A stretch of DNA of 64,000 nucleotides from Undibacterium sp. (GTDB lineage: Bacteria; Pseudomonadota; Gammaproteobacteria; Burkholderiales; Burkholderiaceae_D): NCBI RefSeq assembly GCF_030651495.1, contig NZ_JAUSFI010000060.1, positions 1 through 64,000 on the forward strand, in the 5' to 3' direction. The position numbers and the translations under genes were made by a program. The notes below the pieces were generated by a model. The model searched no databases. It was not told the origin of the DNA and was given only the letters and a program-made list of their open reading frames with translations. Shown here in pieces: positions 1 through 64,000 of this stretch. Every line of letters starts with the position of its first letter. The first letter of the stretch is position 1.

Positions 1-53
1 CCGTCCACCAGTTGCGCCATTAATTGTCCCCGTAAGATCTCTTTGTCGCTCAT
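1..53 (-). CDS. Transposase N-terminus (ISNCY-like), partial
   Basis: The reverse strand carries an ATG at 53-51 followed by 17 open codons running off the left edge (MSDKEILRGQLMAQLVDG). The start resembles the N-termini of ISNCY-type transposases, in which a short stretch precedes a helix-turn-helix. Two near-identical 22-bp repeats directly upstream (88-109 and 112-133) fit the repeated end of an insertion sequence. Most of the gene is outside the window, so the family is a recollection rather than a proven match. Confidence 0.45.
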   Translation of the reverse strand, partial: MSDKEILRGQLMAQLVD

Positions 54-87
54 TTGCCTCACCATGCAATGCGCCTAATTTTTCTAA

Positions 88-133
88 AAAGGGGACATTA
101 TCACTTTGCAGAAAGGGGACATTATCATTTTGC
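88..133. repeat. Directly repeated IS-end motif
   Basis: Two 22-bp copies, 88-109 and 112-133, differ at one base and sit in a 24-bp period; each contains GGGGACATTATCA. Multiple short repeats of this kind are typical of the ends of some insertion sequences. The IS boundary is probably near 138-140, where the sequence changes abruptly into half of a palindromic intergenic repeat. Confidence 0.5.
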
Positions 134-140
134 GCTAACA

Positions 141-173
141 GAATATGCGCGCTGGGCCAGGGCGATTTTTAAG
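141..173. repeat. Half copy of the dispersed hairpin repeat
   Basis: The first 18 bases (GAATATGCGCGCTGGGCC) are identical to the right arm of the full hairpin at 28567-28645 and are followed by a T-rich tail as in the other copies. No left arm precedes it; IS-end sequence abuts it instead. The simplest reading is that the IS inserted into a full hairpin and the other half lies beyond the IS, outside the window. Confidence 0.6.
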
Positions 174-281
174 CCAGAGGCGTTCCATGTCAAGCTCCGT
201 TGCCAGCCTGTGCTGACTTCTGCATCAATCTCATCCTAAAATATCAAGACACTGGCGCGCCGGCTTTGGTAAGCTAGTTGC

Positions 282-1253
282 ATGAAAAAAATATCTATTA
301 TCGACTCCCATACCGGCGGCGAACCGACGCGGCTGATTATTGACGGCGGCCCTGATCTAGGCACGGGCCCGCTGGCGCAGCGCTTGCAGATTTTTAAAGA
401 AAATTTCGATCATGTGCGTAGCGCGGTGGTGTGCGAACCGCGTGGCTCCGATGTCATAGTCGGGGCGCTGGCTTGCGTACCGCACGATCCGTCTTGTGTA
501 GCGGGAGTGATTTTTTTTAATAACACCGCGTATCTTGGCATGTGCGGCCACGGCATGATCGGTTTTATCACGACGCTGGCATACCAGAATAAAATTGGTG
601 TCGGGAGCCATCACATCGAGACGCCGGTCGGTATCGTCGAAACACAATTGCATGTAGATCAGAGTGTCACTGTGCATAATATTTCAGCCTATCGCCATCG
701 CAAAGATGTGGCGATCGAGGTAGCTGGGCATGGCCGCGTCACTGGCGATGTGGCTTGGGGCGGCAACTGGTTTTTCCTGATTGCTGAACATGGGCAGGAT
801 TTACGTTTGGCGAACGTCGATGCCTTGATTGATTTTGGCTGGCGCGTCCGGCAAGCGCTGGAAGCGCAGGGCATTACCGGTGCGGATGATGCCTTGATTG
901 ATCACATAGAATTATTCGGCCCGGCGATTGCGCCTGAAAATCAGAGCCAGAATTTTGTGCTTTGCCCTGGCAAAGCTTATGACCGCTCGCCGTGTGGCAC
1001 CGGCACCAGCGCCAAGCTGGCTTGTCTGGCGGCGGATGGCAAATTAGCTGAAGGCGTGATCTGGCGACAAGAAAGCATCATCGGCAGCGTGTTTGAAGGC
1101 AGCTACAGACATGACCCGGCGCATCCCGGGAAAATTTTACCGAGCATCAAGGGCACGGCGTTTGTGACTGCCGAAGCGACTTTGCTATTGGACCAGCGCG
1201 ATCCATTTATCTGGGGCATACGCGGGTTAACGATGTCATCGTCGCTGGAGTAA
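282..1253 (+). CDS. Proline racemase family protein, probable 4-hydroxyproline 2-epimerase
   Basis: The protein has 323 residues, the normal length for the family. Both catalytic cysteines are present: Cys88 in GMCGHG and Cys238 in SPCGTGTS. Two cysteines indicate racemase/epimerase chemistry (two-base abstraction at the alpha carbon, for example trans-4-hydroxy-L-proline to cis-4-hydroxy-D-proline). The related 3-hydroxyproline dehydratases replace the second with Thr or Ser. It is cytoplasmic with no signal peptide. None of the usual hydroxyproline catabolic genes (D-amino acid dehydrogenase, DapA-like deaminase, semialdehyde dehydrogenase) is adjacent, so substrate choice between proline and hydroxyproline is unproven. 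The ATG follows a weak ribosome-binding site. A hairpin with a GCAA loop follows the stop. Confidence 0.85.
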
Positions 1254-1267
1254 ATGGAGGCAGCAAC

Positions 1268-1342
1268 AGCGCTAGCAATAGCGCTAATAAAAGTTGGGAC
1301 AACACGCCGCCGCCCATGGAAACCTTCACTACGGCGCGTGTT
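1268..1342. terminator. Two hairpins between convergent genes
   Basis: A 7-bp perfect stem with a GCAA tetraloop (1268-1285) lies 15 bases after the epimerase stop codon. A second imperfect stem pairs 1301-1312 with 1332-1342. They lie between the rightward epimerase and the leftward PilU-like gene and could stop transcription from either side, but neither has a strong T tract. Confidence 0.4.
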
Positions 1343-1381
1343 ATTCGCCTCAGTAATTTGATCGCACCGTGCCAGTCCTGG

Positions 1382-2509
1382 TTAAATTTGAAATTTTTTG
1401 TTTTGCATTGCATCCAAACTGATTGCTGGTGCATCGGCCGCCATATGGCGTACCGACAAGCGGATTTTTAGCGACAAATCGGTAGTCGAGTCAGCATTGA
1501 GTACTGCCTGCTCTGCAGTGATTTTTCCTCTGTTGTAGAGTTCAAACAGGGATTGATCAAAGGTAACAATGCCATCTTCATTATTTTTCGCCATCTCGTC
1601 TTTGATTTCGTTGAGGCGGCCACGCTGCATCAAATCTGAAATGAAAGAAGTTTGCAATAAAACTTCTACGGCAAGAACACGTTTCTGATGAATCGCCGGA
1701 ATCAGCCTTTGCGATACGACCCCTTTTAGATTCATCGCCAAATCGAGCAAAATTTGTTTATGCGCCTCTTCAGGAAAAAAATTAATCAGCCGGTCTATCG
1801 CCTGATTCGCGTTATTCGCATGCATGGTCGAGAGGCAAAGATGGCCTGTTTCTGCATAAGCAATGGCGTGCTGCGCCGTCTCTCTGTCGCGAATTTCTCC
1901 CAGCATGATTACGTCGGGGGCTTCACGTAAGGCATTGCGCAATGCTTCACCAAAACTCAGGGTATCGATACCGACTTCGCGCTGATCGACGATCGATTTG
2001 GCATGACTGAAAAGAAACTCGATAGGGTCTTCTATCGTCAGGATATGTCCATCGGCGTTGGCCGAGCGATGCTTGATCATGGCGGCCAAAGTAGTACTTT
2101 TACCCGAACCTGCCGATCCTACCACCAACACCAGACCACGCTTTAACATGGCCAGGTCAGCCACTTTAGGTGGCAAACCCAGAGCGGCAAAATCAGGCAC
2201 TTGCGAGTTAATCATGCGCATCACCATGGCAACTTCACCGCGTTGATGGTACACATTGATGCGGTAGCGCCCCAAGTTTTTACACGACCAAGAGAAATTG
2301 CATTCCATGCTAGCTTCAAACTGTTTTCTTTGTGGCGCAGTCATGATGCGCTCGGCAATGTCTTTGACCTCCCCCACCGCCAGCTTAGGCGCATCCAGTG
2401 CATACACCACGCCATCGACCTTGATACTGGGCGCTGCGCCGGTGGTCAGAAACAAGTCAGAGGCAGATCGGTCTACCATTAGCTTAAGATATGCATTCAT
2501 GTCAGTCAT
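1382..2509 (-). CDS. PilT/PilU-family type IV pilus retraction ATPase
   Basis: The protein has 375 residues. It has a Walker A motif at about 131-139 (GSAGSGKST, an Ala replacing the usual Thr), the Walker B and Asp-box stretch APDVIMLGEIRD, and the His-box STMHANNA. The C-terminal GIVTFDQSLFELYNRGKI is the signature I associate with PilU-like accessory retraction ATPases. These hexamers power pilus disassembly at the inner membrane. The start is supported by an AAGGAATT ribosome-binding site. The gene stands alone and is divergent from a GspE/PilB-type ATPase; no pilin gene is adjacent, but the MSHA locus lies 7 kb away. Confidence 0.85.
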   Translation of the reverse strand: MTDMNAYLKLMVDRSASDLFLTTGAAPSIKVDGVVYALDAPKLAVGEVKDIAERIMTAPQRKQFEASMECNFSWSCKNLGRYRINVYHQRGEVAMVMRMINSQVPDFAALGLPPKVADLAMLKRGLVLVVGSAGSGKSTTLAAMIKHRSANADGHILTIEDPIEFLFSHAKSIVDQREVGIDTLSFGEALRNALREAPDVIMLGEIRDRETAQHAIAYAETGHLCLSTMHANNANQAIDRLINFFPEEAHKQILLDLAMNLKGVVSQRLIPAIHQKRVLAVEVLLQTSFISDLMQRGRLNEIKDEMAKNNEDGIVTFDQSLFELYNRGKITAEQAVLNADSTTDLSLKIRLSVRHMAADAPAISLDAMQNKKFQI

Positions 2510-2692
2510 GGCAATTCCTTAGGTTCTGATTTTCTAGCTTAAATTACTAGATTAGCTGAATCGACCTATTCTGCACCTGTTCCAGATCAAATACATTAAC
2601 TTTGTTTATCTTTTAGATATGAAATTTGCTTGCACTTTGAAGCAAACCATCAAATAAACAGACAGCGCCAGCAATATTGACGTACGACAATA

Positions 2693-4507
2693 ATGGACCT
2701 CAGATATCATGACAAAATCAGAAAAATTCATTCTCTTTTCAAAGATCAAGCCGCTATGGAAAACGCACATCAAGGCAGTGCCTGGAGTCATACTCATCTG
2801 GCAACGACGAGCGTTGAACTTAGCGCCTTACTTCGCGCACAAAAAAATCATCATCAAAAATTAGGCCAGTTCTTACTTGAAGAGAAGTTAGTCACTAGTG
2901 ACAATTTACGCATCGCATTGAGTCTGCAAAAAGTATCGCCGAGCAAAAAACTCGGCGAAATATTGATCGAGATGAACTCTATTGCGAAAGAAGAGGTTGA
3001 ACGCTCAGTATTAGAAACCCTTGATCTTCCACGGGTAGCTCTAGATGAATTTGATTTTGACACTAAGATAACAAGCTTGCTTCCCGTCGAACTGGCGCGC
3101 GATCTGCACGTCATACCACTCATGTTTCTTGATGATGTACTCATTCTTGCCACTGCGTATTTACTCACTACGCAGTCACTTGAATTGCTACGTTTTACGG
3201 TAGAGCACTCAGTACAATTTGTCTTATCTTCCCACGATGAAATAGATCGGGCGATCAAAACCAACTATCAGGCGTTTCAAACTGTACAAGAGCTAGACAT
3301 TCCGGCGCAGGAACAAATCGACGAGCAACGCATCTGGCGCGATGCCGAGCAACTGGCTAAACAGGCACCGCTGGTGCAGTTGGTTAACTCTATTATTCTC
3401 GAAGCGATTAACCAGCGCGCCTCCGATATCCACATCCGGCCCAGCGAAAAAACCTTTGAACTGCTGTATCGTGTGGATGGCAGTTTGCTATCAATACGCC
3501 AATTCAAAAATAGCTTGTTACCCGCCGTAGTGAGTCGCATCAAAATACTTTCAAGCTTAAATATTGCCGAGCACCGTCTGGCGCAGGATGGGCGGATTCG
3601 CATCAAAGATCAATCACAGTCGGTCGATTTGCGCGTCTCGATTATCCCGGTTCAATATGGCGAAAGCATCGTGATTCGGATTCTGAATAAAAATCAGGGT
3701 TTGCGCTCGGTGGATGAAATCGGATTCAAGCCAAATGACAAAGAACGTTTTTTAGATTTAATCAAGCGTAGTTACGGCATTATCCTGGTTACCGGCCCCA
3801 CCGGATCAGGCAAGTCGACGACACTGTATGCAGCGCTGCAAGAAGTCGAAAAAGACAATGTTAACGTGATCACTGTAGAAGATCCGATTGAATATGAATT
3901 GTCGAACACCCGGCAGATTCAGGTCAATCAAGCGATTAATTTTGGCTTTGCGCAAGCGCTACGGCATATCTTGCGGCACGATCCCGATGTCATCATGGTA
4001 GGTGAAATGCGCGATGCCGAAACCTGTAAGATTGCAGTCGAGAGCGCATTAACCGGCCATCTGGTGTTCAGCACGCTGCACACCAATGATGCCTCCAGCG
4101 CCTTAGTGCGGCTGATGGAAATTGGTATTGCACCTTACCTGATACGTTCGGCCGTGATTGGCGTGCTGGCGCAGCGGCTGGTGCGCCGCAATTGCCCAGA
4201 TTGTCTTGAAGAAGAAGAGGTTTCGCTCCTGATGCGAAAAAACCTCGCGCTGGATCAAAATGAAAAATTTTATCGCGGTAGCGGATGTAAAAATTGCCGC
4301 CATACCGGTTTTAAAGGCAGACTGGCCATTTATGAATTACTGGTAATGAATGATGAACTGCGCGCACAAATCAATGCGGGTGTCGCTAGCGATGATTACC
4401 GTCAGCTAGCATTAAAAAATGGCATGGTCAGCCTCCCGGTCAATGGAGTCGAACAAGCGCGCACCAGGCAGGTTTCTATTGCAGAGGTGTATAGAGCCTG
4501 CATGTAA
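2693..4507 (+). CDS. GspE/PilB-family assembly ATPase
   Basis: The protein has 604 residues. The N-terminus has a GspE_N/MshEN-like region (about 55-190), then the ATPase domain with Walker A GPTGSGKST at about 368-376, DPDVIMVGEMRD and STLHTND. A tetracysteine zinc motif follows (CPDC near 501, CKNC near 532) and is typical of extension ATPases. The family energises pilin polymerisation or type II secretion. The start is uncertain: ATG 2693 lacks a clear ribosome-binding site and ATG 2756 is an alternative. It is divergent from the PilU-like gene and a paralogue of mshE at 24761-26464, so this genome has at least two such ATPases. Confidence 0.85.
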   Translation: MDLRYHDKIRKIHSLFKDQAAMENAHQGSAWSHTHLATTSVELSALLRAQKNHHQKLGQFLLEEKLVTSDNLRIALSLQKVSPSKKLGEILIEMNSIAKEEVERSVLETLDLPRVALDEFDFDTKITSLLPVELARDLHVIPLMFLDDVLILATAYLLTTQSLELLRFTVEHSVQFVLSSHDEIDRAIKTNYQAFQTVQELDIPAQEQIDEQRIWRDAEQLAKQAPLVQLVNSIILEAINQRASDIHIRPSEKTFELLYRVDGSLLSIRQFKNSLLPAVVSRIKILSSLNIAEHRLAQDGRIRIKDQSQSVDLRVSIIPVQYGESIVIRILNKNQGLRSVDEIGFKPNDKERFLDLIKRSYGIILVTGPTGSGKSTTLYAALQEVEKDNVNVITVEDPIEYELSNTRQIQVNQAINFGFAQALRHILRHDPDVIMVGEMRDAETCKIAVESALTGHLVFSTLHTNDASSALVRLMEIGIAPYLIRSAVIGVLAQRLVRRNCPDCLEEEEVSLLMRKNLALDQNEKFYRGSGCKNCRHTGFKGRLAIYELLVMNDELRAQINAGVASDDYRQLALKNGMVSLPVNGVEQARTRQVSIAEVYRACM

Positions 4508-4584
4508 TTAACGAGGTATTGGGTTCTCAATCAAAGATACATCGCCAGCAAAGTGCAGGTTCGATGCAGCAACGCAATCCGTGT

Positions 4585-5355
4585 TCAATCCGCTTTATTC
4601 AATAACACCAGACGATATTCGCTCGGCGTCATGCCGACCGTTGACTTAAATACGCGCGAGAAGGCGCTGTGGTCTTGATAGCCGCAAGCCGCAGCAATGT
4701 CAGTGATGTTTTTAGCCGGATCTGCCAGCATAGAAGAGGCAGCATCCAGGCGTATCTTAATAATCATCTGGCGCGGTGTGAGTGAAAATATTTTTTGAAA
4801 ATAGCGTTCGATTTGCGCTACCGATAAAGCGGTGATTTGCGCCAAATCGGCCATGTGTATCGCTTCTCCATAATGGGAATGGAGATGGCGTACGGCGGCA
4901 GCGATGCGGTGGTACACCGGATGGCGCTGGTCCGGCATTGCCAAATCGCGTGATATTCCTGTCAAGCCGATTATGTTATTTTTTTTATCAAACAAAGCAA
5001 TTTTTTGAGTCAGACACCAGCCAGGGTCGCGGTCGGGATAAAGATGTAATTCTAGCTGATCACGTAACTCGGTTTCACCAGATAACACCAACTGATCTTG
5101 TGCTTCATAACTGACGGCGAGAGAAGATGGAAATACTTCAGCGGCAGTACTCCCTAGTAATGCCTGCTTGTATTTAACTCCGCTACGGTCCACCAGCGTC
5201 TGATTGACAACAATATATCGCCCTTCCCTGTCTTTGACGAAAAAAACGACATCCGGCATGGCGTCAAATAAAGCCTCGGTAAAAAATACATTCTTTATTT
5301 GGCTGGCGAGATGATCACGCGTCATCGGTTCTGGATCGTCGAGTAGTGCTGGCAT
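4585..5355 (-). CDS. PAS domain-containing AraC-family transcriptional regulator
   Basis: The protein has 256 residues. A PAS domain covers about 25-130 (ALFDAMPDVVFFVKDREGRY is a typical PAS entry), then a two-helix-turn-helix AraC domain covers about 150-250, ending in the conserved GYQDHSAFSRVFKSTVGMTP. AraC-type proteins bind DNA as transcription activators; the PAS domain presumably senses a small molecule. The gene is divergent from the GntR gene at 5787 across a 431-bp AT-rich spacer. Related PAS-AraC regulators sit near proline racemase genes in other Burkholderiales as I recall, but a link to the epimerase 3 kb away is a guess. Confidence 0.8.
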   Translation of the reverse strand: MPALLDDPEPMTRDHLASQIKNVFFTEALFDAMPDVVFFVKDREGRYIVVNQTLVDRSGVKYKQALLGSTAAEVFPSSLAVSYEAQDQLVLSGETELRDQLELHLYPDRDPGWCLTQKIALFDKKNNIIGLTGISRDLAMPDQRHPVYHRIAAAVRHLHSHYGEAIHMADLAQITALSVAQIERYFQKIFSLTPRQMIIKIRLDAASSMLADPAKNITDIAAACGYQDHSAFSRVFKSTVGMTPSEYRLVLLNKAD

Positions 5356-5786
5356 ACGGCGGACTTCTATAAAGTGAGGCCGGAAATCAAAATTACCGAC
5401 AAAAAAAGATTAAAAAAGATTAAAAAAACAATGTTTATTCTACATGGAACAAGGTGTCGCTGCGAAAAACTTACATTTACATAAAATATTTATAATATAT
5501 TTTGTCAATATTACCATTTTACATGATGCCTCCCCTTCTCGTCTTCAAGCTGTTCACAAGTAATAAGAAGGGAGGAAATGGCAGCCAGCAAATAGCACAA
5601 TGGATTTGAATCGGCCTAACCTCTCATCCTATTCAGATTATTCATTTCACCTGAAAACCTGTTGAGCTGAGGAACTCTTAAGTCATAGCAAAATTAACAA
5701 TTTTTCTAAGGAAATTGAAGTATAACAAGGTAAAATTCAGATAAACACCCATAAAATTCGTACAAAATACAGAAGATTGGCACTAC
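5356..5786. other. AT-rich divergent regulatory spacer
   Basis: This stretch separates the divergent AraC and GntR genes and holds no convincing gene. It contains a tandem A-rich repeat (unit AAAAAAGATT, 5401-5430), a very AT-rich block at 5470-5520, and an inverted repeat pairing 5529-5539 with 5566-5575 (CCTCCCCTTCT with AGAAGGGAGG). The inverted repeat could be a regulator site or leader hairpin. I could not assign -35 and -10 boxes with confidence. Confidence 0.35.
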
Positions 5787-6452
5787 ATGTTCGCTCCGAC
5801 AATAAAATCTGCCCCACCAAAACCGCGCGCCGCCGACCTTGCCTATGATGCAATTGAAAGTATGATTGTCACGCTGCAACTCAAACCGGGCAGCCCTATT
5901 GTCGAATCCGAACTGGTCGAAATCACAGGTCTGGGTCGCACCCCGTTGCGCGAAGCCTTGATGCGCATGTCGTCAAATGGACTGATCATCCAACTTCCAC
6001 GACGCGGCTTGATCATCAGCGATATTGAAGTAGCCGAACACATGACCTTGATAGAAACCCGTCGGGTGATTGAACGTTTGATCGCCAGCAGTGCAGCCAG
6101 ACGCAGCACCCCGCCGCAACGTAAAGATATGCTGGAATGCGCCGACAAAATGACGGCAGCAGCCACCTGCGGCGATCTGAATGCGTATATGGCAGCGGAC
6201 CAGACACTCGATCATGTCATTCACGAGGCTTGCCGCAATCCCTCCGCCGTCGCTGCGGTTACCCCCCTGATCATCAAATGCCGCCGTTTCTGGTATGCCT
6301 TTCAGCACGAAGTGGACATCGAAGACGGTGCTCGCTGCCATCTCCTGCTCGCTAGGGCGATTGCTGATGGCAGTGAAGAGCAGGCCATTAAAGCGGCTGA
6401 TAGCCTGATGGATTATCTGGAGTTATTTGCCCGCAAAATCATCAATGGTTAA
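5787..6452 (+). CDS. GntR-family (FadR/FCD subfamily) transcriptional regulator
   Basis: The protein has 221 residues. The N-terminal winged helix (about 15-80) contains the family hallmark ELVEITGLGRTPLREALMRM. The C-terminal all-helical FCD domain includes ETRRVIERLIA and the metal-ligand-like Asp/His positions (DQTLDHVIHEACRN). Members usually repress carboxylic- or amino-acid catabolic genes and release DNA on ligand binding. It is convergent with the enoyl-CoA hydratase gene (40-bp gap), so it need not regulate that gene. Confidence 0.85.
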   Translation: MFAPTIKSAPPKPRAADLAYDAIESMIVTLQLKPGSPIVESELVEITGLGRTPLREALMRMSSNGLIIQLPRRGLIISDIEVAEHMTLIETRRVIERLIASSAARRSTPPQRKDMLECADKMTAAATCGDLNAYMAADQTLDHVIHEACRNPSAVAAVTPLIIKCRRFWYAFQHEVDIEDGARCHLLLARAIADGSEEQAIKAADSLMDYLELFARKIING

Positions 6453-6491
6453 GCTTGGCCGATAGTATGAGAAAATTTCAGGATAAAACGA

Positions 6492-7286
6492 TCACCAACC
6501 GGGCCGGCGTTTTTCTAAAAATGCTTGCACGCCCTCCTGTGCCGTCGCTTCCATCATATTGCATGCCATGGTTTGCCCTGCCAGTTGGTAGGCGGCGGCC
6601 ATACCCATTTCCAGTTGTTGATAGAATAGTTGCTTACCCATGCGAATGGCTACCGCCGGCTTGGCCAGGATACTGGCACAGAGCGCCGCGATCTCTGCAT
6701 CGAGGGTCTCCAGCGGCACCACACGATTCACCAGTCCATATTGCAAGGCGGTCTGGGCATCAATAAAATCACCGGTCAGCAGCATCTCCATCGCCTGTTT
6801 ACGCGAAACGTTGCGGGATAAGGCGACGCCCGGCGTGGCACAAAATAAGCCTACCCTGATGCCGGAGACAGCAAAACGCGCTTCAGTAGCAGCGACTGCC
6901 AGATCACACATCGCAACCAGCTGGCAACCTGCCGCCGTCGCCAGGCCATGGACTCTGGCAATGACCGGTTGTGGCAATTGCTGTAGTGTCATCATCAGTT
7001 GGCTACATTGCTGGAACAGTTTCTGATAGTAGTCTTGCGCATCACCTTGCTGCGCGTTATTCTGCGCCCTTTGTTGCATCTGTTTCAGATCATGCCCAGC
7101 ACAAAATGCCTTACCGGCGCCAGCCAGCACCACGACGCGCACCGTCGCGTCTTGTGCAATGGCTTTAAAGAGCCGGGATAATTCTTCCAGCATTTCTTCA
7201 GATAAGGGGTTAAATCGCTCCCCTTGATTCAGCGTGACGGTAGCGATACCGTTGACATCGGTGCGGATAGCGTAGGCTTGATTCAT
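6492..7286 (-). CDS. Enoyl-CoA hydratase/isomerase family protein
   Basis: The crotonase fold is clear: the first oxyanion-hole segment is AGAGKAFCAGHDLKQM and the second is ARVHGLATAAGCQLVAMCDLA. The classical second-shell catalytic Glu positions of hydratases are not evident, so the reaction could be isomerisation or another CoA-ester reaction. ECHDC3-like proteins look similar. The start at 7286 (MNQAYAIRT, preceded by GGAA) gives 264 residues; ATG 7301 would add five. Confidence 0.8.
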   Translation of the reverse strand: MNQAYAIRTDVNGIATVTLNQGERFNPLSEEMLEELSRLFKAIAQDATVRVVVLAGAGKAFCAGHDLKQMQQRAQNNAQQGDAQDYYQKLFQQCSQLMMTLQQLPQPVIARVHGLATAAGCQLVAMCDLAVAATEARFAVSGIRVGLFCATPGVALSRNVSRKQAMEMLLTGDFIDAQTALQYGLVNRVVPLETLDAEIAALCASILAKPAVAIRMGKQLFYQQLEMGMAAAYQLAGQTMACNMMEATAQEGVQAFLEKRRPGW

Positions 7287-7398
7287 TGCGATTCCGTTCA
7301 TGTTGTATAGTTAAGAAGATGATTGCATTATTTTAGATAAAATTAGTAATTATTAAATTCAATAATAATTTCAAATAACTTTTGGCAGATCACAGCTT

Positions 7399-8511
7399 AT
7401 GGCAAGTAATCACTGGCACTTTGCCCGTCCCAAATTAGCACAAGCTTACCTGGGATCATTTAATCTGGGTTTATCTTCGGCACGCGGTTTATTCGCACGC
7501 CGGCGTATGGGTAAAACGGAGTTTCTGAAACAGGATTTTATCCCTGCCGCAGAAGCGGATGGCTATGTCACGATTTATGCCAATCTGTGGGAAATGCGCT
7601 CGGCCCCTGCCACGGCCTTGGTCGCGGCGTTTTTTCAGGCGATAGAACCGAAGGGTTTCCATAAATTATTACAAAAGCTCAAGCCTTCAGTCAAAAAACT
7701 CAAGGCAACAGGAAAAATTGCCGGCATGGCCGAGGCGACGCTGGAGACAGAATTGCACGATGATGCCAATCTGCCAGCCGGATCAATGTTAATGGATGCG
7801 ATGCGTGCTTTTGATCACACCAGCATCAAAGTGATCATGATCATCGATGAAGCGCAGGTGCTGGCACAGGAATCGAATGCCGACTTTGCCCATGCGCTGC
7901 GGGCGGCGCTGGATATCCGCAAGGACAGGATCAAGGTGCTGTTTGCCGGCAGCTCTGAAGCCACTTTGCGCAAGATGTTCGGCAAGCCATCAGAACCTTT
8001 TTACAATTGGGCAGCACTGGAGCCGTTTGATTTGCTGGGGCATGATTTTGTCACTGCGATGGTAGAAAAAGTCGCCGACGTGACTAAATTTCCACTGGCA
8101 TTGGAAGATGCGTTGCGCGCCTTTGATGAGTTAAAACGCACGCCGGAATTCTTTCGCCGCTACCTCGACCGCTACCTGACGATGCCGTTCGATGGCGCCG
8201 CAGCGGCGCTGGAGCATACCAAAAGCCATGTATTCAACGATGTCAGCTTTCAGCAGCAATGGCAGGGAATGTTGCCGGCAGACCGGGCGATACTGAGCTT
8301 GATCGCCGCGGGCAATGCCGATCCGTATGGCAAGGACTCAAAAGAAAAAATTGCCCTCGCACTGGGCTTGGGCAAGGCAGTCGCAAATAACACCGTACAA
8401 AATGCCTTACGGCGACTGAGCGATCAAACCATACTCACTAAAATAGACCGCGCCACCTATCAATTTGAAGATGAGGCGTTTGCCGACTGGCTCAAAAACC
8501 TGCACGAATAA
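7399..8511 (+). CDS. AAA/STAND-like ATPase (archaeal-ATPase type), orphan
   Basis: The protein has 370 residues. It has a variant P-loop ARRRMGKTEF near 35-44, of the RRxGKT type seen in archaeal-ATPase/STAND proteins, and Walker B VIMIIDEAQVL near 145-155. A sensor stretch FAGSSEATLRKMFG follows, and the C-terminal 80 residues look like a winged helix. No transmembrane segment is visible. The family includes DNA-binding and stress or defence-linked ATPases, but nothing adjacent fixes a role. It stands alone between an enoyl-CoA hydratase gene and ylqF, followed by the inverted-repeat element at 8539. Confidence 0.7.
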   Translation: MASNHWHFARPKLAQAYLGSFNLGLSSARGLFARRRMGKTEFLKQDFIPAAEADGYVTIYANLWEMRSAPATALVAAFFQAIEPKGFHKLLQKLKPSVKKLKATGKIAGMAEATLETELHDDANLPAGSMLMDAMRAFDHTSIKVIMIIDEAQVLAQESNADFAHALRAALDIRKDRIKVLFAGSSEATLRKMFGKPSEPFYNWAALEPFDLLGHDFVTAMVEKVADVTKFPLALEDALRAFDELKRTPEFFRRYLDRYLTMPFDGAAAALEHTKSHVFNDVSFQQQWQGMLPADRAILSLIAAGNADPYGKDSKEKIALALGLGKAVANNTVQNALRRLSDQTILTKIDRATYQFEDEAFADWLKNLHE

Positions 8512-8538
8512 TCTACCGGAACAATCGGCAACAATAAT

Positions 8539-8640
8539 AGGACTTTCGCAAAATTGTTCCAGCTAGGCGTACCGCCGAAGACAGTACTTCAGTACGGCAA
8601 GGCGAGTGCAACGACGCTGGGGCGGTTTTGCGTAAGTCCT
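8539..8640. repeat. 102-bp inverted-repeat element between convergent genes
   Basis: Arms at 8539-8563 and 8616-8640 are 25-bp inverted repeats beginning AGGACTT. Of five mismatches, four are T opposite G in the plus-strand transcript, so G-U pairing is kept. The interior has further self-complementarity (GTACTTCAGTAC). It fills the space between the ATPase stop codon and the ylqF stop codon, so a bidirectional terminator or REP-like mobile hairpin is likely. I have a vague memory of similar AGGACTTACGCAAAA repeats in related genomes, which cannot be checked here. Confidence 0.6.
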
Positions 8641-8643
8641 AAA

Positions 8644-9585
8644 TTACGCTTCGGCTTCCGGCTCATCATCTTCCGGGGCGATGCCGGTATCGACACTCTT
8701 GCCCAGACCCAGCAACACCGGCGGCACATACGATGCCAGCAAAAGTTCGCGGCTTTGCGGCGTTTCAAGGCTGACACGACCGAGCGCACCACTGCGGTAA
8801 TCGAGCAATAAAGTGTGCGCTGCTTTTTCGTAATCCCAGTCGCCCCCCTTGAGGCGGTAACCGCGTTTTTTTGCCACGCCTTCAATCACGCTGACGGCAT
8901 CGATGCCCTCAGTGGTCATGTTGTAACGCGCCGTTAAAAACTGTGGATAACGTTGCAGGATGATTTCGGCCAGAAAAGTCGCGACTTCTTCTTCGATCAG
9001 CGCGTTCACGCCGACCGCATGGCTGGCCGCCAGCATCAAGCCATCGGTAGGGTGGGCAATTTTTGGCCATAACATGCCGGGGGTGTCGGTCAAGATCATG
9101 TTCTTGCCCAGATACAGACGCTGCTGCACCTTGGTGACGGCAGGCTCATCACCGACATTGGCGACGCGTTTTTTCAGCAAGGCGTTCATCAGCGTCGATT
9201 TACCGACGTTGGGGATACCCATGATCATGATGCGCAAAGGCTTGGTCGGCACGCCGCGATGCGGTGCCTGTTCCAGCGCAAAACCCGGTATTTTGAGGAC
9301 GTCAGAAGGTTTTTTGCAACTCAGGGCGACGGCACGCACGCCCTTCTGGCTATTGTAAAAGTCCAGCCAGGCTTTGGTCGCATGCGGATCGGCCAGATCG
9401 CTTTTATTCAGGATTTTCAGGCAAGGGCGCTGACGGAAATTCCGCAAATTCTCCACCATAGGATTGGTGCTTGCTTGCGGAATGCGGGCATCCAGCACTT
9501 CTATCACCAGATCGGTGTTTTCCATGGTTTCTGCCGCTTTTTTGCGGGCGGCGTTCATGTGGCCGGGGAACCATTGTATCGACAT
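8644..9585 (-). CDS. ylqF: Ribosome biogenesis GTPase YlqF (circularly permuted)
   Basis: The protein has 313 residues. The start MSIQWFPGHM is diagnostic for YlqF/RbgA. The G motifs are in permuted order: the G4-like NKSD (about residue 66) precedes the P-loop GIPNVGKST and G3 DTPG. The family acts in the assembly of the large ribosomal subunit. The start at 9585 is chosen from the conserved N-terminus and an AAGAAG ribosome-binding site; an upstream in-frame extension of nine residues is not conserved-looking. The C-terminus ends in an acidic tail. Confidence 0.92.
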   Translation of the reverse strand: MSIQWFPGHMNAARKKAAETMENTDLVIEVLDARIPQASTNPMVENLRNFRQRPCLKILNKSDLADPHATKAWLDFYNSQKGVRAVALSCKKPSDVLKIPGFALEQAPHRGVPTKPLRIMIMGIPNVGKSTLMNALLKKRVANVGDEPAVTKVQQRLYLGKNMILTDTPGMLWPKIAHPTDGLMLAASHAVGVNALIEEEVATFLAEIILQRYPQFLTARYNMTTEGIDAVSVIEGVAKKRGYRLKGGDWDYEKAAHTLLLDYRSGALGRVSLETPQSRELLLASYVPPVLLGLGKSVDTGIAPEDDEPEAEA

Positions 9586-9779
9586 GCTTATTCTTCTTTT
9601 TACACAATTCAAACCGCTATTTTACGTACTTGCGACCAACAATTCCCGATTTGTTTTATCCAGCACCAGCAGGCTGCCTAAAAATAGTACGGATTAGGGG
9701 GAGTATAGCTAAAAATCATGCTTCATGCGCAATGTAATAGTGCGACTATAAAAATACCCCTCCCCAGTATGTAAATAAG

Positions 9780-10919
9780 CTAGCGCTGTAGATGGGTGAT
9801 TTTTTGTTCCACAAAAGCGACTAGATCAGCGCTCAGGCCAGGACTGGACTTGGCCCGGTTATAGGCATCGAGCGCCTCAGCATTGCGGCCATCGGCTTGC
9901 AGGGAAATGCCCAGGCCCATCCACCAGAGCGCGTTTTGCGGATTCTTCTTGAGTGCCCGCTGATACAAATCCGCCGCCTCTTTGTGACGCCCTTCGCGTT
10001 GCTGCAAGGCCGCTAAAAATGCCAGATAATCCGCCCGTTCCGAGGCATGCGGCAAGCTGCGTTGCAAGGTCTCGATAGCGAGTGAGACATTGTCTTTTTC
10101 GACCTGCAGACGCGCCAGTATGATCGCTAAGCCAGGCTGATTCAGATCCAGGCTCAGCCCTTGTTGCAACCAGCGCGCGGCATCTTCATGACGCTTGCTT
10201 TCCAGCAGGAGTGCAATCAGCAGTTGCCGTGCCGCGGCATGCTGGGGATCGGATTTCAGCGCTTGCTCCAGCATCAGCACAGCGTCGTTGCTACGCCCCT
10301 GCTGCTGCAACACCGTGGCTTGGCGATACTCGCTCTCGGCGCGCTGTTGGGCGGTGGTTTCTTTGACGAATTTACTCACGGCACTCGCTGGTTCGGCCAC
10401 CTTGGCGGCTGCTACTGGCGGCAAGACCTTGTTTTTTTCAACTTTGCCAGCATTCTCCGCAATGTCAGGAACCGTTTTCTCTACCTTAGCAATGACTGGT
10501 AATGGCATAGTCTCGCCACTTTTTTCAAGCCCGACAGATACAGGAATATTGTTTTTTTCCAAACTTGAAGACAATTTCAGCGATACCGGAAAATCGCTAA
10601 TCAATGGCAGATTTAACGAAGCATCCTCACGCGCAACAGCATTAGCAGCATCCGATATTGCAGCCGGCAATGTGGGCATCACCGGTACGGGCCGGCTCAC
10701 CTGAGCCACTAGCACAGGAGCATTCATGCTTGCCCGGTGCCGAGCCCACAGTACACTTGCCAGCACACCACCCAGGACAATCAGCAGAGCAGGAAGCAAC
10801 CACCACTTCCGGCGCGATACGGATGGTATGGCATGAATATGGGCGTGCATAGGTGCGGCAGCGACGGCATCAGAACCGCGCTTATCCAGGTCTTGCAACA
10901 TTTGATTGATCAGGCTCAT
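9780..10919 (-). CDS. mshN: MSHA biogenesis protein MshN (TPR)
   Basis: The protein has 379 residues. The N-terminus MSLINQMLQDLDKRG is the MshN signature, with one transmembrane segment at about 39-58 (WWLLPALLIVLGGVLASVLW). A low-complexity Pro/Ala/Lys linker precedes tetratricopeptide repeats over about 190-375. It is anchored in the inner membrane with a periplasmic TPR region, presumably a scaffold for the pilus machine. It is the last gene of the leftward msh locus, 19 bp after mshM. Confidence 0.87.
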   Translation of the reverse strand: MSLINQMLQDLDKRGSDAVAAAPMHAHIHAIPSVSRRKWWLLPALLIVLGGVLASVLWARHRASMNAPVLVAQVSRPVPVMPTLPAAISDAANAVAREDASLNLPLISDFPVSLKLSSSLEKNNIPVSVGLEKSGETMPLPVIAKVEKTVPDIAENAGKVEKNKVLPPVAAAKVAEPASAVSKFVKETTAQQRAESEYRQATVLQQQGRSNDAVLMLEQALKSDPQHAAARQLLIALLLESKRHEDAARWLQQGLSLDLNQPGLAIILARLQVEKDNVSLAIETLQRSLPHASERADYLAFLAALQQREGRHKEAADLYQRALKKNPQNALWWMGLGISLQADGRNAEALDAYNRAKSSPGLSADLVAFVEQKITHLQR

Positions 10920-10938
10920 CGTCTATTGATTGAATTAG

Positions 10939-11841
10939 TCATTTATAGAGTAGCCATGCCGTTACGCCAAACAGCGTCAGCAGCAAAAAACTTCCGGATA
11001 GTTTTAGCAAATTTTGCAAAACTGAGATTTGGCTGACTGCCAGGGTATCTCTGGCGGCCAGCAATACTTGCCTTGCGCCGACCGATTGCCGGCCCTCACC
11101 AAAACTCAACATCAGTGACTTGTGTGCCAAAATATTTAACATCCGAGGGATACCGCCACTACTGATTCTGAGCGCGAGCAAGGCGGCGCGGCTAAATAAA
11201 GCAGGCCCGGCATATCCAGCCACGGCTAGGCGGTGACTGACATAGATAGTAATTTCATCCGAAGACAAAGGCCGTAACCGATAGTGAAAACTAATCCGTT
11301 GCGTGAGCTGTCTGATTTCGTTGCGCGCCAGTTTACGATCGAGTTCGGGTTGGCCAAACAAGACTATTTGCAAGAGTTTTCTTTTTTCCGTTTCCAAATT
11401 GCTCAGCAGACGCAAGGCTTCAAGCGTCTCTAATGGCAATGCCTGCGCCTCATCGATACACAGCAAAACACGCTTGCCATCTCTGGCCAAAGTCAGTAAC
11501 CGATGATTGATTGCCTTGACCAACTGGTGCTGCTCAGTGTTGCGCTCTTGCGGGCTACCCAGCTCATCGGCTAAGGCCAGCATCAAAGAGCGCGGTTCCA
11601 ACGCAGGATTAGGAATATAGGCAGTCACGAAACTAGCGTCCAGCGTCTTCATGAACATACGGCATAACAAGGTTTTTCCGGTACCGACCTCACCGGTTAT
11701 TTTAATAAACCCCTCGCCATTACTCGCCGCGATCAGCAGCGTATTGAACGCAGCCTGATAACTGTTGAAGGAAAAAAAATAACTCGTATCTGGCGTGATA
11801 CCGAAAGGGATTTCATGTAGCCCGAAATGCGCCTTATACAT
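10939..11841 (-). CDS. mshM: MSHA biogenesis ATPase MshM (ExeA/GspA-like)
   Basis: The protein has 300 residues. It starts MYKAHFGLHEIPFGITPD, typical of ExeA/MshM proteins. Walker A is GEVGTGKTLLC near 50-60 and Walker B is VLLCIDEAQALP. A single C-terminal transmembrane helix (about 280-298) replaces the longer periplasmic part of ExeA. The family is thought to help secretin assembly through peptidoglycan. It lies 3 bp downstream of mshL, so the two are probably translationally coupled. Confidence 0.87.
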   Translation of the reverse strand: MYKAHFGLHEIPFGITPDTSYFFSFNSYQAAFNTLLIAASNGEGFIKITGEVGTGKTLLCRMFMKTLDASFVTAYIPNPALEPRSLMLALADELGSPQERNTEQHQLVKAINHRLLTLARDGKRVLLCIDEAQALPLETLEALRLLSNLETEKRKLLQIVLFGQPELDRKLARNEIRQLTQRISFHYRLRPLSSDEITIYVSHRLAVAGYAGPALFSRAALLALRISSGGIPRMLNILAHKSLMLSFGEGRQSVGARQVLLAARDTLAVSQISVLQNLLKLSGSFLLLTLFGVTAWLLYK

Positions 11842-11843
11842 TG

Positions 11844-13568
11844 CTATTGTGATTGCTTGTCAAAACGACTCTTGGGAGCCAGATTCTGAATCCGGTTTTG
11901 ACTCTCCAGCACATCTTGTTCCCAGACCCCATCGCCCTGCACGATCGTTGGTTTGATCAGGATAACCAACTCCCTTTTTTGTGAAATCTGGTTGGTATTG
12001 CGGAACAAAGAACCAATCAGCGGCAACTCTCCGGCCCCCGGAATTTGCGATCTGTCATTGGTATTCGATTGCCGCATCAAGCCGCCGATGGCAACAATGC
12101 GGCCATCCTGCCCACGTACCACACTATCTGTTTCTGAAACAACGCTCGATGCCAGCGGCAAACTGATGGTGCCCGCACTACCCGCATTGAGCGTTTTATC
12201 GATGGTACTGACATTACTGACCGACGGATGGACATGTAAAATGATATTACCGCTCTCGTCGATCTGTGGGGTGACATCCAGGGCAACACCAGAAAAGAAC
12301 GGCTGCACATCGACACTGACGGTAGGCGCGGTGGTACCAGAGGTGCTGCTAGTACCAGGGGTGGTGGTCAGTTTGGTCACGAAAAATTCATCCTTACCGA
12401 CCTTCAGCACGGCTTTCTGGTTATTTAAAGTCGCGATACGCGGGCTCGACAAGACATGCACATTACCCTGCGATTCCAGGAAGGACAACAAGGCTGAAAA
12501 ATTGGCGGTCTGAAATGCCAGTCCAAACAAAGACCCGGCGGCTGTGCTAGCGGCACCCAAGGCGGTGCCAGCAGTTGCCGTAATACCGGTATCGGTCGCC
12601 GTCACGGTAGTCGTACTTAGATTCGTGCCCGGCGAAACAAAGCCCAGCGAGGCACGGCTGTTCGGTGAAGAGCTCAGGGATGCGAACGAGGCCCAGTTGA
12701 TACCCGATTGGAATTTATCATTCAACTCCACCTCCAGTATCTTTGCCTCGAGGATGACTTGGCGGTCCACCGACAACTGGGTGGCCTTGAGGTAGGCAAC
12801 GATATTGCGCATTTCGTCCGACATCGCACGCACCACGACCACGCCAGATTGCGGACTAATCACAACCTGACGCCCATCTTTACCGGCACCGGCCAGTACC
12901 TCCAGCGACATTTTTAATTCAGCCCAAAAATCATTGTTAGAGACCGTACTAATCTTGCTAGAGTTAAGTGACTGGGTGGGGGTATTGCCCGATGCATTGC
13001 CCTGGCCGGACTGAGCGCTACTCCCCGTCGATGGCATCACCGAATCAGATACCGAACCGGAGGTGACACGGATATCCGAGGTACCCTTGCGAATAGCGGC
13101 CAAATAATTAATCTGAAACACGCGGGTTTGCAAACTCAGCGGCTTAATATAAATCCGGTTACCTTCCACCTTATAGTCGTAACCATACAATTCCCGAATC
13201 GCATCGAGCGCTTCAAACAAAGTCACATCTTTAAGATTGGCAGAAACAGTACCGATGACATCAGGATGCACCAGCATGTTGTAACGTGTGCCGGAGACGA
13301 TTCCCATAAAAAACTGGCTAGCCGGCGCATTGCTGAAATTGAGATTAAACCGCTCTTCCAGCGGTTTACGGGCGGCAGGCATTTCCAGCGTGAGTGGTGG
13401 TAACAAAGAGGCGGAGACCACATCAGGCTCGGCGGCCTTCGCTTTAGGGACCGCCGCTGCCTTGCTCATCTCACTCTTGATCAGATCATAGGTTTCTTGC
13501 CTTGAGGGCGGTATGGCACACCCGACCAATACGGCAGGAATCAAGAGTGACGATATAATTTTATTCAT
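11844..13568 (-). CDS. mshL: MSHA secretin MshL (outer-membrane lipoprotein)
   Basis: The protein has 574 residues. A lipoprotein signal ends in the lipobox LVGC (Cys17). An STN/secretin N-domain spans about 75-150 (FNLNFSNAPASQFFMGIVSG onward). A Ser/Gly/Thr-rich linker follows, then the secretin domain (about 260-550) with VILEAKILEVELND and the terminal GELPLIGSLFRN signature. It should form the multimeric outer-membrane pore for the pilus. It sits between mshK (13 bp upstream) and mshM. Confidence 0.92.
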   Translation of the reverse strand: MNKIISSLLIPAVLVGCAIPPSRQETYDLIKSEMSKAAAVPKAKAAEPDVVSASLLPPLTLEMPAARKPLEERFNLNFSNAPASQFFMGIVSGTRYNMLVHPDVIGTVSANLKDVTLFEALDAIRELYGYDYKVEGNRIYIKPLSLQTRVFQINYLAAIRKGTSDIRVTSGSVSDSVMPSTGSSAQSGQGNASGNTPTQSLNSSKISTVSNNDFWAELKMSLEVLAGAGKDGRQVVISPQSGVVVVRAMSDEMRNIVAYLKATQLSVDRQVILEAKILEVELNDKFQSGINWASFASLSSSPNSRASLGFVSPGTNLSTTTVTATDTGITATAGTALGAASTAAGSLFGLAFQTANFSALLSFLESQGNVHVLSSPRIATLNNQKAVLKVGKDEFFVTKLTTTPGTSSTSGTTAPTVSVDVQPFFSGVALDVTPQIDESGNIILHVHPSVSNVSTIDKTLNAGSAGTISLPLASSVVSETDSVVRGQDGRIVAIGGLMRQSNTNDRSQIPGAGELPLIGSLFRNTNQISQKRELVILIKPTIVQGDGVWEQDVLESQNRIQNLAPKSRFDKQSQ

Positions 13569-13581
13569 GCTTTTCTTGCCT

Positions 13582-14013
13582 TTATGGGCGCGTCGTGTAG
13601 GGTTTCGATTTACCGCTCACATTGCCCTGACTGGATTTTTTATTAAAATCAGGAAACAGCTTTAAAATCTGAAGCTGTTTACCATTGCGTAACACCACCT
13701 CGGTCTCAGTCATCCGGATCAGCGTCTGATCGCCGTATTTTCCATTGAGTGCAACGGTCTGTCCACTGATGATGGCAATATGTCTGTTGGGAGCGATCAA
13801 GATCGACTGCAACACTGGTCCCGACACTGCTTCGGCGCTGACTACCGCCGCCAGCACAGTAGGAGGACGAGTTGGGTCGGGCAAATTCTGCGCCGCTGCC
13901 AATTGGCAAAACATCAGGCTGGGCAATGACAGCATCAATGGCAACAACAATGCTGCCATCAAAGGCTGCGCTAGCGTTGCGCGTGCCGCAAAATTATTCA
14001 CAGGTCTAGCCAT
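13582..14013 (-). CDS. mshK: MshK-like periplasmic protein
   Basis: The protein has 143 residues: a long N-terminal signal or anchor segment (hydrophobic about 18-40, AAA before QNLPDPTRPP), then a small beta domain containing IAPNRHIAIISGQTVALNGKYGD, which resembles the pilotin-like or GspC/PilP-type small subunits. It overlaps the 3' end of mshJ by 16 bp and precedes mshL. Identification rests mainly on operon position and the DPTRPP motif. Confidence 0.75.
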   Translation of the reverse strand: MARPVNNFAARATLAQPLMAALLLPLMLSLPSLMFCQLAAAQNLPDPTRPPTVLAAVVSAEAVSGPVLQSILIAPNRHIAIISGQTVALNGKYGDQTLIRMTETEVVLRNGKQLQILKLFPDFNKKSSQGNVSGKSKPYTTRP

Positions 14014-14735
14014 TTCTTATCCAGACTCAAAGTGAATAAATTCAGGGTCAGCGTCGCTTTGGGATACGCATCCACACTCAGACTGGCATTGCTCCAATAA
14101 ACTTGTTCGGGCAGATTTTCCATTTCGCGCATATAACTGAGCATATCAAGATAACTGCCTTGTAAAACAATTTCCACTTCGTGTTTATAAATGCTTCCGT
14201 TCGCCGGCGAATTAGCTGAATTGCTTACTGTGGCCGCCACCGCATTCGTCGCCGCACTAGCCCCCGCAGCGACCTTCGTGATCAATCCGTTTTCCAGCCT
14301 CGACTCTTCCATCACATCCATCACCGGCAAACTCTTCAGAGATATCAGTTGCAAGCTGTGGTTACGTCGCAGCATCCCTTCTAGCAGAGCCGCCATTTTT
14401 TCAGGACGAACTAAATTTTTTTGCAAGTCATGCAGACGGTTATCGATGTGCGTCAGCGTTTGTTGCGCACTGGCTAGCCGCCGCTTGCTTTCCGCATCTG
14501 GATCAACGCTCTTGCCTGCGATCCGCTGCTCGATTTCTACCTGCAAGGCACTGATCTGTAGCTGTTCTTGCTTGACGTTGTCAGACAGCATTTTTTGCTT
14601 GGTAAACTGCGGCTCGATCAGGAAATGGACCACCAATAGAATGATGGCGGCCGAAATGAGCGTCAGCAATATAGCGCGCTCGCGCAAGCTTAGCGCATCA
14701 ATTTTAGCTGCCAGTTGTTCCCATTTTTTCTTCAT
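13998..14735 (-). CDS. mshJ: MshJ (GspM/PilO-like inner-membrane assembly protein)
   Basis: The protein has 245 residues: a short cytoplasmic N-terminus, one transmembrane helix at about 22-42, a coiled coil over about 45-110 (MLSDNVKQEQLQISALQVEI) and a periplasmic ferredoxin-like domain with YKHEVEIVLQGSYLDMLSYM. This is the PilO/GspM architecture of alignment-subcomplex proteins. It overlaps mshI2 by 4 bp and mshK by 16 bp. Confidence 0.82.
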   Translation of the reverse strand: MKKKWEQLAAKIDALSLRERAILLTLISAAIILLVVHFLIEPQFTKQKMLSDNVKQEQLQISALQVEIEQRIAGKSVDPDAESKRRLASAQQTLTHIDNRLHDLQKNLVRPEKMAALLEGMLRRNHSLQLISLKSLPVMDVMEESRLENGLITKVAAGASAATNAVAATVSNSANSPANGSIYKHEVEIVLQGSYLDMLSYMREMENLPEQVYWSNASLSVDAYPKATLTLNLFTLSLDKKWLDL

Positions 14736-15457
14736 TTGCCCGTCACTCCTGTCATATTTGCTTTTTCTGCAGTGATAGAGGAGCGCAAATTAAATTCAAT
14801 ATAAGGTGCTGCGTCTGGCTGTTTACCTGCCTCGGATTTACCTTGGGTAGCGGCACCAATGATATCGTTAAGATGACCAACGTTACTGGCGACAGCGGCA
14901 CTGGCGGCGCGGGGTATTTGCATTTGCAGTTCGGCAAAACTCTTGCCCTGCATGACGGGTTCGCGCTTGAGTTGAGTGACATACAACGGCAACAATTCCG
15001 GTTTCAGGGTACGCCCCTGCAAACCAATTTCATTTCCGGCACGACTTATATTAAAACCAGTCAACCATAAGCCATTGGGAATCTGACGTGCAAATGCCAC
15101 CAGGTAAGCGGAAAACCCCGTGGTATTGCCAAAATCATTTTTCTGTAAAATACTGCTGATCTGTTGTCTGGACTTAATCTCCGCCTCCACCTTCACAAGT
15201 GCGTCTTCCAACGCTTTACTCTTGGCAGGTGCCGATGCGTCGGCACGGAGTCTGGCTACCTGCGCCTGAGCGGTGCGCAACTGAGCCGCGACAATGCCCG
15301 CATTTCTATTTAATTCTGCAGACTGAAAAGTGGTATAAATCGCCACCAATACGGCACCCAGCAAGACCAAACCAGACATCTGCAATAAGGTAATCGCGGA
15401 AAAAATCTTTTTTTGCTTCAGAAAAATAGGGTTGAAAAGATTAATTTGCTGACTCAT
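14732..15457 (-). CDS. MshI2 (PilN/GspL-periplasmic-like protein)
   Basis: The protein has 241 residues: a short cytoplasmic motif QQINLFNPIFLKQKK (the PilN-type motif that binds the PilM-like partner), a transmembrane helix at about 22-44, a coiled coil and a PilN-like fold. It overlaps mshI upstream by an ATGA junction (4 bp) and mshJ downstream by 4 bp. Together mshI, this gene and mshJ form the inner-membrane platform equivalent to PilM/N/O. Confidence 0.82.
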   Translation of the reverse strand: MSQQINLFNPIFLKQKKIFSAITLLQMSGLVLLGAVLVAIYTTFQSAELNRNAGIVAAQLRTAQAQVARLRADASAPAKSKALEDALVKVEAEIKSRQQISSILQKNDFGNTTGFSAYLVAFARQIPNGLWLTGFNISRAGNEIGLQGRTLKPELLPLYVTQLKREPVMQGKSFAELQMQIPRAASAAVASNVGHLNDIIGAATQGKSEAGKQPDAAPYIEFNLRSSITAEKANMTGVTGK

Positions 15458-16404
15458 AACATCGCCTCTTCCGACCTCAATGCCGCGCCTATCGTCATGA
15501 AATAAGTCTGCTGACGGGCGGCATCTTTCAATTCAGGTATTTTTGACAAATCGAGCACGCTTTCCAGATTCAGTACATCTACCGGCATATACATATTCGA
15601 TGCCAGATAGGTCTGCAACTCATTGGCCACCGGCCCCAGAGGCGCAAGGACGAGTTTGGCTGTCGTAATAAAATTATGCTGACGATCAAAGTTATCCAGC
15701 GAGCGTTGCAACTCCAGCGTGATTCGCTCGAACGCCGCCATTTTTTTATCAGGGTCATCAGTGAGTAACTGTATCAACATGACATCAAGTTTGCGCGAAA
15801 GATACAATTCGCCACCAAAAGTCACCGTCAACAAGCCACCGTTATGATCAAAAGACAGCAGCGCCAGTCCGCGCCCTTCCGGCTCCAATAAAACGGAAAT
15901 ATTTCGTTGCGCCATATCAGGGATATCAATGATATTCAACGGCAAACCAGCATCCACAAACAAGCTTTGGCGCTCAGAGATAAGCTTATTGCGTGCGGCC
16001 ACCGCATACAATGAATGATTGCGTCCGCCAGCATCTTTATCGCCGGGAACATCCAATACATCAATGGTGGCGTCGTCAATATGGTAATCCAGCAAATCTT
16101 TTAACCGCCAGCGCATGGCGCTTTTAAGCTCTTCGACAGGAACATTCAGCGCTTCCACAGAAAAGAGTTGATATTCCGATGGCAACAGCAACAAGCTGCA
16201 CTGATAATTTTTTGCCGGTGACTCTTTGGCCAGTTTTTCGAGCAGAACCGGCCAGGATTTATCCGACTTAGGATAAAAAGACAAAAAATCAAGCACGGGC
16301 ATAGATCCAGGAAGGCGCGTCAGGGAAGCAGAATAAATACCATCGCTGGCCAGGCAAATAGCCATTAAACCCGCTGTTTTCTTATTTTTTGAGAAAAATC
16401 TCAT
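15454..16404 (-). CDS. mshI: MSHA biogenesis protein MshI (PilM-like)
   Basis: The protein has 316 residues with no signal peptide, in the actin-like PilM/GspL-cytoplasmic family (IYSASLTRLPGSMPVLDFLS near the N-terminus and GGLLTVTFGGELYLSRKLD in the middle). The ATG at 16404 is preferred to a TTG two codons upstream. It follows mshQ after a 123-bp gap, so a promoter may lie there, splitting the locus into two transcription blocks. It ends in an ATGA overlap with the PilN-like gene. Confidence 0.83.
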   Translation of the reverse strand: MRFFSKNKKTAGLMAICLASDGIYSASLTRLPGSMPVLDFLSFYPKSDKSWPVLLEKLAKESPAKNYQCSLLLLPSEYQLFSVEALNVPVEELKSAMRWRLKDLLDYHIDDATIDVLDVPGDKDAGGRNHSLYAVAARNKLISERQSLFVDAGLPLNIIDIPDMAQRNISVLLEPEGRGLALLSFDHNGGLLTVTFGGELYLSRKLDVMLIQLLTDDPDKKMAAFERITLELQRSLDNFDRQHNFITTAKLVLAPLGPVANELQTYLASNMYMPVDVLNLESVLDLSKIPELKDAARQQTYFMTIGAALRSEEAML

Positions 16405-16527
16405 GCACAAAGCCCAAATAGATGTCTTGCTTGACGTTAAGTTAATATCAGGTAGCTGTCAATCAATGATAGTCAAAATGTCGACTAAACCGTATTTCAT
16501 GTTTGTATCGCTGTCGCAAAACCCACT

Positions 16528-19500
16528 TTAATGTAATTCACGCAAATAAATAAACTCGTTAGCATTTTTATAGATGCCAAAAGTGGCCCTTGCTGTAGGG
16601 TTTTGCCAACCTGTACCCGGGCCTACCCAGTGAAATTGCAGCCAAGGCGCATTCACACTGACCGGCACCGCCCCTGCCGCACCCACCGCAACGCACTGAT
16701 TACCGCTGGCACCGGCCAGATTGAGCGTCACGTCGGTCCAGCCATTATTGCCCGTACCGGGCGCGCTCAGGTTGAGCTTCTGCGCGGGAGTTACGCCTGC
16801 AATACTCAGCGCGGTTTCGCACGCAGCAAGATTATTCGGTTTCCCTGCAGTCCCAGCAGGGAAATTCAATGAAAAGTTATTCGCGGCGACAATACTGCAA
16901 GTGTCGAGCGTATTCGTGGCCCAGCCTGCGCCATTCCAATATTCGAGTTTCATCGGCACAGGCAAATTAAGCCGCTCGCTGCCATGTATGCTGGAAAGCT
17001 TGAGGCGGCCATGGCGCATTTTTATTGTAGGAGTAAAGGGTGGCACAGGTGCGGGTACCGGCATGGGAATAATATTTTTGCCTGTGCAATTCCCGTCCGA
17101 AGTCCCCGCCCCCGGACTATCTGGGGTGCAATTGGTAGTCAAATTATCCATGTCTCGATCCACCAGCAATAGACCTGCTTCATCGGTAACGCTGACGCCG
17201 ATGGCCAGCGCATCGTAAGGGCCATCGGCCACGGTCAGGCGAGTAAACTTGTTGGCTAAAAAAGCATAGTTGCCCCCCGCCCAGGCAGGAACTGGCAGCG
17301 ACAACCGAGTGACGTCTATAGCCAAACCATTATTTGCGTTTTCCATCTGCGCCGTTACATTCCCTTTACCAAACACGCCACTGTAATTGAGCGTTTTAGT
17401 ACCCGCCGCACTATTCGCCTCGATATTCGCATTCAGGCTAAAAGGCTGATCCATATAGATTACACCTGCAACGACGCAAACAGATGGAGGGCTTGCTGGA
17501 TCAGACAAACTTGAAGAAGCTAGCGTGAAGTGATGGGGAATAAAACGGCCAAAATAGGGTGTTACGGCGGTATTGCCGAACTTGCAACCATATTTTCCGC
17601 CGAACAAAACGTTAGACGCATCATTCGTGCAATCGTCGTTGGCAACATCACTCGAACTGACAGTAAAACTATCGTCATACACTCCCTGTGCCTGGAAACG
17701 GAAATAACCGACATCGTTATACCCAAACGTATTTCCGGTCGCGCCATTGCCGGTAGCGCTTGTTGCCGCAGTGGTAAAAAGCCCGGTCAAGGTACCAGTG
17801 CTAGGCGCAGGACGCCCACCCGCCAAAGGTAAACCGGCACTGACCCATTCCAATAAATTAGTATTAATCTTGGGTACACCATCGTAACCCGCGATAGCGG
17901 TATTCGCCGTGAGATCAAAAGGCATACCAGCCTTAATTACCGGCGAAAGAACTGTACTGACGCCAGTACTGTCGGCGGTCGCTGTGGTGGAACTGACAGA
18001 TTTGATGGCAGTCGGCCTGACGGTAAAATCGTCGGATGAACAGCCAGATACGGCGGGAACCAGCGTCGTGTCGGTCGCCCGGCAACGCAATTTGCGGTAA
18101 GCCTTGGTCAGATTTATATTGGTAGCCAGGATTTTTCGCCCCAGATCTGCTGCAACAAAACTGATTAACTGGCTTGCTACCGGCGCGGCATACGCGCTGC
18201 AGGCAGGTGCGGGGGCGGCACTATCGTCAAACAGCTCGACCTTGACATTGGTTCCGGTATAGGCGGTCGCGGTCGCACCGCTGGATTGTAAGGCAACGAC
18301 ATCAAACTTAAAGTCGGTGCCGACCAGCTTGGTATACAAGGGATTTCGCCCTGTTGGCGTAGTAGTCAGGTTGACGTAGGGCGTGACACTACTTTCCATA
18401 CATTCAAAATTAGTCACGCATGGCGTATTGGCGATCGTCAGCGTGCAGCTGGCCGTCGTGCCATTCCAGCATTTGGTGCCATTTAAAGGTGGCGTACCGC
18501 TGATGCCACTGCTACTCAAGGTGTAGCTGCCGGCGCCGGAACCCTGCAAAATGAGACTGGCGGTCGACCCCGCGCTACCGATCGAGAAGCTGGCGGGGGT
18601 TACCGTTACCGCAGGCGTAGCGGGTGCCACCGTCAGGTTACCCGTAATGACACCGGTGTTGACAATATTGGCGAGGGCACAAGGGACGCCAGCAGACGTG
18701 CAGGCCAGCACCTTCACGGTTTCCGGACACAGGGTACCGGTGCCATCGTGCTGGATTTCGATGTGATCGTAGGCTGGCACCACCGTCGAGCCGATCACAA
18801 AATCGTAGCTGAAGGTATAGGTTCCGCTCGCGGTAAAATCAAACGCTACGCCTATGCCGGTATCTATATAGGTAGTCGTGATGGTATTGCTAAGTGCGGC
18901 GCTCTGCAATACCGAACAACTGGAGCCGCTCCAGAAAGTACTCCAGGCATTCGCACAGTAACTGGAAAACGTCTTGCCGCTACGTTCGCGAAATGACTCG
19001 ACAATAGTCGCTCCGGCCGGCAAGGCGGTACTCGATGGGCAGGTCCCCGACACAGCCGGCTTGTAAGTGCCGACCACCAGCTTGCCATTCGTGTCGGTAT
19101 ACTTGATGCCACAGCCTTGATCAGCACCACCCAAAAACGTATCAAACGCATGCAGATAGCGCACCGGATTGGCGGCACTGACGGCATAAGCGGCCGGTAT
19201 AGTCACCGTCACATCGGCGGTCAGAAAATCCAAAGGCGTAGTATATTTCCAGACTATCGACACCTGTGGTCCGGCGGTAATGCCCACATTATTCGTGGTG
19301 ATTTGCTGGATACCGGATGATGAAGGATTGGCCGGACTGGTTGCCGCAATCGAGCGCGTGCTGTACATCGGAGGAGTAAAAGTGCTGACCGCATGTGAGG
19401 GCCCATACACCACGCCATTGGCACGTAAAAATACGCCGTTATCCAAACTAGTGCTAGGCGGAATAGCGCTTGGGCTATACACCTGCCCGGTATTGTCCAA

Positions 19501-19695
19501 ACGCCGCACCTGCATATGCGTCGTGTCTTCAATATAAAAATGCAGGCCGTTGGTTGCGCTGGTGCCGCCGGCAGTATTAAACTCAACCACGGCAGCATGC
19601 GACGGGCCTACTCCTGCCAGCAGCGACAGCAGGACGAACACGCCAACACAAACCGTTTGCATGGCCTTCTTTATTGCATAAACAGAGTCATCCAT
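16528..19695 (-). CDS. mshQ: MshQ-like large exported protein (DUF6701 type)
   Basis: About 1055 residues from ATG 19695, with a signal peptide (VCVGVFVLLSLLAGVGPSHA). The body is Thr/Ser/Gly/Asn-rich with paired cysteines and beta-rich repeats; the C-terminal third contains QFHWVGPGTGWQNPTARATFG, which fits the MshQ/DUF6701 domain. It probably is an adhesin or accessory protein on or near the pilus tip, an inference from position and size. Alternative starts are GTG 19758, overlapping mshP, and ATG 19662. It is by far the longest gene of the locus. Confidence 0.8.
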   Translation of the reverse strand: MDDSVYAIKKAMQTVCVGVFVLLSLLAGVGPSHAAVVEFNTAGGTSATNGLHFYIEDTTHMQVRRLDNTGQVYSPSAIPPSTSLDNGVFLRANGVVYGPSHAVSTFTPPMYSTRSIAATSPANPSSSGIQQITTNNVGITAGPQVSIVWKYTTPLDFLTADVTVTIPAAYAVSAANPVRYLHAFDTFLGGADQGCGIKYTDTNGKLVVGTYKPAVSGTCPSSTALPAGATIVESFRERSGKTFSSYCANAWSTFWSGSSCSVLQSAALSNTITTTYIDTGIGVAFDFTASGTYTFSYDFVIGSTVVPAYDHIEIQHDGTGTLCPETVKVLACTSAGVPCALANIVNTGVITGNLTVAPATPAVTVTPASFSIGSAGSTASLILQGSGAGSYTLSSSGISGTPPLNGTKCWNGTTASCTLTIANTPCVTNFECMESSVTPYVNLTTTPTGRNPLYTKLVGTDFKFDVVALQSSGATATAYTGTNVKVELFDDSAAPAPACSAYAAPVASQLISFVAADLGRKILATNINLTKAYRKLRCRATDTTLVPAVSGCSSDDFTVRPTAIKSVSSTTATADSTGVSTVLSPVIKAGMPFDLTANTAIAGYDGVPKINTNLLEWVSAGLPLAGGRPAPSTGTLTGLFTTAATSATGNGATGNTFGYNDVGYFRFQAQGVYDDSFTVSSSDVANDDCTNDASNVLFGGKYGCKFGNTAVTPYFGRFIPHHFTLASSSLSDPASPPSVCVVAGVIYMDQPFSLNANIEANSAAGTKTLNYSGVFGKGNVTAQMENANNGLAIDVTRLSLPVPAWAGGNYAFLANKFTRLTVADGPYDALAIGVSVTDEAGLLLVDRDMDNLTTNCTPDSPGAGTSDGNCTGKNIIPMPVPAPVPPFTPTIKMRHGRLKLSSIHGSERLNLPVPMKLEYWNGAGWATNTLDTCSIVAANNFSLNFPAGTAGKPNNLAACETALSIAGVTPAQKLNLSAPGTGNNGWTDVTLNLAGASGNQCVAVGAAGAVPVSVNAPWLQFHWVGPGTGWQNPTARATFGIYKNANEFIYLRELH

Positions 19696-19751
19696 ACTTA
19701 GTACGCTTTCGAATTCGCTGGTAAGAGTGTTGCCTAGGCTATGGCATCGTG

Positions 19752-20261
19752 TCAGCACGGGCCACCCAGTGGTCCCGGTGGCACCATACCAATACGGCAG
19801 GCATTGATGCTTGCCGTCATGCTGCGCGAGATAAAATTAGGATTGGGAAATGTCCCGAATGTCGCGGTTGACGTTAACTGATACACCCTTACGGTATTGC
19901 CCCCTTCGACAAAGTCACCAGCACCTGAGCTGCATACCACGGTCACTGTAAAACCCGCCAGCGCGCCACTCAGCGCGGGTAACACCGTGGGGCCAGGGCA
20001 GGCAAATAAAGCGGCTGGGGTGATGATCTGATAGGCACCCCACTCTATGCCCGTCTTGGCTGCCTGATAAGCCTTACTGCCTTGTAAATCCTGCGTCGAA
20101 GTAGTTTGTTGCATGGTCGACATCGACAGCATAAAAACACCCAGCGCGGTCAAAATCACCAGCAAAAAAATCGCCGAGATCAAAGAAAATCCGTGCTGCA
20201 GCAGCACACTGACTGGCTTAGGCGATCGCTGTTTAGGGGACATTGCTGACATGGACCTCAT
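19752..20261 (-). CDS. mshP: MshP-like minor pilin protein
   Basis: The protein has 169 residues. A prepilin-like segment GFSLISAIFLLVILTALGVFML carries the Gly-Phe cleavage site, but residue +5 is Ser instead of the usual Glu, as in MshP/PilX-type proteins. Two Cys pairs follow. It overlaps the 3' end of mshO by about 28 bp; ATGs at 20252 and 20243 are alternative starts. Confidence 0.78.
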   Translation of the reverse strand: MRSMSAMSPKQRSPKPVSVLLQHGFSLISAIFLLVILTALGVFMLSMSTMQQTTSTQDLQGSKAYQAAKTGIEWGAYQIITPAALFACPGPTVLPALSGALAGFTVTVVCSSGAGDFVEGGNTVRVYQLTSTATFGTFPNPNFISRSMTASINACRIGMVPPGPLGGPC

Positions 20262-21087
20262 GGTAAATATTCACTTCTTCATTACTTTTAGTGACACCCA
20301 ACCGCATCGATACCAGGCCGCTACGTTCCGTCACGCCGCTGGCATAAGTGAATTGGCAGGCACTGACATTTTGCGCCAGGATAGGCGTGTTAGCCGGGAT
20401 AGTCGCGATAGTAGGACAAACGGCCGGTTCAGCCGCGTTGATGCCGTAGGCAGATAAGCGAAACAGCGTTCCGGTGCCGTTTCCGGCGGCATCGACGCCT
20501 ACCCCAGTGCAAGCATAAAACACGGCTTGCTCGGTGCCGGAGAGTACATGAAAACGGTTGCCGGGCGAGGCAAACGGAAATTGCATTGCTGGATTCAGTG
20601 TAATTAAGGCTGCCGTCGTCCCAGCGCCTACCGTCGCCATATTGTCCCGGCTATAGGCATTGGCACCGGCAATGCCTAGGTTATAGACCACGATCAGATC
20701 GCCTGCGGCTGGTGCCGCACTCAAGGGGCCAAAAACATCGAAGCTGGACAATGCCGCCGAGGTAGTAAACACATTTCCCGCCAGCGGGCTACCGGCATCG
20801 GCACGATAGCGCCCGCCATTGGTGGTCGGTAAAAACTCAAGACAGCTATTGCCTGCCAGCGGCAAACGTACGCTATTTGGCAAGGCCAGGTGCAAATCGC
20901 GTGAGATGCGGCGCACGGCAGTATCGGTAATGTCACTCAGTTCGGTACGTCGCGCCAAATCCATATAGCCGTCTATCGGCTTGCGTAAAAACACCGCCAC
21001 ACCCGCCGCCAGCACTGCCGTAATCGTCATTACCATGATCGCTTCGATCAGCGTAAAGCCGGACTGTTGTTGAAGGTTTTTTTGCAT
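20233..21087 (-). CDS. mshO: MshO-like prepilin (type IV minor pilin)
   Basis: The protein has 284 residues. The class III leader is [22 protein letters not shown] with Glu at +5, followed by a long periplasmic domain (PilW/GspJ size) containing several cysteines. Minor pilins of this size prime pilus assembly. It is 1 bp downstream of mshD and overlaps mshP. Confidence 0.82.
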   Translation of the reverse strand: MQKNLQQQSGFTLIEAIMVMTITAVLAAGVAVFLRKPIDGYMDLARRTELSDITDTAVRRISRDLHLALPNSVRLPLAGNSCLEFLPTTNGGRYRADAGSPLAGNVFTTSAALSSFDVFGPLSAAPAAGDLIVVYNLGIAGANAYSRDNMATVGAGTTAALITLNPAMQFPFASPGNRFHVLSGTEQAVFYACTGVGVDAAGNGTGTLFRLSAYGINAAEPAVCPTIATIPANTPILAQNVSACQFTYASGVTERSGLVSMRLGVTKSNEEVNIYHEVHVSNVP

Positions 21088-21088
21088 A

Positions 21089-21652
21089 TCAGGGCAGCGC
21101 CCGCGGCGCGTAGCGGAAGCGATAGCCGGTCAGCAGCACCGAGGTCGGCCCTGACAAAGCAGACACCGTCACATTGATCTGCAGGACATCGTCGGCTGCC
21201 AGACCGAACTTGGCGCCGTCGCGCACCATGGCAACCGTCGCCTTATACCCGCCCAGTCCGGCCACCGGGGTATTTTGCAGATCATTGATACCCGTCATCA
21301 TAAAGCCGTCATAATCTGCCACATTATTAAAACGCGGGTCAACGTAACGCGTTTCGGTATTCGGGCTAGGGCCAAGGGCGGGCGCTTGCGCATTCGTGGC
21401 GCAGCCAGCTTGGCTGAGTGCGCTACTGGCGTTCGCATCTGCCGGATCGCAGAAAGTAAATGCCTGCAACTCAATTTCTTCCAGCAAGGATTCCGCAATC
21501 GCCAGCGCCTGCTTGCGCTGCATAGGATCGGCACTGGCTTTGGTCGTGATATTCATGACTGAAAGTATCCCGACGATACCGAGACTGACGATCACAATAA
21601 ACATGATCAGCTCAACCAGAGAGATGCCAGTTTGGCTTTTTTTATAGCGCAT
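21089..21652 (-). CDS. mshD: MshD-like prepilin (type IV minor pilin)
   Basis: 187 residues from the ATG at 21652 (MRYKKSQTG/ISLVELIMFI); longer in-frame upstream sequence overlaps mshC and is not credible. The prepilin motif has Glu at +5, and the downstream region resembles PilV/GspI-type pilins with a Cys pair (FCDPADANASS, AGCATN). It starts 7 bp after mshC. Confidence 0.82.
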   Translation of the reverse strand: MRYKKSQTGISLVELIMFIVIVSLGIVGILSVMNITTKASADPMQRKQALAIAESLLEEIELQAFTFCDPADANASSALSQAGCATNAQAPALGPSPNTETRYVDPRFNNVADYDGFMMTGINDLQNTPVAGLGGYKATVAMVRDGAKFGLAADDVLQINVTVSALSGPTSVLLTGYRFRYAPRALP

Positions 21653-21659
21653 TGCAGGT

Positions 21660-22139
21660 TCAGTGTACATAACCGGTCTCGCGCTCGACGGTGATATTAC
21701 TGGTAGCACCGTCGCCGGTAAAACTGAGCGCAATCGCACTAGTTGGGCGACCCAAAGCACTGAAAGAAAATGATACCGCGCCGCCAAATGTCATGCCTGC
21801 GGGCGCCGTTTTAAGAAACCAGTTTTGATCGGCCGGATTGATTACCCGGTTGGCAATCGTAGCGCCAGAACACAGCGCGTCGGCCACATAAGTCAGGCAG
21901 ATGGTACTGGCTGTAACATTCACAAACACGTCCCGGTGCTGGGCAATGGCAACTTTTTGTGCGTAGCGCACCATGGAAATACTTTGGTCAAAAAAACCAC
22001 GCGCATCAAAGGCTTTTCTATCGACAAAACGAGGAATCACGGCAACCGCTAAAATGCCCGTTAACACCATGACCATCACCAGCTCAATCATGGTGAAGCC
22101 ATTTGAGGTGTTACAAAAATTGTGGCTTTGATTACGCAT
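21660..22139 (-). CDS. mshC: MshC-like prepilin (type IV minor pilin)
   Basis: 159 residues from ATG 22139 (a TTG one codon upstream is possible). The leader is NGFTMIELVMVMVLTGILAV with Glu at +5; the C-terminal pilin domain has two cysteines forming a probable disulphide (ICLTYVADALC). It is separated from the major pilin gene by 219 bp holding a strong terminator, so it is likely expressed at a lower level. Confidence 0.82.
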   Translation of the reverse strand: MRNQSHNFCNTSNGFTMIELVMVMVLTGILAVAVIPRFVDRKAFDARGFFDQSISMVRYAQKVAIAQHRDVFVNVTASTICLTYVADALCSGATIANRVINPADQNWFLKTAPAGMTFGGAVSFSFSALGRPTSAIALSFTGDGATSNITVERETGYVH

Positions 22140-22299
22140 CAACGGAGCGCTAACGATAAAAGGTGTTACTTGCAGCAGGGCAAGGACACCGAAAAAGCAT
22201 CGAGTTCGCTTGAACTAGTTTGACCATGATTTTGGCCTGTCAGCCGAAAAAAATCAGGCACTAAGATAATGAATGCTGCTTAAATCTAATACGAGACTT

Positions 22300-22335
22300 A
22301 AAAAGTCTGGTGCGAATTTTATCTATTCGCACCAG
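22300..22335 (-). terminator. Intrinsic terminator after the major pilin gene
   Basis: A perfect 11-bp inverted repeat (22307-22317 with 22325-22335, CTGGTGCGAAT and its complement) around a 7-base loop lies 23 bases beyond the MshA stop. On the leftward strand it is followed by a T run (22300-22304 read in complement). It would attenuate transcription into mshC-D-O-P-Q, giving more major than minor pilin. Confidence 0.75.
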
Positions 22336-22357
22336 TTGGTACAAAACAACTGAAAGT

Positions 22358-22801
22358 TTAGGTACCTGTTGCAGAATAGGTAAATGGAACACCGCCAACA
22401 TTACCGTCACCATATACCGCGCTACACGAAACAACTGTACCTGCAGGTGCAACCGCCGTATCAGCAACCAGATACAAACTCTTAGCGCCTGTTGGGCTAG
22501 GCAAAGCGCCCACAGCAAACGCGACGGTAGGTGCAAGCAACTGCCCCATGTCAGAACATTTGGCTACTTTGACGCAAACGTTGGCCGTCACGACAAAATT
22601 CTTGGCAGCGCAACCGGCATAATTAATACCAGCAGCAGAACTCAAGGCACCACCATATCCATCGGCAACCGACTTATTCGCATCTCCTCTTAAGTCAACA
22701 AACTTCGGCAAAGCCGTCGCTGCCAAAATTCCCAAAATAACGATCACCATTACCAACTCAATAAGGGTAAAGCCGGATTGCTGTTTGTTCAATTGTTTCA
22801 T
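22358..22801 (-). CDS. mshA: MSHA major pilin MshA
   Basis: The protein has 147 residues. The type IV prepilin leader [29 protein letters not shown] has Glu at +5. The mature domain has the [15 protein letters not shown] ending of MSHA pilins and a Cys pattern (YAGCAAK, CVKVAKC) suggesting a disulphide-bonded D region. A strong AGGAG ribosome-binding site and the downstream terminator support its being the abundant subunit. Confidence 0.85.
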
Positions 22802-22873
22802 TTCAAACTCCTAAATAGGTACTAAAAAATTATTGTGTAATATTTGCTTAATGTTTGCTTGATTTTTACTTCA

Positions 22874-23329
22874 TTAACAGTTGTTCACAATGACGCCGGC
22901 GTTGCTATAAACCGGCGCGGTACCGACTACTGCAGACGTGGTGTAAGTGATGGCGCAGGCGGGATGGCCAGCGTCTGGCGTCACAGTAAAGACCGTCCCG
23001 CTGGTCGCTACCGGGACAAAATCAGGCGCCACGATACCGGCGGCAAGCCCTATCGACAACAACGCCGTAGTCGGATAACCGTTTGCCATCGGGATGACGG
23101 CGCCTTCCATTGTTACGCTGGTTGCCGGGGTTAGATTCTGCGTCAATTGTATTGAGTGCGCCAATACCGCCCCCGCTTTCAGCGCGCCTAAAGCGCCGTT
23201 CATTTTTGCCATGCGTGCATCAGTTTGCAATGCAGCGAAGCGTGGCAAGGCAAGTGCAGAAAGAATGCCTAAAATAGCAATCACGATAATGAGCTCAATT
23301 AAGGTAAAACCCGTTTGTTTTTTATTCAT
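22874..23329 (-). CDS. MSHA-type pilin (MshA/MshB paralogue)
   Basis: The protein has 151 residues. The leader MNKKQTG/FTLIELIIVIAILGILSAL has Glu at +5. The C-terminus carries PACAITYTT and a terminal Cys (NNC), a possible disulphide. It lies immediately upstream of the major pilin gene, the place of MshB in Vibrio and Shewanella. An AGGAG site supports the start. Which of the two pilins is the main fibre subunit cannot be decided from sequence alone. Confidence 0.82.
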   Translation of the reverse strand: MNKKQTGFTLIELIIVIAILGILSALALPRFAALQTDARMAKMNGALGALKAGAVLAHSIQLTQNLTPATSVTMEGAVIPMANGYPTTALLSIGLAAGIVAPDFVPVATSGTVFTVTPDAGHPACAITYTTSAVVGTAPVYSNAGVIVNNC

Positions 23330-23529
23330 AACAGACTCCTGATTAAATTATAAAAACTTGCAAGATCTTGTCCGCATTAGCATGGTAGTAACGTGAAATT
23401 AGCAAGACGTTACTATGCGGCAAATCGATCTATTGATACTAACAAACATCCGGTCCAAATGCCAATGCGCAATAATTATTCGCGGCAATATTTAACACAT
23501 TTAAACCACAATTGGGGGGAACCATCTAA

Positions 23530-24759
23530 TTATTTTCTTAGGGCAACTTTTCCGAGATCCCAAATCGGCAAGAAAATACCCAGTGCCAGCACTAATACCA
23601 GCACCCCCAAGCCGAAGATAAGAATAGGCTCGATATTCGATGACAGCGACTTTAGTTCATATTCCACCTCATGTTCATACATCCCGGCTATTTCATCCAT
23701 CAAATCGTCCAGCGCACCAGTTTCTTCGCCGACAGCGATCATTTGTAAAACAATAGGGGTAAATACACCGGCTACTGTGGCGGTACGCAAAATGCTCTCG
23801 CCTCGCTCGACGCCATCGCGCATCTGCTCGATCCGGCTCGCTATATACGTGTTATCGACCGTTAACGCCACAACATTAAGGGCTTGGACGATCGGCACAC
23901 CACTTTTATTAGAAAGAGCAAAACTGCGTGAAAAACGCGCTAGTGTTCCCTTCAGGATAATCCGGCCGACAATAGGAATACGCAGCTTGGTTCTATCCCA
24001 GACATATTTGCCATGTTGTGTGGCCACATAGGCACGAAAACCAACAATGACGGCAATCAGGCTCACCAAAAGTAAGGGCCAGTATTCCACCGTAAAATTA
24101 GAAGTGCCGAGCAATATTCTCGTCATTAATGGCAATTCGGCATTAAAGCCGGCAAACACTTTGGCAAATGCGGGAATCACGAAAACATTGATGATCACCA
24201 TCGCAATCACCATCGCGATCATCACGAACATCGGATAACGCAGCGCCGTCTTCACCCTTTCGCGCATATCTCTTTCAAATTCGAGATGGGCGTAAAGACG
24301 TAAAAAAATATCTTCGAGCTGTCCGGTCATTTCTCCGACCCGTACCATGCTGATATAAAACGAAGAAAATTCCTTCGGATGGCGACGCATGGCAGCCGAC
24401 AGCTCACGGCCAGAATCGAGCGATTCACGTAAATCCTGAATCAGCCGGCCAAATGCCTTACTGATCGCCGATTCTTGCAAACCAGCCAACCCGCGCATAA
24501 TCGGCACGCCCGATTTTAATAAGGTATACAGCTGGCGACTAAACAATTGTATATCTATCGGCTTTACCTTTTCGTCGGTCAGCCGGCTCCACCAGGAAAG
24601 AGCATGGTCCGCGCGCGGCTTACTGGTCGCGCTGATCTGCACCGGAGTGATTCCGGTATTAAACAGCTGGCTCGCCACTGCGTTGCTATCCGCACTTTCG
24701 ATCACACCTTCGACCAATTCGCCGCGCGCGTTTCTGGCCTTGTAGGCAAAGAAGGGCAT
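23530..24759 (-). CDS. mshG: MshG inner-membrane platform protein (GspF/PilC family)
   Basis: The protein has 409 residues: two T2SSF domains (about 70-195 and 275-395), three transmembrane segments including PMFVMIAMVIAMVIINVFVI and PILIFGLGVLVLVLALGIFL, and the conserved VGEMTGQLEDIF and VGEETGALDDLM stretches. It is the platform that couples the assembly ATPase to pilin polymerisation. It starts 1 bp after mshE with a GAGGAA site overlapping the mshE stop. Confidence 0.92.
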   Translation of the reverse strand: MPFFAYKARNARGELVEGVIESADSNAVASQLFNTGITPVQISATSKPRADHALSWWSRLTDEKVKPIDIQLFSRQLYTLLKSGVPIMRGLAGLQESAISKAFGRLIQDLRESLDSGRELSAAMRRHPKEFSSFYISMVRVGEMTGQLEDIFLRLYAHLEFERDMRERVKTALRYPMFVMIAMVIAMVIINVFVIPAFAKVFAGFNAELPLMTRILLGTSNFTVEYWPLLLVSLIAVIVGFRAYVATQHGKYVWDRTKLRIPIVGRIILKGTLARFSRSFALSNKSGVPIVQALNVVALTVDNTYIASRIEQMRDGVERGESILRTATVAGVFTPIVLQMIAVGEETGALDDLMDEIAGMYEHEVEYELKSLSSNIEPILIFGLGVLVLVLALGIFLPIWDLGKVALRK

Positions 24760-24760
24760 G

Positions 24761-26464
24761 CTATTCCTCTAGTTGATTGCTGATGCGCATGGCTTCGCCT
24801 ATGGTGGTGATGCCAGCCACCACCAGATCGACCGCATATTTTCTCAGGGTGAGTCCCGCCATCTGTTTCTGCGCGACTTTAATAAAATGCGCCGGATCGG
24901 CTTGATGGGCCGCCTCGACTACCGGCGCAGTCATCTCTAGCAACTCATAGACACCGATACGACCACGATAACCGGTGCCGTTGCAGTGGCCGCAACCGCG
25001 GCCGAAATGGTAAGGCTGCTGATCTACTTTATCCCCCAGTTCCGCCGTGAGCCACTCTCTTTCGGTGGCGCTAGGTGGTTCTGGCTGGCGACAACTTTCG
25101 CAAATCACGCGTACCAGCCGTTGTGCCAGCACCGCCTGCAAAGAACTGCCCACCATATAGCGCGGCACCCCCATATCGAGCAAACGTATCGGCGTACTGA
25201 CAGCATCATTGGTATGTAAAGTTGACAACACCAGATGCCCTGTCATGGCGGCGCGCATACCGATTTGGGCGGTTTCCTGATCGCGCATTTCGCCCACCAG
25301 CAATACATCCGGATCTTGCCGCAATGCAGAGCGCAAGACGCGGGCAAAGCTGAGTTCGATCTTGTCATTGACCTGCACCTGATTAATACCGGCCAGGCGA
25401 TATTCGACCGGATCTTCGACCGTGATTAATTTTTTTTCCTGGGTATTGAGTTCGGCCAATGCACCATACAGCGTGGTGGTTTTACCACTGCCAGTAGGGC
25501 CGGTTACCAGCACTAAACCGTTAGGGCGTTTGATAATGGCGCGAAACCTTTCCAGCATGGCTTTAGGCATGCCTATCCGGTCAAGGTTGAGCATGCCACC
25601 GCTCTGATTCAACAGACGCATCACCACCGATTCGCCATACTGGGTTGGCATGGTGGAAATACGCACATCGATTTGTTGTTGCCTGACTTTAATCGCAAAA
25701 CGGCCATCCTGAGGCAGGCGTTTTTCAGAAATATCCATATCCGACATCAGCTTTAGCCGTAGCGCCAGTGAGCTAGCGATTTTTATGTCAGCTTCGGTTT
25801 GCAGATGCAAAACGCCATCTATCCGAAAGCGAATTTGCAGGCGTTTTTCTTGCGGCTCTATATGAATATCCGAGGCGCGCACTTGGGTAGCATCATCAAA
25901 CACCGATTGCAGCAGCTTAACAACTGGCGCATCTTCCATCCCGGGAGCGACACCGAGCGCGCCAAAATCGATGCTGCTGTCACCCAGTTCTTGCTCCAAC
26001 TCGCGGGCAAGATCGGTAATTTCATCGGTGCGACGATACACGCGGTCGATGGTGGCCAGCAAATCCGTTTCATTCACCACCGCCAGTACGATATTGTTTT
26101 TAACCAGCCGGCTAATTTCATCGTAGGCAAATAAGTCAGTCGGATCGACCATGCCGACCAGCATGGCGCTACCTTTATCTTCCAGAACAATCGCTCTGAA
26201 ACGCCGGGCTTGAATCTCTGGCAACAGCCTGACTGCGCCGGGATTAATGTTGTATTGTTTCAGATTGATATAGGCAATATTGAGCTGCTTTGCCAATGCA
26301 CCGGAAATCTGTTCTTCGGTCACAAAACCATTTTCAACGAATAAGCGCCCCAGTTTGCGGCCGGTACGCTTTTGCTCCACCAGGGCAAATTGCAACTGCT
26401 CTTCCGACATCAGCTTTTGTTGTAACAAAATCTCGCCTAAACGGATTTTTTCTGGTCTTGCCAT
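24761..26464 (-). CDS. mshE: MshE assembly ATPase (GspE/PilB family)
   Basis: The protein has 567 residues. The N-terminal MshEN domain (about 1-140) begins with RLGEILLQQKLMSEEQLQFA; in Vibrio the MshEN domain binds cyclic di-GMP. The ATPase domain has GPTGSGKTT, DPDVLLVGEMRD and STLHTND, and a zinc motif CESC...CGHC. It powers MSHA extension. A GGGGGAATGC site supports the start. It is the first gene of the leftward msh locus. A diguanylate cyclase is encoded at the far right of the window. Confidence 0.92.
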   Translation of the reverse strand: MARPEKIRLGEILLQQKLMSEEQLQFALVEQKRTGRKLGRLFVENGFVTEEQISGALAKQLNIAYINLKQYNINPGAVRLLPEIQARRFRAIVLEDKGSAMLVGMVDPTDLFAYDEISRLVKNNIVLAVVNETDLLATIDRVYRRTDEITDLARELEQELGDSSIDFGALGVAPGMEDAPVVKLLQSVFDDATQVRASDIHIEPQEKRLQIRFRIDGVLHLQTEADIKIASSLALRLKLMSDMDISEKRLPQDGRFAIKVRQQQIDVRISTMPTQYGESVVMRLLNQSGGMLNLDRIGMPKAMLERFRAIIKRPNGLVLVTGPTGSGKTTTLYGALAELNTQEKKLITVEDPVEYRLAGINQVQVNDKIELSFARVLRSALRQDPDVLLVGEMRDQETAQIGMRAAMTGHLVLSTLHTNDAVSTPIRLLDMGVPRYMVGSSLQAVLAQRLVRVICESCRQPEPPSATEREWLTAELGDKVDQQPYHFGRGCGHCNGTGYRGRIGVYELLEMTAPVVEAAHQADPAHFIKVAQKQMAGLTLRKYAVDLVVAGITTIGEAMRISNQLEE

Positions 26465-26521
26465 GCATTCCCCCTATGATTCATTCAATTTACTATACCA
26501 ATACAGCCACAAGAATAATAG

Positions 26522-27460
26522 TTATTCGAGCTCTGCCAGCACTTTAATGTGCGCCACCACGCTGCGCCCCAGTGCCGACAAGTGATAACCACCTTCCAGA
26601 CAACTCACGATCCGACCGCCAGAATAGGTTTTTGCCACCTGCATAATTTGTTGCGTGATCCAGGCATAATCGGCCTCGACCAAGCCCATCTGTCCCATCT
26701 CGTCTTCGCGATGGGCATCAAATCCGGCAGAAATAAAGATCATCTCGGGTTGATGCAGATGCAACGCCGGCAACCATTGATCGCTCACCACTTGCCGCAC
26801 TACGTCGCCATAACTGTGTGCGGCTACCGGTATATTGACCATATTCGAGGCTGCTGGCTCGGCACCGCTATACGGGTAAAACGGATGCTGAAAAAAACTC
26901 ACCATCAGTACCCGCGGATCGTCGCTAAACGCCGCTTCGGTACCATTGCCGTGATGCACATCAAAATCTACCACCGCTACCCGTTTCAGTCCATGTGTTT
27001 CCAGTGCGTGCTTGGCGGCGATGGCGACGTTATTAAACATGCAAAACCCCATGGCTTCATCAGGCGTGGCGTGATGTCCCGGGGGGCGAATCGAACAAAA
27101 TGCATTGCTGATTTCACCAGCGATCACCGCATCGGTGGCCGCTAGTGCCGCACCGGCAGCGCGTAGCGAAGCGCGCCAGGTGTAGGCGTTCAGCGTGGTG
27201 TCACCATCAAGCGGAAAATAACGTTGCTCAGACGTGACGTCGGGGCAATTATCACGGATACGCGCAATCGCCGCTGCGCTGTGCACCCGCGCCAGATCAC
27301 TTTCTTGCGCGCTTGGTGCCTCGCGATGATCCAGCAGAGTATGGATACGGCTGGCGATCAACTGATCATCGATCGCTTGCAGGCGATCGGGTGCTTCAGG
27401 GTGCCATGAACCCATCTCATGGCGCTGGCAATCAGCATGGGTATAAAACGCGGTTGTCAT
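26522..27460 (-). CDS. Histone deacetylase-family protein (class II HDAC-like amidohydrolase)
   Basis: The protein has 312 residues. The zinc site is intact: DFDVHHGNGT supplies Asp and His, and ISAGFDAHREDE the second Asp; IRPPGHHA holds the catalytic His pair. The bacterial members deacetylate polyamines or lysine side chains. It is cytoplasmic. It is 57 bp from mshE and divergent from moxR; no link to the pilus is evident. Confidence 0.88.
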   Translation of the reverse strand: MTTAFYTHADCQRHEMGSWHPEAPDRLQAIDDQLIASRIHTLLDHREAPSAQESDLARVHSAAAIARIRDNCPDVTSEQRYFPLDGDTTLNAYTWRASLRAAGAALAATDAVIAGEISNAFCSIRPPGHHATPDEAMGFCMFNNVAIAAKHALETHGLKRVAVVDFDVHHGNGTEAAFSDDPRVLMVSFFQHPFYPYSGAEPAASNMVNIPVAAHSYGDVVRQVVSDQWLPALHLHQPEMIFISAGFDAHREDEMGQMGLVEADYAWITQQIMQVAKTYSGGRIVSCLEGGYHLSALGRSVVAHIKVLAELE

Positions 27461-27548
27461 GTGGTCTCTGATGTATGTTTGAACTCTCCGGAGTCAAGTT
27501 TCAACCTATTTAAAGAATTTTGCAAATTTGCCGCAATGCGCAGCAAAA

Positions 27549-27574
27549 CCAAAAACACAAACACAAACACAAAA
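27549..27574. repeat. AAACAC hexamer microsatellite
   Basis: About three to four tandem copies of a 6-bp unit (AAACAC) lie in the 160-bp spacer between the divergent deacetylase and moxR genes, about 50 bp before the moxR start. Copy number changes would alter promoter spacing; no promoter boxes could be assigned with confidence. Confidence 0.45.
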
Positions 27575-27620
27575 TTAGAATCGGTTTACACTCTGGCCAT
27601 CTACTTAATAAGGCAATCCC

Positions 27621-28541
27621 ATGTTCTCAAAAGTTCACGCAGTCGCTCAACAGGTTGGTCAAATCATTATCGGCAAGGATAGTCAAATCCGGCAGGCGCT
27701 GGTGTGCTTGCTGGCGGGTGGACATTTACTGATTGAAGACGTGCCGGGCGTCGGCAAAACCACGCTGGCGCATGCGCTGGCGATTTCGCTGGGGCTAAAA
27801 TTTAACCGGCTGCAATTTACCAGCGACCTATTGCCGGCCGATGTGGTCGGGGTATCCATCTACGAGCGCGAAAAAGGCCAGTTTATTTTTCATCCCGGCC
27901 CGATTTTTACCCAGGTATTGCTGGCCGATGAAATCAATCGCGCCACGCCAAAAACCCAGTCGGCGTTACTCGAAGCGATGGAAGAGCAGCAAGTCACGGC
28001 CGAAGGGCAAACCCGCCCCTTGCCGCATCCGTTCTTTGTCATCGCCACGCAAAACCCGACCCATCAGGTAGGTACCTTTGCCCTGCCAGAATCGCAGCTG
28101 GACCGGTTTTTGATGTGCCTGTCACTCGGCTATCCGGATGCTGCCGCCGAGCGCGCCCTGCTGCTGGGTGAAGACCGGCGCAGCCTGCTGAAAAGCATGA
28201 CGGCAGTGATGCAGCCGCAAGCCTTAGTCGAAGCACAACAGGCGCTCAGGCAAATTCATACTTCGCCGGCCCTGATCGATTACGTGCAGGCACTGGCACA
28301 CGCCACGCGCCAGGGCGACTTGTTTGCCGAAGGCATGAGCCCGCGTGCCGCCATTGCCTTATTGCAGGCGGCGCGTGCCTGGGCCGCCTTGGAAGGGCGC
28401 GATCACGTCATGCCGGAAGACGTACAGGCCGTCCTGATCCCGGTGATTGGCCATCGGCTGCGGCCATTAAAATCGGTCAGTGGCAAAGTCAGCGCCAGCA
28501 GCGAATTACTGGCGCAGCTGATGCTCAAGGTGGCGCTGTAG
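27621..28541 (+). CDS. MoxR-family AAA+ ATPase
   Basis: The protein has 306 residues. Walker A is GVGKTTLA, Walker B LLADEINRA, and sensor 1 ATQNPTHQVGTFALPESQLDRF is the MoxR signature. MoxR proteins act as chaperone ATPases with a DUF58/VWA partner encoded next door. Here the partner begins about 150 bp downstream, beyond a hairpin repeat that could lower read-through. An AAGGC site precedes the ATG. Confidence 0.92.
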   Translation: MFSKVHAVAQQVGQIIIGKDSQIRQALVCLLAGGHLLIEDVPGVGKTTLAHALAISLGLKFNRLQFTSDLLPADVVGVSIYEREKGQFIFHPGPIFTQVLLADEINRATPKTQSALLEAMEEQQVTAEGQTRPLPHPFFVIATQNPTHQVGTFALPESQLDRFLMCLSLGYPDAAAERALLLGEDRRSLLKSMTAVMQPQALVEAQQALRQIHTSPALIDYVQALAHATRQGDLFAEGMSPRAAIALLQAARAWAALEGRDHVMPEDVQAVLIPVIGHRLRPLKSVSGKVSASSELLAQLMLKVAL

Positions 28542-28566
28542 TCCCGACCAAAAGTTCACATGGCAG

Positions 28567-28645
28567 CAGGCCCAGCGCGCATATCCCATGCGGGTTACAG
28601 AGGCGACAGGCTGAAGAAGCGCATGGAATATGCGCGCTGGGCCTG
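28567..28645. repeat. Dispersed hairpin repeat, copy B
   Basis: 25-bp arms (28567-28591 and 28621-28645) pair with a single mismatch; the loop holds an apical CAG...CTG stem. A T-rich tail follows (28651-28654). It begins 25 bases after the moxR stop codon. In-frame translation through it is open, which extends the DUF58 reading frame upstream without meaning. Core arm sequence is shared with copies near 40916, 44848 and 59733. Confidence 0.75.
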
Positions 28646-28691
28646 GTCACTTTTCAAATCATTCCACCACCTTGATATTTATTTTAATTTC

Positions 28692-29690
28692 ATGCACGCA
28701 CTGACTTCTTTGCAAAAAAAATTTCGCCAGCTGCTGTTTCTGGAGCGCCACCCGGAAAGTGGCGAAGTCTTCCTCAAGCAGCGCCGGGTGTTTACCTTGC
28801 CGAGCAAGGCCGGATGGATGTTTGCGCTGTTATTGCTGGTGCTGTTTATCGCCTCGGCCAATTACAATCTGAATCTCGGCTTTGCCCTGACCTTTATCCT
28901 CACCTCTTGCGCCATCGTCAATGCCCTGTTTGGCTTTCGCAATCTGGCTTATCTACATTTACTGGCAGGGCCGGTGACCCCCGTATTTGCCGGTGACGAA
29001 GCGCAATTCACGCTGCACCTGATCAATCGGCGGGCGCATTTTCGCTATGCAATTTACGTCGGCTTTGCGGCAAAAGGGCATGCCGAGCAGGCACTGGATA
29101 TCGCCCCCAACAGCCGCGCCACGCTGCAATTGAGCCACCCCACGACACAGCGCGGCACACTGGCGATTCCACGGGTGCGGCTGCAAACCTGGTTCCCGCT
29201 GGGCTTGCTGCGCGTCTGGAGTACCTGGCTGCCCGACACCTTGGCGCTGGTGTATCCGCAACCGGAATCCTTTGCCCCGCCGCTGCCATTTGCCACGCTG
29301 GCAGGCCAGGATGGCCAGGGACAGGCCGGTGACGAAGATTTTTCCGGCGTGCGGGCGTACCAGAGCGGCGACGCGCTGAAACACCTGGCCTGGAAACACA
29401 TTGCCAGAGTCGATCTGGACGCCGGCGGCACGCTGATCACGAAACAATTTTCCGGCGGCGCGGCCAGCGAGTTATGCCTGGATTTTTCCCGCTTGCCAGC
29501 GACGCTGGATCTGGAACTGCGTTTATCGCGCATGACCAGCTGGGTACTCGACGCGGATGCCAGCGGTCTGGCGTATGCTTTCCGCCTCGGCGCGACTGAA
29601 TATCCTGCCGCCAGCAGTGAAACCCACCGCATGGAATGTTTGCGTGCGCTGGCACTGTACGACGCACGAAACCCAAGGCCTGCGCCATGA
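28692..29690 (+). CDS. DUF58 domain-containing protein
   Basis: 332 residues from ATG 28692. The upstream in-frame extension translates the hairpin repeat and is discarded. Two transmembrane segments lie at about 36-80 (AGWMFALLLLVLFIASANYN and FALTFILTSCAIVNALFGF). The DUF58 hallmark GDEDFSGVRAYQSGDALKHLAWKHIAR is at about 210-240. These proteins work with MoxR ATPases and TgpA-type transglutaminases. The stop overlaps the tgpA start by an ATGA junction. Confidence 0.87.
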   Translation: MHALTSLQKKFRQLLFLERHPESGEVFLKQRRVFTLPSKAGWMFALLLLVLFIASANYNLNLGFALTFILTSCAIVNALFGFRNLAYLHLLAGPVTPVFAGDEAQFTLHLINRRAHFRYAIYVGFAAKGHAEQALDIAPNSRATLQLSHPTTQRGTLAIPRVRLQTWFPLGLLRVWSTWLPDTLALVYPQPESFAPPLPFATLAGQDGQGQAGDEDFSGVRAYQSGDALKHLAWKHIARVDLDAGGTLITKQFSGGAASELCLDFSRLPATLDLELRLSRMTSWVLDADASGLAYAFRLGATEYPAASSETHRMECLRALALYDARNPRPAP

Positions 29691-31741
29691 AGCCTGATTT
29701 TTCCTCCAAGGCTGGCACTAAGTCTGGTATTCATAGCCTACATGCCAGCTGGAAAAAACTCCCGCTGTCGCGCGACAAAGCCAATACCCTGCTGTTGCTC
29801 TCCGCCTGCCTGTTGGTGCTATTGCCACACACGTCGATACTTAGCTGGTGGGTCAGCGCCGTTTGTGTTGGCTTGATGTTATGGCGCGGCTGGCTGACCC
29901 TGACCGGACGCAGGCTGCCGCCATCGTGGATATTGATTCCCATCTCGGTGTTACTGATGAGCGGCGTCTACCTGACTTACCACACCTTCTTCGGGCGCGA
30001 AGCGGGCGTCACCATGCTGGCACTGCTGCTGGCCTGTAAATTACTCGAAATGCATGCCAAGAGAGATTTATTTGTCGTCATCTTCCTGAGTTTTTTCCTG
30101 CTCTTGACCAGTTTTTTCTATTCCCAAACCATCGCCAGCGCGGCATTGGCGATGGCAGCCGTCGCGACCTTGCTCACGGCACAGTTATCGTTTCAATACA
30201 CCGGCGTGATGCCTTCTTTATGGCAAAGAGCAAAGTTAGCCCTGACTATTCTGGGTCTGGCGGTTCCGCTGACGATCGTATCTTTCTTTTTATTTCCGCG
30301 CATTCAAGGCCCGTTATGGAGCATGCCTGGCGACGCCAATTCTGGCCGCAGCGGCTTATCCGACTCTATGTCTCCGGGCAATATCAGCAAACTGGCCTTA
30401 TCTGACGAGATCGCCTTCCGGGTCAAATTCGCGGAAGCGACGCCCTATAAATCGCTCTTGTATTGGCGCGGCATCGTATTAAACCGTTTTGACGGACGCA
30501 CCTGGTCACATGAAGAGGCGGCGCGCATCGCGCCAGCTCAGGCTTTCGCCTTAACCAATGGAAAAACCCTGCACCAGCAAATCATTCTGGAAGCGAGCGG
30601 ACAAGCCTGGCTGTTCGCGCTGGATATCCCGGGTGGCGCACCAGACCTGGAAGGCATGGACAGCATTCTGAATACGCAATTAGAAATCGTCAGCTCGCAA
30701 GCCATCAATAACCGGATTCGCTACACCGCCATTTCTTACCCGGACTACCGCTTGCAAGCGGATCTCCCTGCCCAGGCGCTGCTGAATTCCCTCACTTTAC
30801 CGCACGGATTTAATCCGCAAACCCTGCGCTATGCCGCCAGCTTACGCCAGCGTGTCAGCACTGATCAACAACGCATACAAGCAGTATTGCAATTATTTCG
30901 CCGGGAAAATTTTACCTATACGCTAGAGCCACCGGCGCTAGGCGTCAACAGCGTGGATGAATTTCTATTTGCCAGCCGCGCCGGTTTTTGCGAACACTAT
31001 GCCGGCGCTTTTGTGGTGCTGATGCGCGCCATGGGCATCCCGGCGCGTGTAGTCACCGGCTATCAGGGCGGCGCCACCAACAAGGTAGACGGCTATACCG
31101 AAGTCCGGCAATCGGATGCGCATGCCTGGGCTGAAGTGTGGCTTACCGGGCTGGGCTGGATCAGAATTGATCCCACTGCGGCAGTGGCGCCTGAACGCGT
31201 CACGCAAAATCTACAGTCGACCCAGGCACCGCAAGGGTTCCAAGGCTTGGTCAATTTTGCGATGGGAAATAACTCCTGGCTACAAGGCATGCATATGCAG
31301 TGGAATGCCATCAATAACTCGTGGAACCTGTGGGTACTTAATTACAGTCAGGCCAGGCAGATGGATGTCATGCGTGCGCTCGGCCTGACGGGATTCGACT
31401 GGTCGCAACTGAGCCTACTCTTTATCCTGCTCGGCACCGTGGCAATGGCGCTGGTTGCCCTGCCTTTGATGCGGAATCGGCCACAAATGTCGCCACTTGA
31501 TCGTATATACTTCTCACTATGTCAAAAGCTGGCGGGCAAAGGGCATCCCAAAGCCGCACATGAAGGTCCTGCTGCCTTTGGGCAGCGTTTGAAAGCCAGT
31601 CTACCTGCGACGCAATACCAACCGATACAACAATTTCTTACTGTGTATGCCGCTGCCAAATACGGAAAAAACGCGCAAGCTGAAACCGTGGTCGTCGCCC
31701 AATTAAAAACCTTACTGGCGCAATGTCGCTGGTCTAATTGA
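29687..31741 (+). CDS. TgpA-like transglutaminase (DUF3488/TgpA_N, transglutaminase-like, DUF4129)
   Basis: 684 residues from ATG 29687, overlapping the DUF58 stop by 4 bp. The N-terminal 210 residues contain about six transmembrane helices. The large periplasmic domain has a Cys-His-Asp triad in SRAGFCEHYAGAFVVLMRAM, DAHAWAEVW and WIRIDPTAAV. One more transmembrane helix (near 570-590, LSLLFILLGTVAMALVAL) precedes a cytoplasmic DUF4129 tail. The Pseudomonas homologue TgpA is essential there. Function here is inferred from the moxR-DUF58-tgpA operon. Confidence 0.9.
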   Translation: MKPDFSSKAGTKSGIHSLHASWKKLPLSRDKANTLLLLSACLLVLLPHTSILSWWVSAVCVGLMLWRGWLTLTGRRLPPSWILIPISVLLMSGVYLTYHTFFGREAGVTMLALLLACKLLEMHAKRDLFVVIFLSFFLLLTSFFYSQTIASAALAMAAVATLLTAQLSFQYTGVMPSLWQRAKLALTILGLAVPLTIVSFFLFPRIQGPLWSMPGDANSGRSGLSDSMSPGNISKLALSDEIAFRVKFAEATPYKSLLYWRGIVLNRFDGRTWSHEEAARIAPAQAFALTNGKTLHQQIILEASGQAWLFALDIPGGAPDLEGMDSILNTQLEIVSSQAINNRIRYTAISYPDYRLQADLPAQALLNSLTLPHGFNPQTLRYAASLRQRVSTDQQRIQAVLQLFRRENFTYTLEPPALGVNSVDEFLFASRAGFCEHYAGAFVVLMRAMGIPARVVTGYQGGATNKVDGYTEVRQSDAHAWAEVWLTGLGWIRIDPTAAVAPERVTQNLQSTQAPQGFQGLVNFAMGNNSWLQGMHMQWNAINNSWNLWVLNYSQARQMDVMRALGLTGFDWSQLSLLFILLGTVAMALVALPLMRNRPQMSPLDRIYFSLCQKLAGKGHPKAAHEGPAAFGQRLKASLPATQYQPIQQFLTVYAAAKYGKNAQAETVVVAQLKTLLAQCRWSN

Positions 31742-31753
31742 TCATTTATTATT

Positions 31754-32854
31754 TTGAAATCTTCCCTTCGCCTCGCTTTCGCCACCTTCACGCTATTGAC
31801 GGCTGCCGCTATCAACGCCCCGCATGCTGACGCCAGCAATCCCTCTGCAAAAAAAACCAGCCAAAACAAACCGGCAGCGATCAGCACTGAATTTGCCCAC
31901 TTTACCCAATGGAAAGAGGTCGCTGAATTTACCGATCAAATGGTGTTACGACATGGTTTTAACAAAACTGAACTCGATACCCTCTTCGATCAGATACGTT
32001 ATGTCGAAACCGCCATCCAGCTGATTAAGCCGGCGCCCCCCGGAAAACCGAAAAACTGGAAAGCCTATCGAGCCCGTTTTGTTGACAATTACAGAATTGA
32101 TGCTGGCATCGCTTTTTGGGATCAATACGCCGACGCCCTGAACCGGGCGGAAAATCAATATGGCGTTCCGGCAGAAATTATTGTCGGACTGATCGGTGTC
32201 GAAACCGTATTCGGCCGCAACACCGGCAATTTCCGCGTGATGGATGCCCTGACCACGCTGGCATTTGCCTACCCTGACACCCCGACGCGACTGGCGCGGA
32301 TGGCGTTTTTCAGAACAGAGTTAGAAAATATGTTACTCATGGCACGCGATTCAGCCGTCGATCCATTGTCCTTCAAAGGTTCTTATGCCGGTGCCATCGG
32401 CTGGTCACAGTTCATGCCAAGCAGCATACGCAGTTATGCGGTTGACTTTGATGGCGATGGCAAAATCGACTTAATCAACTCCCCTGTGGATGCGATAGGC
32501 AGCGTGGCGAATTATTTAGCGCAGCATGGCTGGAAAAAAGGCTTGCCGACGGTTTTTCCCGCCACCCTGGTCGCTAATGAAACCGATCCGGAGCAACTCA
32601 ACCGCGTTCTTGCACAAGGCTTAAAGGCCAGTTACCAGCTGGAACAGCTGAAGACCATCGCGACAACGGCAAACCCGGATGCCCCGGATCAGCTGTCCTA
32701 TGGACTGGTCGACTTGCAAAACGGCAGCGATGCGACAGAATACTGGTTGGCGACAGACAATTTTTTTGCCATCACTCAATATAATCGCAGCTACTTTTAT
32801 GCCATGTCGGTCATAGATTTAGGCAAAGTGATCGCGACGGCAAGAATCAAATGA
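31754..32854 (+). CDS. mltB: Lytic murein transglycosylase B (MltB family)
   Basis: 366 residues. The start is a TTG at 31754; it is accepted because it gives a proper signal peptide (LRLAFATFTLLTAAAINAPHADA). The SLT-like catalytic domain has the MltB motif VPAEIIVGLIGVETVFGRNTG with the catalytic Glu, and SYAGAIGWSQFMPSSIR. It cleaves peptidoglycan glycan strands with 1,6-anhydro ends. No lipobox Cys is seen, so it is probably soluble in the periplasm. It is 12 bp after tgpA, probably co-transcribed. Confidence 0.9.
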   Translation: MKSSLRLAFATFTLLTAAAINAPHADASNPSAKKTSQNKPAAISTEFAHFTQWKEVAEFTDQMVLRHGFNKTELDTLFDQIRYVETAIQLIKPAPPGKPKNWKAYRARFVDNYRIDAGIAFWDQYADALNRAENQYGVPAEIIVGLIGVETVFGRNTGNFRVMDALTTLAFAYPDTPTRLARMAFFRTELENMLLMARDSAVDPLSFKGSYAGAIGWSQFMPSSIRSYAVDFDGDGKIDLINSPVDAIGSVANYLAQHGWKKGLPTVFPATLVANETDPEQLNRVLAQGLKASYQLEQLKTIATTANPDAPDQLSYGLVDLQNGSDATEYWLATDNFFAITQYNRSYFYAMSVIDLGKVIATARIK

Positions 32855-32907
32855 AGCGATATTCAAGCGGAATCATTATTTCGATTCAAATAGTGTGGCA
32901 ATATTGA

Positions 32908-32933
32908 AAATATTGCTAATAAATATTGCTAAT
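32908..32933. repeat. Tandem 13-bp repeat in an AT-rich spacer
   Basis: AAATATTGCTAAT occurs twice head to tail (32908-32920 and 32921-32933), in the 282-bp AT-rich spacer between mltB and the small XRE-like gene. It could be a regulator site for the latter; otherwise I see nothing gene-like in the spacer. Confidence 0.45.
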
Positions 32934-33136
32934 TTGAACATCTTATACTACAGTAATATTATCGAATGATACATTTATGTTGGGTTGATGTGATGTGTCA
33001 ATAGATTTAACAATGTTTTTCTATCCTAAATAGTAAAAATTAGTCATTTTAAAGATACAATATTACCGGATGATTAATTTTTTATTGAAGCAACTTTTTC
33101 CGCATCAATAACCATATATAAAACAGCGAGGTAATT

Positions 33137-33445
33137 ATGGCAAATCTGACTCAGCTTGAATCCGATGAAATCGACTACGATCCAAATAATTTATTGGATA
33201 CTCTGATCAAGCAATTACACTTAAAAAATGATGCGGCTCTGTCGAGAGCTTTGGAAGTAGCACCTCCTGTCATCAGCAAAATCCGTCACCGTCGTCTGCC
33301 TGTTGGCGCTTCGCTGTTGATTCGTATGCACGAAATCAGCGATGTCAGCATCAAGGATTTACGTGGTTTGATGGGTGATCGCCGTGCGAAATTCCGCATC
33401 AGCGACAAGCAATTCAAACCAAAGGAAGATGTAAGCAGCAGCTAA
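33137..33445 (+). CDS. Small XRE-like helix-turn-helix protein, copy 1
   Basis: 102 residues with no named family that I can assign. A helix-turn-helix-like stretch LSRALEVAPPVISKIRHRRL (about 36-55) is followed by a conserved SLLIRMHEISDVSIKDLR helix, like the second half of XRE/CI-type domains. Basic residues and the small size fit a DNA-binding regulator. It is followed by an intrinsic terminator, so it is monocistronic. A close paralogue (about 80 percent identical by eye) lies at 59142-59453 on the other strand. Confidence 0.65.
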   Translation: MANLTQLESDEIDYDPNNLLDTLIKQLHLKNDAALSRALEVAPPVISKIRHRRLPVGASLLIRMHEISDVSIKDLRGLMGDRRAKFRISDKQFKPKEDVSSS

Positions 33446-33464
33446 GATCGCTGGTAACATTAAG

Positions 33465-33500
33465 AAAAAGAAGAACTGCAACTGCACTTCTTCTTTTTTT
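33465..33500 (+). terminator. Intrinsic terminator
   Basis: AAAAAGAAGAACTGCA pairs with the following TGCACTTCTTCTTTTT with one mismatch and is followed by T residues, 19 bp after the stop of the small XRE-like gene. A/T-rich stem with a U tail; it separates that gene from nemR. Confidence 0.75.
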
Positions 33501-33566
33501 ATGTGCATTCAGTTGTCGCTCCTGCAACTACCCCCTTATTCATCTGAAATATCGATTTCAAAAATA

Positions 33567-33595
33567 TTGACGCTAGACGACTGGTCTAATATAAT
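33567..33595 (+). promoter_or_regulatory. nemR promoter with embedded NemR operator
   Basis: TTGACG (33567-33572) and TATAAT (33590-33595) are separated by exactly 17 bp, and the spacer contains the palindrome TAGACGACTGGTCTA (33574-33588), so repressor binding would block RNA polymerase directly. The start ATG at 33602 is only 6 bases past the -10 box, predicting a leaderless or near-leaderless transcript. Confidence 0.75.
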
Positions 33596-33601
33596 TCGCC
33601 T

Positions 33602-34195
33602 ATGGACAGGACAGAACACTATCAAGATACCCGCGAGCGCATACTCGCCATTGGCGAAAGCTTAATACTGGGGCGTGGATTCAGCGCACTGGGATTGAGT
33701 GAAATATTGGCGCGCGCAGAAGTACCGAAAGGCTCTTTTTATCATTACTTTCAGTCGAAAGAAGGTTTTGGCGTAGCTTTGCTGGAACGTTATTTTGATG
33801 ATTACCTGGCACGCGCCTCATCCTTACTCGCCAATCAAAGCATCCCCATCAGGCAGCGCTTACTCACTTATTTCGGTAACTGGCGTCAGGTGGCGGTGGG
33901 TAGCCAATGTCATTCCATGTGTCTGGCGGTTAAATTGGCAGCCGAAGTGGCCGACCTGTCTGAGCCTATGCGTATCCAGTTAGCCAGCGGGATGCAGCGA
34001 ATTACCGAGCAGATTGCTGGTGCCCTGCGCACAGCACAAGCCGAACAGCATTTGCCGCAAGAAATCGATGCAGTGCAACTGGCGGAGTCTTTGTACGGCA
34101 TGTGGGTGGGCGCTTCACTCCTGACCAAAGTGAGTCGCAGCATGACACCGATGGATCTGGCGTATAAACAAACCGAGCAAATGCTGCAGGTTTAA
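33602..34195 (+). CDS. nemR: TetR-family repressor NemR
   Basis: 197 residues. The TetR helix-turn-helix (about 25-60) contains LGLSEILARAEVPKGSFYHYF. The ligand domain has a Cys pair in SQCHSMCLAVKLAAEVADLSE, the region of the electrophile-sensing Cys of E. coli NemR. NemR senses N-ethylmaleimide, quinones, aldehydes and hypochlorite and derepresses nemA. The gene precedes nemA, and the same operator palindrome lies upstream of both. No ribosome-binding site precedes the ATG (see the promoter). Confidence 0.85.
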   Translation: MDRTEHYQDTRERILAIGESLILGRGFSALGLSEILARAEVPKGSFYHYFQSKEGFGVALLERYFDDYLARASSLLANQSIPIRQRLLTYFGNWRQVAVGSQCHSMCLAVKLAAEVADLSEPMRIQLASGMQRITEQIAGALRTAQAEQHLPQEIDAVQLAESLYGMWVGASLLTKVSRSMTPMDLAYKQTEQMLQV

Positions 34196-34253
34196 CAAAA
34201 GGCAGCACCTGACTTAAGCAGCGATGTAAAGCAGCATGATATTAAATGAAAGC

Positions 34254-34281
34254 ATGGGCAAAAGTATTGCCCATTTTTTTG
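34254..34281 (+). terminator. Intrinsic terminator after nemR
   Basis: ATGGGCAA (34254-34261) pairs with TTGCCCAT (34268-34275) around a 6-base loop and is followed by a T run. It separates nemR from nemA, which has its own operator 12 bp further on. Confidence 0.8.
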
Positions 34282-34292
34282 AAACACAAACT

Positions 34293-34307
34293 AGACGACC
34301 GGTCTAA
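34293..34307 (+). promoter_or_regulatory. NemR operator upstream of nemA
   Basis: TAGACGACCGGTCTA differs from the nemR operator at one base and is a better palindrome (TAGAC...GTCTA). It lies 16 bp before the nemA ATG, preceded by a possible -35 (TTGAAA, starting at 34280), so NemR should repress nemA as in enterobacteria. Confidence 0.75.
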
Positions 34308-34322
34308 TCTTAACAAGGAACG

Positions 34323-35438
34323 ATGATGTACAAACATTTACTCTCCCCCGTCACAACAGGCAAACTGACTCTGACAAATCGTGTCGTCATGGCGCCATTA
34401 ACACGCTCACGGGCCGGCCAGCCGGGCGACCTGCCGCGCGCACTGAACGTAGAATATTATGCCCAGCGCGCCACTGCCGGCCTGATCGTCACTGAGGCTA
34501 GCCAAATTTCACGCCAGGGCCAAGGTTACGCCTGGACACCCGGCATCTATACCGATGCGCAAGAAGCAGGCTGGCAACAAGTCACCAGCGCCGTCCATGC
34601 CAAAGGCGGACGGATTGCGATCCAGTTGTGGCACGTAGGACGTATTTCGCATTCTTTACTACAAGAAAACGGCGCAGCTCCGGTAGCGCCGTCGGCAATC
34701 ATTGCTGCCAACAGCCAATGTTTTGTCGTCCAGGCTGATGGCACACCGGCGAATGTCCCGACCGAGCAACCGCGCGCGCTGGATTTGGCAGAAATTCCTG
34801 GCATCGTTGCACAATATCGTCAGGCCGCCATGCGCGCCAAACGTGCCGGTTTTGACATGGTTGAAGTGCATGCCGCGAATGGCTATCTGCTGCAACAATT
34901 CATGTCGACCAACAGCAATGTACGTACCGATGCCTATGGCGGTTCTTTAGAAAACCGCGCCCGCCTGACGCTGGAAGCCGTCGATGCGGCCATTGCCGAA
35001 ATCGGTGCCGATCGTGTCGGCGTACGCATCTCACCGCATTTTGTGGCCCATGGCATTCTCGATACCGAAGCCGAAGCGATGGCATTGTATCTGGCTGATG
35101 CCTTCACTCAGCGCGGCATTGCTTACCTGCACATTGCCGAGCCAGACTGGGCCGGTGGACCGGTGCTTACCGACGCTTTCCGCCAGCAATTACGCGCTGC
35201 ATTTAAAGGCACATTGATTTGCTGCGGTGGCTACAGTGCCGCAGAAGCTGACGCACTGATCGCTAGCGGCTTAGCCGATGCGGTAGCGTTTGGCCGCCTG
35301 TATATTGCCAATCCAGATCTGGTGGCTCGTTTTGCGCAAGGGTCAGAATTGAACAAGCCCGATCGCAGCACCTTCTACGGCGGTGAAGAAAAAGGGTACA
35401 CCGATTACCCGACTTTGCCGCAATTGGCAGCCGCCTAA
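34323..35438 (+). CDS. nemA: Alkene reductase NemA (old yellow enzyme family)
   Basis: 371 residues, a full-length FMN-dependent TIM barrel. WHVGRISH and VEVHAANGYLLQQFMSTNSN carry the FMN- and substrate-binding His/Asn region; DAYGGSLENRARLTLE is the family signature. It reduces electrophilic alkenes such as N-ethylmaleimide with NADPH in the cytoplasm. AAGGA precedes the tandem ATGATG start; a terminator follows. Confidence 0.92.
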   Translation: MMYKHLLSPVTTGKLTLTNRVVMAPLTRSRAGQPGDLPRALNVEYYAQRATAGLIVTEASQISRQGQGYAWTPGIYTDAQEAGWQQVTSAVHAKGGRIAIQLWHVGRISHSLLQENGAAPVAPSAIIAANSQCFVVQADGTPANVPTEQPRALDLAEIPGIVAQYRQAAMRAKRAGFDMVEVHAANGYLLQQFMSTNSNVRTDAYGGSLENRARLTLEAVDAAIAEIGADRVGVRISPHFVAHGILDTEAEAMALYLADAFTQRGIAYLHIAEPDWAGGPVLTDAFRQQLRAAFKGTLICCGGYSAAEADALIASGLADAVAFGRLYIANPDLVARFAQGSELNKPDRSTFYGGEEKGYTDYPTLPQLAAA

Positions 35439-35445
35439 GCCAAAT

Positions 35446-35485
35446 AAAAGCGCCTTCTTCAGCCCGCTGTCGAGGGCGCTTTTTG
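35446..35485 (+). terminator. Intrinsic terminator after nemA
   Basis: AAAAGCGCC (35446-35454) pairs with GGCGCTTTT (35475-35484), followed by T-rich sequence, 8 bp after the nemA stop. Confidence 0.8.
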
Positions 35486-35547
35486 TATTGATACTCCCCC
35501 CTGGTATTTATTGGCTGCGCAATATAGACAAGCGTTACCAGCCATTT

Positions 35548-35976
35548 TTACAGCATACCCCCACCATCTGCCAAAGCATGAATAATCGGGCAAGCCTTGG
35601 TTTTTCCCGTGCTTTCACATGCGTGTATCAAGCTTGACAGCATGGCTTGCATCTTTTGCAAATCGGCCAGTTTACCTTCCACCTGCAGCAACCTAGCGGC
35701 AGCGACCTGACGTATGGCAATGCGGTCGTCGGTATCTTCCAATTGCAACAGCGTCGCGATTTCATCTAGGGTAAAGCCCAGCTCTTGCGCCCGCTTGATA
35801 AAACGGATGCGCTCGACCAGCGCCTGTGGATAGGTGCGAAAACCGCTGGCAACTTGCGGCACCGGCAGCAAGGTACGGCGCTGGTAATAACGGATAGTCT
35901 CTACGCCGACACTGGCGGCACGCGCCAGTTGCCCGATAGTGAGCGTGGTAGATGTTTGATTTTCCTCAGTTTTCAT
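35548..35976 (-). CDS. MerR-family metal-responsive regulator
   Basis: 142 residues from ATG 35976; the longer upstream frame overlaps the divergent promoter. The N-terminal winged helix has LTIGQLARAASVGVETIRYY; a dimerisation helix follows, and the C-terminal metal loop is ACESTGKTKACPII, with two cysteines spaced like Cys117/Cys126 of mercuric MerR, while the first MerR cysteine is absent. It is divergent from a copper-type P-ATPase and probably activates it. The metal (Cu(I), Zn or Hg) cannot be fixed from the loop. Confidence 0.82.
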   Translation of the reverse strand: MKTEENQTSTTLTIGQLARAASVGVETIRYYQRRTLLPVPQVASGFRTYPQALVERIRFIKRAQELGFTLDEIATLLQLEDTDDRIAIRQVAAARLLQVEGKLADLQKMQAMLSSLIHACESTGKTKACPIIHALADGGGML

Positions 35977-35983
35977 AAAGTCC

Positions 35984-36015
35984 TTGACTCCGTTCTTGGG
36001 TACAGCGTCTATGAT
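35984..36015 (+). promoter_or_regulatory. MerR-type promoter of the P-type ATPase gene
   Basis: TTGACT (35984-35989) and TATGAT (36010-36015) are separated by 20 bp, the overlong spacer typical of MerR-activated promoters. The spacer holds an imperfect dyad (TCCGTTC and GTACAG), expected to bind the divergently encoded MerR protein, which would realign the boxes on metal binding. Confidence 0.75.
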
Positions 36016-36042
36016 AGGATAAAACTTCATGGAGAATTTGCG

Positions 36043-38676
36043 ATGACTCAATCTAAGACCGATGAACACAGCAGTCATACTGACTCTTGCTGCAGCGGCA
36101 GCGCGCCTGCTGTAGCGACAACATCCACTGCGCAGCCCAGCAAAAAATATCTCGACCCCGTATGCGGCATGAGCGTCAGCAAGGACCCTGAAAAAATGGC
36201 GCGCTTTCAAGGGATTACCTATTATTTTTGCAGCCAGTCTTGCGTGACAAAATTCAATGCCGCACCGCAAGATTTTGTCAAAGCCAAGAAACTTATCCTA
36301 CCTGCAATGGCCGCAACTTCAGCCATTGCCCCCAAAGCAAAAGCCACCTGCTGTGGGGGTGGCAGCCATAGCAAGAGCAATGACGCAGCGGCACTTAAAG
36401 ATCCGGTCTGCGGCATGAGCGTGGATGAAAACAGCCCGCATCATCTTGAGCATCAAGGCCAAACCTACTATTTTTGCGCGGCAAGTTGCCTGGAAAAATT
36501 CAGCAAAGATCCTGCAGGCTACCTCGACCCTAGCAAGCGCCCCGCGCCAAAGGCGGCAGCCAAAGATGCCATTTTTACTTGCCCCATGCATCCGGAAGTG
36601 GAGCAAGTTGGCCCCGGTACCTGCCCTAAATGCGGCATGGCTTTAGAACCCAAAGAAGCCAGTACGGAAGAAGACACCAGCGAACTCGATGACATGACGC
36701 GCCGGTTCAAATTTAGCGTAGTGCTGAGTTTGCCGCTGCTACTGATGACTATGGCAGATATGCTGCCGGGGGTAAGGCTGCACGACGTCTTCGGCATGAC
36801 CGTATTCAACTGGCTGCAATTTATACTGGCGACACCGGTGGTAGTGTGGGCCGGCTGGCCGTTTTTTGAGCGCGCTATCGCTTCGTTTAAAACTGGCCAT
36901 CTGAATATGTTCAGCCTGATCGGCGTCGGTACCGCCGCCGCCTATTTATTTAGCCTGGTAGCGCTGCTGTTTCCCAATCTGCTGCCGCAGGCTTTTAAAA
37001 TGGGCGGCATGGCACCGCTGTATTTTGAAGCTGCTGCCGTCATTATCACCCTGGTTTTATTGGGCCAAGTGCTGGAATTGCGCGCACGTTCGCAAACCAA
37101 TACGGCCATTAAATCCCTGCTGGCACTGACGCCGGATACCGCCATACGGATCGCGGCCGACGGCACAGAAAGCGAAATTGCGCTCGATCAGGTACAGCTA
37201 AAAGACGTGCTGCGGGTCAAGCCCGGCGCGCATATTCCGGTCGATGGCGTGTTACTGGAAGGTCGTTCGAATGTCGATGAATCGATGATCACCGGTGAAT
37301 CTTTACCCGTCACCAAACAAGCCGGTGACAAACTCAGCGCCGGTACGATTAACCAGCAAGGCAGTTTCTCTATGCAGGCAGAACGCATAGGACGCGACAC
37401 TTTGCTCGCCAAGATCATTGACCTGGTGAACCAGGCTGGCCGTTCACGTGCACCGATCCAAAAACTTGCGGATCAAGTCTCGGCCTGGTTTGTGCCCGGC
37501 GTGATTGTCGCCGCACTCCTCGCCTTCGTAACCTGGGCGCTGGTCGGCCCGACGCCCACCTTAGCCAATGCCATGATGGCGGCAGTCTCAGTCTTGATCA
37601 TCGCCTGCCCTTGTGCGCTAGGCCTGGCAACGCCGATCTCGGTTACGGTAGGCATAGGCCGCGGCGCAACGGAAGGCGTATTGATCAAGAACGCCGAGGC
37701 GCTGGAAAGAATGGAAAAAATCGACACGCTGGTGATCGATAAAACCGGTACGCTGACCGAAGGTAAACCAGCTTTGCAAAGCGTGGTTACTGCGAACGGC
37801 TACACCGAAAATAGCTTATTGGAATTAGCACTGGCGTTAGAAAAACTCAGCGAACACCCCGTCGCACGCGCCATCATGACATACGCAGAAGCCAAGCAAA
37901 TAGCGCCAGCAGTGATCAGCGATTTCACCTCTGTTACGGGCAAGGGCGTCAGTGCCATTTCTTCCGGCAAAGCCATTTTATTAGGCAATCAGCAGTTGAT
38001 GACAGATCACGCCATCAATCTGGAGCAACTCGACAAGCGCGCAACCGAGCTCAAACAGCTAGGCCATACTGTCATGTTTCTGGCCGTCGATGGTAAAGCC
38101 GCAGGCTTGATCAGCGTAGCCGACAGCATCAAAACCACCAGCTTGCAAGCGATACAAGAGTTGCAGCAATCCGGCATACGCATCATCGTGTTAACCGGCG
38201 ACAATCGAGTCACGGCGCAAGCGGTCGCGACGCAACTCGGTTTAAGCGAAGTCCATGCGGATGTACTGCCAGCAGACAAATACGGTTTCATCCAGCAACT
38301 CCAAAAAGAAGGACGGGTGGTAGCGATGGCGGGCGATGGCATCAACGATGCGCCAGCGCTGGCGCAAGCCGATGTCGGGATTGCCATGGGCACCGGCACC
38401 GATGTCGCCATGAACAGTGCCCATGTGGTGTTGGTCAAAGGCGATTTGCGCGGCATTGTCAAAGCCCGCTCACTGAGCCAGCACACGATGAAAAACATCC
38501 GGCAAAATCTGTTCTTCGCCTTTGCCTATAATTTTATCGGCGTGCCGATCGCTGCCGGTGTCTTGTACCCGTGGTTCGGCATCTTGCTCAGCCCGATGAT
38601 CGCCAGCGCGGCCATGAGCCTGAGCTCGGTCTCGGTCATCAGTAACGCTTTGCGCCTGCGCCACAGTAAATTATAA
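36043..38676 (+). CDS. copA: Copper-translocating P-type ATPase with two YHS domains
   Basis: 877 residues from ATG 36043 (GGAG ribosome-binding site; the upstream in-frame sequence runs into the divergent promoter). Domain order: a Cys/His-rich N-terminus, YHS domain at 37-75 (DPVCGMSV...YYFCSQSC), second YHS at about 119-160, a heavy-metal-binding CPMHPEVEQVGPGTCPKCGM motif at about 178-200, then a P1B ATPase with CPC (ACPCALG near 522), DKTGTLTEG and GDGINDAPALAQADVGIAMG. YHS-bearing members resemble CopA-type copper exporters used in stress defence. Divergent MerR gene. Confidence 0.9.
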   Translation: MTQSKTDEHSSHTDSCCSGSAPAVATTSTAQPSKKYLDPVCGMSVSKDPEKMARFQGITYYFCSQSCVTKFNAAPQDFVKAKKLILPAMAATSAIAPKAKATCCGGGSHSKSNDAAALKDPVCGMSVDENSPHHLEHQGQTYYFCAASCLEKFSKDPAGYLDPSKRPAPKAAAKDAIFTCPMHPEVEQVGPGTCPKCGMALEPKEASTEEDTSELDDMTRRFKFSVVLSLPLLLMTMADMLPGVRLHDVFGMTVFNWLQFILATPVVVWAGWPFFERAIASFKTGHLNMFSLIGVGTAAAYLFSLVALLFPNLLPQAFKMGGMAPLYFEAAAVIITLVLLGQVLELRARSQTNTAIKSLLALTPDTAIRIAADGTESEIALDQVQLKDVLRVKPGAHIPVDGVLLEGRSNVDESMITGESLPVTKQAGDKLSAGTINQQGSFSMQAERIGRDTLLAKIIDLVNQAGRSRAPIQKLADQVSAWFVPGVIVAALLAFVTWALVGPTPTLANAMMAAVSVLIIACPCALGLATPISVTVGIGRGATEGVLIKNAEALERMEKIDTLVIDKTGTLTEGKPALQSVVTANGYTENSLLELALALEKLSEHPVARAIMTYAEAKQIAPAVISDFTSVTGKGVSAISSGKAILLGNQQLMTDHAINLEQLDKRATELKQLGHTVMFLAVDGKAAGLISVADSIKTTSLQAIQELQQSGIRIIVLTGDNRVTAQAVATQLGLSEVHADVLPADKYGFIQQLQKEGRVVAMAGDGINDAPALAQADVGIAMGTGTDVAMNSAHVVLVKGDLRGIVKARSLSQHTMKNIRQNLFFAFAYNFIGVPIAAGVLYPWFGILLSPMIASAAMSLSSVSVISNALRLRHSKL

Positions 38677-38739
38677 AACCTGAACCAGGAGGAGCAGGTA
38701 AAATGCTTCTCCCGCCGTATTTATTTCCACGTCTGATTG

Positions 38740-39669
38740 ATGGTCATGCCACATTTCGCTTCATTTTTTGCCTCCCTTGTTCTTGCCAGCATCCCACTCG
38801 TCACACCCGAGCTGGCACACGCCAGAAAAACACTCTCGGGCAAGCCCATCGCCAAGAGTCTGACGGTATATGCAGCGGGTGATATTGCCGACTGCAAAAA
38901 AGCACCGCCAGCAGAGAGCATGGCGGCCAAAACGGCAGCGCTGATTACAGCAGGCCTGGCACAAGACAATAAAGCGCTCGTACTCACGCTGGGCGACAAT
39001 ACTTACCCGGTAGGCAGGCCAGAAGAATTCATCAATTGCTATGACACAACCTGGGGAAAATTCAAGACAAAAACCCTGCCCTCACCGGGCAATCATGATT
39101 ACGGCATGCCCCTCGCGCTGGGTTACTACAATTATTTTGACGAACTGGCTGGGCCAGACCGGCGCGGCTATTACAGCAAAACCGCAGGCAACTGGCTGAT
39201 CCTTTCGCTCAACAGCAATCTGGGTGAAATACCCATGCAAGAACAGTTAAGCTGGCTGAAAGAACAACTCAAGGACAACAAACGGCTTTGCACACTGGCG
39301 TACTGGCATCACCCGGTATTCAGTTCAGGTGGACATAGGAGCAATGAAGTCATGCAAGAGGCTTGGAAAATGCTGGTCACTGCCAAAGCCGATATCGTAC
39401 TGGCATCGCATGATCATGACTATGAACGGTTTGTGCCGCTCAACGCAGAGGGCGAGCGCGATGACAAAAACGGCATACGCAGCTTCGTAGTCGGTACTGG
39501 TGGCGCCAGCCTGACGCCGATGTTTTTTGCCAAATCAACGACTGAAATTCGCGACAATGCGACTCATGGGGTTTTAAAGTTAAATTTACATGCCAAGAGC
39601 TATGACTGGGAATTTTTACCGGTAGAGGGTCAAATCTTTACTGATAAAGGGCAAGGCAATTGCCACTGA
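38740..39669 (+). CDS. Metallophosphoesterase (purple acid phosphatase-like), exported
   Basis: About 309 residues with a signal peptide (FFASLVLASIPLVTPELAHA). Metal ligands of the calcineurin-like fold are visible: GDIADC, TLGDNTYP, PSPGNHDYG, YWHHPVFSSGGH and ASHDHDYERF. It should hydrolyse phosphate esters in the periplasm. Start alternatives are TTG 38737, ATG 38740 and ATG 38746. It lies 63 bp after copA on the same strand; no functional tie is clear. Confidence 0.85.
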   Translation: MVMPHFASFFASLVLASIPLVTPELAHARKTLSGKPIAKSLTVYAAGDIADCKKAPPAESMAAKTAALITAGLAQDNKALVLTLGDNTYPVGRPEEFINCYDTTWGKFKTKTLPSPGNHDYGMPLALGYYNYFDELAGPDRRGYYSKTAGNWLILSLNSNLGEIPMQEQLSWLKEQLKDNKRLCTLAYWHHPVFSSGGHRSNEVMQEAWKMLVTAKADIVLASHDHDYERFVPLNAEGERDDKNGIRSFVVGTGGASLTPMFFAKSTTEIRDNATHGVLKLNLHAKSYDWEFLPVEGQIFTDKGQGNCH

Positions 39670-39845
39670 GTAGAGTCAGACCAAACGAGTGATAAGGGAT
39701 TGCTATTGGCGACACCCCAAATCACTTCAGCAAATTTATCTGGGTTGACTATACTGAATGACGGCTCAACACTGCGCCAGTTGCACCGTCCGGTGTAATT
39801 TCTGTCGCGCGGCCGTATCCTTCAGAAGCGCTTACCGGGGTCGTC

Positions 39846-40886
39846 ATGCATATCGAAGAAACACTCAAGCTTGATTTTAAAGATGTATTAATCAGGCCCA
39901 AGAGATCGACGCTCAGCTCGCGCGCCCAGGTAGAATTACAGCGCGAATTTATCTTTCATCACTCGCGTAAAACCTACCACGGCATTCCTATCATTGCCGC
40001 AAATATGGATTCCACCGGCACCATGGAAATGGCCGCAGCTTTAGGCAAACATCAGCTATCGGTTGCCCTGCACAAGCATTATGACGAAGAGATGCTGGTC
40101 AGCTATTTTTCTGGTTTACAAAAAAAATCCACCGCTTTTTATTCGATGGGGATTACCCAGGCAGACTTCGATAAATTTTCTGCGGTGATGGCCAGAGCGC
40201 AAAATGCCATCGAGTATGTCTGCATCGACGTGGCCAACGGTTACACCGAAGGCTTCATCAATTTCGTCAAAAAAGTACGCGGCAGTTATCCGCACTTAAC
40301 GATCATGGCAGGCAATGTCGTCACCGGCGACATTACCGAAGAACTGATACTGGCAGGTGCCGATATCGTCAAGGTGGGCATCGGCCCTGGCTCGGTCTGC
40401 ACTACGCGAAAAATGACCGGCGTCGGCTATCCGCAATTATCCGCCGTGATTGAATGTGCCGATGCCGCGCATGGGCTGGGCGGACAAATCTGTGCCGATG
40501 GCGGCTGTGCGGTCCCCGGCGATCTGGCCAAGGCGTTTGGTGCCGGTGCCGATTTCATCATGCTGGGCGGCATGCTGGCAGGACATGATGAATGTGCGGG
40601 CGAAATCATCGAGTCCGATGGTCAGCAGTTCAAACCTTTTTACGGCATGAGCAGTCGTGCCGCGATGGATAAATACGCCGGAGGTATCGCACCGTACCGC
40701 GCCTCCGAAGGCAAAGAAGTGCTGCTGCCGTATCGCGGCCCGGTCGAAGCTAGTCTGCTCGACATATTGGGCGGCGTGCGTTCAGCCTGTACTTATGTTG
40801 GCGCACACAAGCTCAAAGAACTCACCAAGCGCACCACCTTTATCCGTGTCACCCAGCAGCTGAATGAAGTGTTTGGCAAATCGTAG
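39846..40886 (+). CDS. guaC: GMP reductase
   Basis: 346 residues, an IMPDH/GMPR TIM barrel without CBS domains. [21 protein letters not shown] contains the catalytic Cys (about residue 185). It converts GMP to IMP with NADPH, allowing guanine salvage. It stands alone. It is convergent with tcdA, with the hairpin repeat copy C filling the gap. Confidence 0.92.
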
Positions 40887-40915
40887 CGAATTACACTTGG
40901 TAAAAATAAAAAGTG

Positions 40916-40992
40916 GCCCGCCAACACGCCTATTCCATGCGGCTTGCAGGCCAGACAGGCTGGAGAACCGCATGGAATATGCGCAAGCGGGC
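40916..40992. repeat. Dispersed hairpin repeat, copy C
   Basis: Arms 40916-40942 and 40968-40992 pair over GCCCGC and TATTCCATGCGG with an unpaired interior; an A-rich tract precedes the left arm and a T tract follows the right arm (41001-41004). It lies 29 bp after the guaC stop and 18 bp from the convergent tcdA stop, ideal for a bidirectional terminator. The apical stem reads CAGGCC...GGCTG. Confidence 0.75.
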
Positions 40993-41009
40993 AGGCCTGC
41001 TTTTAAAAT

Positions 41010-41840
41010 TCAATCAAGGTCTTGAGCCTGGACACTGGCACCAGCTGCCAGGTTGCGCAATACCTGCGCCGCCGCAGCCAGGCCAAAAGAGGCGGTAACC
41101 ACAATGGAGGAGCCGAAGCCGGCGCAGTTAAGCCCGGTGACGCCCGCCGCCGCCGCCGCGTCATCCACCTCGCAGACTTCGGCCGTCTCCGGCATCGTCA
41201 AGGCTTCCATCGAAAACACCGCGTCGATGCCGAACTTGCTCTTGCTACCACGCGGGAAACCGTAATTTTGTCGCAGACGCTTGCGCACCAGCGCCAGCAA
41301 TGGCTCTTGCTCAGTACGTGACAAATCGCGGATTTCGATTTTGCATGGATCAGTTTGCCCGCCAGCAGCACCGATCGTGATCAAGGGTATCGCATGCCGG
41401 CGGCAATACGCGATCAGGGCAGTTTTGGCTTTGACGCTGTCAATCGCATCAATCACGTAATCAAAATTTTGCTCACCTATCATGCTGTCAAGATTCTCAG
41501 GCGTGACGAAGTCTTCCACTTCCCTGACCTGGCAATACGGATTAATCTGCGCCAGCCGCTCGGCCAAGGCCGTCACCTTGGCTTTACCGAGCGTCGCGCT
41601 GGTGGCTTGAATTTGCCGGTTGATGTTCGACTCAGCGACATTATCCAGATCGATCATACTGATGCGGCCTATCGCACTGCGTGCCAAGGCCTCAACCACC
41701 CACGAGCCGACACCGCCAACACCGACCACACACACGTGCGCGTTCTTGAAGCACTCCAGCGCTGCAGCGCCATATAAGCGGGCCACGCCGCCGAAGCGAC
41801 GCTCAAAATCAATATCCAGAGAATCTTGTTGCATTTGCAT
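41010..41840 (-). CDS. tcdA: tRNA threonylcarbamoyladenosine dehydratase TcdA (ThiF/MoeB family)
   Basis: 276 residues. The Rossmann ATP site VVGVGGVGSWVVEALARSAIG and the NINRQIQATSATLGKAK stretch are hallmarks of E1-like CsdL/TcdA. The catalytic-domain end has LNCAGFGSSIVVTASFGLAAAAQV. It dehydrates t6A37 to cyclic ct6A in ANN-decoding tRNAs. ATG 41834 is an alternative start. Monocistronic and convergent with guaC. Confidence 0.9.
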   Translation of the reverse strand: MQMQQDSLDIDFERRFGGVARLYGAAALECFKNAHVCVVGVGGVGSWVVEALARSAIGRISMIDLDNVAESNINRQIQATSATLGKAKVTALAERLAQINPYCQVREVEDFVTPENLDSMIGEQNFDYVIDAIDSVKAKTALIAYCRRHAIPLITIGAAGGQTDPCKIEIRDLSRTEQEPLLALVRKRLRQNYGFPRGSKSKFGIDAVFSMEALTMPETAEVCEVDDAAAAAGVTGLNCAGFGSSIVVTASFGLAAAAQVLRNLAAGASVQAQDLD

Positions 41841-41990
41841 TAAGTAGAGTTAACCTGCCGCCATTTTACAAGAGTGCGGCCCAAGACGAGACTTTGCTTT
41901 GATCTTACTCAAGCAGCTTTCTCTAAAATATTGCATAATTTTCTTAATTTCCCGACCATTCCGACCATTCATTTCAGACTAAGAGGTTTT

Positions 41991-42527
41991 GTGGACAGCC
42001 TATTTAACAACGCGCCCGGATTTGACCAACCCTTGGGCGTACTCAAGCATTGCCATGACCGCATCCGCAAACAACTAGCTACGCTAGACAAATTGTTGCC
42101 ACACTTAGCCGTGCATGGCGCGGATGAGCAAGCCAGACAAGCGGCAAAAGCCGTGTTGCGGTATTTTTCCGAGGCAGCACCGCTGCATCATGAAGATGAA
42201 GAAATCGATTTACTGCCCACCTTGGAGCTCACCGCACAAGGCGACGATGCCGTCTTGCTCAATGAATTTTTGCCGCTGATTCTGAAACAACATGGTCAGA
42301 TGGGTGCGCAATGGAAAACATTGGAACAACAGCTCACAGCCATTGCCAATGGCACATCGGCCGCCTTATCAGAACAAGAGGTGAAACAGTTTAAAGAGAT
42401 TTACGCGGTTCACATGGAGATAGAAGAAAGCCATATCGCGCCGATGGCAAAACGGATTTTTAGTGAAGCGCAAATGAGCAAACTAGGTGCTGCGATGCAA
42501 CAGCGACGCGGCATTTCACCCATTTAA
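41991..42527 (+). CDS. Hemerythrin HHE domain-containing protein
   Basis: 178 residues from GTG 41991, which follows AAGAGG at good spacing; an upstream in-frame ATG at 41874 would add 39 unlikely residues. A four-helix hemerythrin fold is indicated by [10 protein letters not shown] (His-Asp), [22 protein letters not shown] and HMEIEESHI, the His/Glu ligands of a di-iron centre. Possible roles are oxygen or nitric oxide sensing or iron storage. It is 8 bp before pdxH and probably co-transcribed. Confidence 0.85.
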
Positions 42528-42535
42528 GGAAGTTT

Positions 42536-43171
42536 ATGTCTATCGCCCATCTACGCAAGGATTATCAACTGGCTAGCCTGTCCGAAACAGACGTCGCCAG
42601 CGATCCGATTCAACAATTTTCGCTCTGGTTTGAACAAGCCCTGAAAGCCGATGCAAGCGAAGCCAATGCCATGAGTCTGTCCACCGTGAATGCGCACGGT
42701 CGCCCTTCTTCACGCATCTTGCTGATCAAGGAGTTTGACCAGCGTGGTTTCACCTGGTTCACCAATTACAGCAGCAACAAAGGACATGATCTGGCGCTTC
42801 ATCCGTATGCCGCCATGCTGTTTTTCTGGCATCCGCTAGAGCGTCAGGTACGCATTGAAGGTCGGATAGAAAAACTTTCCGAGGAAGAAAACGACAGTTA
42901 TTTTCACAGTCGCCCGTTAGGCAGCCGTCATAGTGCTAACGCATCACAGCAAAGTCAGCCTATCGCTAACCGCGAACTGTTAGAAGAACGGCTCCTGGCC
43001 GTAGTGGAGGAGTTTGGCGATAACCCGCCGCGCCCCGCGCATTGGGGCGGCTATCGCCTGGTTCCGGATCGACTTGAATTCTGGCAAGGCCGTCGTTCGC
43101 GCTTGCATGACCGCGTGGTGTATACGCGCCAGCCAGACGGTAGCTGGGCCATTGGCCGTTTGCAGCCGTAA
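42536..43171 (+). CDS. pdxH: Pyridoxamine 5'-phosphate oxidase
   Basis: 211 residues, full length. [15 protein letters not shown] is the conserved N-terminus; FMN and PLP contacts include [25 protein letters not shown] and the C-terminal [10 protein letters not shown]...GRLQP. It makes pyridoxal phosphate from pyridoxine or pyridoxamine phosphate. It follows the hemerythrin gene and ends in a strong terminator. Confidence 0.95.
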
Positions 43172-43179
43172 GCGCTGAT

Positions 43180-43211
43180 GCGGTGTCATTCCCTGAGCGG
43201 AATGACACCGC
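43180..43211. terminator. Bidirectional terminator between pdxH and msrA
   Basis: A perfect 13-bp inverted repeat (43180-43192 and 43199-43211, GCGGTGTCATTCC) with a 6-base loop. It lies directly after the pdxH stop and directly next to the stop of the convergent msrA at 43213. The T tract is short. Confidence 0.75.
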
Positions 43212-43212
43212 T

Positions 43213-43743
43213 TTACGCCGCGACCGTTTTAACAAAAAACTGTCTGGCTTTGCTCACTTTCGGCGCCACCACCAAAGTGCAGTAATCATGCTGATTATTC
43301 AGCCTGAAGTAATTGTGATGATAATCTTCCGCCGGATAAAATACCGGCACCACCGCCAACTCGGTCACTAGCGGCTCATCCCTTAGGCGAGCCGTTGCTT
43401 TCATCACTTGCCGCGCCATCGCTTGCTGTTCTGGCGTGTGAAAATAGATGACTGAACGATACTGCGTTCCGACATCATTGCCCTGCCGATTTAACGTGGT
43501 CGGATCATGAATCGTAAAAAATAATTCCAGCAAGGAGCGATAGCTGATCACCGCAGTATCAAACATCAATCGCACAACCTCAGCATGTCCGGTATCGCCC
43601 TGACTAATTTGCTCATAGCGGGGATTGTGTGTTTTCCCTCCCGAATAACCAGGCTCCACGCGCTTCACTCCGCGAATTTGCTGAAATACTGCCTCGGTAC
43701 ACCAGAAGCAGCCACCACCCAAAGTGGCGATCTCTAAAGCCAT
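43213..43743 (-). CDS. msrA: Peptide methionine (S)-sulfoxide reductase MsrA, copy 1
   Basis: 176 residues with the catalytic GCFWC (Cys12), followed by QVMKAT and the C-terminal region typical of MsrA. It reduces methionine-S-sulfoxide with thioredoxin in the cytoplasm. An AAGGAGAG site precedes the ATG. A paralogue about two-thirds identical by eye lies at 44960-45499 in the same orientation, with the XRE-like gene between them. Confidence 0.92.
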   Translation of the reverse strand: MALEIATLGGGCFWCTEAVFQQIRGVKRVEPGYSGGKTHNPRYEQISQGDTGHAEVVRLMFDTAVISYRSLLELFFTIHDPTTLNRQGNDVGTQYRSVIYFHTPEQQAMARQVMKATARLRDEPLVTELAVVPVFYPAEDYHHNYFRLNNQHDYCTLVVAPKVSKARQFFVKTVAA

Positions 43744-43860
43744 GATTCTCTCCTTGTTATTCGTTCATTACCACTGGTACTAATTTAATCGATATCAGCG
43801 AACTTTTTTTACCTTACATCTGCTTATTTAGTCCGATTATCTGATTCCAGATGGGAATGA

Positions 43861-43882
43861 CTTATCGCACTCTTATCGCACT
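43861..43882. repeat. Tandem 11-bp direct repeat
   Basis: CTTATCGCACT occurs twice with no gap in the spacer between the divergent msrA and XRE-type genes. It could be an operator for either. Confidence 0.45.
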
Positions 43883-44000
43883 TCAAAAGCAATAATAATT
43901 ATCAAGCCACCAATTAATGATGGCAATATGAATACAAAGAGTGGCGAGACAAGCAGCTTGGTGTATCATTTTTCAATACTTTTTTACAATGTAAACTCCT

Positions 44001-44777
44001 ATGCCTAAAGCCACCACGCTGGTTGATTCGCTAAAACGTGAACTCAAGGCCAGAAATATCACCTACGCCGACCTGGCCCATCGCATTGCGATGTCCGAAG
44101 CCAGCGTCAAGCGCATGTTTTCGCAAAAAAACTTCACGCTACAGCGACTGGATGAGATTTTACAGGCGACTGAGATCAGCCTGCGCGATCTGGCGCTCAA
44201 TTCGGGTGAAGAATCCCTGATTTCCGAACTGACCTATGAGCAAGAGAAAGAGATCATCAACGACCCGAAAGAATTTCTGGTGGCCGTTTCGGCACTCAAT
44301 TTACTGACGGTAGAACAGATGATCAAAATCTACGATCTGAGCGAAGTAGAGGTGATTAAATATCTGCTGCGGCTGGATAAAATTGGTTTCCTGGAGTTAT
44401 TGCCAAACAATCGCGTCAAATTACTGGTGTCGCGCACCTTCCGCTGGATACCGAATGGCCCGATACAGGGCAGCTTCCGCGACCAGGCCTACGCCGAATA
44501 TCTCGAATCCGATTTTGATGGCGACCATGAACTGATGCGCCTGATCAATGTCATGCTGTCCAAACAATCGGTCGCGGCCCTGTTAAATCGCCTCAAGCAA
44601 GTCGCCCGCGAGTTTTCGGAGCAGCATCAGGAAGATGCCAAACTGCCATTTGAAGAAAAGCACAGGATGAGCTTCATGCTGGCGGCGCGGCCATGGTTGC
44701 CACAGCAATTCAAGGCGTTGGTGCGCAAAGAATATATCGAGCAATATGAAGAGAAAAAGGGCAAGAAGAAGGCTTAG
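44001..44777 (+). CDS. XRE-family helix-turn-helix regulator
   Basis: 258 residues. The N-terminal XRE domain (about 8-62) has ITYADLAHRIAMSEASVKRMF. The middle (about 85-140) looks like a second winged helix (LLTVEQMIKIYDLSEVEVIKYL), and the C-terminus ends in a Lys-rich tail. No enzymatic motif is visible. It is a conserved standalone regulator; its ligand is unknown. It sits between the two msrA genes and is convergent with the second. Confidence 0.75.
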   Translation: MPKATTLVDSLKRELKARNITYADLAHRIAMSEASVKRMFSQKNFTLQRLDEILQATEISLRDLALNSGEESLISELTYEQEKEIINDPKEFLVAVSALNLLTVEQMIKIYDLSEVEVIKYLLRLDKIGFLELLPNNRVKLLVSRTFRWIPNGPIQGSFRDQAYAEYLESDFDGDHELMRLINVMLSKQSVAALLNRLKQVAREFSEQHQEDAKLPFEEKHRMSFMLAARPWLPQQFKALVRKEYIEQYEEKKGKKKA

Positions 44778-44847
44778 TTCTGGCTCAATATTTGTGCGTC
44801 ATCCCCAAGCAGCGGGATCTCCAAATACAGCAAATCTAGCGATCAAA

Positions 44848-44927
44848 GAACGGCAAGCGCATATTCCATGGGCCTTCCAGCCCGAAAATGGCTCGAAACC
44901 CGCATGGAATATGCGCGAACGTTTTTG
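44848..44927. repeat. Dispersed hairpin repeat, copy D
   Basis: The core GCGCATATTCCATG (44857-44870) pairs with CATGGAATATGCGC (44903-44916). Flanking AACG and CGTT extend the stem, with A-rich left and T-rich right tails. The apical stem is AGCC...GGCT. It lies about 70 bp after the XRE gene stop and about 30 bp from the stop of convergent msrA copy 2. Confidence 0.75.
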
Positions 44928-44959
44928 GTTTTTAAAAAGCCATGCCGCTTTTAAAAAAA

Positions 44960-45499
44960 TCACCCTATCAATTTGCTGGCAAACAGCTTGCGCGCCTTGG
45001 CGACCTTTGGCGCCACCACCACCGCGCAATAGCCTTGCTGCGGATGCTGGCGGAAATAGTTTTGATGGTAGTCTTCCGCGATATAAAACATCGGCGCCGC
45101 CGTCAATTCCGTCACCAGAGTATCGTCCCACACCGATGCCATCGCCGCCATCACCTCCAACGCGACCGCTTGCTGCTCGGCGCTATGAAAATAAATCACC
45201 GAGCGATACTGCGTGCCGACGTCGTTGCCTTGCCGGTTCAGGGTGGTCGGGTCGTGAATCGTGAAAAAGATTTCCAATAATTCGCGGTAACTGATCACGC
45301 CAGGGTCAAAGCTCAGGCGCACCACTTCGGCATGGCCGGTCTTGCCTGTACAGATTTGCTCATAGCTAGGATTGTGCACCGAGCCGCCCGCGTAGCCTGA
45401 TTCCACCTTCAATACGCCACGTAGCTGCTGGAACACGGCTTCGGTGCACCAGAAGCAACCGCCGCCGAGAGTGGCGATTTCTATTGTTTTATCCATCAT
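44960..45499 (-). CDS. msrA: Peptide methionine (S)-sulfoxide reductase MsrA, copy 2
   Basis: 179 residues from the ATGATG at 45499 (AGGAG site). GCFWCTEAVF holds the catalytic Cys; FTIHDPTTLNRQGNDVGTQY is identical in copy 1. The longer in-frame start at 45529 is unsupported. It was the direct neighbour of the condensin-like operon before the integrative element inserted. Confidence 0.92.
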   Translation of the reverse strand: MMDKTIEIATLGGGCFWCTEAVFQQLRGVLKVESGYAGGSVHNPSYEQICTGKTGHAEVVRLSFDPGVISYRELLEIFFTIHDPTTLNRQGNDVGTQYRSVIYFHSAEQQAVALEVMAAMASVWDDTLVTELTAAPMFYIAEDYHQNYFRQHPQQGYCAVVVAPKVAKARKLFASKLIG

Positions 45500-45533
45500 G
45501 TTTTCTCCTATTGAAGGGCAACTGCACACGTTG

Positions 45534-45569
45534 CTTAGTAGTCTGTTTAGTAGTCTGCTTAGCAGGCTA
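45534..45569. repeat. Tandem 12-bp repeats upstream of msrA copy 2
   Basis: CTTAGTAGTCTG, TTTAGTAGTCTG and a degenerate CTTAGCAGGCTA follow one another. A further pair of ACTTAGACAA repeats lies at 45613-45622 and 45625-45634. They occupy the old divergent spacer between msrA copy 2 and the condensin-like operon. Confidence 0.45.
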
Positions 45570-45718
45570 TTTTCTTACATATTCAGATAATCTGTGCAGA
45601 TCACCTAAAACAACTTAGACAACCACTTAGACAAGCACTTCGATTTCCCCTATTGGCGGGCTAAATACGCATTTTTAGTTAAAACCCCGACAATACTCAA
45701 TCTGCCTGCAAGCGAGTA

Positions 45719-45752
45719 AAATGCTGCATGCTACAATTTGTTAATACTAACG
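45719..45752. other. Left attachment site (attL) of the integrative element
   Basis: The 13-bp AAATGCTGCATGC (45719-45731) is repeated directly at 54150-54162. To its right, exactly 11 bases after GCATGC, is AATACTAACG (45743-45752). The inverted form of that motif lies 11 bases outside GCATGC at the other end. The arm between core and integrase ATG is only 43 bp, as expected for an attP next to its integrase. Confidence 0.8.
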
Positions 45753-45774
45753 TGTTACAGAGAAAAGGTTTGCC

Positions 45775-47292
45775 ATGATATACGCATACTTGAGATTTTC
45801 ACAAATTGGACAGAGTGCTGGTTCGATTGACAGGCAGCAAACTGTTATTAATAACTACTGCACAGCACACGGCTTAGTTGTTGATAAAGAATTCCAAGAC
45901 CTCGGCAAAAGTGGGTATTCTGATAGCGGTAATATGTCTGCCACTTCTGAACTATCAAGGCTAATGGATGTAATCAAGTATGGCGATACATTATTGATAG
46001 AGCGGCAGTCTCGTCTAAGTAGGCAAACCTATAAAAAGGTAGGCAAACTTATGACTAAGCTGCTTGATGCTGGCATAACTATTATTACCTGTAATGACGG
46101 GCAGATAAGTAAAAATGATGTTGATTCCAACCTTGCAGATGACTTGAAGCGACTGATAGAAGCCCATGTGGCTTACAAGGAATCTAAGGATAAGTCTGAT
46201 TTTGCTGCTGCTGGATTTGTGACAAGGAAAAAGAAGGTCGCAGAAGGTTTAGTGGTAAGAGTGGGTGCAGCTTCTTGGCTCTCTTTCGATAATGGAAAAT
46301 ATAGACTGAATGAGTATGCCGATGTTGTGGCTAGAATGTTCAATATGTGTATTGCTGGCGCTGGATGTACAACGATAGCTAAAAGACTAAATGATGAAAA
46401 AGTGAAGACGTTCAAGAGGGACAAGGATTGGAGCAGTGCCGGTATTCTGTCTATTCTTAACAATGTCGCTTGTTATGGTGAATATGAAGGCAGGAATTAT
46501 TTTCCCCCTGCTGTTAGTAAGGATGTTTGGCTTGCTGCTAAAGGTGTTATTGCACTCAGAAAGACTATGAAAACCACTAGGCAAGCTGCACAAACGAATC
46601 CGTTTTCTGGGATTCTTTACTGTGGTTATTGTGAATCGAAAATGCATATATCCGGTAAGTGGGTTATTTGCTATGGTAAAAGAGCTGGCGGCTGTACAGC
46701 CCCTAATGTAGAGAGTAGCAAAGCTATACAAGCGCTGGATAAAATACTGACATACTTCAATACCTCTGCACTGACTACTAACGTAAAAACTCAGAATGAT
46801 GCTGATGCACTCTCAGGGTTGATTGTAATAAAGCAAAAGAAGCTCAAAGGTATTGAAGATGCTGCTAGTAATTCTGAGGAGTATGACCCACTGCTTACAG
46901 CTCTTGCACGAACCACAAGGGCAGAACTTCAAGACCTGCAAGCTAAAGCTCAAGAAGCTGCTGCGGCTGTAGCCGATGAACCAAGCAAACTAGATGTTAT
47001 GGATGTTAAAACAAATCGCTGGCTTCAGCGGATGAAGTTTTTATTCTCTATTGAAAGAAACGGGCTGTACTGTCATAGAGGAAATTCTATTGTTGCTGCT
47101 TGTGATTTGCGGAGTTTTAATGTGGGCATGCTTGCTTCGGAAACCAGCAGAAAGTTTATAAGAGAACCCCCCACACCATTGCACAACCACACCAGAGAGG
47201 AGCAGCTAGAAGCATTTATGAAGTTGACCAGAGGTGAGTATGTCGAAGGTCTTAGTGATGAGTACAACAAGGGTAAGACTAAATCAATGTAA
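45775..47292 (+). CDS. Large serine recombinase (site-specific integrase)
   Basis: 505 residues. The resolvase domain covers about 1-150 with nucleophile Ser9 (YLRFSQIGQSAG) and the conserved IERQSRLSR; a recombinase domain covers about 165-270; a zinc ribbon follows with CGYC near 283 and a second Cys pair (CYGKRAGGC); a helical C-terminus follows. Such enzymes integrate DNA between attP and attB without host factors. An AAAAGG site precedes the ATG. Base usage is AT-rich compared with the flanking msrA. The 3' end overlaps the convergent gene by 9 bp. Confidence 0.9.
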   Translation: MIYAYLRFSQIGQSAGSIDRQQTVINNYCTAHGLVVDKEFQDLGKSGYSDSGNMSATSELSRLMDVIKYGDTLLIERQSRLSRQTYKKVGKLMTKLLDAGITIITCNDGQISKNDVDSNLADDLKRLIEAHVAYKESKDKSDFAAAGFVTRKKKVAEGLVVRVGAASWLSFDNGKYRLNEYADVVARMFNMCIAGAGCTTIAKRLNDEKVKTFKRDKDWSSAGILSILNNVACYGEYEGRNYFPPAVSKDVWLAAKGVIALRKTMKTTRQAAQTNPFSGILYCGYCESKMHISGKWVICYGKRAGGCTAPNVESSKAIQALDKILTYFNTSALTTNVKTQNDADALSGLIVIKQKKLKGIEDAASNSEEYDPLLTALARTTRAELQDLQAKAQEAAAAVADEPSKLDVMDVKTNRWLQRMKFLFSIERNGLYCHRGNSIVAACDLRSFNVGMLASETSRKFIREPPTPLHNHTREEQLEAFMKLTRGEYVEGLSDEYNKGKTKSM

Positions 47293-47940
47293 GGTAGGCT
47301 TGGCAGGTTTTAGGAGGAATGGTATTGGAGCTGTATTGCCCTCTGCTCGTAGCCTTTCCTGCAAGAGCATAATAGCTGTCAAGTTAAACTGAAACACCAT
47401 GCCCTCTATAGTAACGTCATAAGTTACGCGCCCTATACGTGCTCTGGCTAATGCTACAAGCCCCGCTAAGTATTCAGCCTGTTCTGGTAGGTTTGTAAAT
47501 ATTAAGCCTACTTTTAAATATGCTTTAGCTTCTTTGATGGTTAGCTTTGGGCTGAGTATGTGTATCTGCCCTAGAGGTGGTAATGCGGCATTTACTTGCC
47601 CGTGTTTGTGCTTAGAATTAGACCAGCTAAACTTATTACCTGCATTCACTTCTGAGCTATTGGAAAACCTACCAGATAAGCGCAAGTGATTTAAACAGGA
47701 TTCATATTGGCTGATAGCTGATGCACGTGTCTTTACACCATTCAAGGGTGCACACTTAAATTCTATCAGTGGGAACAGGCTGCCTGTAGGTGGGTAGAAA
47801 TCTGTGACAGCTTTATATTCATCGCCATCTGAATTTAGTGTTACAGGGAGGTATTCGTAAGGCTTGGTTTGAGTGTAGAAAGAGCTAGAGAGGTGCTTGT
47901 TATAGAAAACGGTTTCGGCTGGTAATTTTGCTTTAGACAT
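47284..47940 (-). CDS. Uncharacterised protein of the integrative element
   Basis: 218 residues from ATG 47940 (AAGGA site). No family is recognised. There is no signal peptide or membrane segment. An internal LPPLGQIHILSPKLTIKEAKAYL stretch and a helical C-terminus (LARARIGRVTYDVTIEGMVF) are the most structured parts. It sits downstream of the iteron array and the primase gene on the same strand, so a replication or maintenance role is possible but unproven. Confidence 0.6.
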   Translation of the reverse strand: MSKAKLPAETVFYNKHLSSSFYTQTKPYEYLPVTLNSDGDEYKAVTDFYPPTGSLFPLIEFKCAPLNGVKTRASAISQYESCLNHLRLSGRFSNSSEVNAGNKFSWSNSKHKHGQVNAALPPLGQIHILSPKLTIKEAKAYLKVGLIFTNLPEQAEYLAGLVALARARIGRVTYDVTIEGMVFQFNLTAIMLLQERLRAEGNTAPIPFLLKPAKPTLH

Positions 47941-48042
47941 AGTGAGTCCTTCAAATTGGTTGAATAAATAATTTAAGTTGCTTGAATGTGTTGCTAGAAA
48001 CTCAGTGAAAAAGACCACTTCGTATTAGAGAATAAAATGCTG

Positions 48043-48161
48043 TCTGGGTGAATCACCCGAATCATTTTTAAAAAACCATTTAAAATCAAGGCTTAAGAGA
48101 AATTTCTGGGTGAATCTCTGGGTAAATCTTGGGTGAATCATTTTTACTTCTGGGTGAATCA
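48043..48161. repeat. Iteron-like array, consensus TCTGGGTGAATC
   Basis: Five copies: 48043-48055, then three head to tail with a 12-bp period at 48105-48116, 48117-48128 (one mismatch) and 48129-48140 (one mismatch), then 48149-48161. All point the same way. An inverted CACCCGAATCA overlaps the first copy's end. The flanks are very AT-rich (48061-48085). The array lies 3 bp from the 3' end of the helicase/primase gene and outside any gene, which fits a replication origin. Confidence 0.7.
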
Positions 48162-48164
48162 TTC

Positions 48165-49472
48165 TCAAAAATCAGAGGGGTTGTAATGAGTTCTAATGTC
48201 GTCCAAAGACATACCGATAGGGTGTATCAAGCGCCTTAACTTGTCGTCAATTCTCTTCTGCGAACTCTCTAAGCCCACCTCACGCAAAAGATGGGGTACT
48301 TGTTTGGAGGATGGCGGTTGCATCCCTTCTGCCTTGAAAGCCTCCATTAGCTCCAGATTGGTGAATACTTTATGATCGGCTACGAAGTGCTGAATAAACT
48401 CAATGTCTGGATTTGTGGACATGCCTATCATTGCCTTTAGTGTTTCAGTTTGTTCAATGCGCTTATGGTTAAAACCTGTAAGGTCGTATGTCATAAAGAA
48501 GTCGTATAGGGCATCCATTGAACCAGATAGGGCAAGCCAGTCTGAAAGGCACTGAATAAATTGCTGCGTTTCTGTAGCATTAACCCTATGCACTAAAGGC
48601 GTGAGCACAAACCATCTGCGTTCTGTGGACTCTAAATGTAATGGTCTGGCTTCATTGGATGCCAATATAAAACGAGTGTATGTCTGCACCATGCCAGCTT
48701 GTAAGCCTTTACGTTCTACGTATGCCCTTTCTTCTGAAAGCAAAGACTTCAATTGTGTTTGTGTATCTTCTGATTTGCTCTTAGGATCGTCTAACAGCAC
48801 CAACAAACTATCTTCCAAGACGGTCGAGAACTTGCCCATTATTTTTGAATAGCTGTTCACTACGGCAGTATGTAGAAGTAGTGGCTGCAACATATCGTTC
48901 ACCAAGAAACCTTTGCCGCAACCTACATCTGAGGACAGCATTAAGTGATAGGACGGTCTTTGCTTAGGATGCTGGAAAATATGAGCAAGCCACTGCAAGG
49001 CCTGATGGCACTCTGTAGGAACTGGAAACAAACGGTTGAAGAACTCATGTACCAAAGGCGATAGCATCACTGTAGGCTCTCCTGATGGCTTGTACTGCCT
49101 ATAGGTGTTCACGTACTGGCAATCAGAGTTTGGGTCTGTGTAATATGCGCCACATTCAGGCATGAACTTAGAACCAACAATATGCGGCAATGTGTAGGTG
49201 ATGTACTGAGTAGAGCGATATGTACATTTTTTCCCATTCTTGAAGAGCCAAGAATTAAAGGCATTATCAATGTACGTGAAAGGCAGACTGGTATCGTTAA
49301 AGCGGTTGTATATTTGAGTTTGATTTGACGAGGAGGAATCTAATTTGCAAAATCCTCTGTCTTTGAGATGCCGAACGAATAAGGCAATGACAGCTTTGTC
49401 TTCTATGTTTGGTTTGCTGGCTGATGCTGGGGTGGTGTTGTCAGAAGTTACGAGTGTAAGTGCTTGTGTCAT
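48165..49472 (-). CDS. SF3-like helicase/primase of phage-plasmid type (DUF5906-like)
   Basis: 435 residues. Walker A SSDVGCGKGFLVNDML lies near 190-205 and Walker B SLLVLLDDPKSKS near 238-250; ILASNEARPLHLESTERRWF is the sensor and arginine-finger region typical of the superfamily 3/DUF5906 helicases fused to or paired with primases. The N-terminal 150 residues lack the usual AEP primase Asp motif as far as I can see, so it may be helicase only. It probably replicates the element. Start ATG 49472 has AAAGGATC; it overlaps the 56-residue ORF by 32 bp. Confidence 0.78.
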   Translation of the reverse strand: MTQALTLVTSDNTTPASASKPNIEDKAVIALFVRHLKDRGFCKLDSSSSNQTQIYNRFNDTSLPFTYIDNAFNSWLFKNGKKCTYRSTQYITYTLPHIVGSKFMPECGAYYTDPNSDCQYVNTYRQYKPSGEPTVMLSPLVHEFFNRLFPVPTECHQALQWLAHIFQHPKQRPSYHLMLSSDVGCGKGFLVNDMLQPLLLHTAVVNSYSKIMGKFSTVLEDSLLVLLDDPKSKSEDTQTQLKSLLSEERAYVERKGLQAGMVQTYTRFILASNEARPLHLESTERRWFVLTPLVHRVNATETQQFIQCLSDWLALSGSMDALYDFFMTYDLTGFNHKRIEQTETLKAMIGMSTNPDIEFIQHFVADHKVFTNLELMEAFKAEGMQPPSSKQVPHLLREVGLESSQKRIDDKLRRLIHPIGMSLDDIRTHYNPSDF

Positions 49473-49611
49473 TATTTGATCCTTTAGCGGCTAGGCTGGC
49501 GATGATTGAAGAGATGTTTGTGTCTTGTTTCTTGGCAAGTGAGTAGAGATGCGCCCAAAGTTCTGAGGGTAAATACATGTATCTACGCTCTAAGTTGTTT
49601 ATGGTGGTCAT
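49441..49611 (-). CDS. Small ribbon-helix-helix-like protein
   Basis: 56 residues from ATG 49611. ERRYMYLPSELWAHLYSLAK followed by NISSIIASLAAKG resembles Arc/CopG ribbon-helix-helix proteins, which regulate plasmid copy or partition. The ATG overlaps the stop of the preceding 31-residue ORF (ATGA), and its own 3' end overlaps the helicase start by 32 bp, so all are translationally coupled. Confidence 0.6.
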   Translation of the reverse strand: MTTINNLERRYMYLPSELWAHLYSLAKKQDTNISSIIASLAAKGSNNDTSTYTRNF

Positions 49612-49703
49612 GGATTGCCTTGCATGAGTAAAAAGGTTAAGAGAGAAAATAAGAAGCCGACAGCACCAGCACAGTACAAACATTGGATGATTCGATCACT
49701 CAT
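49608..49703 (-). CDS. 31-residue membrane micro-protein
   Basis: MSDRIIQCLYCAGAVGFLFS and the following LLTFLLMQGNP form one transmembrane helix with a Cys pair (CLYC). The start ATG overlaps the stop of the upstream 52-residue ORF, and its stop overlaps the next start, both as ATGA. The short length makes it easy to miss; its reality rests on the chain of exact overlaps. Confidence 0.5.
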   Translation of the reverse strand: MSDRIIQCLYCAGAVGFLFSLLTFLLMQGNP

Positions 49704-49858
49704 GCTGCCAGCTCTTCCATTAATTGCATGGTTGCGTGTTTGGCTTTCATGTGTATGTCGATGTGTTTGCCGTTTTGTTTTGGAAAGTTGGTTTCTTCGA
49801 GGGTGATACCGATTGCACGTGCTATGCCTAAGAGGACAGCGATTTGTTTCTGATTCAT
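49700..49858 (-). CDS. 52-residue basic small protein
   Basis: Starts at ATG 49858 behind AGGAACC: MNQKQIAVLLGIARAIGITL, then a Lys/His-rich middle and a helical end. IAVLLGIARAIGI could be the turn of a helix-turn-helix. It is the first gene of the leftward replication cassette, about 100 bp downstream of a plausible promoter. It is not a known family to me. Confidence 0.5.
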   Translation of the reverse strand: MNQKQIAVLLGIARAIGITLEETNFPKQNGKHIDIHMKAKHATMQLMEELAA

Positions 49859-50372
49859 GTTTTGGTTCCTTAAAATGCAAAAAGCCCACCGAGAAATAAC
49901 AGGGTGAGCTGAGAGTGTTAAAATTAAATTGTAATATTACTTGACTTGAATACTAATTATACAGTAAGGGCGACTAGATTGAAATATCAGAGTGGCAACC
50001 AATTACAAATATATTCGATTGTCAAGGCTTTTTATTGTAACTAATTGTAACAAAATAATTATATTATGGAAGAATTACTATTAACGGTAAATACAAGCGA
50101 AACTTTACCCCCTTTGAGGGGAAATATTTAAAAATAAAATTTTTGAGAACTGACTCTGTGAGTGCATCACAAAATCGGGAAGCACAAAATATATGAAGGG
50201 TACGCCTGTGTGGCTAAGCTGCTACCTGTCTATAGAAAAGCCGGTTTTTACACCATTTTAAAATATGACCAAGACGGTGCGCTACGGGGCTTAGGATCAA
50301 TATAAATGATTTATACTATACACCCCATTGGCAAAGGGATAGCGCCCCTTGGAGGGTTTTACAGTAAGCTTA
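49859..50372. other. AT-rich regulatory spacer inside the element
   Basis: No convincing gene. It contains the probable promoter of the leftward replication cassette (49956-49984), a hairpin with CCCCCTTTGAGGGG near 50109-50122, and a GC-rich end near 50330-50360. The bulk is extremely AT-rich (50000-50060, 50120-50145), so it could also hold a second origin-like region. Confidence 0.4.
49956..49984 (-). promoter_or_regulatory. Promoter of the replication cassette
   Basis: On the leftward strand TTTCAA (49984-49979) and a perfect TATAAT (49961-49956) are 17 bp apart, about 98 bp upstream of the first small ORF start at 49858. Confidence 0.55.
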
Positions 50373-50921
50373 TTAGGCTGTTTTGAGTGTGTTATATATA
50401 GTTGCACGTGAGACACCGTACTCTTCTGCTAATGCAACTTTTGATTCTGACTGTCTCGCTCTGATCTGAGCTTGCTGCTCAAGTGTCAATGAGTCTTTAC
50501 GACCTTGGTGCTTTTTGCTAACTGCCCTACCTTCTGCTGACCTCTCATTGATTAGAGAACGCTCGAATGATGCTACAGCGCCAAGTAAGGTTAGCATTAG
50601 TGTATTCATTGGGTTGTTTGCTCCACCTGTAAAGGTTAGGTTCTCCTTGTGGAAGATAAGCGTTACACCCTTGCCTGTGAACTCCTCCACCAACTTCAAT
50701 AAGTCGCTTGTATTGCGAGCAAGGCGGCTAATCTCATGAATATGGATGGTATCGCCAGTACGAGCGTGCTTCTTCATTGCCTGTAGCTGTGGTCTGTTAG
50801 TATCTTTGCCGCTTACCTTGTCCTCAAACACTAAATCAAATGTCATACCATCAAGCTGACGGGCTGTGTTGCCTGTAATTGTCGAAACGCGGATATAGGC
50901 TAATTGTTGTCCTGTGCTCAT
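50373..50921 (-). CDS. Small serine recombinase (resolvase/invertase family)
   Basis: 182 residues. The resolvase domain has nucleophile Ser13 (AYIRVSTITG), IHEISRLARNTSDLL and FERSLINERSAEGR; the C-terminal helix-turn-helix is ALAEEYGVSRATIYNTL. It would resolve multimers or invert DNA. Repeated GTGTCTA motifs directly upstream (50973-51050) look like its binding sites. It is distinct from the large integrase at the left end. Confidence 0.88.
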   Translation of the reverse strand: MSTGQQLAYIRVSTITGNTARQLDGMTFDLVFEDKVSGKDTNRPQLQAMKKHARTGDTIHIHEISRLARNTSDLLKLVEEFTGKGVTLIFHKENLTFTGGANNPMNTLMLTLLGAVASFERSLINERSAEGRAVSKKHQGRKDSLTLEQQAQIRARQSESKVALAEEYGVSRATIYNTLKTA

Positions 50922-50972
50922 GTTATCACTCCTCTCGTTTAAGTGCTTAACAAGTATATAGGACTTAATAGA

Positions 50973-51050
50973 AAGTGTCTATCTATTTGGATTTTTCTTA
51001 TGTTAGACACTTCTTGAGGGGCAAGCGATAGACTGGCTTGAGTGTCTATC
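50973..51050. repeat. res-like repeated recombinase sites
   Basis: AAGTGTCTATC (50973-50983) and its inverted form GTTAGACACTT (51002-51012) form a 40-bp dyad. Further copies are an inverted GATAGACT (51027-51034) and GAGTGTCTATC (51040-51050). Paired inverted half sites spaced like resolvase subsites, 50 bp upstream of the resolvase gene, suggest a res site and an autoregulatory operator. Confidence 0.65.
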
Positions 51051-51192
51051 ATGTAGTGACTTGATGGACGTCAGTTACACGCCCTAAATATAATAGAATC
51101 ATTTCCTTAAATGCAATTTTGTAATTTTTTCAATTACAATGAACACCTGTATCTAAATGTAACTATATATTTAACTTATCGAATAACGAAAA

Positions 51193-51879
51193 ATGAAAAA
51201 ATTCTTTTTTATACCTTTACTTGTTTTGATCCTATCAGGTTGTGCAACTCAAGGTGTTAGCTCCTTTGACTATACAAAAAAAACTCCGATTGAGGTTAAA
51301 AATGAACTTCAGTTGAATCAACCGTATTTACAAGTTTGGGATAAGTTAATTAAAGAGTTATCAAAAAGTTTTTACATAATCAATAATATAGATAAAGAAT
51401 CAAGAATTATTAATTTGTCGTTTTCATCATCGAAACCTTCTGATTTTGTAGAATGCGGCTCTACGTCCCGTACATATAAGCAGGGTGAGCATATTGAAAG
51501 CATTACTTATGACGTTGCCGACAATTCCACGTTTAGGGTGGCAACTCAAAAACAAGAACATCCAACAATGACGAATTACTTTTCCGTTAGGCGAGTAACA
51601 AACTTAGAGGGTCGAACAAATATTTACTTGGCACCTCTTGATAGCGATAAAACTAAAACGTTAATTACAGTTAATACACGTTATGTGCTCAACATAAATA
51701 CTTTTTCTCAAGGGTATGCTCAACACATCAGCGGCAATCTTTTTACAAGAGGAAATGAAATCAATACTCCTAATTCAGTTTCTTTTAATACAAATAAACC
51801 AAATAGCGCACCTACAGATCAGATAACATGTTTTTCAAAAGGGAAGCTAGAGCAAGACGTTTTGCAATTGCTGAACTAA
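51193..51879 (+). CDS. Putative lipoprotein of the integrative element
   Basis: 228 residues. A lipoprotein signal (FFFIPLLVLILSGC) has the lipobox LSGC near residue 17. The rest is AT-rich and beta-rich with a few cysteines and no family I recognise. It could be surface-exposed cargo such as an exclusion protein; this is speculation. Confidence 0.65.
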   Translation: MKKFFFIPLLVLILSGCATQGVSSFDYTKKTPIEVKNELQLNQPYLQVWDKLIKELSKSFYIINNIDKESRIINLSFSSSKPSDFVECGSTSRTYKQGEHIESITYDVADNSTFRVATQKQEHPTMTNYFSVRRVTNLEGRTNIYLAPLDSDKTKTLITVNTRYVLNINTFSQGYAQHISGNLFTRGNEINTPNSVSFNTNKPNSAPTDQITCFSKGKLEQDVLQLLN

Positions 51880-52177
51880 TAGAACGATATAAGAAGTAAT
51901 TTATTTGCGCCGGATTAACCCTTTATTTGCTTGAAAATAGGTGAATTCATCGCATTTCAGAGGGTGTTTTGCATACTGGGAGGGGGTATATTAATTTAGA
52001 GTTAGCACCCATGCGGGTTTCAGGGTTGCATGAGGATAATTTCTATCTTAATTTAACCAATTTTAGAGTATGAATAAGAAGGCGCGTTAGTTTGCTTAAC
52101 CGTTGCCTACCCTCTAGATCTGATTAAATTTTTAGCGCATTGAAATTGAAATAACTTGTGAATTCTCAAAAGAAAAC

Positions 52178-53515
52178 ATGAAAACAAAAACTGTATTAAA
52201 AATAGCAGCATCAATATTACTGGCTGCCAGCATTAGCTCTTGCGGTGGAGGTGGAAGCAATGACAAATCTTCGTCCGCAGTGGAAATAGCAGCAACCCCC
52301 TGCGCCTTCGATGTAAAACCATTTCTTAATGGTGCGCAAGAGATGCAAGCAAATTCTGTATGGCATTGTAGTGGTGCTGGAGTAAAAGATTTCGATCTAC
52401 AGGCATTTGAAAATGGCAAAGGTTATTCATCGTCCGCAGGGGTTGGCGGCTTTCAATGGAAATCTGCCGCTGCTTGTGGGGCAATTACTGTGGAGGGGAC
52501 TGCCCCACAAACTATTTCACAAATAAAGGTGGATGCAGCAGCAGGGTTAGGCAGTTTTTTGAGTACGCAAATAAACGGATCAATTGCAACTACTTGTAGT
52601 CGTGCTGTCTCGAAACCCGAGCCAAGAACCTGGCACGTAGCGTTCTACGATTCGCTTAAACAAAGGATGATTGTTTTTGGGGGAATAGTGTCAGTCAAAT
52701 CATTTATTTCTTTTTTTAATAACTCCAATCCATTTGCCGATACTTGGGAGTACACAGGTGGAAGCTGGAAGCAAATTTATACAGCTGCCGCTCCAAATGT
52801 AAACCGTGATTCGAAAGTAATTTACGACAAGAAACGAAATGTCGCTGTGTTAACGACTCCTCAATATGGTGGTGATAATATTGAAACGTGGGAATTTAAC
52901 GGAACGGAGTGGGCGCAAATTAAAACAGCTCATACGCCGCTAGTAAAGGCTTATCATTTAATGGCATATGACAGTGCACGTGGCGTCACAGTTCTCTATG
53001 GTGAAAAAAGAGATACATATGTTAGGGAGACGTGGGAATTCGATGGAGTCGATTGGTTGCAAAAAGGGTTTTATCATTCAGGGGTGGACTCATTACCACT
53101 CGCGCCAATGACGACAGCGACGGCGATGGCTTATAATCCAGACGGACAATACACCTTGCTTGTTGAACGTACTGGTCGTGAAAGTCCACAGGCTTGGAGT
53201 TGGAATGGCTTGATCTGGTCGAGTGTGAGCGCTAAGGGACTTGAGGCTGTCTCAACCTATCCAGCGATGACTTACGATATTAATCGTCATAAAATGGCTC
53301 TATTGAGTCTTATAATATGGGAGTTCGATAATGACTTATGGCAAAATAAATTCGCTGGTTTACTAACATTGCCATATAACTTTGGGAACACAGTTGGCTC
53401 AACTCTTGTTTATGATGAAGCAAGATCCACAATGTTAATTTTTGGTGGTGAAATTAGTAATAGTGGTTATTCGAACGATCTATTAAAGTGGGATGGCGTG
53501 TTACTTACTAAATAA
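52178..53515 (+). CDS. Kelch-like beta-propeller lipoprotein
   Basis: 445 residues. The signal ends in SISSCGGGGS (Cys22), a probable lipobox. Repeated blade signatures such as ADTWEYTGGSWKQI, IETWEFNGTEWAQI and RETWEFDGVDWLQ, each after YD-type loops, indicate a kelch/galactose-oxidase-type propeller of about six blades. Propellers usually bind ligands or polysaccharide. It precedes, convergently, a small membrane protein. It is likely accessory cargo, not needed for mobility. Confidence 0.72.
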   Translation: MKTKTVLKIAASILLAASISSCGGGGSNDKSSSAVEIAATPCAFDVKPFLNGAQEMQANSVWHCSGAGVKDFDLQAFENGKGYSSSAGVGGFQWKSAAACGAITVEGTAPQTISQIKVDAAAGLGSFLSTQINGSIATTCSRAVSKPEPRTWHVAFYDSLKQRMIVFGGIVSVKSFISFFNNSNPFADTWEYTGGSWKQIYTAAAPNVNRDSKVIYDKKRNVAVLTTPQYGGDNIETWEFNGTEWAQIKTAHTPLVKAYHLMAYDSARGVTVLYGEKRDTYVRETWEFDGVDWLQKGFYHSGVDSLPLAPMTTATAMAYNPDGQYTLLVERTGRESPQAWSWNGLIWSSVSAKGLEAVSTYPAMTYDINRHKMALLSLIIWEFDNDLWQNKFAGLLTLPYNFGNTVGSTLVYDEARSTMLIFGGEISNSGYSNDLLKWDGVLLTK

Positions 53516-53632
53516 AATGATTTAACTAGCCACTACGAAAGCAGCCCAGTCATTCATTAATGACTGGCGCTTGTCAAGTAAGTCCCCGCGTCTTTAACAA
53601 GGTTTGTGATGATGCTCACCCTGTATTGATTA

Positions 53633-53938
53633 CTATTCTTTAACCTTCCACACCCCACCCTCTTTGATGGCGCAGACTCTGTTATAGCCAACATATGCGC
53701 CCATTCTATTTTTAGCATTAACTTCTCCGCAAAACATTGATTCTTCTAATCCGGTATTTCGCCATTGAGCACTAGACGGGTCTACTAAATTGTAGGTAAT
53801 AGCCGCTTTCGCTTTATTTTCGTCATACGCGAACATGTAATACAAGCCATATCCAAAAACTGATAACAGGCAAACCGCTCTTAAAATGTAATTTGTTGCT
53901 GATACCTGAGTGATAAATGCTTTTTGTGGTCGATTCAT
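53633..53938 (-). CDS. Small membrane-anchored protein with CGEVNAKN motif
   Basis: 101 residues. One transmembrane helix lies at about 18-37 (ILRAVCLLSVFGYGLYYMF), followed by LVDPSSAQWRN and FCGEVNAKNRMGAYVGYNRV. The last motif recurs in many small exported proteins of unknown function in Proteobacteria. It is the rightmost gene of the element. Confidence 0.6.
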   Translation of the reverse strand: MNRPQKAFITQVSATNYILRAVCLLSVFGYGLYYMFAYDENKAKAAITYNLVDPSSAQWRNTGLEESMFCGEVNAKNRMGAYVGYNRVCAIKEGGVWKVKE

Positions 53939-54135
53939 AAGTATTTAGATTCATATATATTGATAATGTTAACTATTTTACACCTCAGCTAAAGCATTCA
54001 TAATACTTGATGAAGCCAACTCTTCCAACCTATCGCCTTATGTACTCCAAGCGGCTTTTAATTCGTCTTTATAATCATGGTGCAATAGTTTGTTTAACAG
54101 ATAGTTGTACAATCCTGTCTTGTTTTTCCTCATAT

Positions 54136-54162
54136 CATTAGTATTCGATAAATGCTGCATGC
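54136..54162. other. Right attachment site (attR) of the integrative element
   Basis: The second AAATGCTGCATGC (54150-54162) includes ATG 54159, the start codon of the next gene. CATTAGTATT (54136-54145) is the inverted match of the attL arm motif and sits at the same 11-base distance from GCATGC (54157-54162). Confidence 0.8.
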
Positions 54163-55487
54163 AAAATTTTAGTGATGACCCAATTGTCCAGACTGATCAG
54201 AACGACAATGATCGCGCTCTGCAGACCTATTTTAAATCTGGCATTACCCCTGAAGACGTCGCCGCTGTTTTTCCGCTGAGGCGGGCCCAGCCTATGCTGC
54301 AGGCGTTTACCGGCTTGTTTCATGGCGGCTTTAACGGCGTCTTGCTGCGCCTGCTGGTCTTGCGCGAACTCAGCGCCGATGTCGAGACGCCGGCGCTGAG
54401 CCGTGCCGATATCAATGCCAAACTGGCGTATCTGGAAGCCGATAGCCTGGAGACCGTGCTGGCGCGCCTGCGCTCGACCGGCTTATTGATCTGGGATGCC
54501 AGCCAGGCGGTGTACCGCATCAGCCCGATCGCGCGCAATGTCCTGGCCGCCATTGAATCCCTGTTGCAGGTAGAACAGCAAGGCGAAATTGAATACATGC
54601 TGACCCAAGTCGCGGGCGCGCAAGCGGTCGGCGGCGTTTCGGTCGAGCAGTTGCATCACTTGCTGGGGCGCTTGATCGCGCTGACCGAAGAGTTTTCCGA
54701 TGCGATTGCCTCCGGCTCCGAGTTCCAGCTGCGCACGGCGCAGAAAAAATGGCATACCGCCTGTGACTGGGTGGAAAAAGGTTCGCAAATTATCCACGCC
54801 ATCACCAATGACAGCCGCGCCGATTCGGCCACACACAGGGCGGCGCAAGCGATAGGCCGGGCCCAGAGTGCCTTACTGAATATGCAAGGCATGTTTTCGC
54901 GCGCACTGAACCAGATCGAGAGGCAACGCGTGCATCTGGGGCAATCGGGTCTTTCCACTACCGATATCAAGACCTGGTTATTGCAAAGAGACGATCTGGC
55001 CTCGCTGGTCGACAATGCCTTGGCGCATCCGGTCACGCCGCTGTTTATTACGCCATCCGAGATGATCGACGTAGCCGAAAGTGAATTGCTGGCCACCCGC
55101 GTGACGGCAGTCGGCGGTGCCTTGCCGGCAGGTGAAAACGCGCCGGAAATCGCCAAGGATGACAGCGACGCCTTGCTCGAACTGGATCACTGGCTGGGTT
55201 TGCTGGCCAGCGCCAGGCCGACGGAAAAAGCGCTGCCCTTGCAGGATGTGTTATTGCCCGCCAGTTTCGCGATTGCCTCGTACCGCGCCTCGCTATTGCC
55301 GCTACTCGGTGACATCAATGAATCGGCCTTGCAAGGCGCGACCGCTGCGCTGGCCAGATTGCCACTGCAATTTAATTCCAAAGACAAAATGCAAAAGGTC
55401 AACGCCGAACATGTGGCCGCGATGTCGATTGCCAGCTTAGTTGCCACCACCGGCAACACCGGACCAGAAGAGAAACACCATGACTGA
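54159..55487 (+). CDS. Condensin-like kleisin subunit (MksF/JetA-like)
   Basis: 442 residues from ATG 54159. The N-terminal 110 residues look like winged helices (LAYLEADSLETVLARLRSTG then LLIWDASQAVYRISPIARNV), followed by long helices and a variable linker, matching the MukF/MksF/JetA layout. The kleisin would bridge the SMC heads and bind the E subunit. The start codon lies in the element's attR, so its original upstream sequence is now at 45500-45718. It overlaps the next gene by 8 bp. Assignment rests on gene order, size and predicted folds. Confidence 0.6.
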   Translation: MQNFSDDPIVQTDQNDNDRALQTYFKSGITPEDVAAVFPLRRAQPMLQAFTGLFHGGFNGVLLRLLVLRELSADVETPALSRADINAKLAYLEADSLETVLARLRSTGLLIWDASQAVYRISPIARNVLAAIESLLQVEQQGEIEYMLTQVAGAQAVGGVSVEQLHHLLGRLIALTEEFSDAIASGSEFQLRTAQKKWHTACDWVEKGSQIIHAITNDSRADSATHRAAQAIGRAQSALLNMQGMFSRALNQIERQRVHLGQSGLSTTDIKTWLLQRDDLASLVDNALAHPVTPLFITPSEMIDVAESELLATRVTAVGGALPAGENAPEIAKDDSDALLELDHWLGLLASARPTEKALPLQDVLLPASFAIASYRASLLPLLGDINESALQGATAALARLPLQFNSKDKMQKVNAEHVAAMSIASLVATTGNTGPEEKHHD

Positions 55488-56160
55488 AGATGCACAAATC
55501 CTGATCGCCCGCATGCTGGCGCACCAGACCCTGCGGCGCGAAGACAAGCTGGTCAAACGCGCGCTCTCGGATGAGCTATTTCGCGCCGAAGTCGATTTAC
55601 GCTTAAAAGCCTGCGGCATGAAGTTTCTCGATAACGTATATGCCGATCACGTCACGCTAGCCTTGACGCGTGACAGCGAATCGAAAGTGTTCGGCACCAA
55701 AGAAACCTGGCAAAATAATAATTTTGGCCTGGCACGCGATGGCGTGGCGCTGCTTGTCGTGTTATGGGCGCTGATCATTTTACCCAAGCGCGAACGGCAG
55801 GAAGCGCATCAACTGGCCGAAGAAGAACAGAACGATATGTTCGGCAAAGAAAAGCCGATGCCACGCGCCGAAGACACCTCAATCGGCGTGTCTTACCGCG
55901 CCCTGCTGGCCGATTTTGGCGATAAGCTCGGCAAAAAAACCCGCATGGACATGAACCTCGGCCAACTCGCACGCCTGGGCTTTATTGAACGCAAATCCGA
56001 TCTGCTGCTGGAAGGCCCGCTGCTCGACCTGATGATGGATACCGACACCCTGAAAGAACGCATCATCAATGGCGCGCTGTCGGATATTTTTCCTAGCCAG
56101 GTACCGCGCACGCCTGCCGCTCTGGCCACCGACACCGCCGCATCTACACTAGAAGAATAA
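55480..56160 (+). CDS. Condensin-like accessory subunit (MksE/JetB, DUF4194-like)
   Basis: 226 residues from ATG 55480. It has a winged-helix-like N-terminus; the central LARDGVALLVVLWALIILPK and the later GQLARLGFIERKSDLLLEGP segments resemble MksE/DUF4194 proteins, the kite partner of the kleisin. It is placed between kleisin and SMC genes, 5 bp before the latter, exactly as in mksFEB and jetABC operons. Confidence 0.6.
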   Translation: MTEDAQILIARMLAHQTLRREDKLVKRALSDELFRAEVDLRLKACGMKFLDNVYADHVTLALTRDSESKVFGTKETWQNNNFGLARDGVALLVVLWALIILPKRERQEAHQLAEEEQNDMFGKEKPMPRAEDTSIGVSYRALLADFGDKLGKKTRMDMNLGQLARLGFIERKSDLLLEGPLLDLMMDTDTLKERIINGALSDIFPSQVPRTPAALATDTAASTLEE

Positions 56161-56165
56161 GACTT

Positions 56166-58994
56166 ATGTTTCATATTAAATCGCTGGAACTGGTGCACTG
56201 GGATTACTGGCAGCGCATCAAGAACATCCCGCTTGACGCCAAGATCATCACCATCGCCGGCCAAAATGGCTCCGGCAAAACCACCCTGCTCGACGCGCTG
56301 CGCACCCTGTTTGGCCTGGAATGCTCGATGGGCCGCTCGTATAAACACTATGCGCGCCACTCCGGCCAGCAAAACTCGTGGATACGCGCGGTGGTCGACA
56401 ATAGTGCGGTCGGCCCGCAGATTTCAAACCGGCCATTCCGCATGTCGGGGCTATACGATGACGACGTCACGCTATTTTGCAAAATCGAAAAAAACGGCGG
56501 CGACTGGAAGCGCCAATACCTGATGCGCGGCGGTAAAGTCGAGATTGAGGACGTGCAGGAAGCCAACGATTGGCTGGGGGTAGAAAACTACCGCAAGCGC
56601 CTGTCGCATGCCGGGCTGTCGAATGCCATGGGCAAGGTCTTGGCGCTAGAGCAAGGCGAAACCGACAAGCTGTGCGAATACGCGCCGCGCCAGTTGCTCG
56701 ACTTGGTGTTTCAGGTTTTCGGCGACAAGGAAGTGCTGGATGCCTACGATGACGCCAAGCGCCATCAGCGCGATACCGAGACCGAGTTGCAGCACTTTGA
56801 AACCGAATTCGAAGGTGCGAAAACCAATCTGGAAGGCCTGCGCCTGCGCGTTGCCAACTACCATCAGTGGGAAGGCTTAAATAAAGAAAAGCGCGACTTA
56901 CAGGAAGAAATCCTGCCGACACTGCAATACCATGAAGCGCTGGAACGCGCTGGCGCCACCAGCCAGGCGCTGCGCGGCAGCAAGCGCTTTCTGAAGGCGC
57001 AGGACGAAGCCTTATCCGGCCGGCGCCAGCAACTGGCGCAGCAAGCCCAGGGCTTATCCGAGGCGCAGCAGGCAGAAGCCGGTTTCGAGGCAGAAGAAGC
57101 GACGCTGCGCGAAAAGCTCCAGCAAATCAACAGCAAGCTCAAGCCGCAGGAAAGCCTGCTGGAGCAAAAAGCGCGCTTGCAAAAACTCGCTGCCGAAGCC
57201 GATGCCGATGTCGCGAATGTGGCCGACGACCTGGAGAAAAAAGAAGCCGAACTGTCGCGCCACAAGCAAGAGCGCGACACCCTCAGCAGCCGCATCGCCA
57301 CCGAGATGGAGACCATCAGCGCCCTGCAAGGCAAGAGCGCGCTGGCCGATCCGGAAAACGTCCGCCTGATGCGCCGTGCGCTCAATGATGCCGGCATCTC
57401 GCACAGCATGCTGCCGGAAATCGTCGAAGTGATCGACCCAAAATGGCAAGGCGCGGTCGAAGGCGTGTTGCGCGGCTACACCGCTATCATTCTGCTCGAC
57501 AAGGCCAGTGACGCCAGCGCCGCTTACCGCATCGGTGAGAAACAGCGTTACAGCCACTTCATCGTGCCGGACCGCGTCAACGCCCCTAGCGTCAAGGATG
57601 GCAGCCTGTTGTCGGTGGTCAACTTTAGCGCCAAGGCACCGGGCTGGCTGATCGACCAATTGCAGCATATCGATACCGTCGATACCATCGACAAGGGCAT
57701 GAAGCAGAGCAAGTCGCAGGAATGGATTACGCCTGACGCCTACCATTTTGAACGGCGCGGCGGCCGTTCGCTGTTTGTCGAAGCCTCACGCTACCGTTTC
57801 GGCAGCGCTGGCCGCACCCAGCGCCTGGAAGCCTTGCAAAAATCGCTGCCGCGCCTGCAATCGCAAGAAGATCAGCTGACCATCAAGATCAGCAAGCTGG
57901 CCGGCGAGATCAGCGCCTACAAGGCCAGACTGGCCGGCGTCGATGCGGCCAAAGAACTCAGCGCACGCCATGCCGAATTTGAAGAAGCCAGCCGCAATAC
58001 GCAGCCGCTGAAACAGCAACGCATAGCAGTCGGCGGCCGTCTCGGCGAACTGGCACCGTTGCTGAAATCCGCCACCGAACAACGCACGGTAGCGCACCTG
58101 AAATGGGAGCAGGCCAAGGCCGCGATTGCCGACGCCGAAGCCACTTTACGCGGCGCAGAAAAACGCCTGGTCGAAGAGCGCAAGACGCAATTTGAGACGC
58201 TCAGAAGCATGCGTGAAACCTGGCAAAAATTACCGCCCAACTGGAAGCGCAGTGCGCACCGCAAAGAGCTGGTGGCCGAGCATGAAAACGTCCATCAGAT
58301 CGAACTGCGCCTGCGCAGCCTGGGCAATAACCTGAGCCGCGAGGATTGGGAATGCGACGCCACGGTGGTCGATCAATACGTACGCCTGAACGCCTTATTG
58401 CAAGGCCGCCAGGCCGAAACCGACGAGCGCCGCTACCAGAATAACCGCGCCATGGAAGCCACCGTCAACGCCCGCAGCGCGTATATGGACCGGCTGCGTT
58501 ACACGATTAAAGCGTATAGCAAGAACATCAGGCAGCTCGGCGAGCTGGCCGGCATTGAAGTCCACACCGACCCGGTCAAGCTGGAAAACGACGATACGCA
58601 ACTGGCGCAGGCCGGCCTGCACGTGCGCTTCAAGTTCGACGGCAAAGGTGCGATCGGCATGAACGACGGCGAAGCCTCGGGCGGCCAGCAAGTCATGAAG
58701 TCGCTGATCCTGCTGATCGGCTTGCTGAAATCGGAAGACGGCTCGGGCGGCTTCGTCTTCATCGACGAACCGTTTGCCCATCTGGATATCCGCAATATCC
58801 AGCTGGTCGGCGAGTTCCTGAAAAACACCGACGCCCAATACCTGATGACCACCCCGCTGACGCACAACACCGACGTCTACGATCCCTCAGAACTGACCCT
58901 GATCACCAGCAAGAAGAAAAAAGACACCGAATGGGCTCAACCGATTTTTGTCTTGCAGCGAAGGGTAGAAAAGATGAAGGACACACGGGTTTAA
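56166..58994 (+). CDS. SMC-like ATPase (MksB/JetC-like)
   Basis: 942 residues. Walker A GQNGSGKTT lies at 32-40; long coiled coils rich in Gln, Ala and Glu flank a hinge-like globular region at about 405-560 (DPKWQGAVEGVLRGYTAIIL); the ABC signature EASGGQQ is near 838 and Walker B GGFVFIDEP near 863 with the following Asp-rich D-loop HLD. It is shorter than MukB and about the size of MksB. It would translocate or loop DNA with the two upstream products. No nuclease gene (JetD/MksG) follows on this strand. Confidence 0.78.
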   Translation: MFHIKSLELVHWDYWQRIKNIPLDAKIITIAGQNGSGKTTLLDALRTLFGLECSMGRSYKHYARHSGQQNSWIRAVVDNSAVGPQISNRPFRMSGLYDDDVTLFCKIEKNGGDWKRQYLMRGGKVEIEDVQEANDWLGVENYRKRLSHAGLSNAMGKVLALEQGETDKLCEYAPRQLLDLVFQVFGDKEVLDAYDDAKRHQRDTETELQHFETEFEGAKTNLEGLRLRVANYHQWEGLNKEKRDLQEEILPTLQYHEALERAGATSQALRGSKRFLKAQDEALSGRRQQLAQQAQGLSEAQQAEAGFEAEEATLREKLQQINSKLKPQESLLEQKARLQKLAAEADADVANVADDLEKKEAELSRHKQERDTLSSRIATEMETISALQGKSALADPENVRLMRRALNDAGISHSMLPEIVEVIDPKWQGAVEGVLRGYTAIILLDKASDASAAYRIGEKQRYSHFIVPDRVNAPSVKDGSLLSVVNFSAKAPGWLIDQLQHIDTVDTIDKGMKQSKSQEWITPDAYHFERRGGRSLFVEASRYRFGSAGRTQRLEALQKSLPRLQSQEDQLTIKISKLAGEISAYKARLAGVDAAKELSARHAEFEEASRNTQPLKQQRIAVGGRLGELAPLLKSATEQRTVAHLKWEQAKAAIADAEATLRGAEKRLVEERKTQFETLRSMRETWQKLPPNWKRSAHRKELVAEHENVHQIELRLRSLGNNLSREDWECDATVVDQYVRLNALLQGRQAETDERRYQNNRAMEATVNARSAYMDRLRYTIKAYSKNIRQLGELAGIEVHTDPVKLENDDTQLAQAGLHVRFKFDGKGAIGMNDGEASGGQQVMKSLILLIGLLKSEDGSGGFVFIDEPFAHLDIRNIQLVGEFLKNTDAQYLMTTPLTHNTDVYDPSELTLITSKKKKDTEWAQPIFVLQRRVEKMKDTRV

Positions 58995-59141
58995 TTTTTA
59001 TTGCAAGATGACCACTGCACCACCGTGCCCACGCGTGACATGTGCAAACAAGTACATACACGCGTGGCGGCCAATTTCTGTTTCACCTCACTGCAGAAAA
59101 TTGAACTCTTCAGCCAAAACGACAGCCTCGGCTGAAAAGAA

Positions 59142-59453
59142 TCAAACACTTTTCATCTGTTGAGAAACAGGCTTGAAGTGATGTGAGCTGATTCTGAATT
59201 TTGCACGGCGGTCTCCCATGAATGCGCGCAAATCTTTGATACTGACATCGGAGATTTCGTGCATACGGATCAACAGCGAAGCGCCGACCGGCAGGCGGCG
59301 GTGGCGAATTTTACTAATGACTGGTGGCGCGACTTCGAGTGCCCTTGAGAGTGCAGCATCATTCTTAAAGTGCAGTCGATTGATCAGCGTATCCAATAGA
59401 TTATCCGGATCGTAGGAAAATTCGACAGAATTTAGGTCAAGTAGGTTTGACAT
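59142..59453 (-). CDS. Small XRE-like helix-turn-helix protein, copy 2
   Basis: 103 residues, nearly identical in its core to the protein at 33137-33445 (LSRALEVAPPVISKIRHRRL and SLLIRMHEISDVSIKDLR shared). The N- and C-terminal tails differ. It is convergent with the SMC-like gene. Its role is unknown; DNA binding is inferred from the helix-turn-helix-like stretch. Confidence 0.65.
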   Translation of the reverse strand: MSNLLDLNSVEFSYDPDNLLDTLINRLHFKNDAALSRALEVAPPVISKIRHRRLPVGASLLIRMHEISDVSIKDLRAFMGDRRAKFRISSHHFKPVSQQMKSV

Positions 59454-59885
59454 GAGTTTCCTTAGGCTAAGTTAATAATTTTTACCCGTATTCACAAACT
59501 GAGCATGAATTTATAAACCACATCCTTGATATCAATCGGTGCGGTAACACACATAGCGCAGGGATAATTTATGGCTATGTAACCAAGCAATTCAGCGAAT
59601 CAGCGGCCAACTAAGGCGTGATCTTCGTTGCGCTCATCTCTGCCGGATAGTTGTGCCTGCCGTCGCTTGAACGCGGGGCTTCGCAGGCTGACAGCGCGAT
59701 GTCAAGCTGACTAAAATTTGATAACAGGCAGGGCCAGCGCGCATAGTCCATGCGCCTTTCCAGCCACTCTGGCCTGCAGCCCGCATGGACTATGCGCGCT
59801 GGCGTATCGTGCTTTTTAAATCTGTCTGTAAAATGTTATGTCTGTGATTTGCTGCGCAATTCGCGCAGGACGCTCAAGCGCCGGT
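59454..59885. other. Spacer holding hairpin repeat copy E
   Basis: There is no gene in this 432-bp spacer between the small XRE-like gene and the diguanylate cyclase, both leftward. It must contain the promoter of the former near 59460-59520, and it contains hairpin copy E at 59733-59803. The middle (59560-59700) shows nothing I can name. Confidence 0.5.
59733..59803. repeat. Dispersed hairpin repeat, copy E
   Basis: A perfect 22-bp inverted repeat (59733-59754 and 59782-59803). Compared with the other copies the arm has TAGTCC instead of TATTCC, and the opposite arm has GGACTA instead of GGAATA: a compensatory base-pair change. The apical stem is CAGCC...GGC, and the T tail is TTTTTAAA (59813-59820). 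It lies 82 bp beyond the diguanylate cyclase stop. Confidence 0.8.
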
Positions 59886-61712
59886 TCAGCTGGAAACCAT
59901 CGTCCGGTCGCGACCGGATTGCTTGGCCAGATACATCGCGGCGTCTGCTCGTACGCACAATTGTTTCAAACTTTCCTCATTGCGCAGGCATGCCACTCCC
60001 AGACTGACCGTAGGCCGGATGATTTCATCATCTACTTCCAAGACGATCACTCTTAGTGCTTCGCGAATGCGCTCTGCCAGCACCACGCCGGCAGCGAGAT
60101 CGGTGTCAGGCACCAGCACGGCAAATTCTTCTCCGCCATAACGCGCGACGGTGTCGCTTTCGCGGGCGGTAGCGGCCAGGCAATGCGCGACCCGGCGTAA
60201 CACTTCATCGCCGACCGGATGACCGTAGCGGTCATTGACTGATTTAAAGTGATCGATATCGATCATGATAAAACCCAACTCGCTCTCGGAGCGTTTTGCC
60301 TGTGCGTGTGCCAGACTGGCGATCTCAAAAAAGGCACGGCGATTGTAGAGGCCGGTTAGCTCGTCAGTATTCGCCAGCCGTGCCATTTCTATATAGGCGG
60401 CACGCAACTGGGCAGTACTTTGTGTAATTTTATCTTCAAGAGAGGCGTTCATTTCGCGGATTTCCACCATCTTTTGTTTCACCGCATTCGCCATCACAAT
60501 AAAACTCTGCGTCAGGTCGCCAAGCTCATCGTGACGATTTTTTTCATCTTCCAGCTGGCTTAATACCTCATCCAGATTAGTGACTTGCTTGTTGCTGGCG
60601 ACCCCACGAAAAATCCGGCTAAGGGTAGTGAGCGGGTGAGAAATCGAGGTGGCAAAATACCAGGTAACCGGAAATATGAATACCAGGCAGGCAACGGCAA
60701 TCAGCCCCAACGTTTGTATCATTTGCCAGGTGTTTTTTTGCACGATTTCTTTGGAATGAAGTACAACGATGGTACCGACCTGGTGATGTTCGCTGTAGAG
60801 CGACATGAGACCTTGATAAAAACCGGTACCCCCTATTTTTATCTCATTAAAGACCATCGACGACGCAGGTTCCGTCGTTTCGCGCGCCTGCACGCTGTTC
60901 CAGTCCGGGCGCTGATAGTTGGCGAGGTTGCCGACGCTAAAACCCTGCGGCGTAAACACATTGATTTTGACATCGGTTAAACGGGAAAGCTGATCAATAA
61001 ACGCCTGATCAAGCGTATGCACCGTCACCACCAGGCCAAGTTGCTTTGTTTCTTGTTTATCGGTGTTCGGCTCTAAAACCTGGCCCACGATAGGCACATA
61101 GCTTTCTATCGCCAGCAAGCCATCCACCACGGCATAGTGCACGCTCTCCTGTTGCGGTAGCGCAGTGCCAAAAGTGAGCCCGAGACCGGCGATGGAATTC
61201 GCGGCCTTCAGATTTTGCCGGCTGAGCTCCTCCCCCTCTTTCAATACGGCAAGCTGAAACAGCGGTGTGGGAAAACGCTCAACAAAGCCGAGCATTTCAT
61301 GTTTACCATCTAGCAAGGCAAATGAAACCAAATTGCCGGCAGAATCATAAATGGTGGTTTTGGAAAGTTTCGTCAGACGGCCCAACTCGTAAGTGTCTTT
61401 CACTAATTTTCGATAAGAATTAAACAACACTTCGCGATCTACGTCTGATTGTGCGTATTGGGTCAGGTACCAGATGCTTGAGCCAAAATTCTTTTGCATC
61501 GCCAGACGGCGCGATGCGCTCAACTGCTGCTCTTTACGTTCGGCCAGACTATCATCGATGATCTTGGCGGCCTTGCGCAACAGGGTGTTGGATTGATCCA
61601 GATGCTGCTGCCGGATCACCAAAGAAACCGCAAACATCGAGGCAAGCGCCATCAGGATGCTGATCGCAACCACACTGAATAGTAGTTTGTTTCTTAACCG
61701 GGTGATTCTCAT
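59886..61712 (-). CDS. Membrane diguanylate cyclase with periplasmic sensor (Cache-HAMP-GGDEF)
   Basis: 608 residues from ATG 61712. Transmembrane helix 1 is at about 10-30; a large periplasmic Cache-type sensor covers about 35-315; transmembrane helix 2 is near 325-350 (LIAVACLVFIFPVTWYF); then HAMP, a short coiled coil and a GGDEF domain (about 440-605). The active site is GGEEF, and RESD five residues upstream is an intact inhibitory I-site. It makes cyclic di-GMP. It is 132 bp downstream of a TorT-like binding protein on the same strand, so sensing may be coupled. Confidence 0.88.
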   Translation of the reverse strand: MRITRLRNKLLFSVVAISILMALASMFAVSLVIRQQHLDQSNTLLRKAAKIIDDSLAERKEQQLSASRRLAMQKNFGSSIWYLTQYAQSDVDREVLFNSYRKLVKDTYELGRLTKLSKTTIYDSAGNLVSFALLDGKHEMLGFVERFPTPLFQLAVLKEGEELSRQNLKAANSIAGLGLTFGTALPQQESVHYAVVDGLLAIESYVPIVGQVLEPNTDKQETKQLGLVVTVHTLDQAFIDQLSRLTDVKINVFTPQGFSVGNLANYQRPDWNSVQARETTEPASSMVFNEIKIGGTGFYQGLMSLYSEHHQVGTIVVLHSKEIVQKNTWQMIQTLGLIAVACLVFIFPVTWYFATSISHPLTTLSRIFRGVASNKQVTNLDEVLSQLEDEKNRHDELGDLTQSFIVMANAVKQKMVEIREMNASLEDKITQSTAQLRAAYIEMARLANTDELTGLYNRRAFFEIASLAHAQAKRSESELGFIMIDIDHFKSVNDRYGHPVGDEVLRRVAHCLAATARESDTVARYGGEEFAVLVPDTDLAAGVVLAERIREALRVIVLEVDDEIIRPTVSLGVACLRNEESLKQLCVRADAAMYLAKQSGRDRTMVSS

Positions 61713-61844
61713 GCCTGCGCATTTATCCTTGGCTATGCTGATTGTGACGGCATCCTGCCACATCGCTCAACAAACACTGCACAGCCTCTCTCTTTGAGTC
61801 CGCTGTGCCTGGTAGTTGCATGAGCGATCGTTATCTACCTCAGA

Positions 61845-63041
61845 CTATTTCATTTTCTCCGGAGCATAGGACAGTATGGGCGTATAGCCATCCGGTGCGG
61901 TGGAAGAATCAAATTTGTATTTTGTATAATTACTGCCGTCAACCAGACCCAGTTTAACCAAAATAGTATGGGGCAAAACTTTAGTCCGCCCCTCCAGAAA
62001 ATTCACTGCGGCATTGATGGTGACTCTTGCCTGACTCACGCCCTTGGTATCGACCGAGGCAACGATATCCCCTTTAGCGATCAAGCCAGCGATCTCACGC
62101 GTCAGATCATAGGCGACAATCTTGATTTTTCCGTTCAGCCCTGCTTCCTTCAGCGGCAGGATTGCGGCTGGCGCGCAGCCGGTACAGCCCAGAATATAGT
62201 CTAGATTTTTGCCATACTCACTAATCAATTGCGCCGCCAGCTGGGTTTGCCCTATGCGGTCGCTGTCGCCATAGGCGATAGCAAGAATATTGACCTTCAT
62301 GGCAGCCTTACTGGCCGCTTCACGGGTACCGTCAACTTCACCCTTGACCCAGCCGGCGTCGGCCGGGCCGGGCAATAGGGCGATATTGATCGATTTCAGG
62401 CCGCGCTGCTGCGCATCCTGAATCACCCATTGCAGCGCGTCTTTCCCCATGCTTTTTAGCGATGTCGTCACCTTGATCGTCAGATCGTCACTGTTACTGT
62501 CGTTGGCTAATTCAAACACGGGAATGCCTTGTGCCCGGGCCTTGGCAATCGAGGGATTATTCGCCGTCTGGCTCAGCGGTGAAATCACGATCGCATCGTA
62601 TTTAGCGGCGATCGCCTCATCCATCTTACGCAGCTGACCGACCAGATCGTTGTAGCCATCTGCCGGGAAGATATCCACCTCCACTCCCAGACGCTTGGCT
62701 TCACTCATCACCCCATAAGCACAGCCAACCCAGTAAGGATCTTTCAGATGAGGGAATAGAAATGCGATACGCCATGCCTTACTGGCAGGTGCCGCCATGG
62801 AAACATGGCTATTGATGACACGACCGCTGCTGAGGGCATCGTCCGCCGAGCCCTGACGCTTCAGCGGCGGGTAAATAAAAAACACCGGTATCGGATCGAA
62901 TTTACCCTCGACTGAAGGCGTCGAAGGTGCTGAGGGCAAAAGACCGGTGGCGCTCGCCATCACGGGCAAACCAAGCAAGGCAGCACACCAGAAGATAAGG
63001 CGAAAAGAGGCGATGGGCGCAGGCGGGTTAATTGTTATCAC
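61845..63041 (-). CDS. TorT-like periplasmic substrate-binding protein
   Basis: 398 residues from GTG 63041, which has a GGAG site at ideal distance; a TTG at 63065 is the longer alternative. There is a signal peptide (LIFWCAALLGLPVMASA). The body is a type I periplasmic binding fold (WRIAFLFPHLKDPYWVGCAYG, then IVISPLSQTANNPSIAKARA). The first stretch is typical of TorT, the TMAO sensor protein that works with histidine kinase TorS. Here no torS is adjacent; a diguanylate cyclase follows instead. Confidence 0.78.
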   Translation of the reverse strand: MITINPPAPIASFRLIFWCAALLGLPVMASATGLLPSAPSTPSVEGKFDPIPVFFIYPPLKRQGSADDALSSGRVINSHVSMAAPASKAWRIAFLFPHLKDPYWVGCAYGVMSEAKRLGVEVDIFPADGYNDLVGQLRKMDEAIAAKYDAIVISPLSQTANNPSIAKARAQGIPVFELANDSNSDDLTIKVTTSLKSMGKDALQWVIQDAQQRGLKSINIALLPGPADAGWVKGEVDGTREAASKAAMKVNILAIAYGDSDRIGQTQLAAQLISEYGKNLDYILGCTGCAPAAILPLKEAGLNGKIKIVAYDLTREIAGLIAKGDIVASVDTKGVSQARVTINAAVNFLEGRTKVLPHTILVKLGLVDGSNYTKYKFDSSTAPDGYTPILSYAPEKMK

Positions 63042-63382
63042 TATTTCTCCGTTTCCATCCAACAAAATTTACACCAGCGCTAGTGACACCAATACAGATA
63101 AAGTTAGGTAGATAATATCCCCAATTTTATTCAAAGAAAATATATGTTGCTGAGAATCTAAAACCAAACAACATTGTTGCCATTAACTCATGCTATTAAC
63201 TCATGCCATTGTTATATCTGAATAAGCCAGTCTAGGGCTTGTTAAGTTTCCCCGGTAAGCTGCCCTATTCCTTGCAAAAAAGAGCCCATTCGTACGTCTG
63301 GCAAACATGAAATAATGCTTGGTTTGCATTGCATAAAACCATGCGTGACATCAGAAAAATAAGAGAATAGGAAAAAAACCTC
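63042..63382. other. Divergent spacer between torT-like gene and cdd
   Basis: No gene in this 341-bp spacer. It holds a 13-bp-period tandem repeat of ATTAACTCATGC (63182-63193 and 63195-63206), AT-rich sequence and the cdd ribosome-binding region (AGGAAAA). No clear promoter boxes. Confidence 0.4.
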
Positions 63383-63790
63383 ATGAACCAAGAACAACTG
63401 ATACAGGAAGCCTTCAAGGCGCGCTTGGCGGCCTATGCACCTTATTCACAATTTAAAGTCGGTGCAGTATTGCTCTGTAAAGACGGCAACTTATTTCGCG
63501 GTTGCAATGTAGAAAACGCTTCTTATGGTCTGTGCAATTGTGCCGAACGTACCGCGCTATTTAATGCGGTGGCAGCAGGGTATCGTCCGGGTGATTTTCA
63601 GGTGATGGCGGTAGTCGGTGCGACGGATGAACCGATTGCCCCCTGCGGCGCTTGTCGCCAGGTCATGCTGGAACTGGGTGGGCCAGAGTTGGCCGTGGTG
63701 CTGACTAATCTGAAAGGGGATATCAAAATGACGACTGCGGGTGCACAATTGCCGGATGCCTTTTATTTGAAACCCACCGATGCGCAATAA
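63383..63790 (+). CDS. cdd: Cytidine deaminase
   Basis: 135 residues, the short tetrameric type. NVENASYGLCNCAERTAL carries the Cys-Ala-Glu site (Cys53, Glu55) and PCGACRQ the other zinc cysteines (Cys88, Cys91). It deaminates cytidine and deoxycytidine to uridine forms for pyrimidine salvage. It stands about 100 bp before a Tat substrate gene on the same strand. Confidence 0.95.
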   Translation: MNQEQLIQEAFKARLAAYAPYSQFKVGAVLLCKDGNLFRGCNVENASYGLCNCAERTALFNAVAAGYRPGDFQVMAVVGATDEPIAPCGACRQVMLELGGPELAVVLTNLKGDIKMTTAGAQLPDAFYLKPTDAQ

Positions 63791-63889
63791 AAATGCGTCA
63801 AGCCGCTATCAGCAAGTAAAGCCAATTCCGGTTAATCTATTGCGGCATCCCGTTTCAAAACATCTAATTCAATAATTCAGGAGCCTCCC

Positions 63890-64000
63890 ATGCAGAATCA
63901 GCAGGATTTCGATAGTTTGATAGGAAAATCAAACTTCAATGAAGATTATTCCAGACGCACGTTTATGCAGACCGCGATAGGGGTCGGCTTTGCCGCAGCT
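63890..64000 (+). CDS. Tat-exported protein, N-terminus only (possibly dienelactone hydrolase)
   Basis: ATG 63890 follows GGAG; 37 codons are open to the window edge. The protein begins MQNQQDFDSLIGKSNF and continues with SRRTFMQTAIGVGFAAA, a classical twin-arginine signal. In Burkholderiales a dienelactone hydrolase family protein starts in a similar way, but the enzyme domain is outside the window. Confidence 0.6.
   Translation, partial: MQNQQDFDSLIGKSNFNEDYSRRTFMQTAIGVGFAAA

Follow-up and report, generated by a model that had tools for sequence, protein, structure and literature searches.

A plasmid-like element at the start codon of an mksF-like gene in Undibacterium, very probably inserted by its own large serine integrase

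Described systems and the Undibacterium locus

In the A118/LI system of Listeria, whose target is comK, a large serine recombinase (LSR) uses a pseudo-palindromic attP of ~50 bp, which carries a distal zinc-domain motif, and an attB that is shorter, according to excerpts of two publications (PMC3783163, PMC3556126). The Undibacterium locus resembles it in having an LSR, an attP of ~50 bp that is pseudo-palindromic and a shorter attB, and the structure model of its integrase matches the LSR-DNA structure 4kis. The LI motif TTTAGTATC contains TTAGTAT, which is also found in each attP arm here; this is a resemblance and not a test. The systems differ in that attB lies within comK in Listeria and at a start codon in Undibacterium, and in the centre, which is GG in the former and a palindromic AT in the latter. 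Furthermore, the zinc-domain motif that is shifted 5 bp inward in attB in the LI model has no clear instance here. Bxb1 and phiC31 have the same domain order and are the best PDB fold matches of the integrase model, but the full-length model-to-target TM-scores are low (0.16-0.36), which is usual when a multidomain model is flexible, and identity in those alignments is 13-17%.

The integrases of SGI1-like dusA elements are tyrosine recombinases. In the excerpts available of PMC8409611, dusA- and prfC-targeting elements (IMEVchUSA3, SXT) insert at the 5′ end of their target and replace its upstream sequence, as is also observed here, and SGI1-like dusA elements encode their own Int and the RDF RdfN. 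With such elements the target stays expressed and its N-terminus is altered, whereas here the crossover would fall inside the ATG and there is no evident replacement promoter. The Klebsiella plasmids NZ_CP122577.1 and OW849137.1 are similar in their DUF5906 primase (36-39% identical over 85-93% of the length) and in a serine recombinase, annotated in one and matched in the other; however, they are free plasmids of 6.5-6.6 kb without a match to the large serine integrase, while the element described here is integrated.

This element spans 8,431 bp (45729-54159) of the window, the 64-kb stretch of DNA that was analysed, and its own integrase, of the large serine type, very probably inserted it into the start codon of the mksF-like gene; this confidence covers integration and target and not effects on expression. 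The boundaries, the target, the empty sites, the enzyme class and the symmetry of the attachment sites are supported by the observations below, and from these we infer the exact crossover base. In this account the integrase would have recombined attP with attB and so brought the element into the Undibacterium chromosome, the crossover being the A|T of GCATGC within the start codon. The type of element is ordinary; its insertion point parts a host gene from its probable promoter and puts that promoter before the integrase.

Boundaries, empty sites and symmetry of the attachment sites

The 13-bp direct repeat that an earlier note had taken as the boundary of the element was recovered as AAATGCTGCATGC at 45719-45731 (attL) and 54150-54162 (attR), both on the forward strand, and it is a unique pair, with exactly two copies in the 4,790,916-bp assembly; the reversed AAATGCTGCATGC, used as a control, has none. 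By itself such a repeat is modest evidence within 64 kb, and the case is carried by the empty sites in relatives. Three further repeats of 11-12 bp are found within 400 bp upstream of the integrase. The crossover is predicted between 45728 and 45729 in attL, inside the ATG at 45728-45730, and between 54159 and 54160 in attR, inside the mksF start codon. A crossover left of the T at −3, which is common to both cores, was considered and rejected; one copy is attB-derived either way. The joins given earlier for the empty site and the circular junction (45718 to 54163 and 54150 to 45732) lose core bases. When the crossover is placed at A|T, 45728 meets 54160 in the empty site, and 54159 meets 45729 in the circle.

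Comparison with relatives lacking the element, which had been suggested as a check, found it absent from the target in all 38 genus relatives with a readable target. The conserved box and the ATG are contiguous in 35 of these, and in the other three (G187, G276 and G282) the upstream sequence differs up to the mksF ATG. Within the ~19.4-19.5 kb upstream of mksF in these three, the integrase and three other element proteins had no match, and inspection by eye of the lists of open reading frames (at least 90 or 110 aa) revealed no recombinase; other insertions were therefore set aside in favour of ordinary intergenic divergence. The two nearest relatives retain the gene order pdxH-msrA1-HTH-msrA2-mksF. 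It is extremely improbable that the junctions reflect an assembly artefact or a binning error. The assembly is of metagenome type, with 179 contigs and an estimated contamination of 8.5%, but both flanks represent a single locus, uninterrupted in the nearest relatives and on one contig here, and the 13-bp overlap joins them to the insert as expected of recombination.

Both ends of the element carry the motifs that had been reported from the sequence, each 11 bases inward of GCATGC on the forward strand. The right arm of attP (45729-45752) contains AATACTAA at 45743-45750 and its left arm, at the right end of the element (54136-54159), contains TTAGTATT at 54138-54145; the further matching G at position 10 is likewise present, G 45752 (tenth from AATACTAA) mirroring C 54136. 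The rebuilt attP is, as anticipated, a symmetric site of about 48 bp with 16 of 24 positions mirrored, and attB has 10 of 12 around the same centre, A|T in GCATGC. The mirrored ATTTTA block claimed for the attB arms was also found, as TAAAAT and ATTTTA. The left attB arm is the host flank (45678-45728, forward strand) with a conserved CAATACTCAA block and a TAAAAT box, the presumptive native mksF promoter, and the right arm (54160-54174, forward strand) lies within the first mksF codons.

The symmetry was compared with a null in which three core bases per side were fixed and the flanks were dinucleotide-shuffled 20,000 times. The attP value was equalled by 12 of the 20,000 shuffles. For attB, 10/12 was reached by 64 shuffles, 11/15 by 165 and 11/20 by 1,601, so that its symmetry is short and fades past 15 positions. 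Among the 25 centres tried, A|T was best for attB at both arm lengths, 15 and 24, and for attP at 24; at 15, a centre 12 bases off does equally well in attP (8 each). All four half-sites have ACG outward and T[A/T]AA at positions 7-10, and the inner motif of attP is the same as that of attB, attP having an additional distal motif. The two sites are thus symmetric around a common 2-bp centre and attP is the longer, while attB is weaker and short. When the attP arms were searched against their own genome with up to 2 mismatches, one chance-like place was found, and the controls gave 2 and 2. Given its palindromic AT centre, the core is not expected to dictate orientation, and insertion would be possible either way round, with only one orientation yielding a promoter swap. 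With symmetric A118 cores, deletion and inversion arise to a similar extent (PMC3556126).

The integrase and the content of the element

The integrase (P0001, 505 aa, 45775-47292, forward strand) begins 43 bp from the left core, as had been stated, the gap being 45732-45774. It matches PF00239, PF07508 and PF13408 above the Pfam cut-off and has an N-terminal resolvase domain, a Recombinase domain, a zinc ribbon and a coiled coil; long helices occupy residues 337-365 and 372-398 of its structure model. In an alignment of 14 sequences, S9, R7, R80, R83, C283, C286 and C299 are invariant and C307 nearly so; we take S9 and the arginines to be catalytic and the four cysteines to bind zinc. LSR folds are the top structural matches of the model, and the sequence had no match in the PDB. 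The enzyme is a large serine recombinase. The domains, residues and folds, together with the one dyad centre and the element-free target in 38 relatives, support site-specific integration by this adjacent enzyme, in line with the earlier note, and the enzyme is predicted to recombine attP with attB.

Another recombinase, such as the small resolvase at 50373-50921, or a transposition with a 13-bp target duplication, is a very improbable source of the junctions. A second serine recombinase is indeed present and a direct repeat alone names no enzyme, but the large serine integrase lies next to the core, the one-centre symmetry and the longer attP motif are not given by target duplication, and no transposase was recognised in the element frames searched.

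The integrase is 22-28% identical to the 13 aligned relatives, and close relatives were absent from the genome contig and viral contig collections. Matches in 26 plasmid records and 50 phage records are 23.5-29.1% identical among the matches listed, none with 80% query coverage. With its own genome counted, matches occur in 4 of 43 genus genomes, in 34 of 294 sampled from the family and in 19 of 399 sampled from the order; apart from its own copy, the best is 34% identical over residues 2-357. Since no close integrase relative was found, there is no second occupied site to fix the boundary, and direct repeats at three loci of related integrases (L094-L096) gave 11-14-bp candidates of which none was convincing.

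The remaining genes on the reverse strand comprise a frame of unknown family (P0002, 219 residues, the ATG being its second codon, 47284-47943), homologues of which adjoin the primase in loci L091-L093; a primase-helicase-like DUF5906 protein (P0003, 435 aa, 48165-49472), the presumptive replication initiator; two small frames without Pfam match, of 80 aa (49441-49683, matches in loci L091, L092 and L094) and 52 aa (49700-49858, match in locus L092); a small serine resolvase/invertase (P0004, 182 aa, 50373-50921); and a 101-aa frame (53633-53938) matching PHROG families of unknown function. Two frames on the forward strand, both lipoprotein-like by eye, are putative cargo: one of 228 aa (51193-51879), without match in Pfam, PHROG and NCBIfam searches, and one of 445 aa (52178-53515), kelch/beta-propeller-like by a match (E 5e-11) that falls short of the curated cut-off. 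Relatives of the primase occur on circular plasmids of 6.5 and 6.6 kb, in other chromosomal loci and in elements with other integrases, and none was found in the viral contig collection. The nine element frames searched include no relaxase or conjugation genes (Pfam and PHROGs, seven also NCBIfam) and no structural or packaging genes, their PHROG matches being to integrase, primase, invertase, DNA-binding and unknown families. No RNA family reached the gathering score in 45400-54500, and no tRNA was found in the window. Judged by its genes, the content outside the integrase and att sites is plasmid-like.

It is anticipated that the element would excise as a circle replicating with the DUF5906 protein. 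That it is instead a relic, integrated by attP x attB and no longer able to excise or move, is somewhat unlikely. No further copy was found among 42 genus relatives, so the boundary depends on a single occupied site; the assembly has no circle junction besides attL and attR, and no excision factor was recognised among the element frames searched. However, the integrase frame is full length with catalytic and zinc positions kept, the primase, the resolvase and both att arms look intact, and an assembly need not show a rare circle.

The target operon, its start codon and its promoter

An mksFEB-like operon on the forward strand begins in the recombination core, which includes the ATG of its first gene. 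The genes are mksF-like (P0005, 442 aa, 54159-55487), cut at its start codon; mksE-like (226 aa, 55480-56160, searched as the frame 55477-56160), named by gene order only; and mksB-like (942 aa, 56166-58994), with domain and family matches and a clear identity as SMC-type ATPase (Pfam). The name mksF is based on gene order and on weak fold matches, all with E above 0.001, the top Foldseek match being a MukBEF chain with E 2.5e-3 for a model with a pLDDT of only 50. The two putative MukF- and MukE-like partners had no family match in Pfam and the other family searches run on them, and no mksF-like protein was found in the plasmid collection. The mksF-like gene looks like part of a chromosome-organising complex. 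MksBEFG/Wadjet-type relatives of this complex act against plasmids. The JetD/MksG nuclease PF09983 had no match in the assembly (95% complete), C. glutamicum being positive among 14 control genomes, and the target operon is accordingly not classed as Wadjet/MksBEFG.

A conserved −10-like box is located 5 nt before the ATG, inside attB, and the attB dyad consists of this box and the first codons of the gene. Conserved blocks lie within ~42 nt upstream of the box, and no position between −70 and −44 reaches 0.4 bit; the box positions themselves are conserved by construction of the profile. Sigma-70 consensus scans called no promoter at the native site, and of 22 loci picked in other genera only 10 had a similar box close to a start. 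From this conservation geometry, with the box 5 nt before the ATG, mksF may be transcribed as a leaderless mRNA.

Integration parts the operon from its presumptive promoter, and the box and ATG now precede the integrase. The core ATG opens a 16-codon leader frame (45728-45778, forward strand) with a TGA that overlaps the integrase ATG, and the native box and ATG would run through this leader into the integrase, with the host promoter driving it. The mksF gene retains an ATG but sits behind the right end of the element, and mksFEB expression may be lost or rewired. An N-terminal mksF extension from the element (frame open back to 54105) was set aside because a ribosome site is not visible there.

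Within the same integration reading, it is reasonably plausible, although short of probable, that the element restores its target, the right end supplying a replacement promoter that keeps mksFEB on. A promoter-like pair, TTTACA-16-CATAAT (10/12), faces mksF at 53977-54004, attP has AAATGCTGC directly before the ATG and so keeps the last bases ahead of the start codon, and dusA and prfC elements supply a promoter according to the excerpts of PMC8409611. However, the three promoter-like sites observed compare with 1.4 (sd 1.2) expected by chance, and in attR the box is changed from TAAAAT to ATAAAT, the conserved upstream block is missing and no Shine-Dalgarno-like stretch before mksF is visible by eye.

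A further proposal, a reciprocal exchange of promoter and start codon, is put forward tentatively and is unlikely as it stands: a leaderless condensin promoter would pass to the integrase via a coupled leader peptide, and the condensin operon would be off or element-controlled until excision. Under such an exchange, silencing of mksFEB might protect the circular form of the element, although the assembly gave no match to the MksG nuclease.

Here, a complete attP/attB pair is described, whose integrase is only distantly similar to those found and whose target is conserved throughout a genus. Owing to its palindromic core, this natural system lends itself to a test of the orientation rule of serine integrases. 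Should the promoter exchange prove real, a mobile element would control a chromosome-organising complex of its host through a compact switch.

Boundaries of the element and its integrase

The direct repeat of 13 bp that the earlier note had taken as the borders of an integrative element was borne out by re-reading of the sequence, with copies of AAATGCTGCATGC at 45719-45731 (attL core) and 54150-54162 (attR core), and the distal arms AATACTAA and TTAGTATT stand where they had been placed. The 13-mer occurs twice in the assembly of 4,790,916 bp, as these two core copies, and the reversed 13-mer, used as a control, does not occur there. The predicted insert (45729-54159, 8,431 bp) is AT-rich as described: between 46 and 54 kb the GC content of 1-kb bins is 33.7-42.3%, compared with 42.5-60.6% in the remaining bins of the window.

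The assignment to the large serine integrases holds, since the 505-aa protein (45775-47292) carries Resolvase, Recombinase and zinc-ribbon domains. Across 14 aligned sequences S9, R7, R80, R83, C283, C286 and C299 are invariant and C307 is nearly so; we take the serine, the arginines and the cysteines to be catalytic and zinc residues. The best PDB fold matches of the integrase model (mean pLDDT 71.5) were Bxb1, phiC31 and other serine integrases, LI integrase included; a sequence search of the PDB gave no match, and over residues 2-357 the protein shares 34% identity with the nearest integrase found. The second and third zinc cysteines (within residues 283-307) stand closer together than they do in the 13 relatives aligned, and the zinc-domain hairpin may therefore be reduced.

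The rebuilt recombination sites

Symmetry of the rebuilt attP and attB was assessed around the A|T of GCATGC, by dinucleotide shuffling of the flanks 20,000 times with three core bases per side held. The symmetric attP of the earlier note is upheld, with mirror matches at 16 of 24 positions, equalled or exceeded in 12 shuffles. For attB the matches were 10/12 (64 shuffles) and 11/15 (165), and the symmetry is short because the longer arm gave only 11/20 (1,601). Of 25 centres compared, A|T ranked first for attP at an arm length of 24 and for attB at both 15 and 24; at 15 it was tied in attP with another centre, 12 bases off.

Read outward, all four half-sites open with ACG and have T[A/T]AA at positions 7-10 in common, a pattern consistent with a recombinase domain reading attP and attB alike. 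The distal motif at positions 15-22 is found in attP only, close to positions 16-24 bound by the A118/LI zinc domain, where the count apparently starts one lower (PMC3783163). TTAGTAT of the LI zinc motif TTTAGTATC (PMC3783163) is present in each attP arm, which is a resemblance rather than a test, and attB shows no clear counterpart of the distal motif displaced inward by 5 bp, the arrangement of the LI model. The central dinucleotide AT is palindromic, and by analogy with A118 symmetric cores, which yielded deletions as well as inversions (64.5/35.5% and 52.5/47.5%; PMC3556126), both would be expected of this core.

The target operon and its empty sites

The target gene (54159-55487) heads an operon encoding proteins of 442 aa and 226 aa and then a 942-aa SMC-type ATPase; the order of the genes, their sizes and the ATPase are our grounds for the name mksFEB-like. 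Profile searches gave no family match for the 442-aa protein. Its low-confidence model (pLDDT 50) had no Foldseek match reaching E 0.001, the top one being a 440-residue MukBEF chain (E 2.5e-3), and the MukF structures 3rpu, 1t98 and 3euh were among the weak matches, with many winged-helix regulators interspersed. Because no JetD/MksG nuclease was found in the assembly, the operon looks like a chromosome-organising type rather than the plasmid-defence type (MksBEFG; PMC10123090).

The mksF-like gene is present in 39 of the 43 genus genomes, host included; within the genus the integrase itself was found in the host genome only, with partial matches of 28-33% identity in three relatives. The comparison with element-free relatives, proposed earlier as a check, agrees with the predicted boundaries. 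The start was readable in 38/38 relatives, one of them with just 25 bp upstream, and in 35 a TA[A/G]AATGC box lies no more than 14 nt from the ATG, so that site holds no insert there. In the other three (G187, G276 and G282) the upstream sequence is unrelated, and neither the integrase nor any of three other element proteins had a match in some 19.4-19.5 kb of it. Three loci from three species (L061, L062, L063) have an AT-rich sequence before the mksF ATG, unlike the genus consensus and with no integrase match nearby, and those of L062 and L063 are alike by eye. One mksF-like match (L054, genome G298) contains an in-frame TAG.

The gene order pdxH-msrA1-HTH-msrA2-mksF is kept in relatives G119 and G293, where msrA and HTH were assigned by Pfam and the other two are presumably pdxH and mksF. 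In the window two msrA paralogues (43213-43743 and 44960-45496) flank the HTH gene, in the order of the two nearest relatives. Compared with G293 over the stretch that begins 30 bases before the ATG and ends 19 bases past its A, the joined window flanks carry two differences, G to A at -13 and G to T at -3, and both increase attB symmetry. At 12 positions the window is top of 39 with 10 matches, followed by seven relatives with 9; at 15 it is level with two relatives and at 20 two exceed it. A more symmetric attB in the window is a hint only.

The start codon (54159-54161) sits within the core, and the window's TAAAAT ends 5 nt before it. In 34 genus sequences anchored on the box, whose positions are thus conserved by construction (three box-less rows and one short row left out), CAATACTCAA and CAAGCGGG are conserved downstream of -44, ahead of TAAAATGC, and every position from -70 to -44 is below 0.4 bit. 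Of 22 loci of other genera, hand-picked from 80, 10 have a TA[A/T]AAT box ending 6-7 nt before a start codon, and in the other 12 no such box was found. Such spacing suggests a leaderless mksF mRNA, which we can only infer because a sigma-70 consensus scan of the native site called no promoter.

Element content and possible consequences of integration

The DUF5906 primase-helicase (48165-49472) has homologues in three other family loci, L091 (52% identity), L092 (49%) and L093 (40%), each with a homologue of the protein encoded at 47284-47943. The three also hold, in part, homologues of the 80-aa (49441-49683) and 52-aa (49700-49858) frames or of the small resolvase (50373-50921), that of L093 being 51% identical. 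By eye, tyrosine integrases were recognised among the ORFs of L091 and L092, so that a single replicon seems to occur with different integration modules and to exchange its integrase. In L092 (4840-6990) a tyrosine integrase frame starts beside a tRNA-dihydrouridine synthase-like gene, both identified by eye, in keeping with the known habit of insertion at dusA. Circular Klebsiella plasmids of 6.5 and 6.6 kb also have matches to the primase (36-39%). In the nine element frames searched, no gene for a relaxase, for capsid or for packaging was recognised. We read the element as integrative and plasmid-like. Its right part (51193-53515) holds two lipoprotein-like genes, one kelch-like, as putative cargo.

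Integration would place the native box and ATG at attL, where the core ATG opens a frame of 16 codons (45728-45778) that closes with a TGA overlapping the integrase ATG. Because the box at attR reads ATAAAT, the conserved upstream block is absent and no clear replacement promoter was seen, mksFEB is likely to be silenced or rewired after integration, and we do not choose between the two. Rewiring, by which the element brings a promoter for mksFEB, is a serious alternative because elements at dusA and prfC interrupt the target gene at its 5' end and supply a promoter (PMC8409611); the promoter-like pair at 53977-54004, about 155 nt upstream, does not exceed chance expectation (3 such sites versus 1.4 expected).

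The literature searched on MksF, Mks condensins and serine-integrase targets gave no report of an mksF-like target, and this site may be listed in the tables of PMC10083194, which catalogues thousands of large serine integrases. The sequence evidence supports integration with well-defined boundaries, brought about by a large serine integrase, at an unusual target, and the regulatory meaning of this target, the start codon of an mksF-like gene, is testable.
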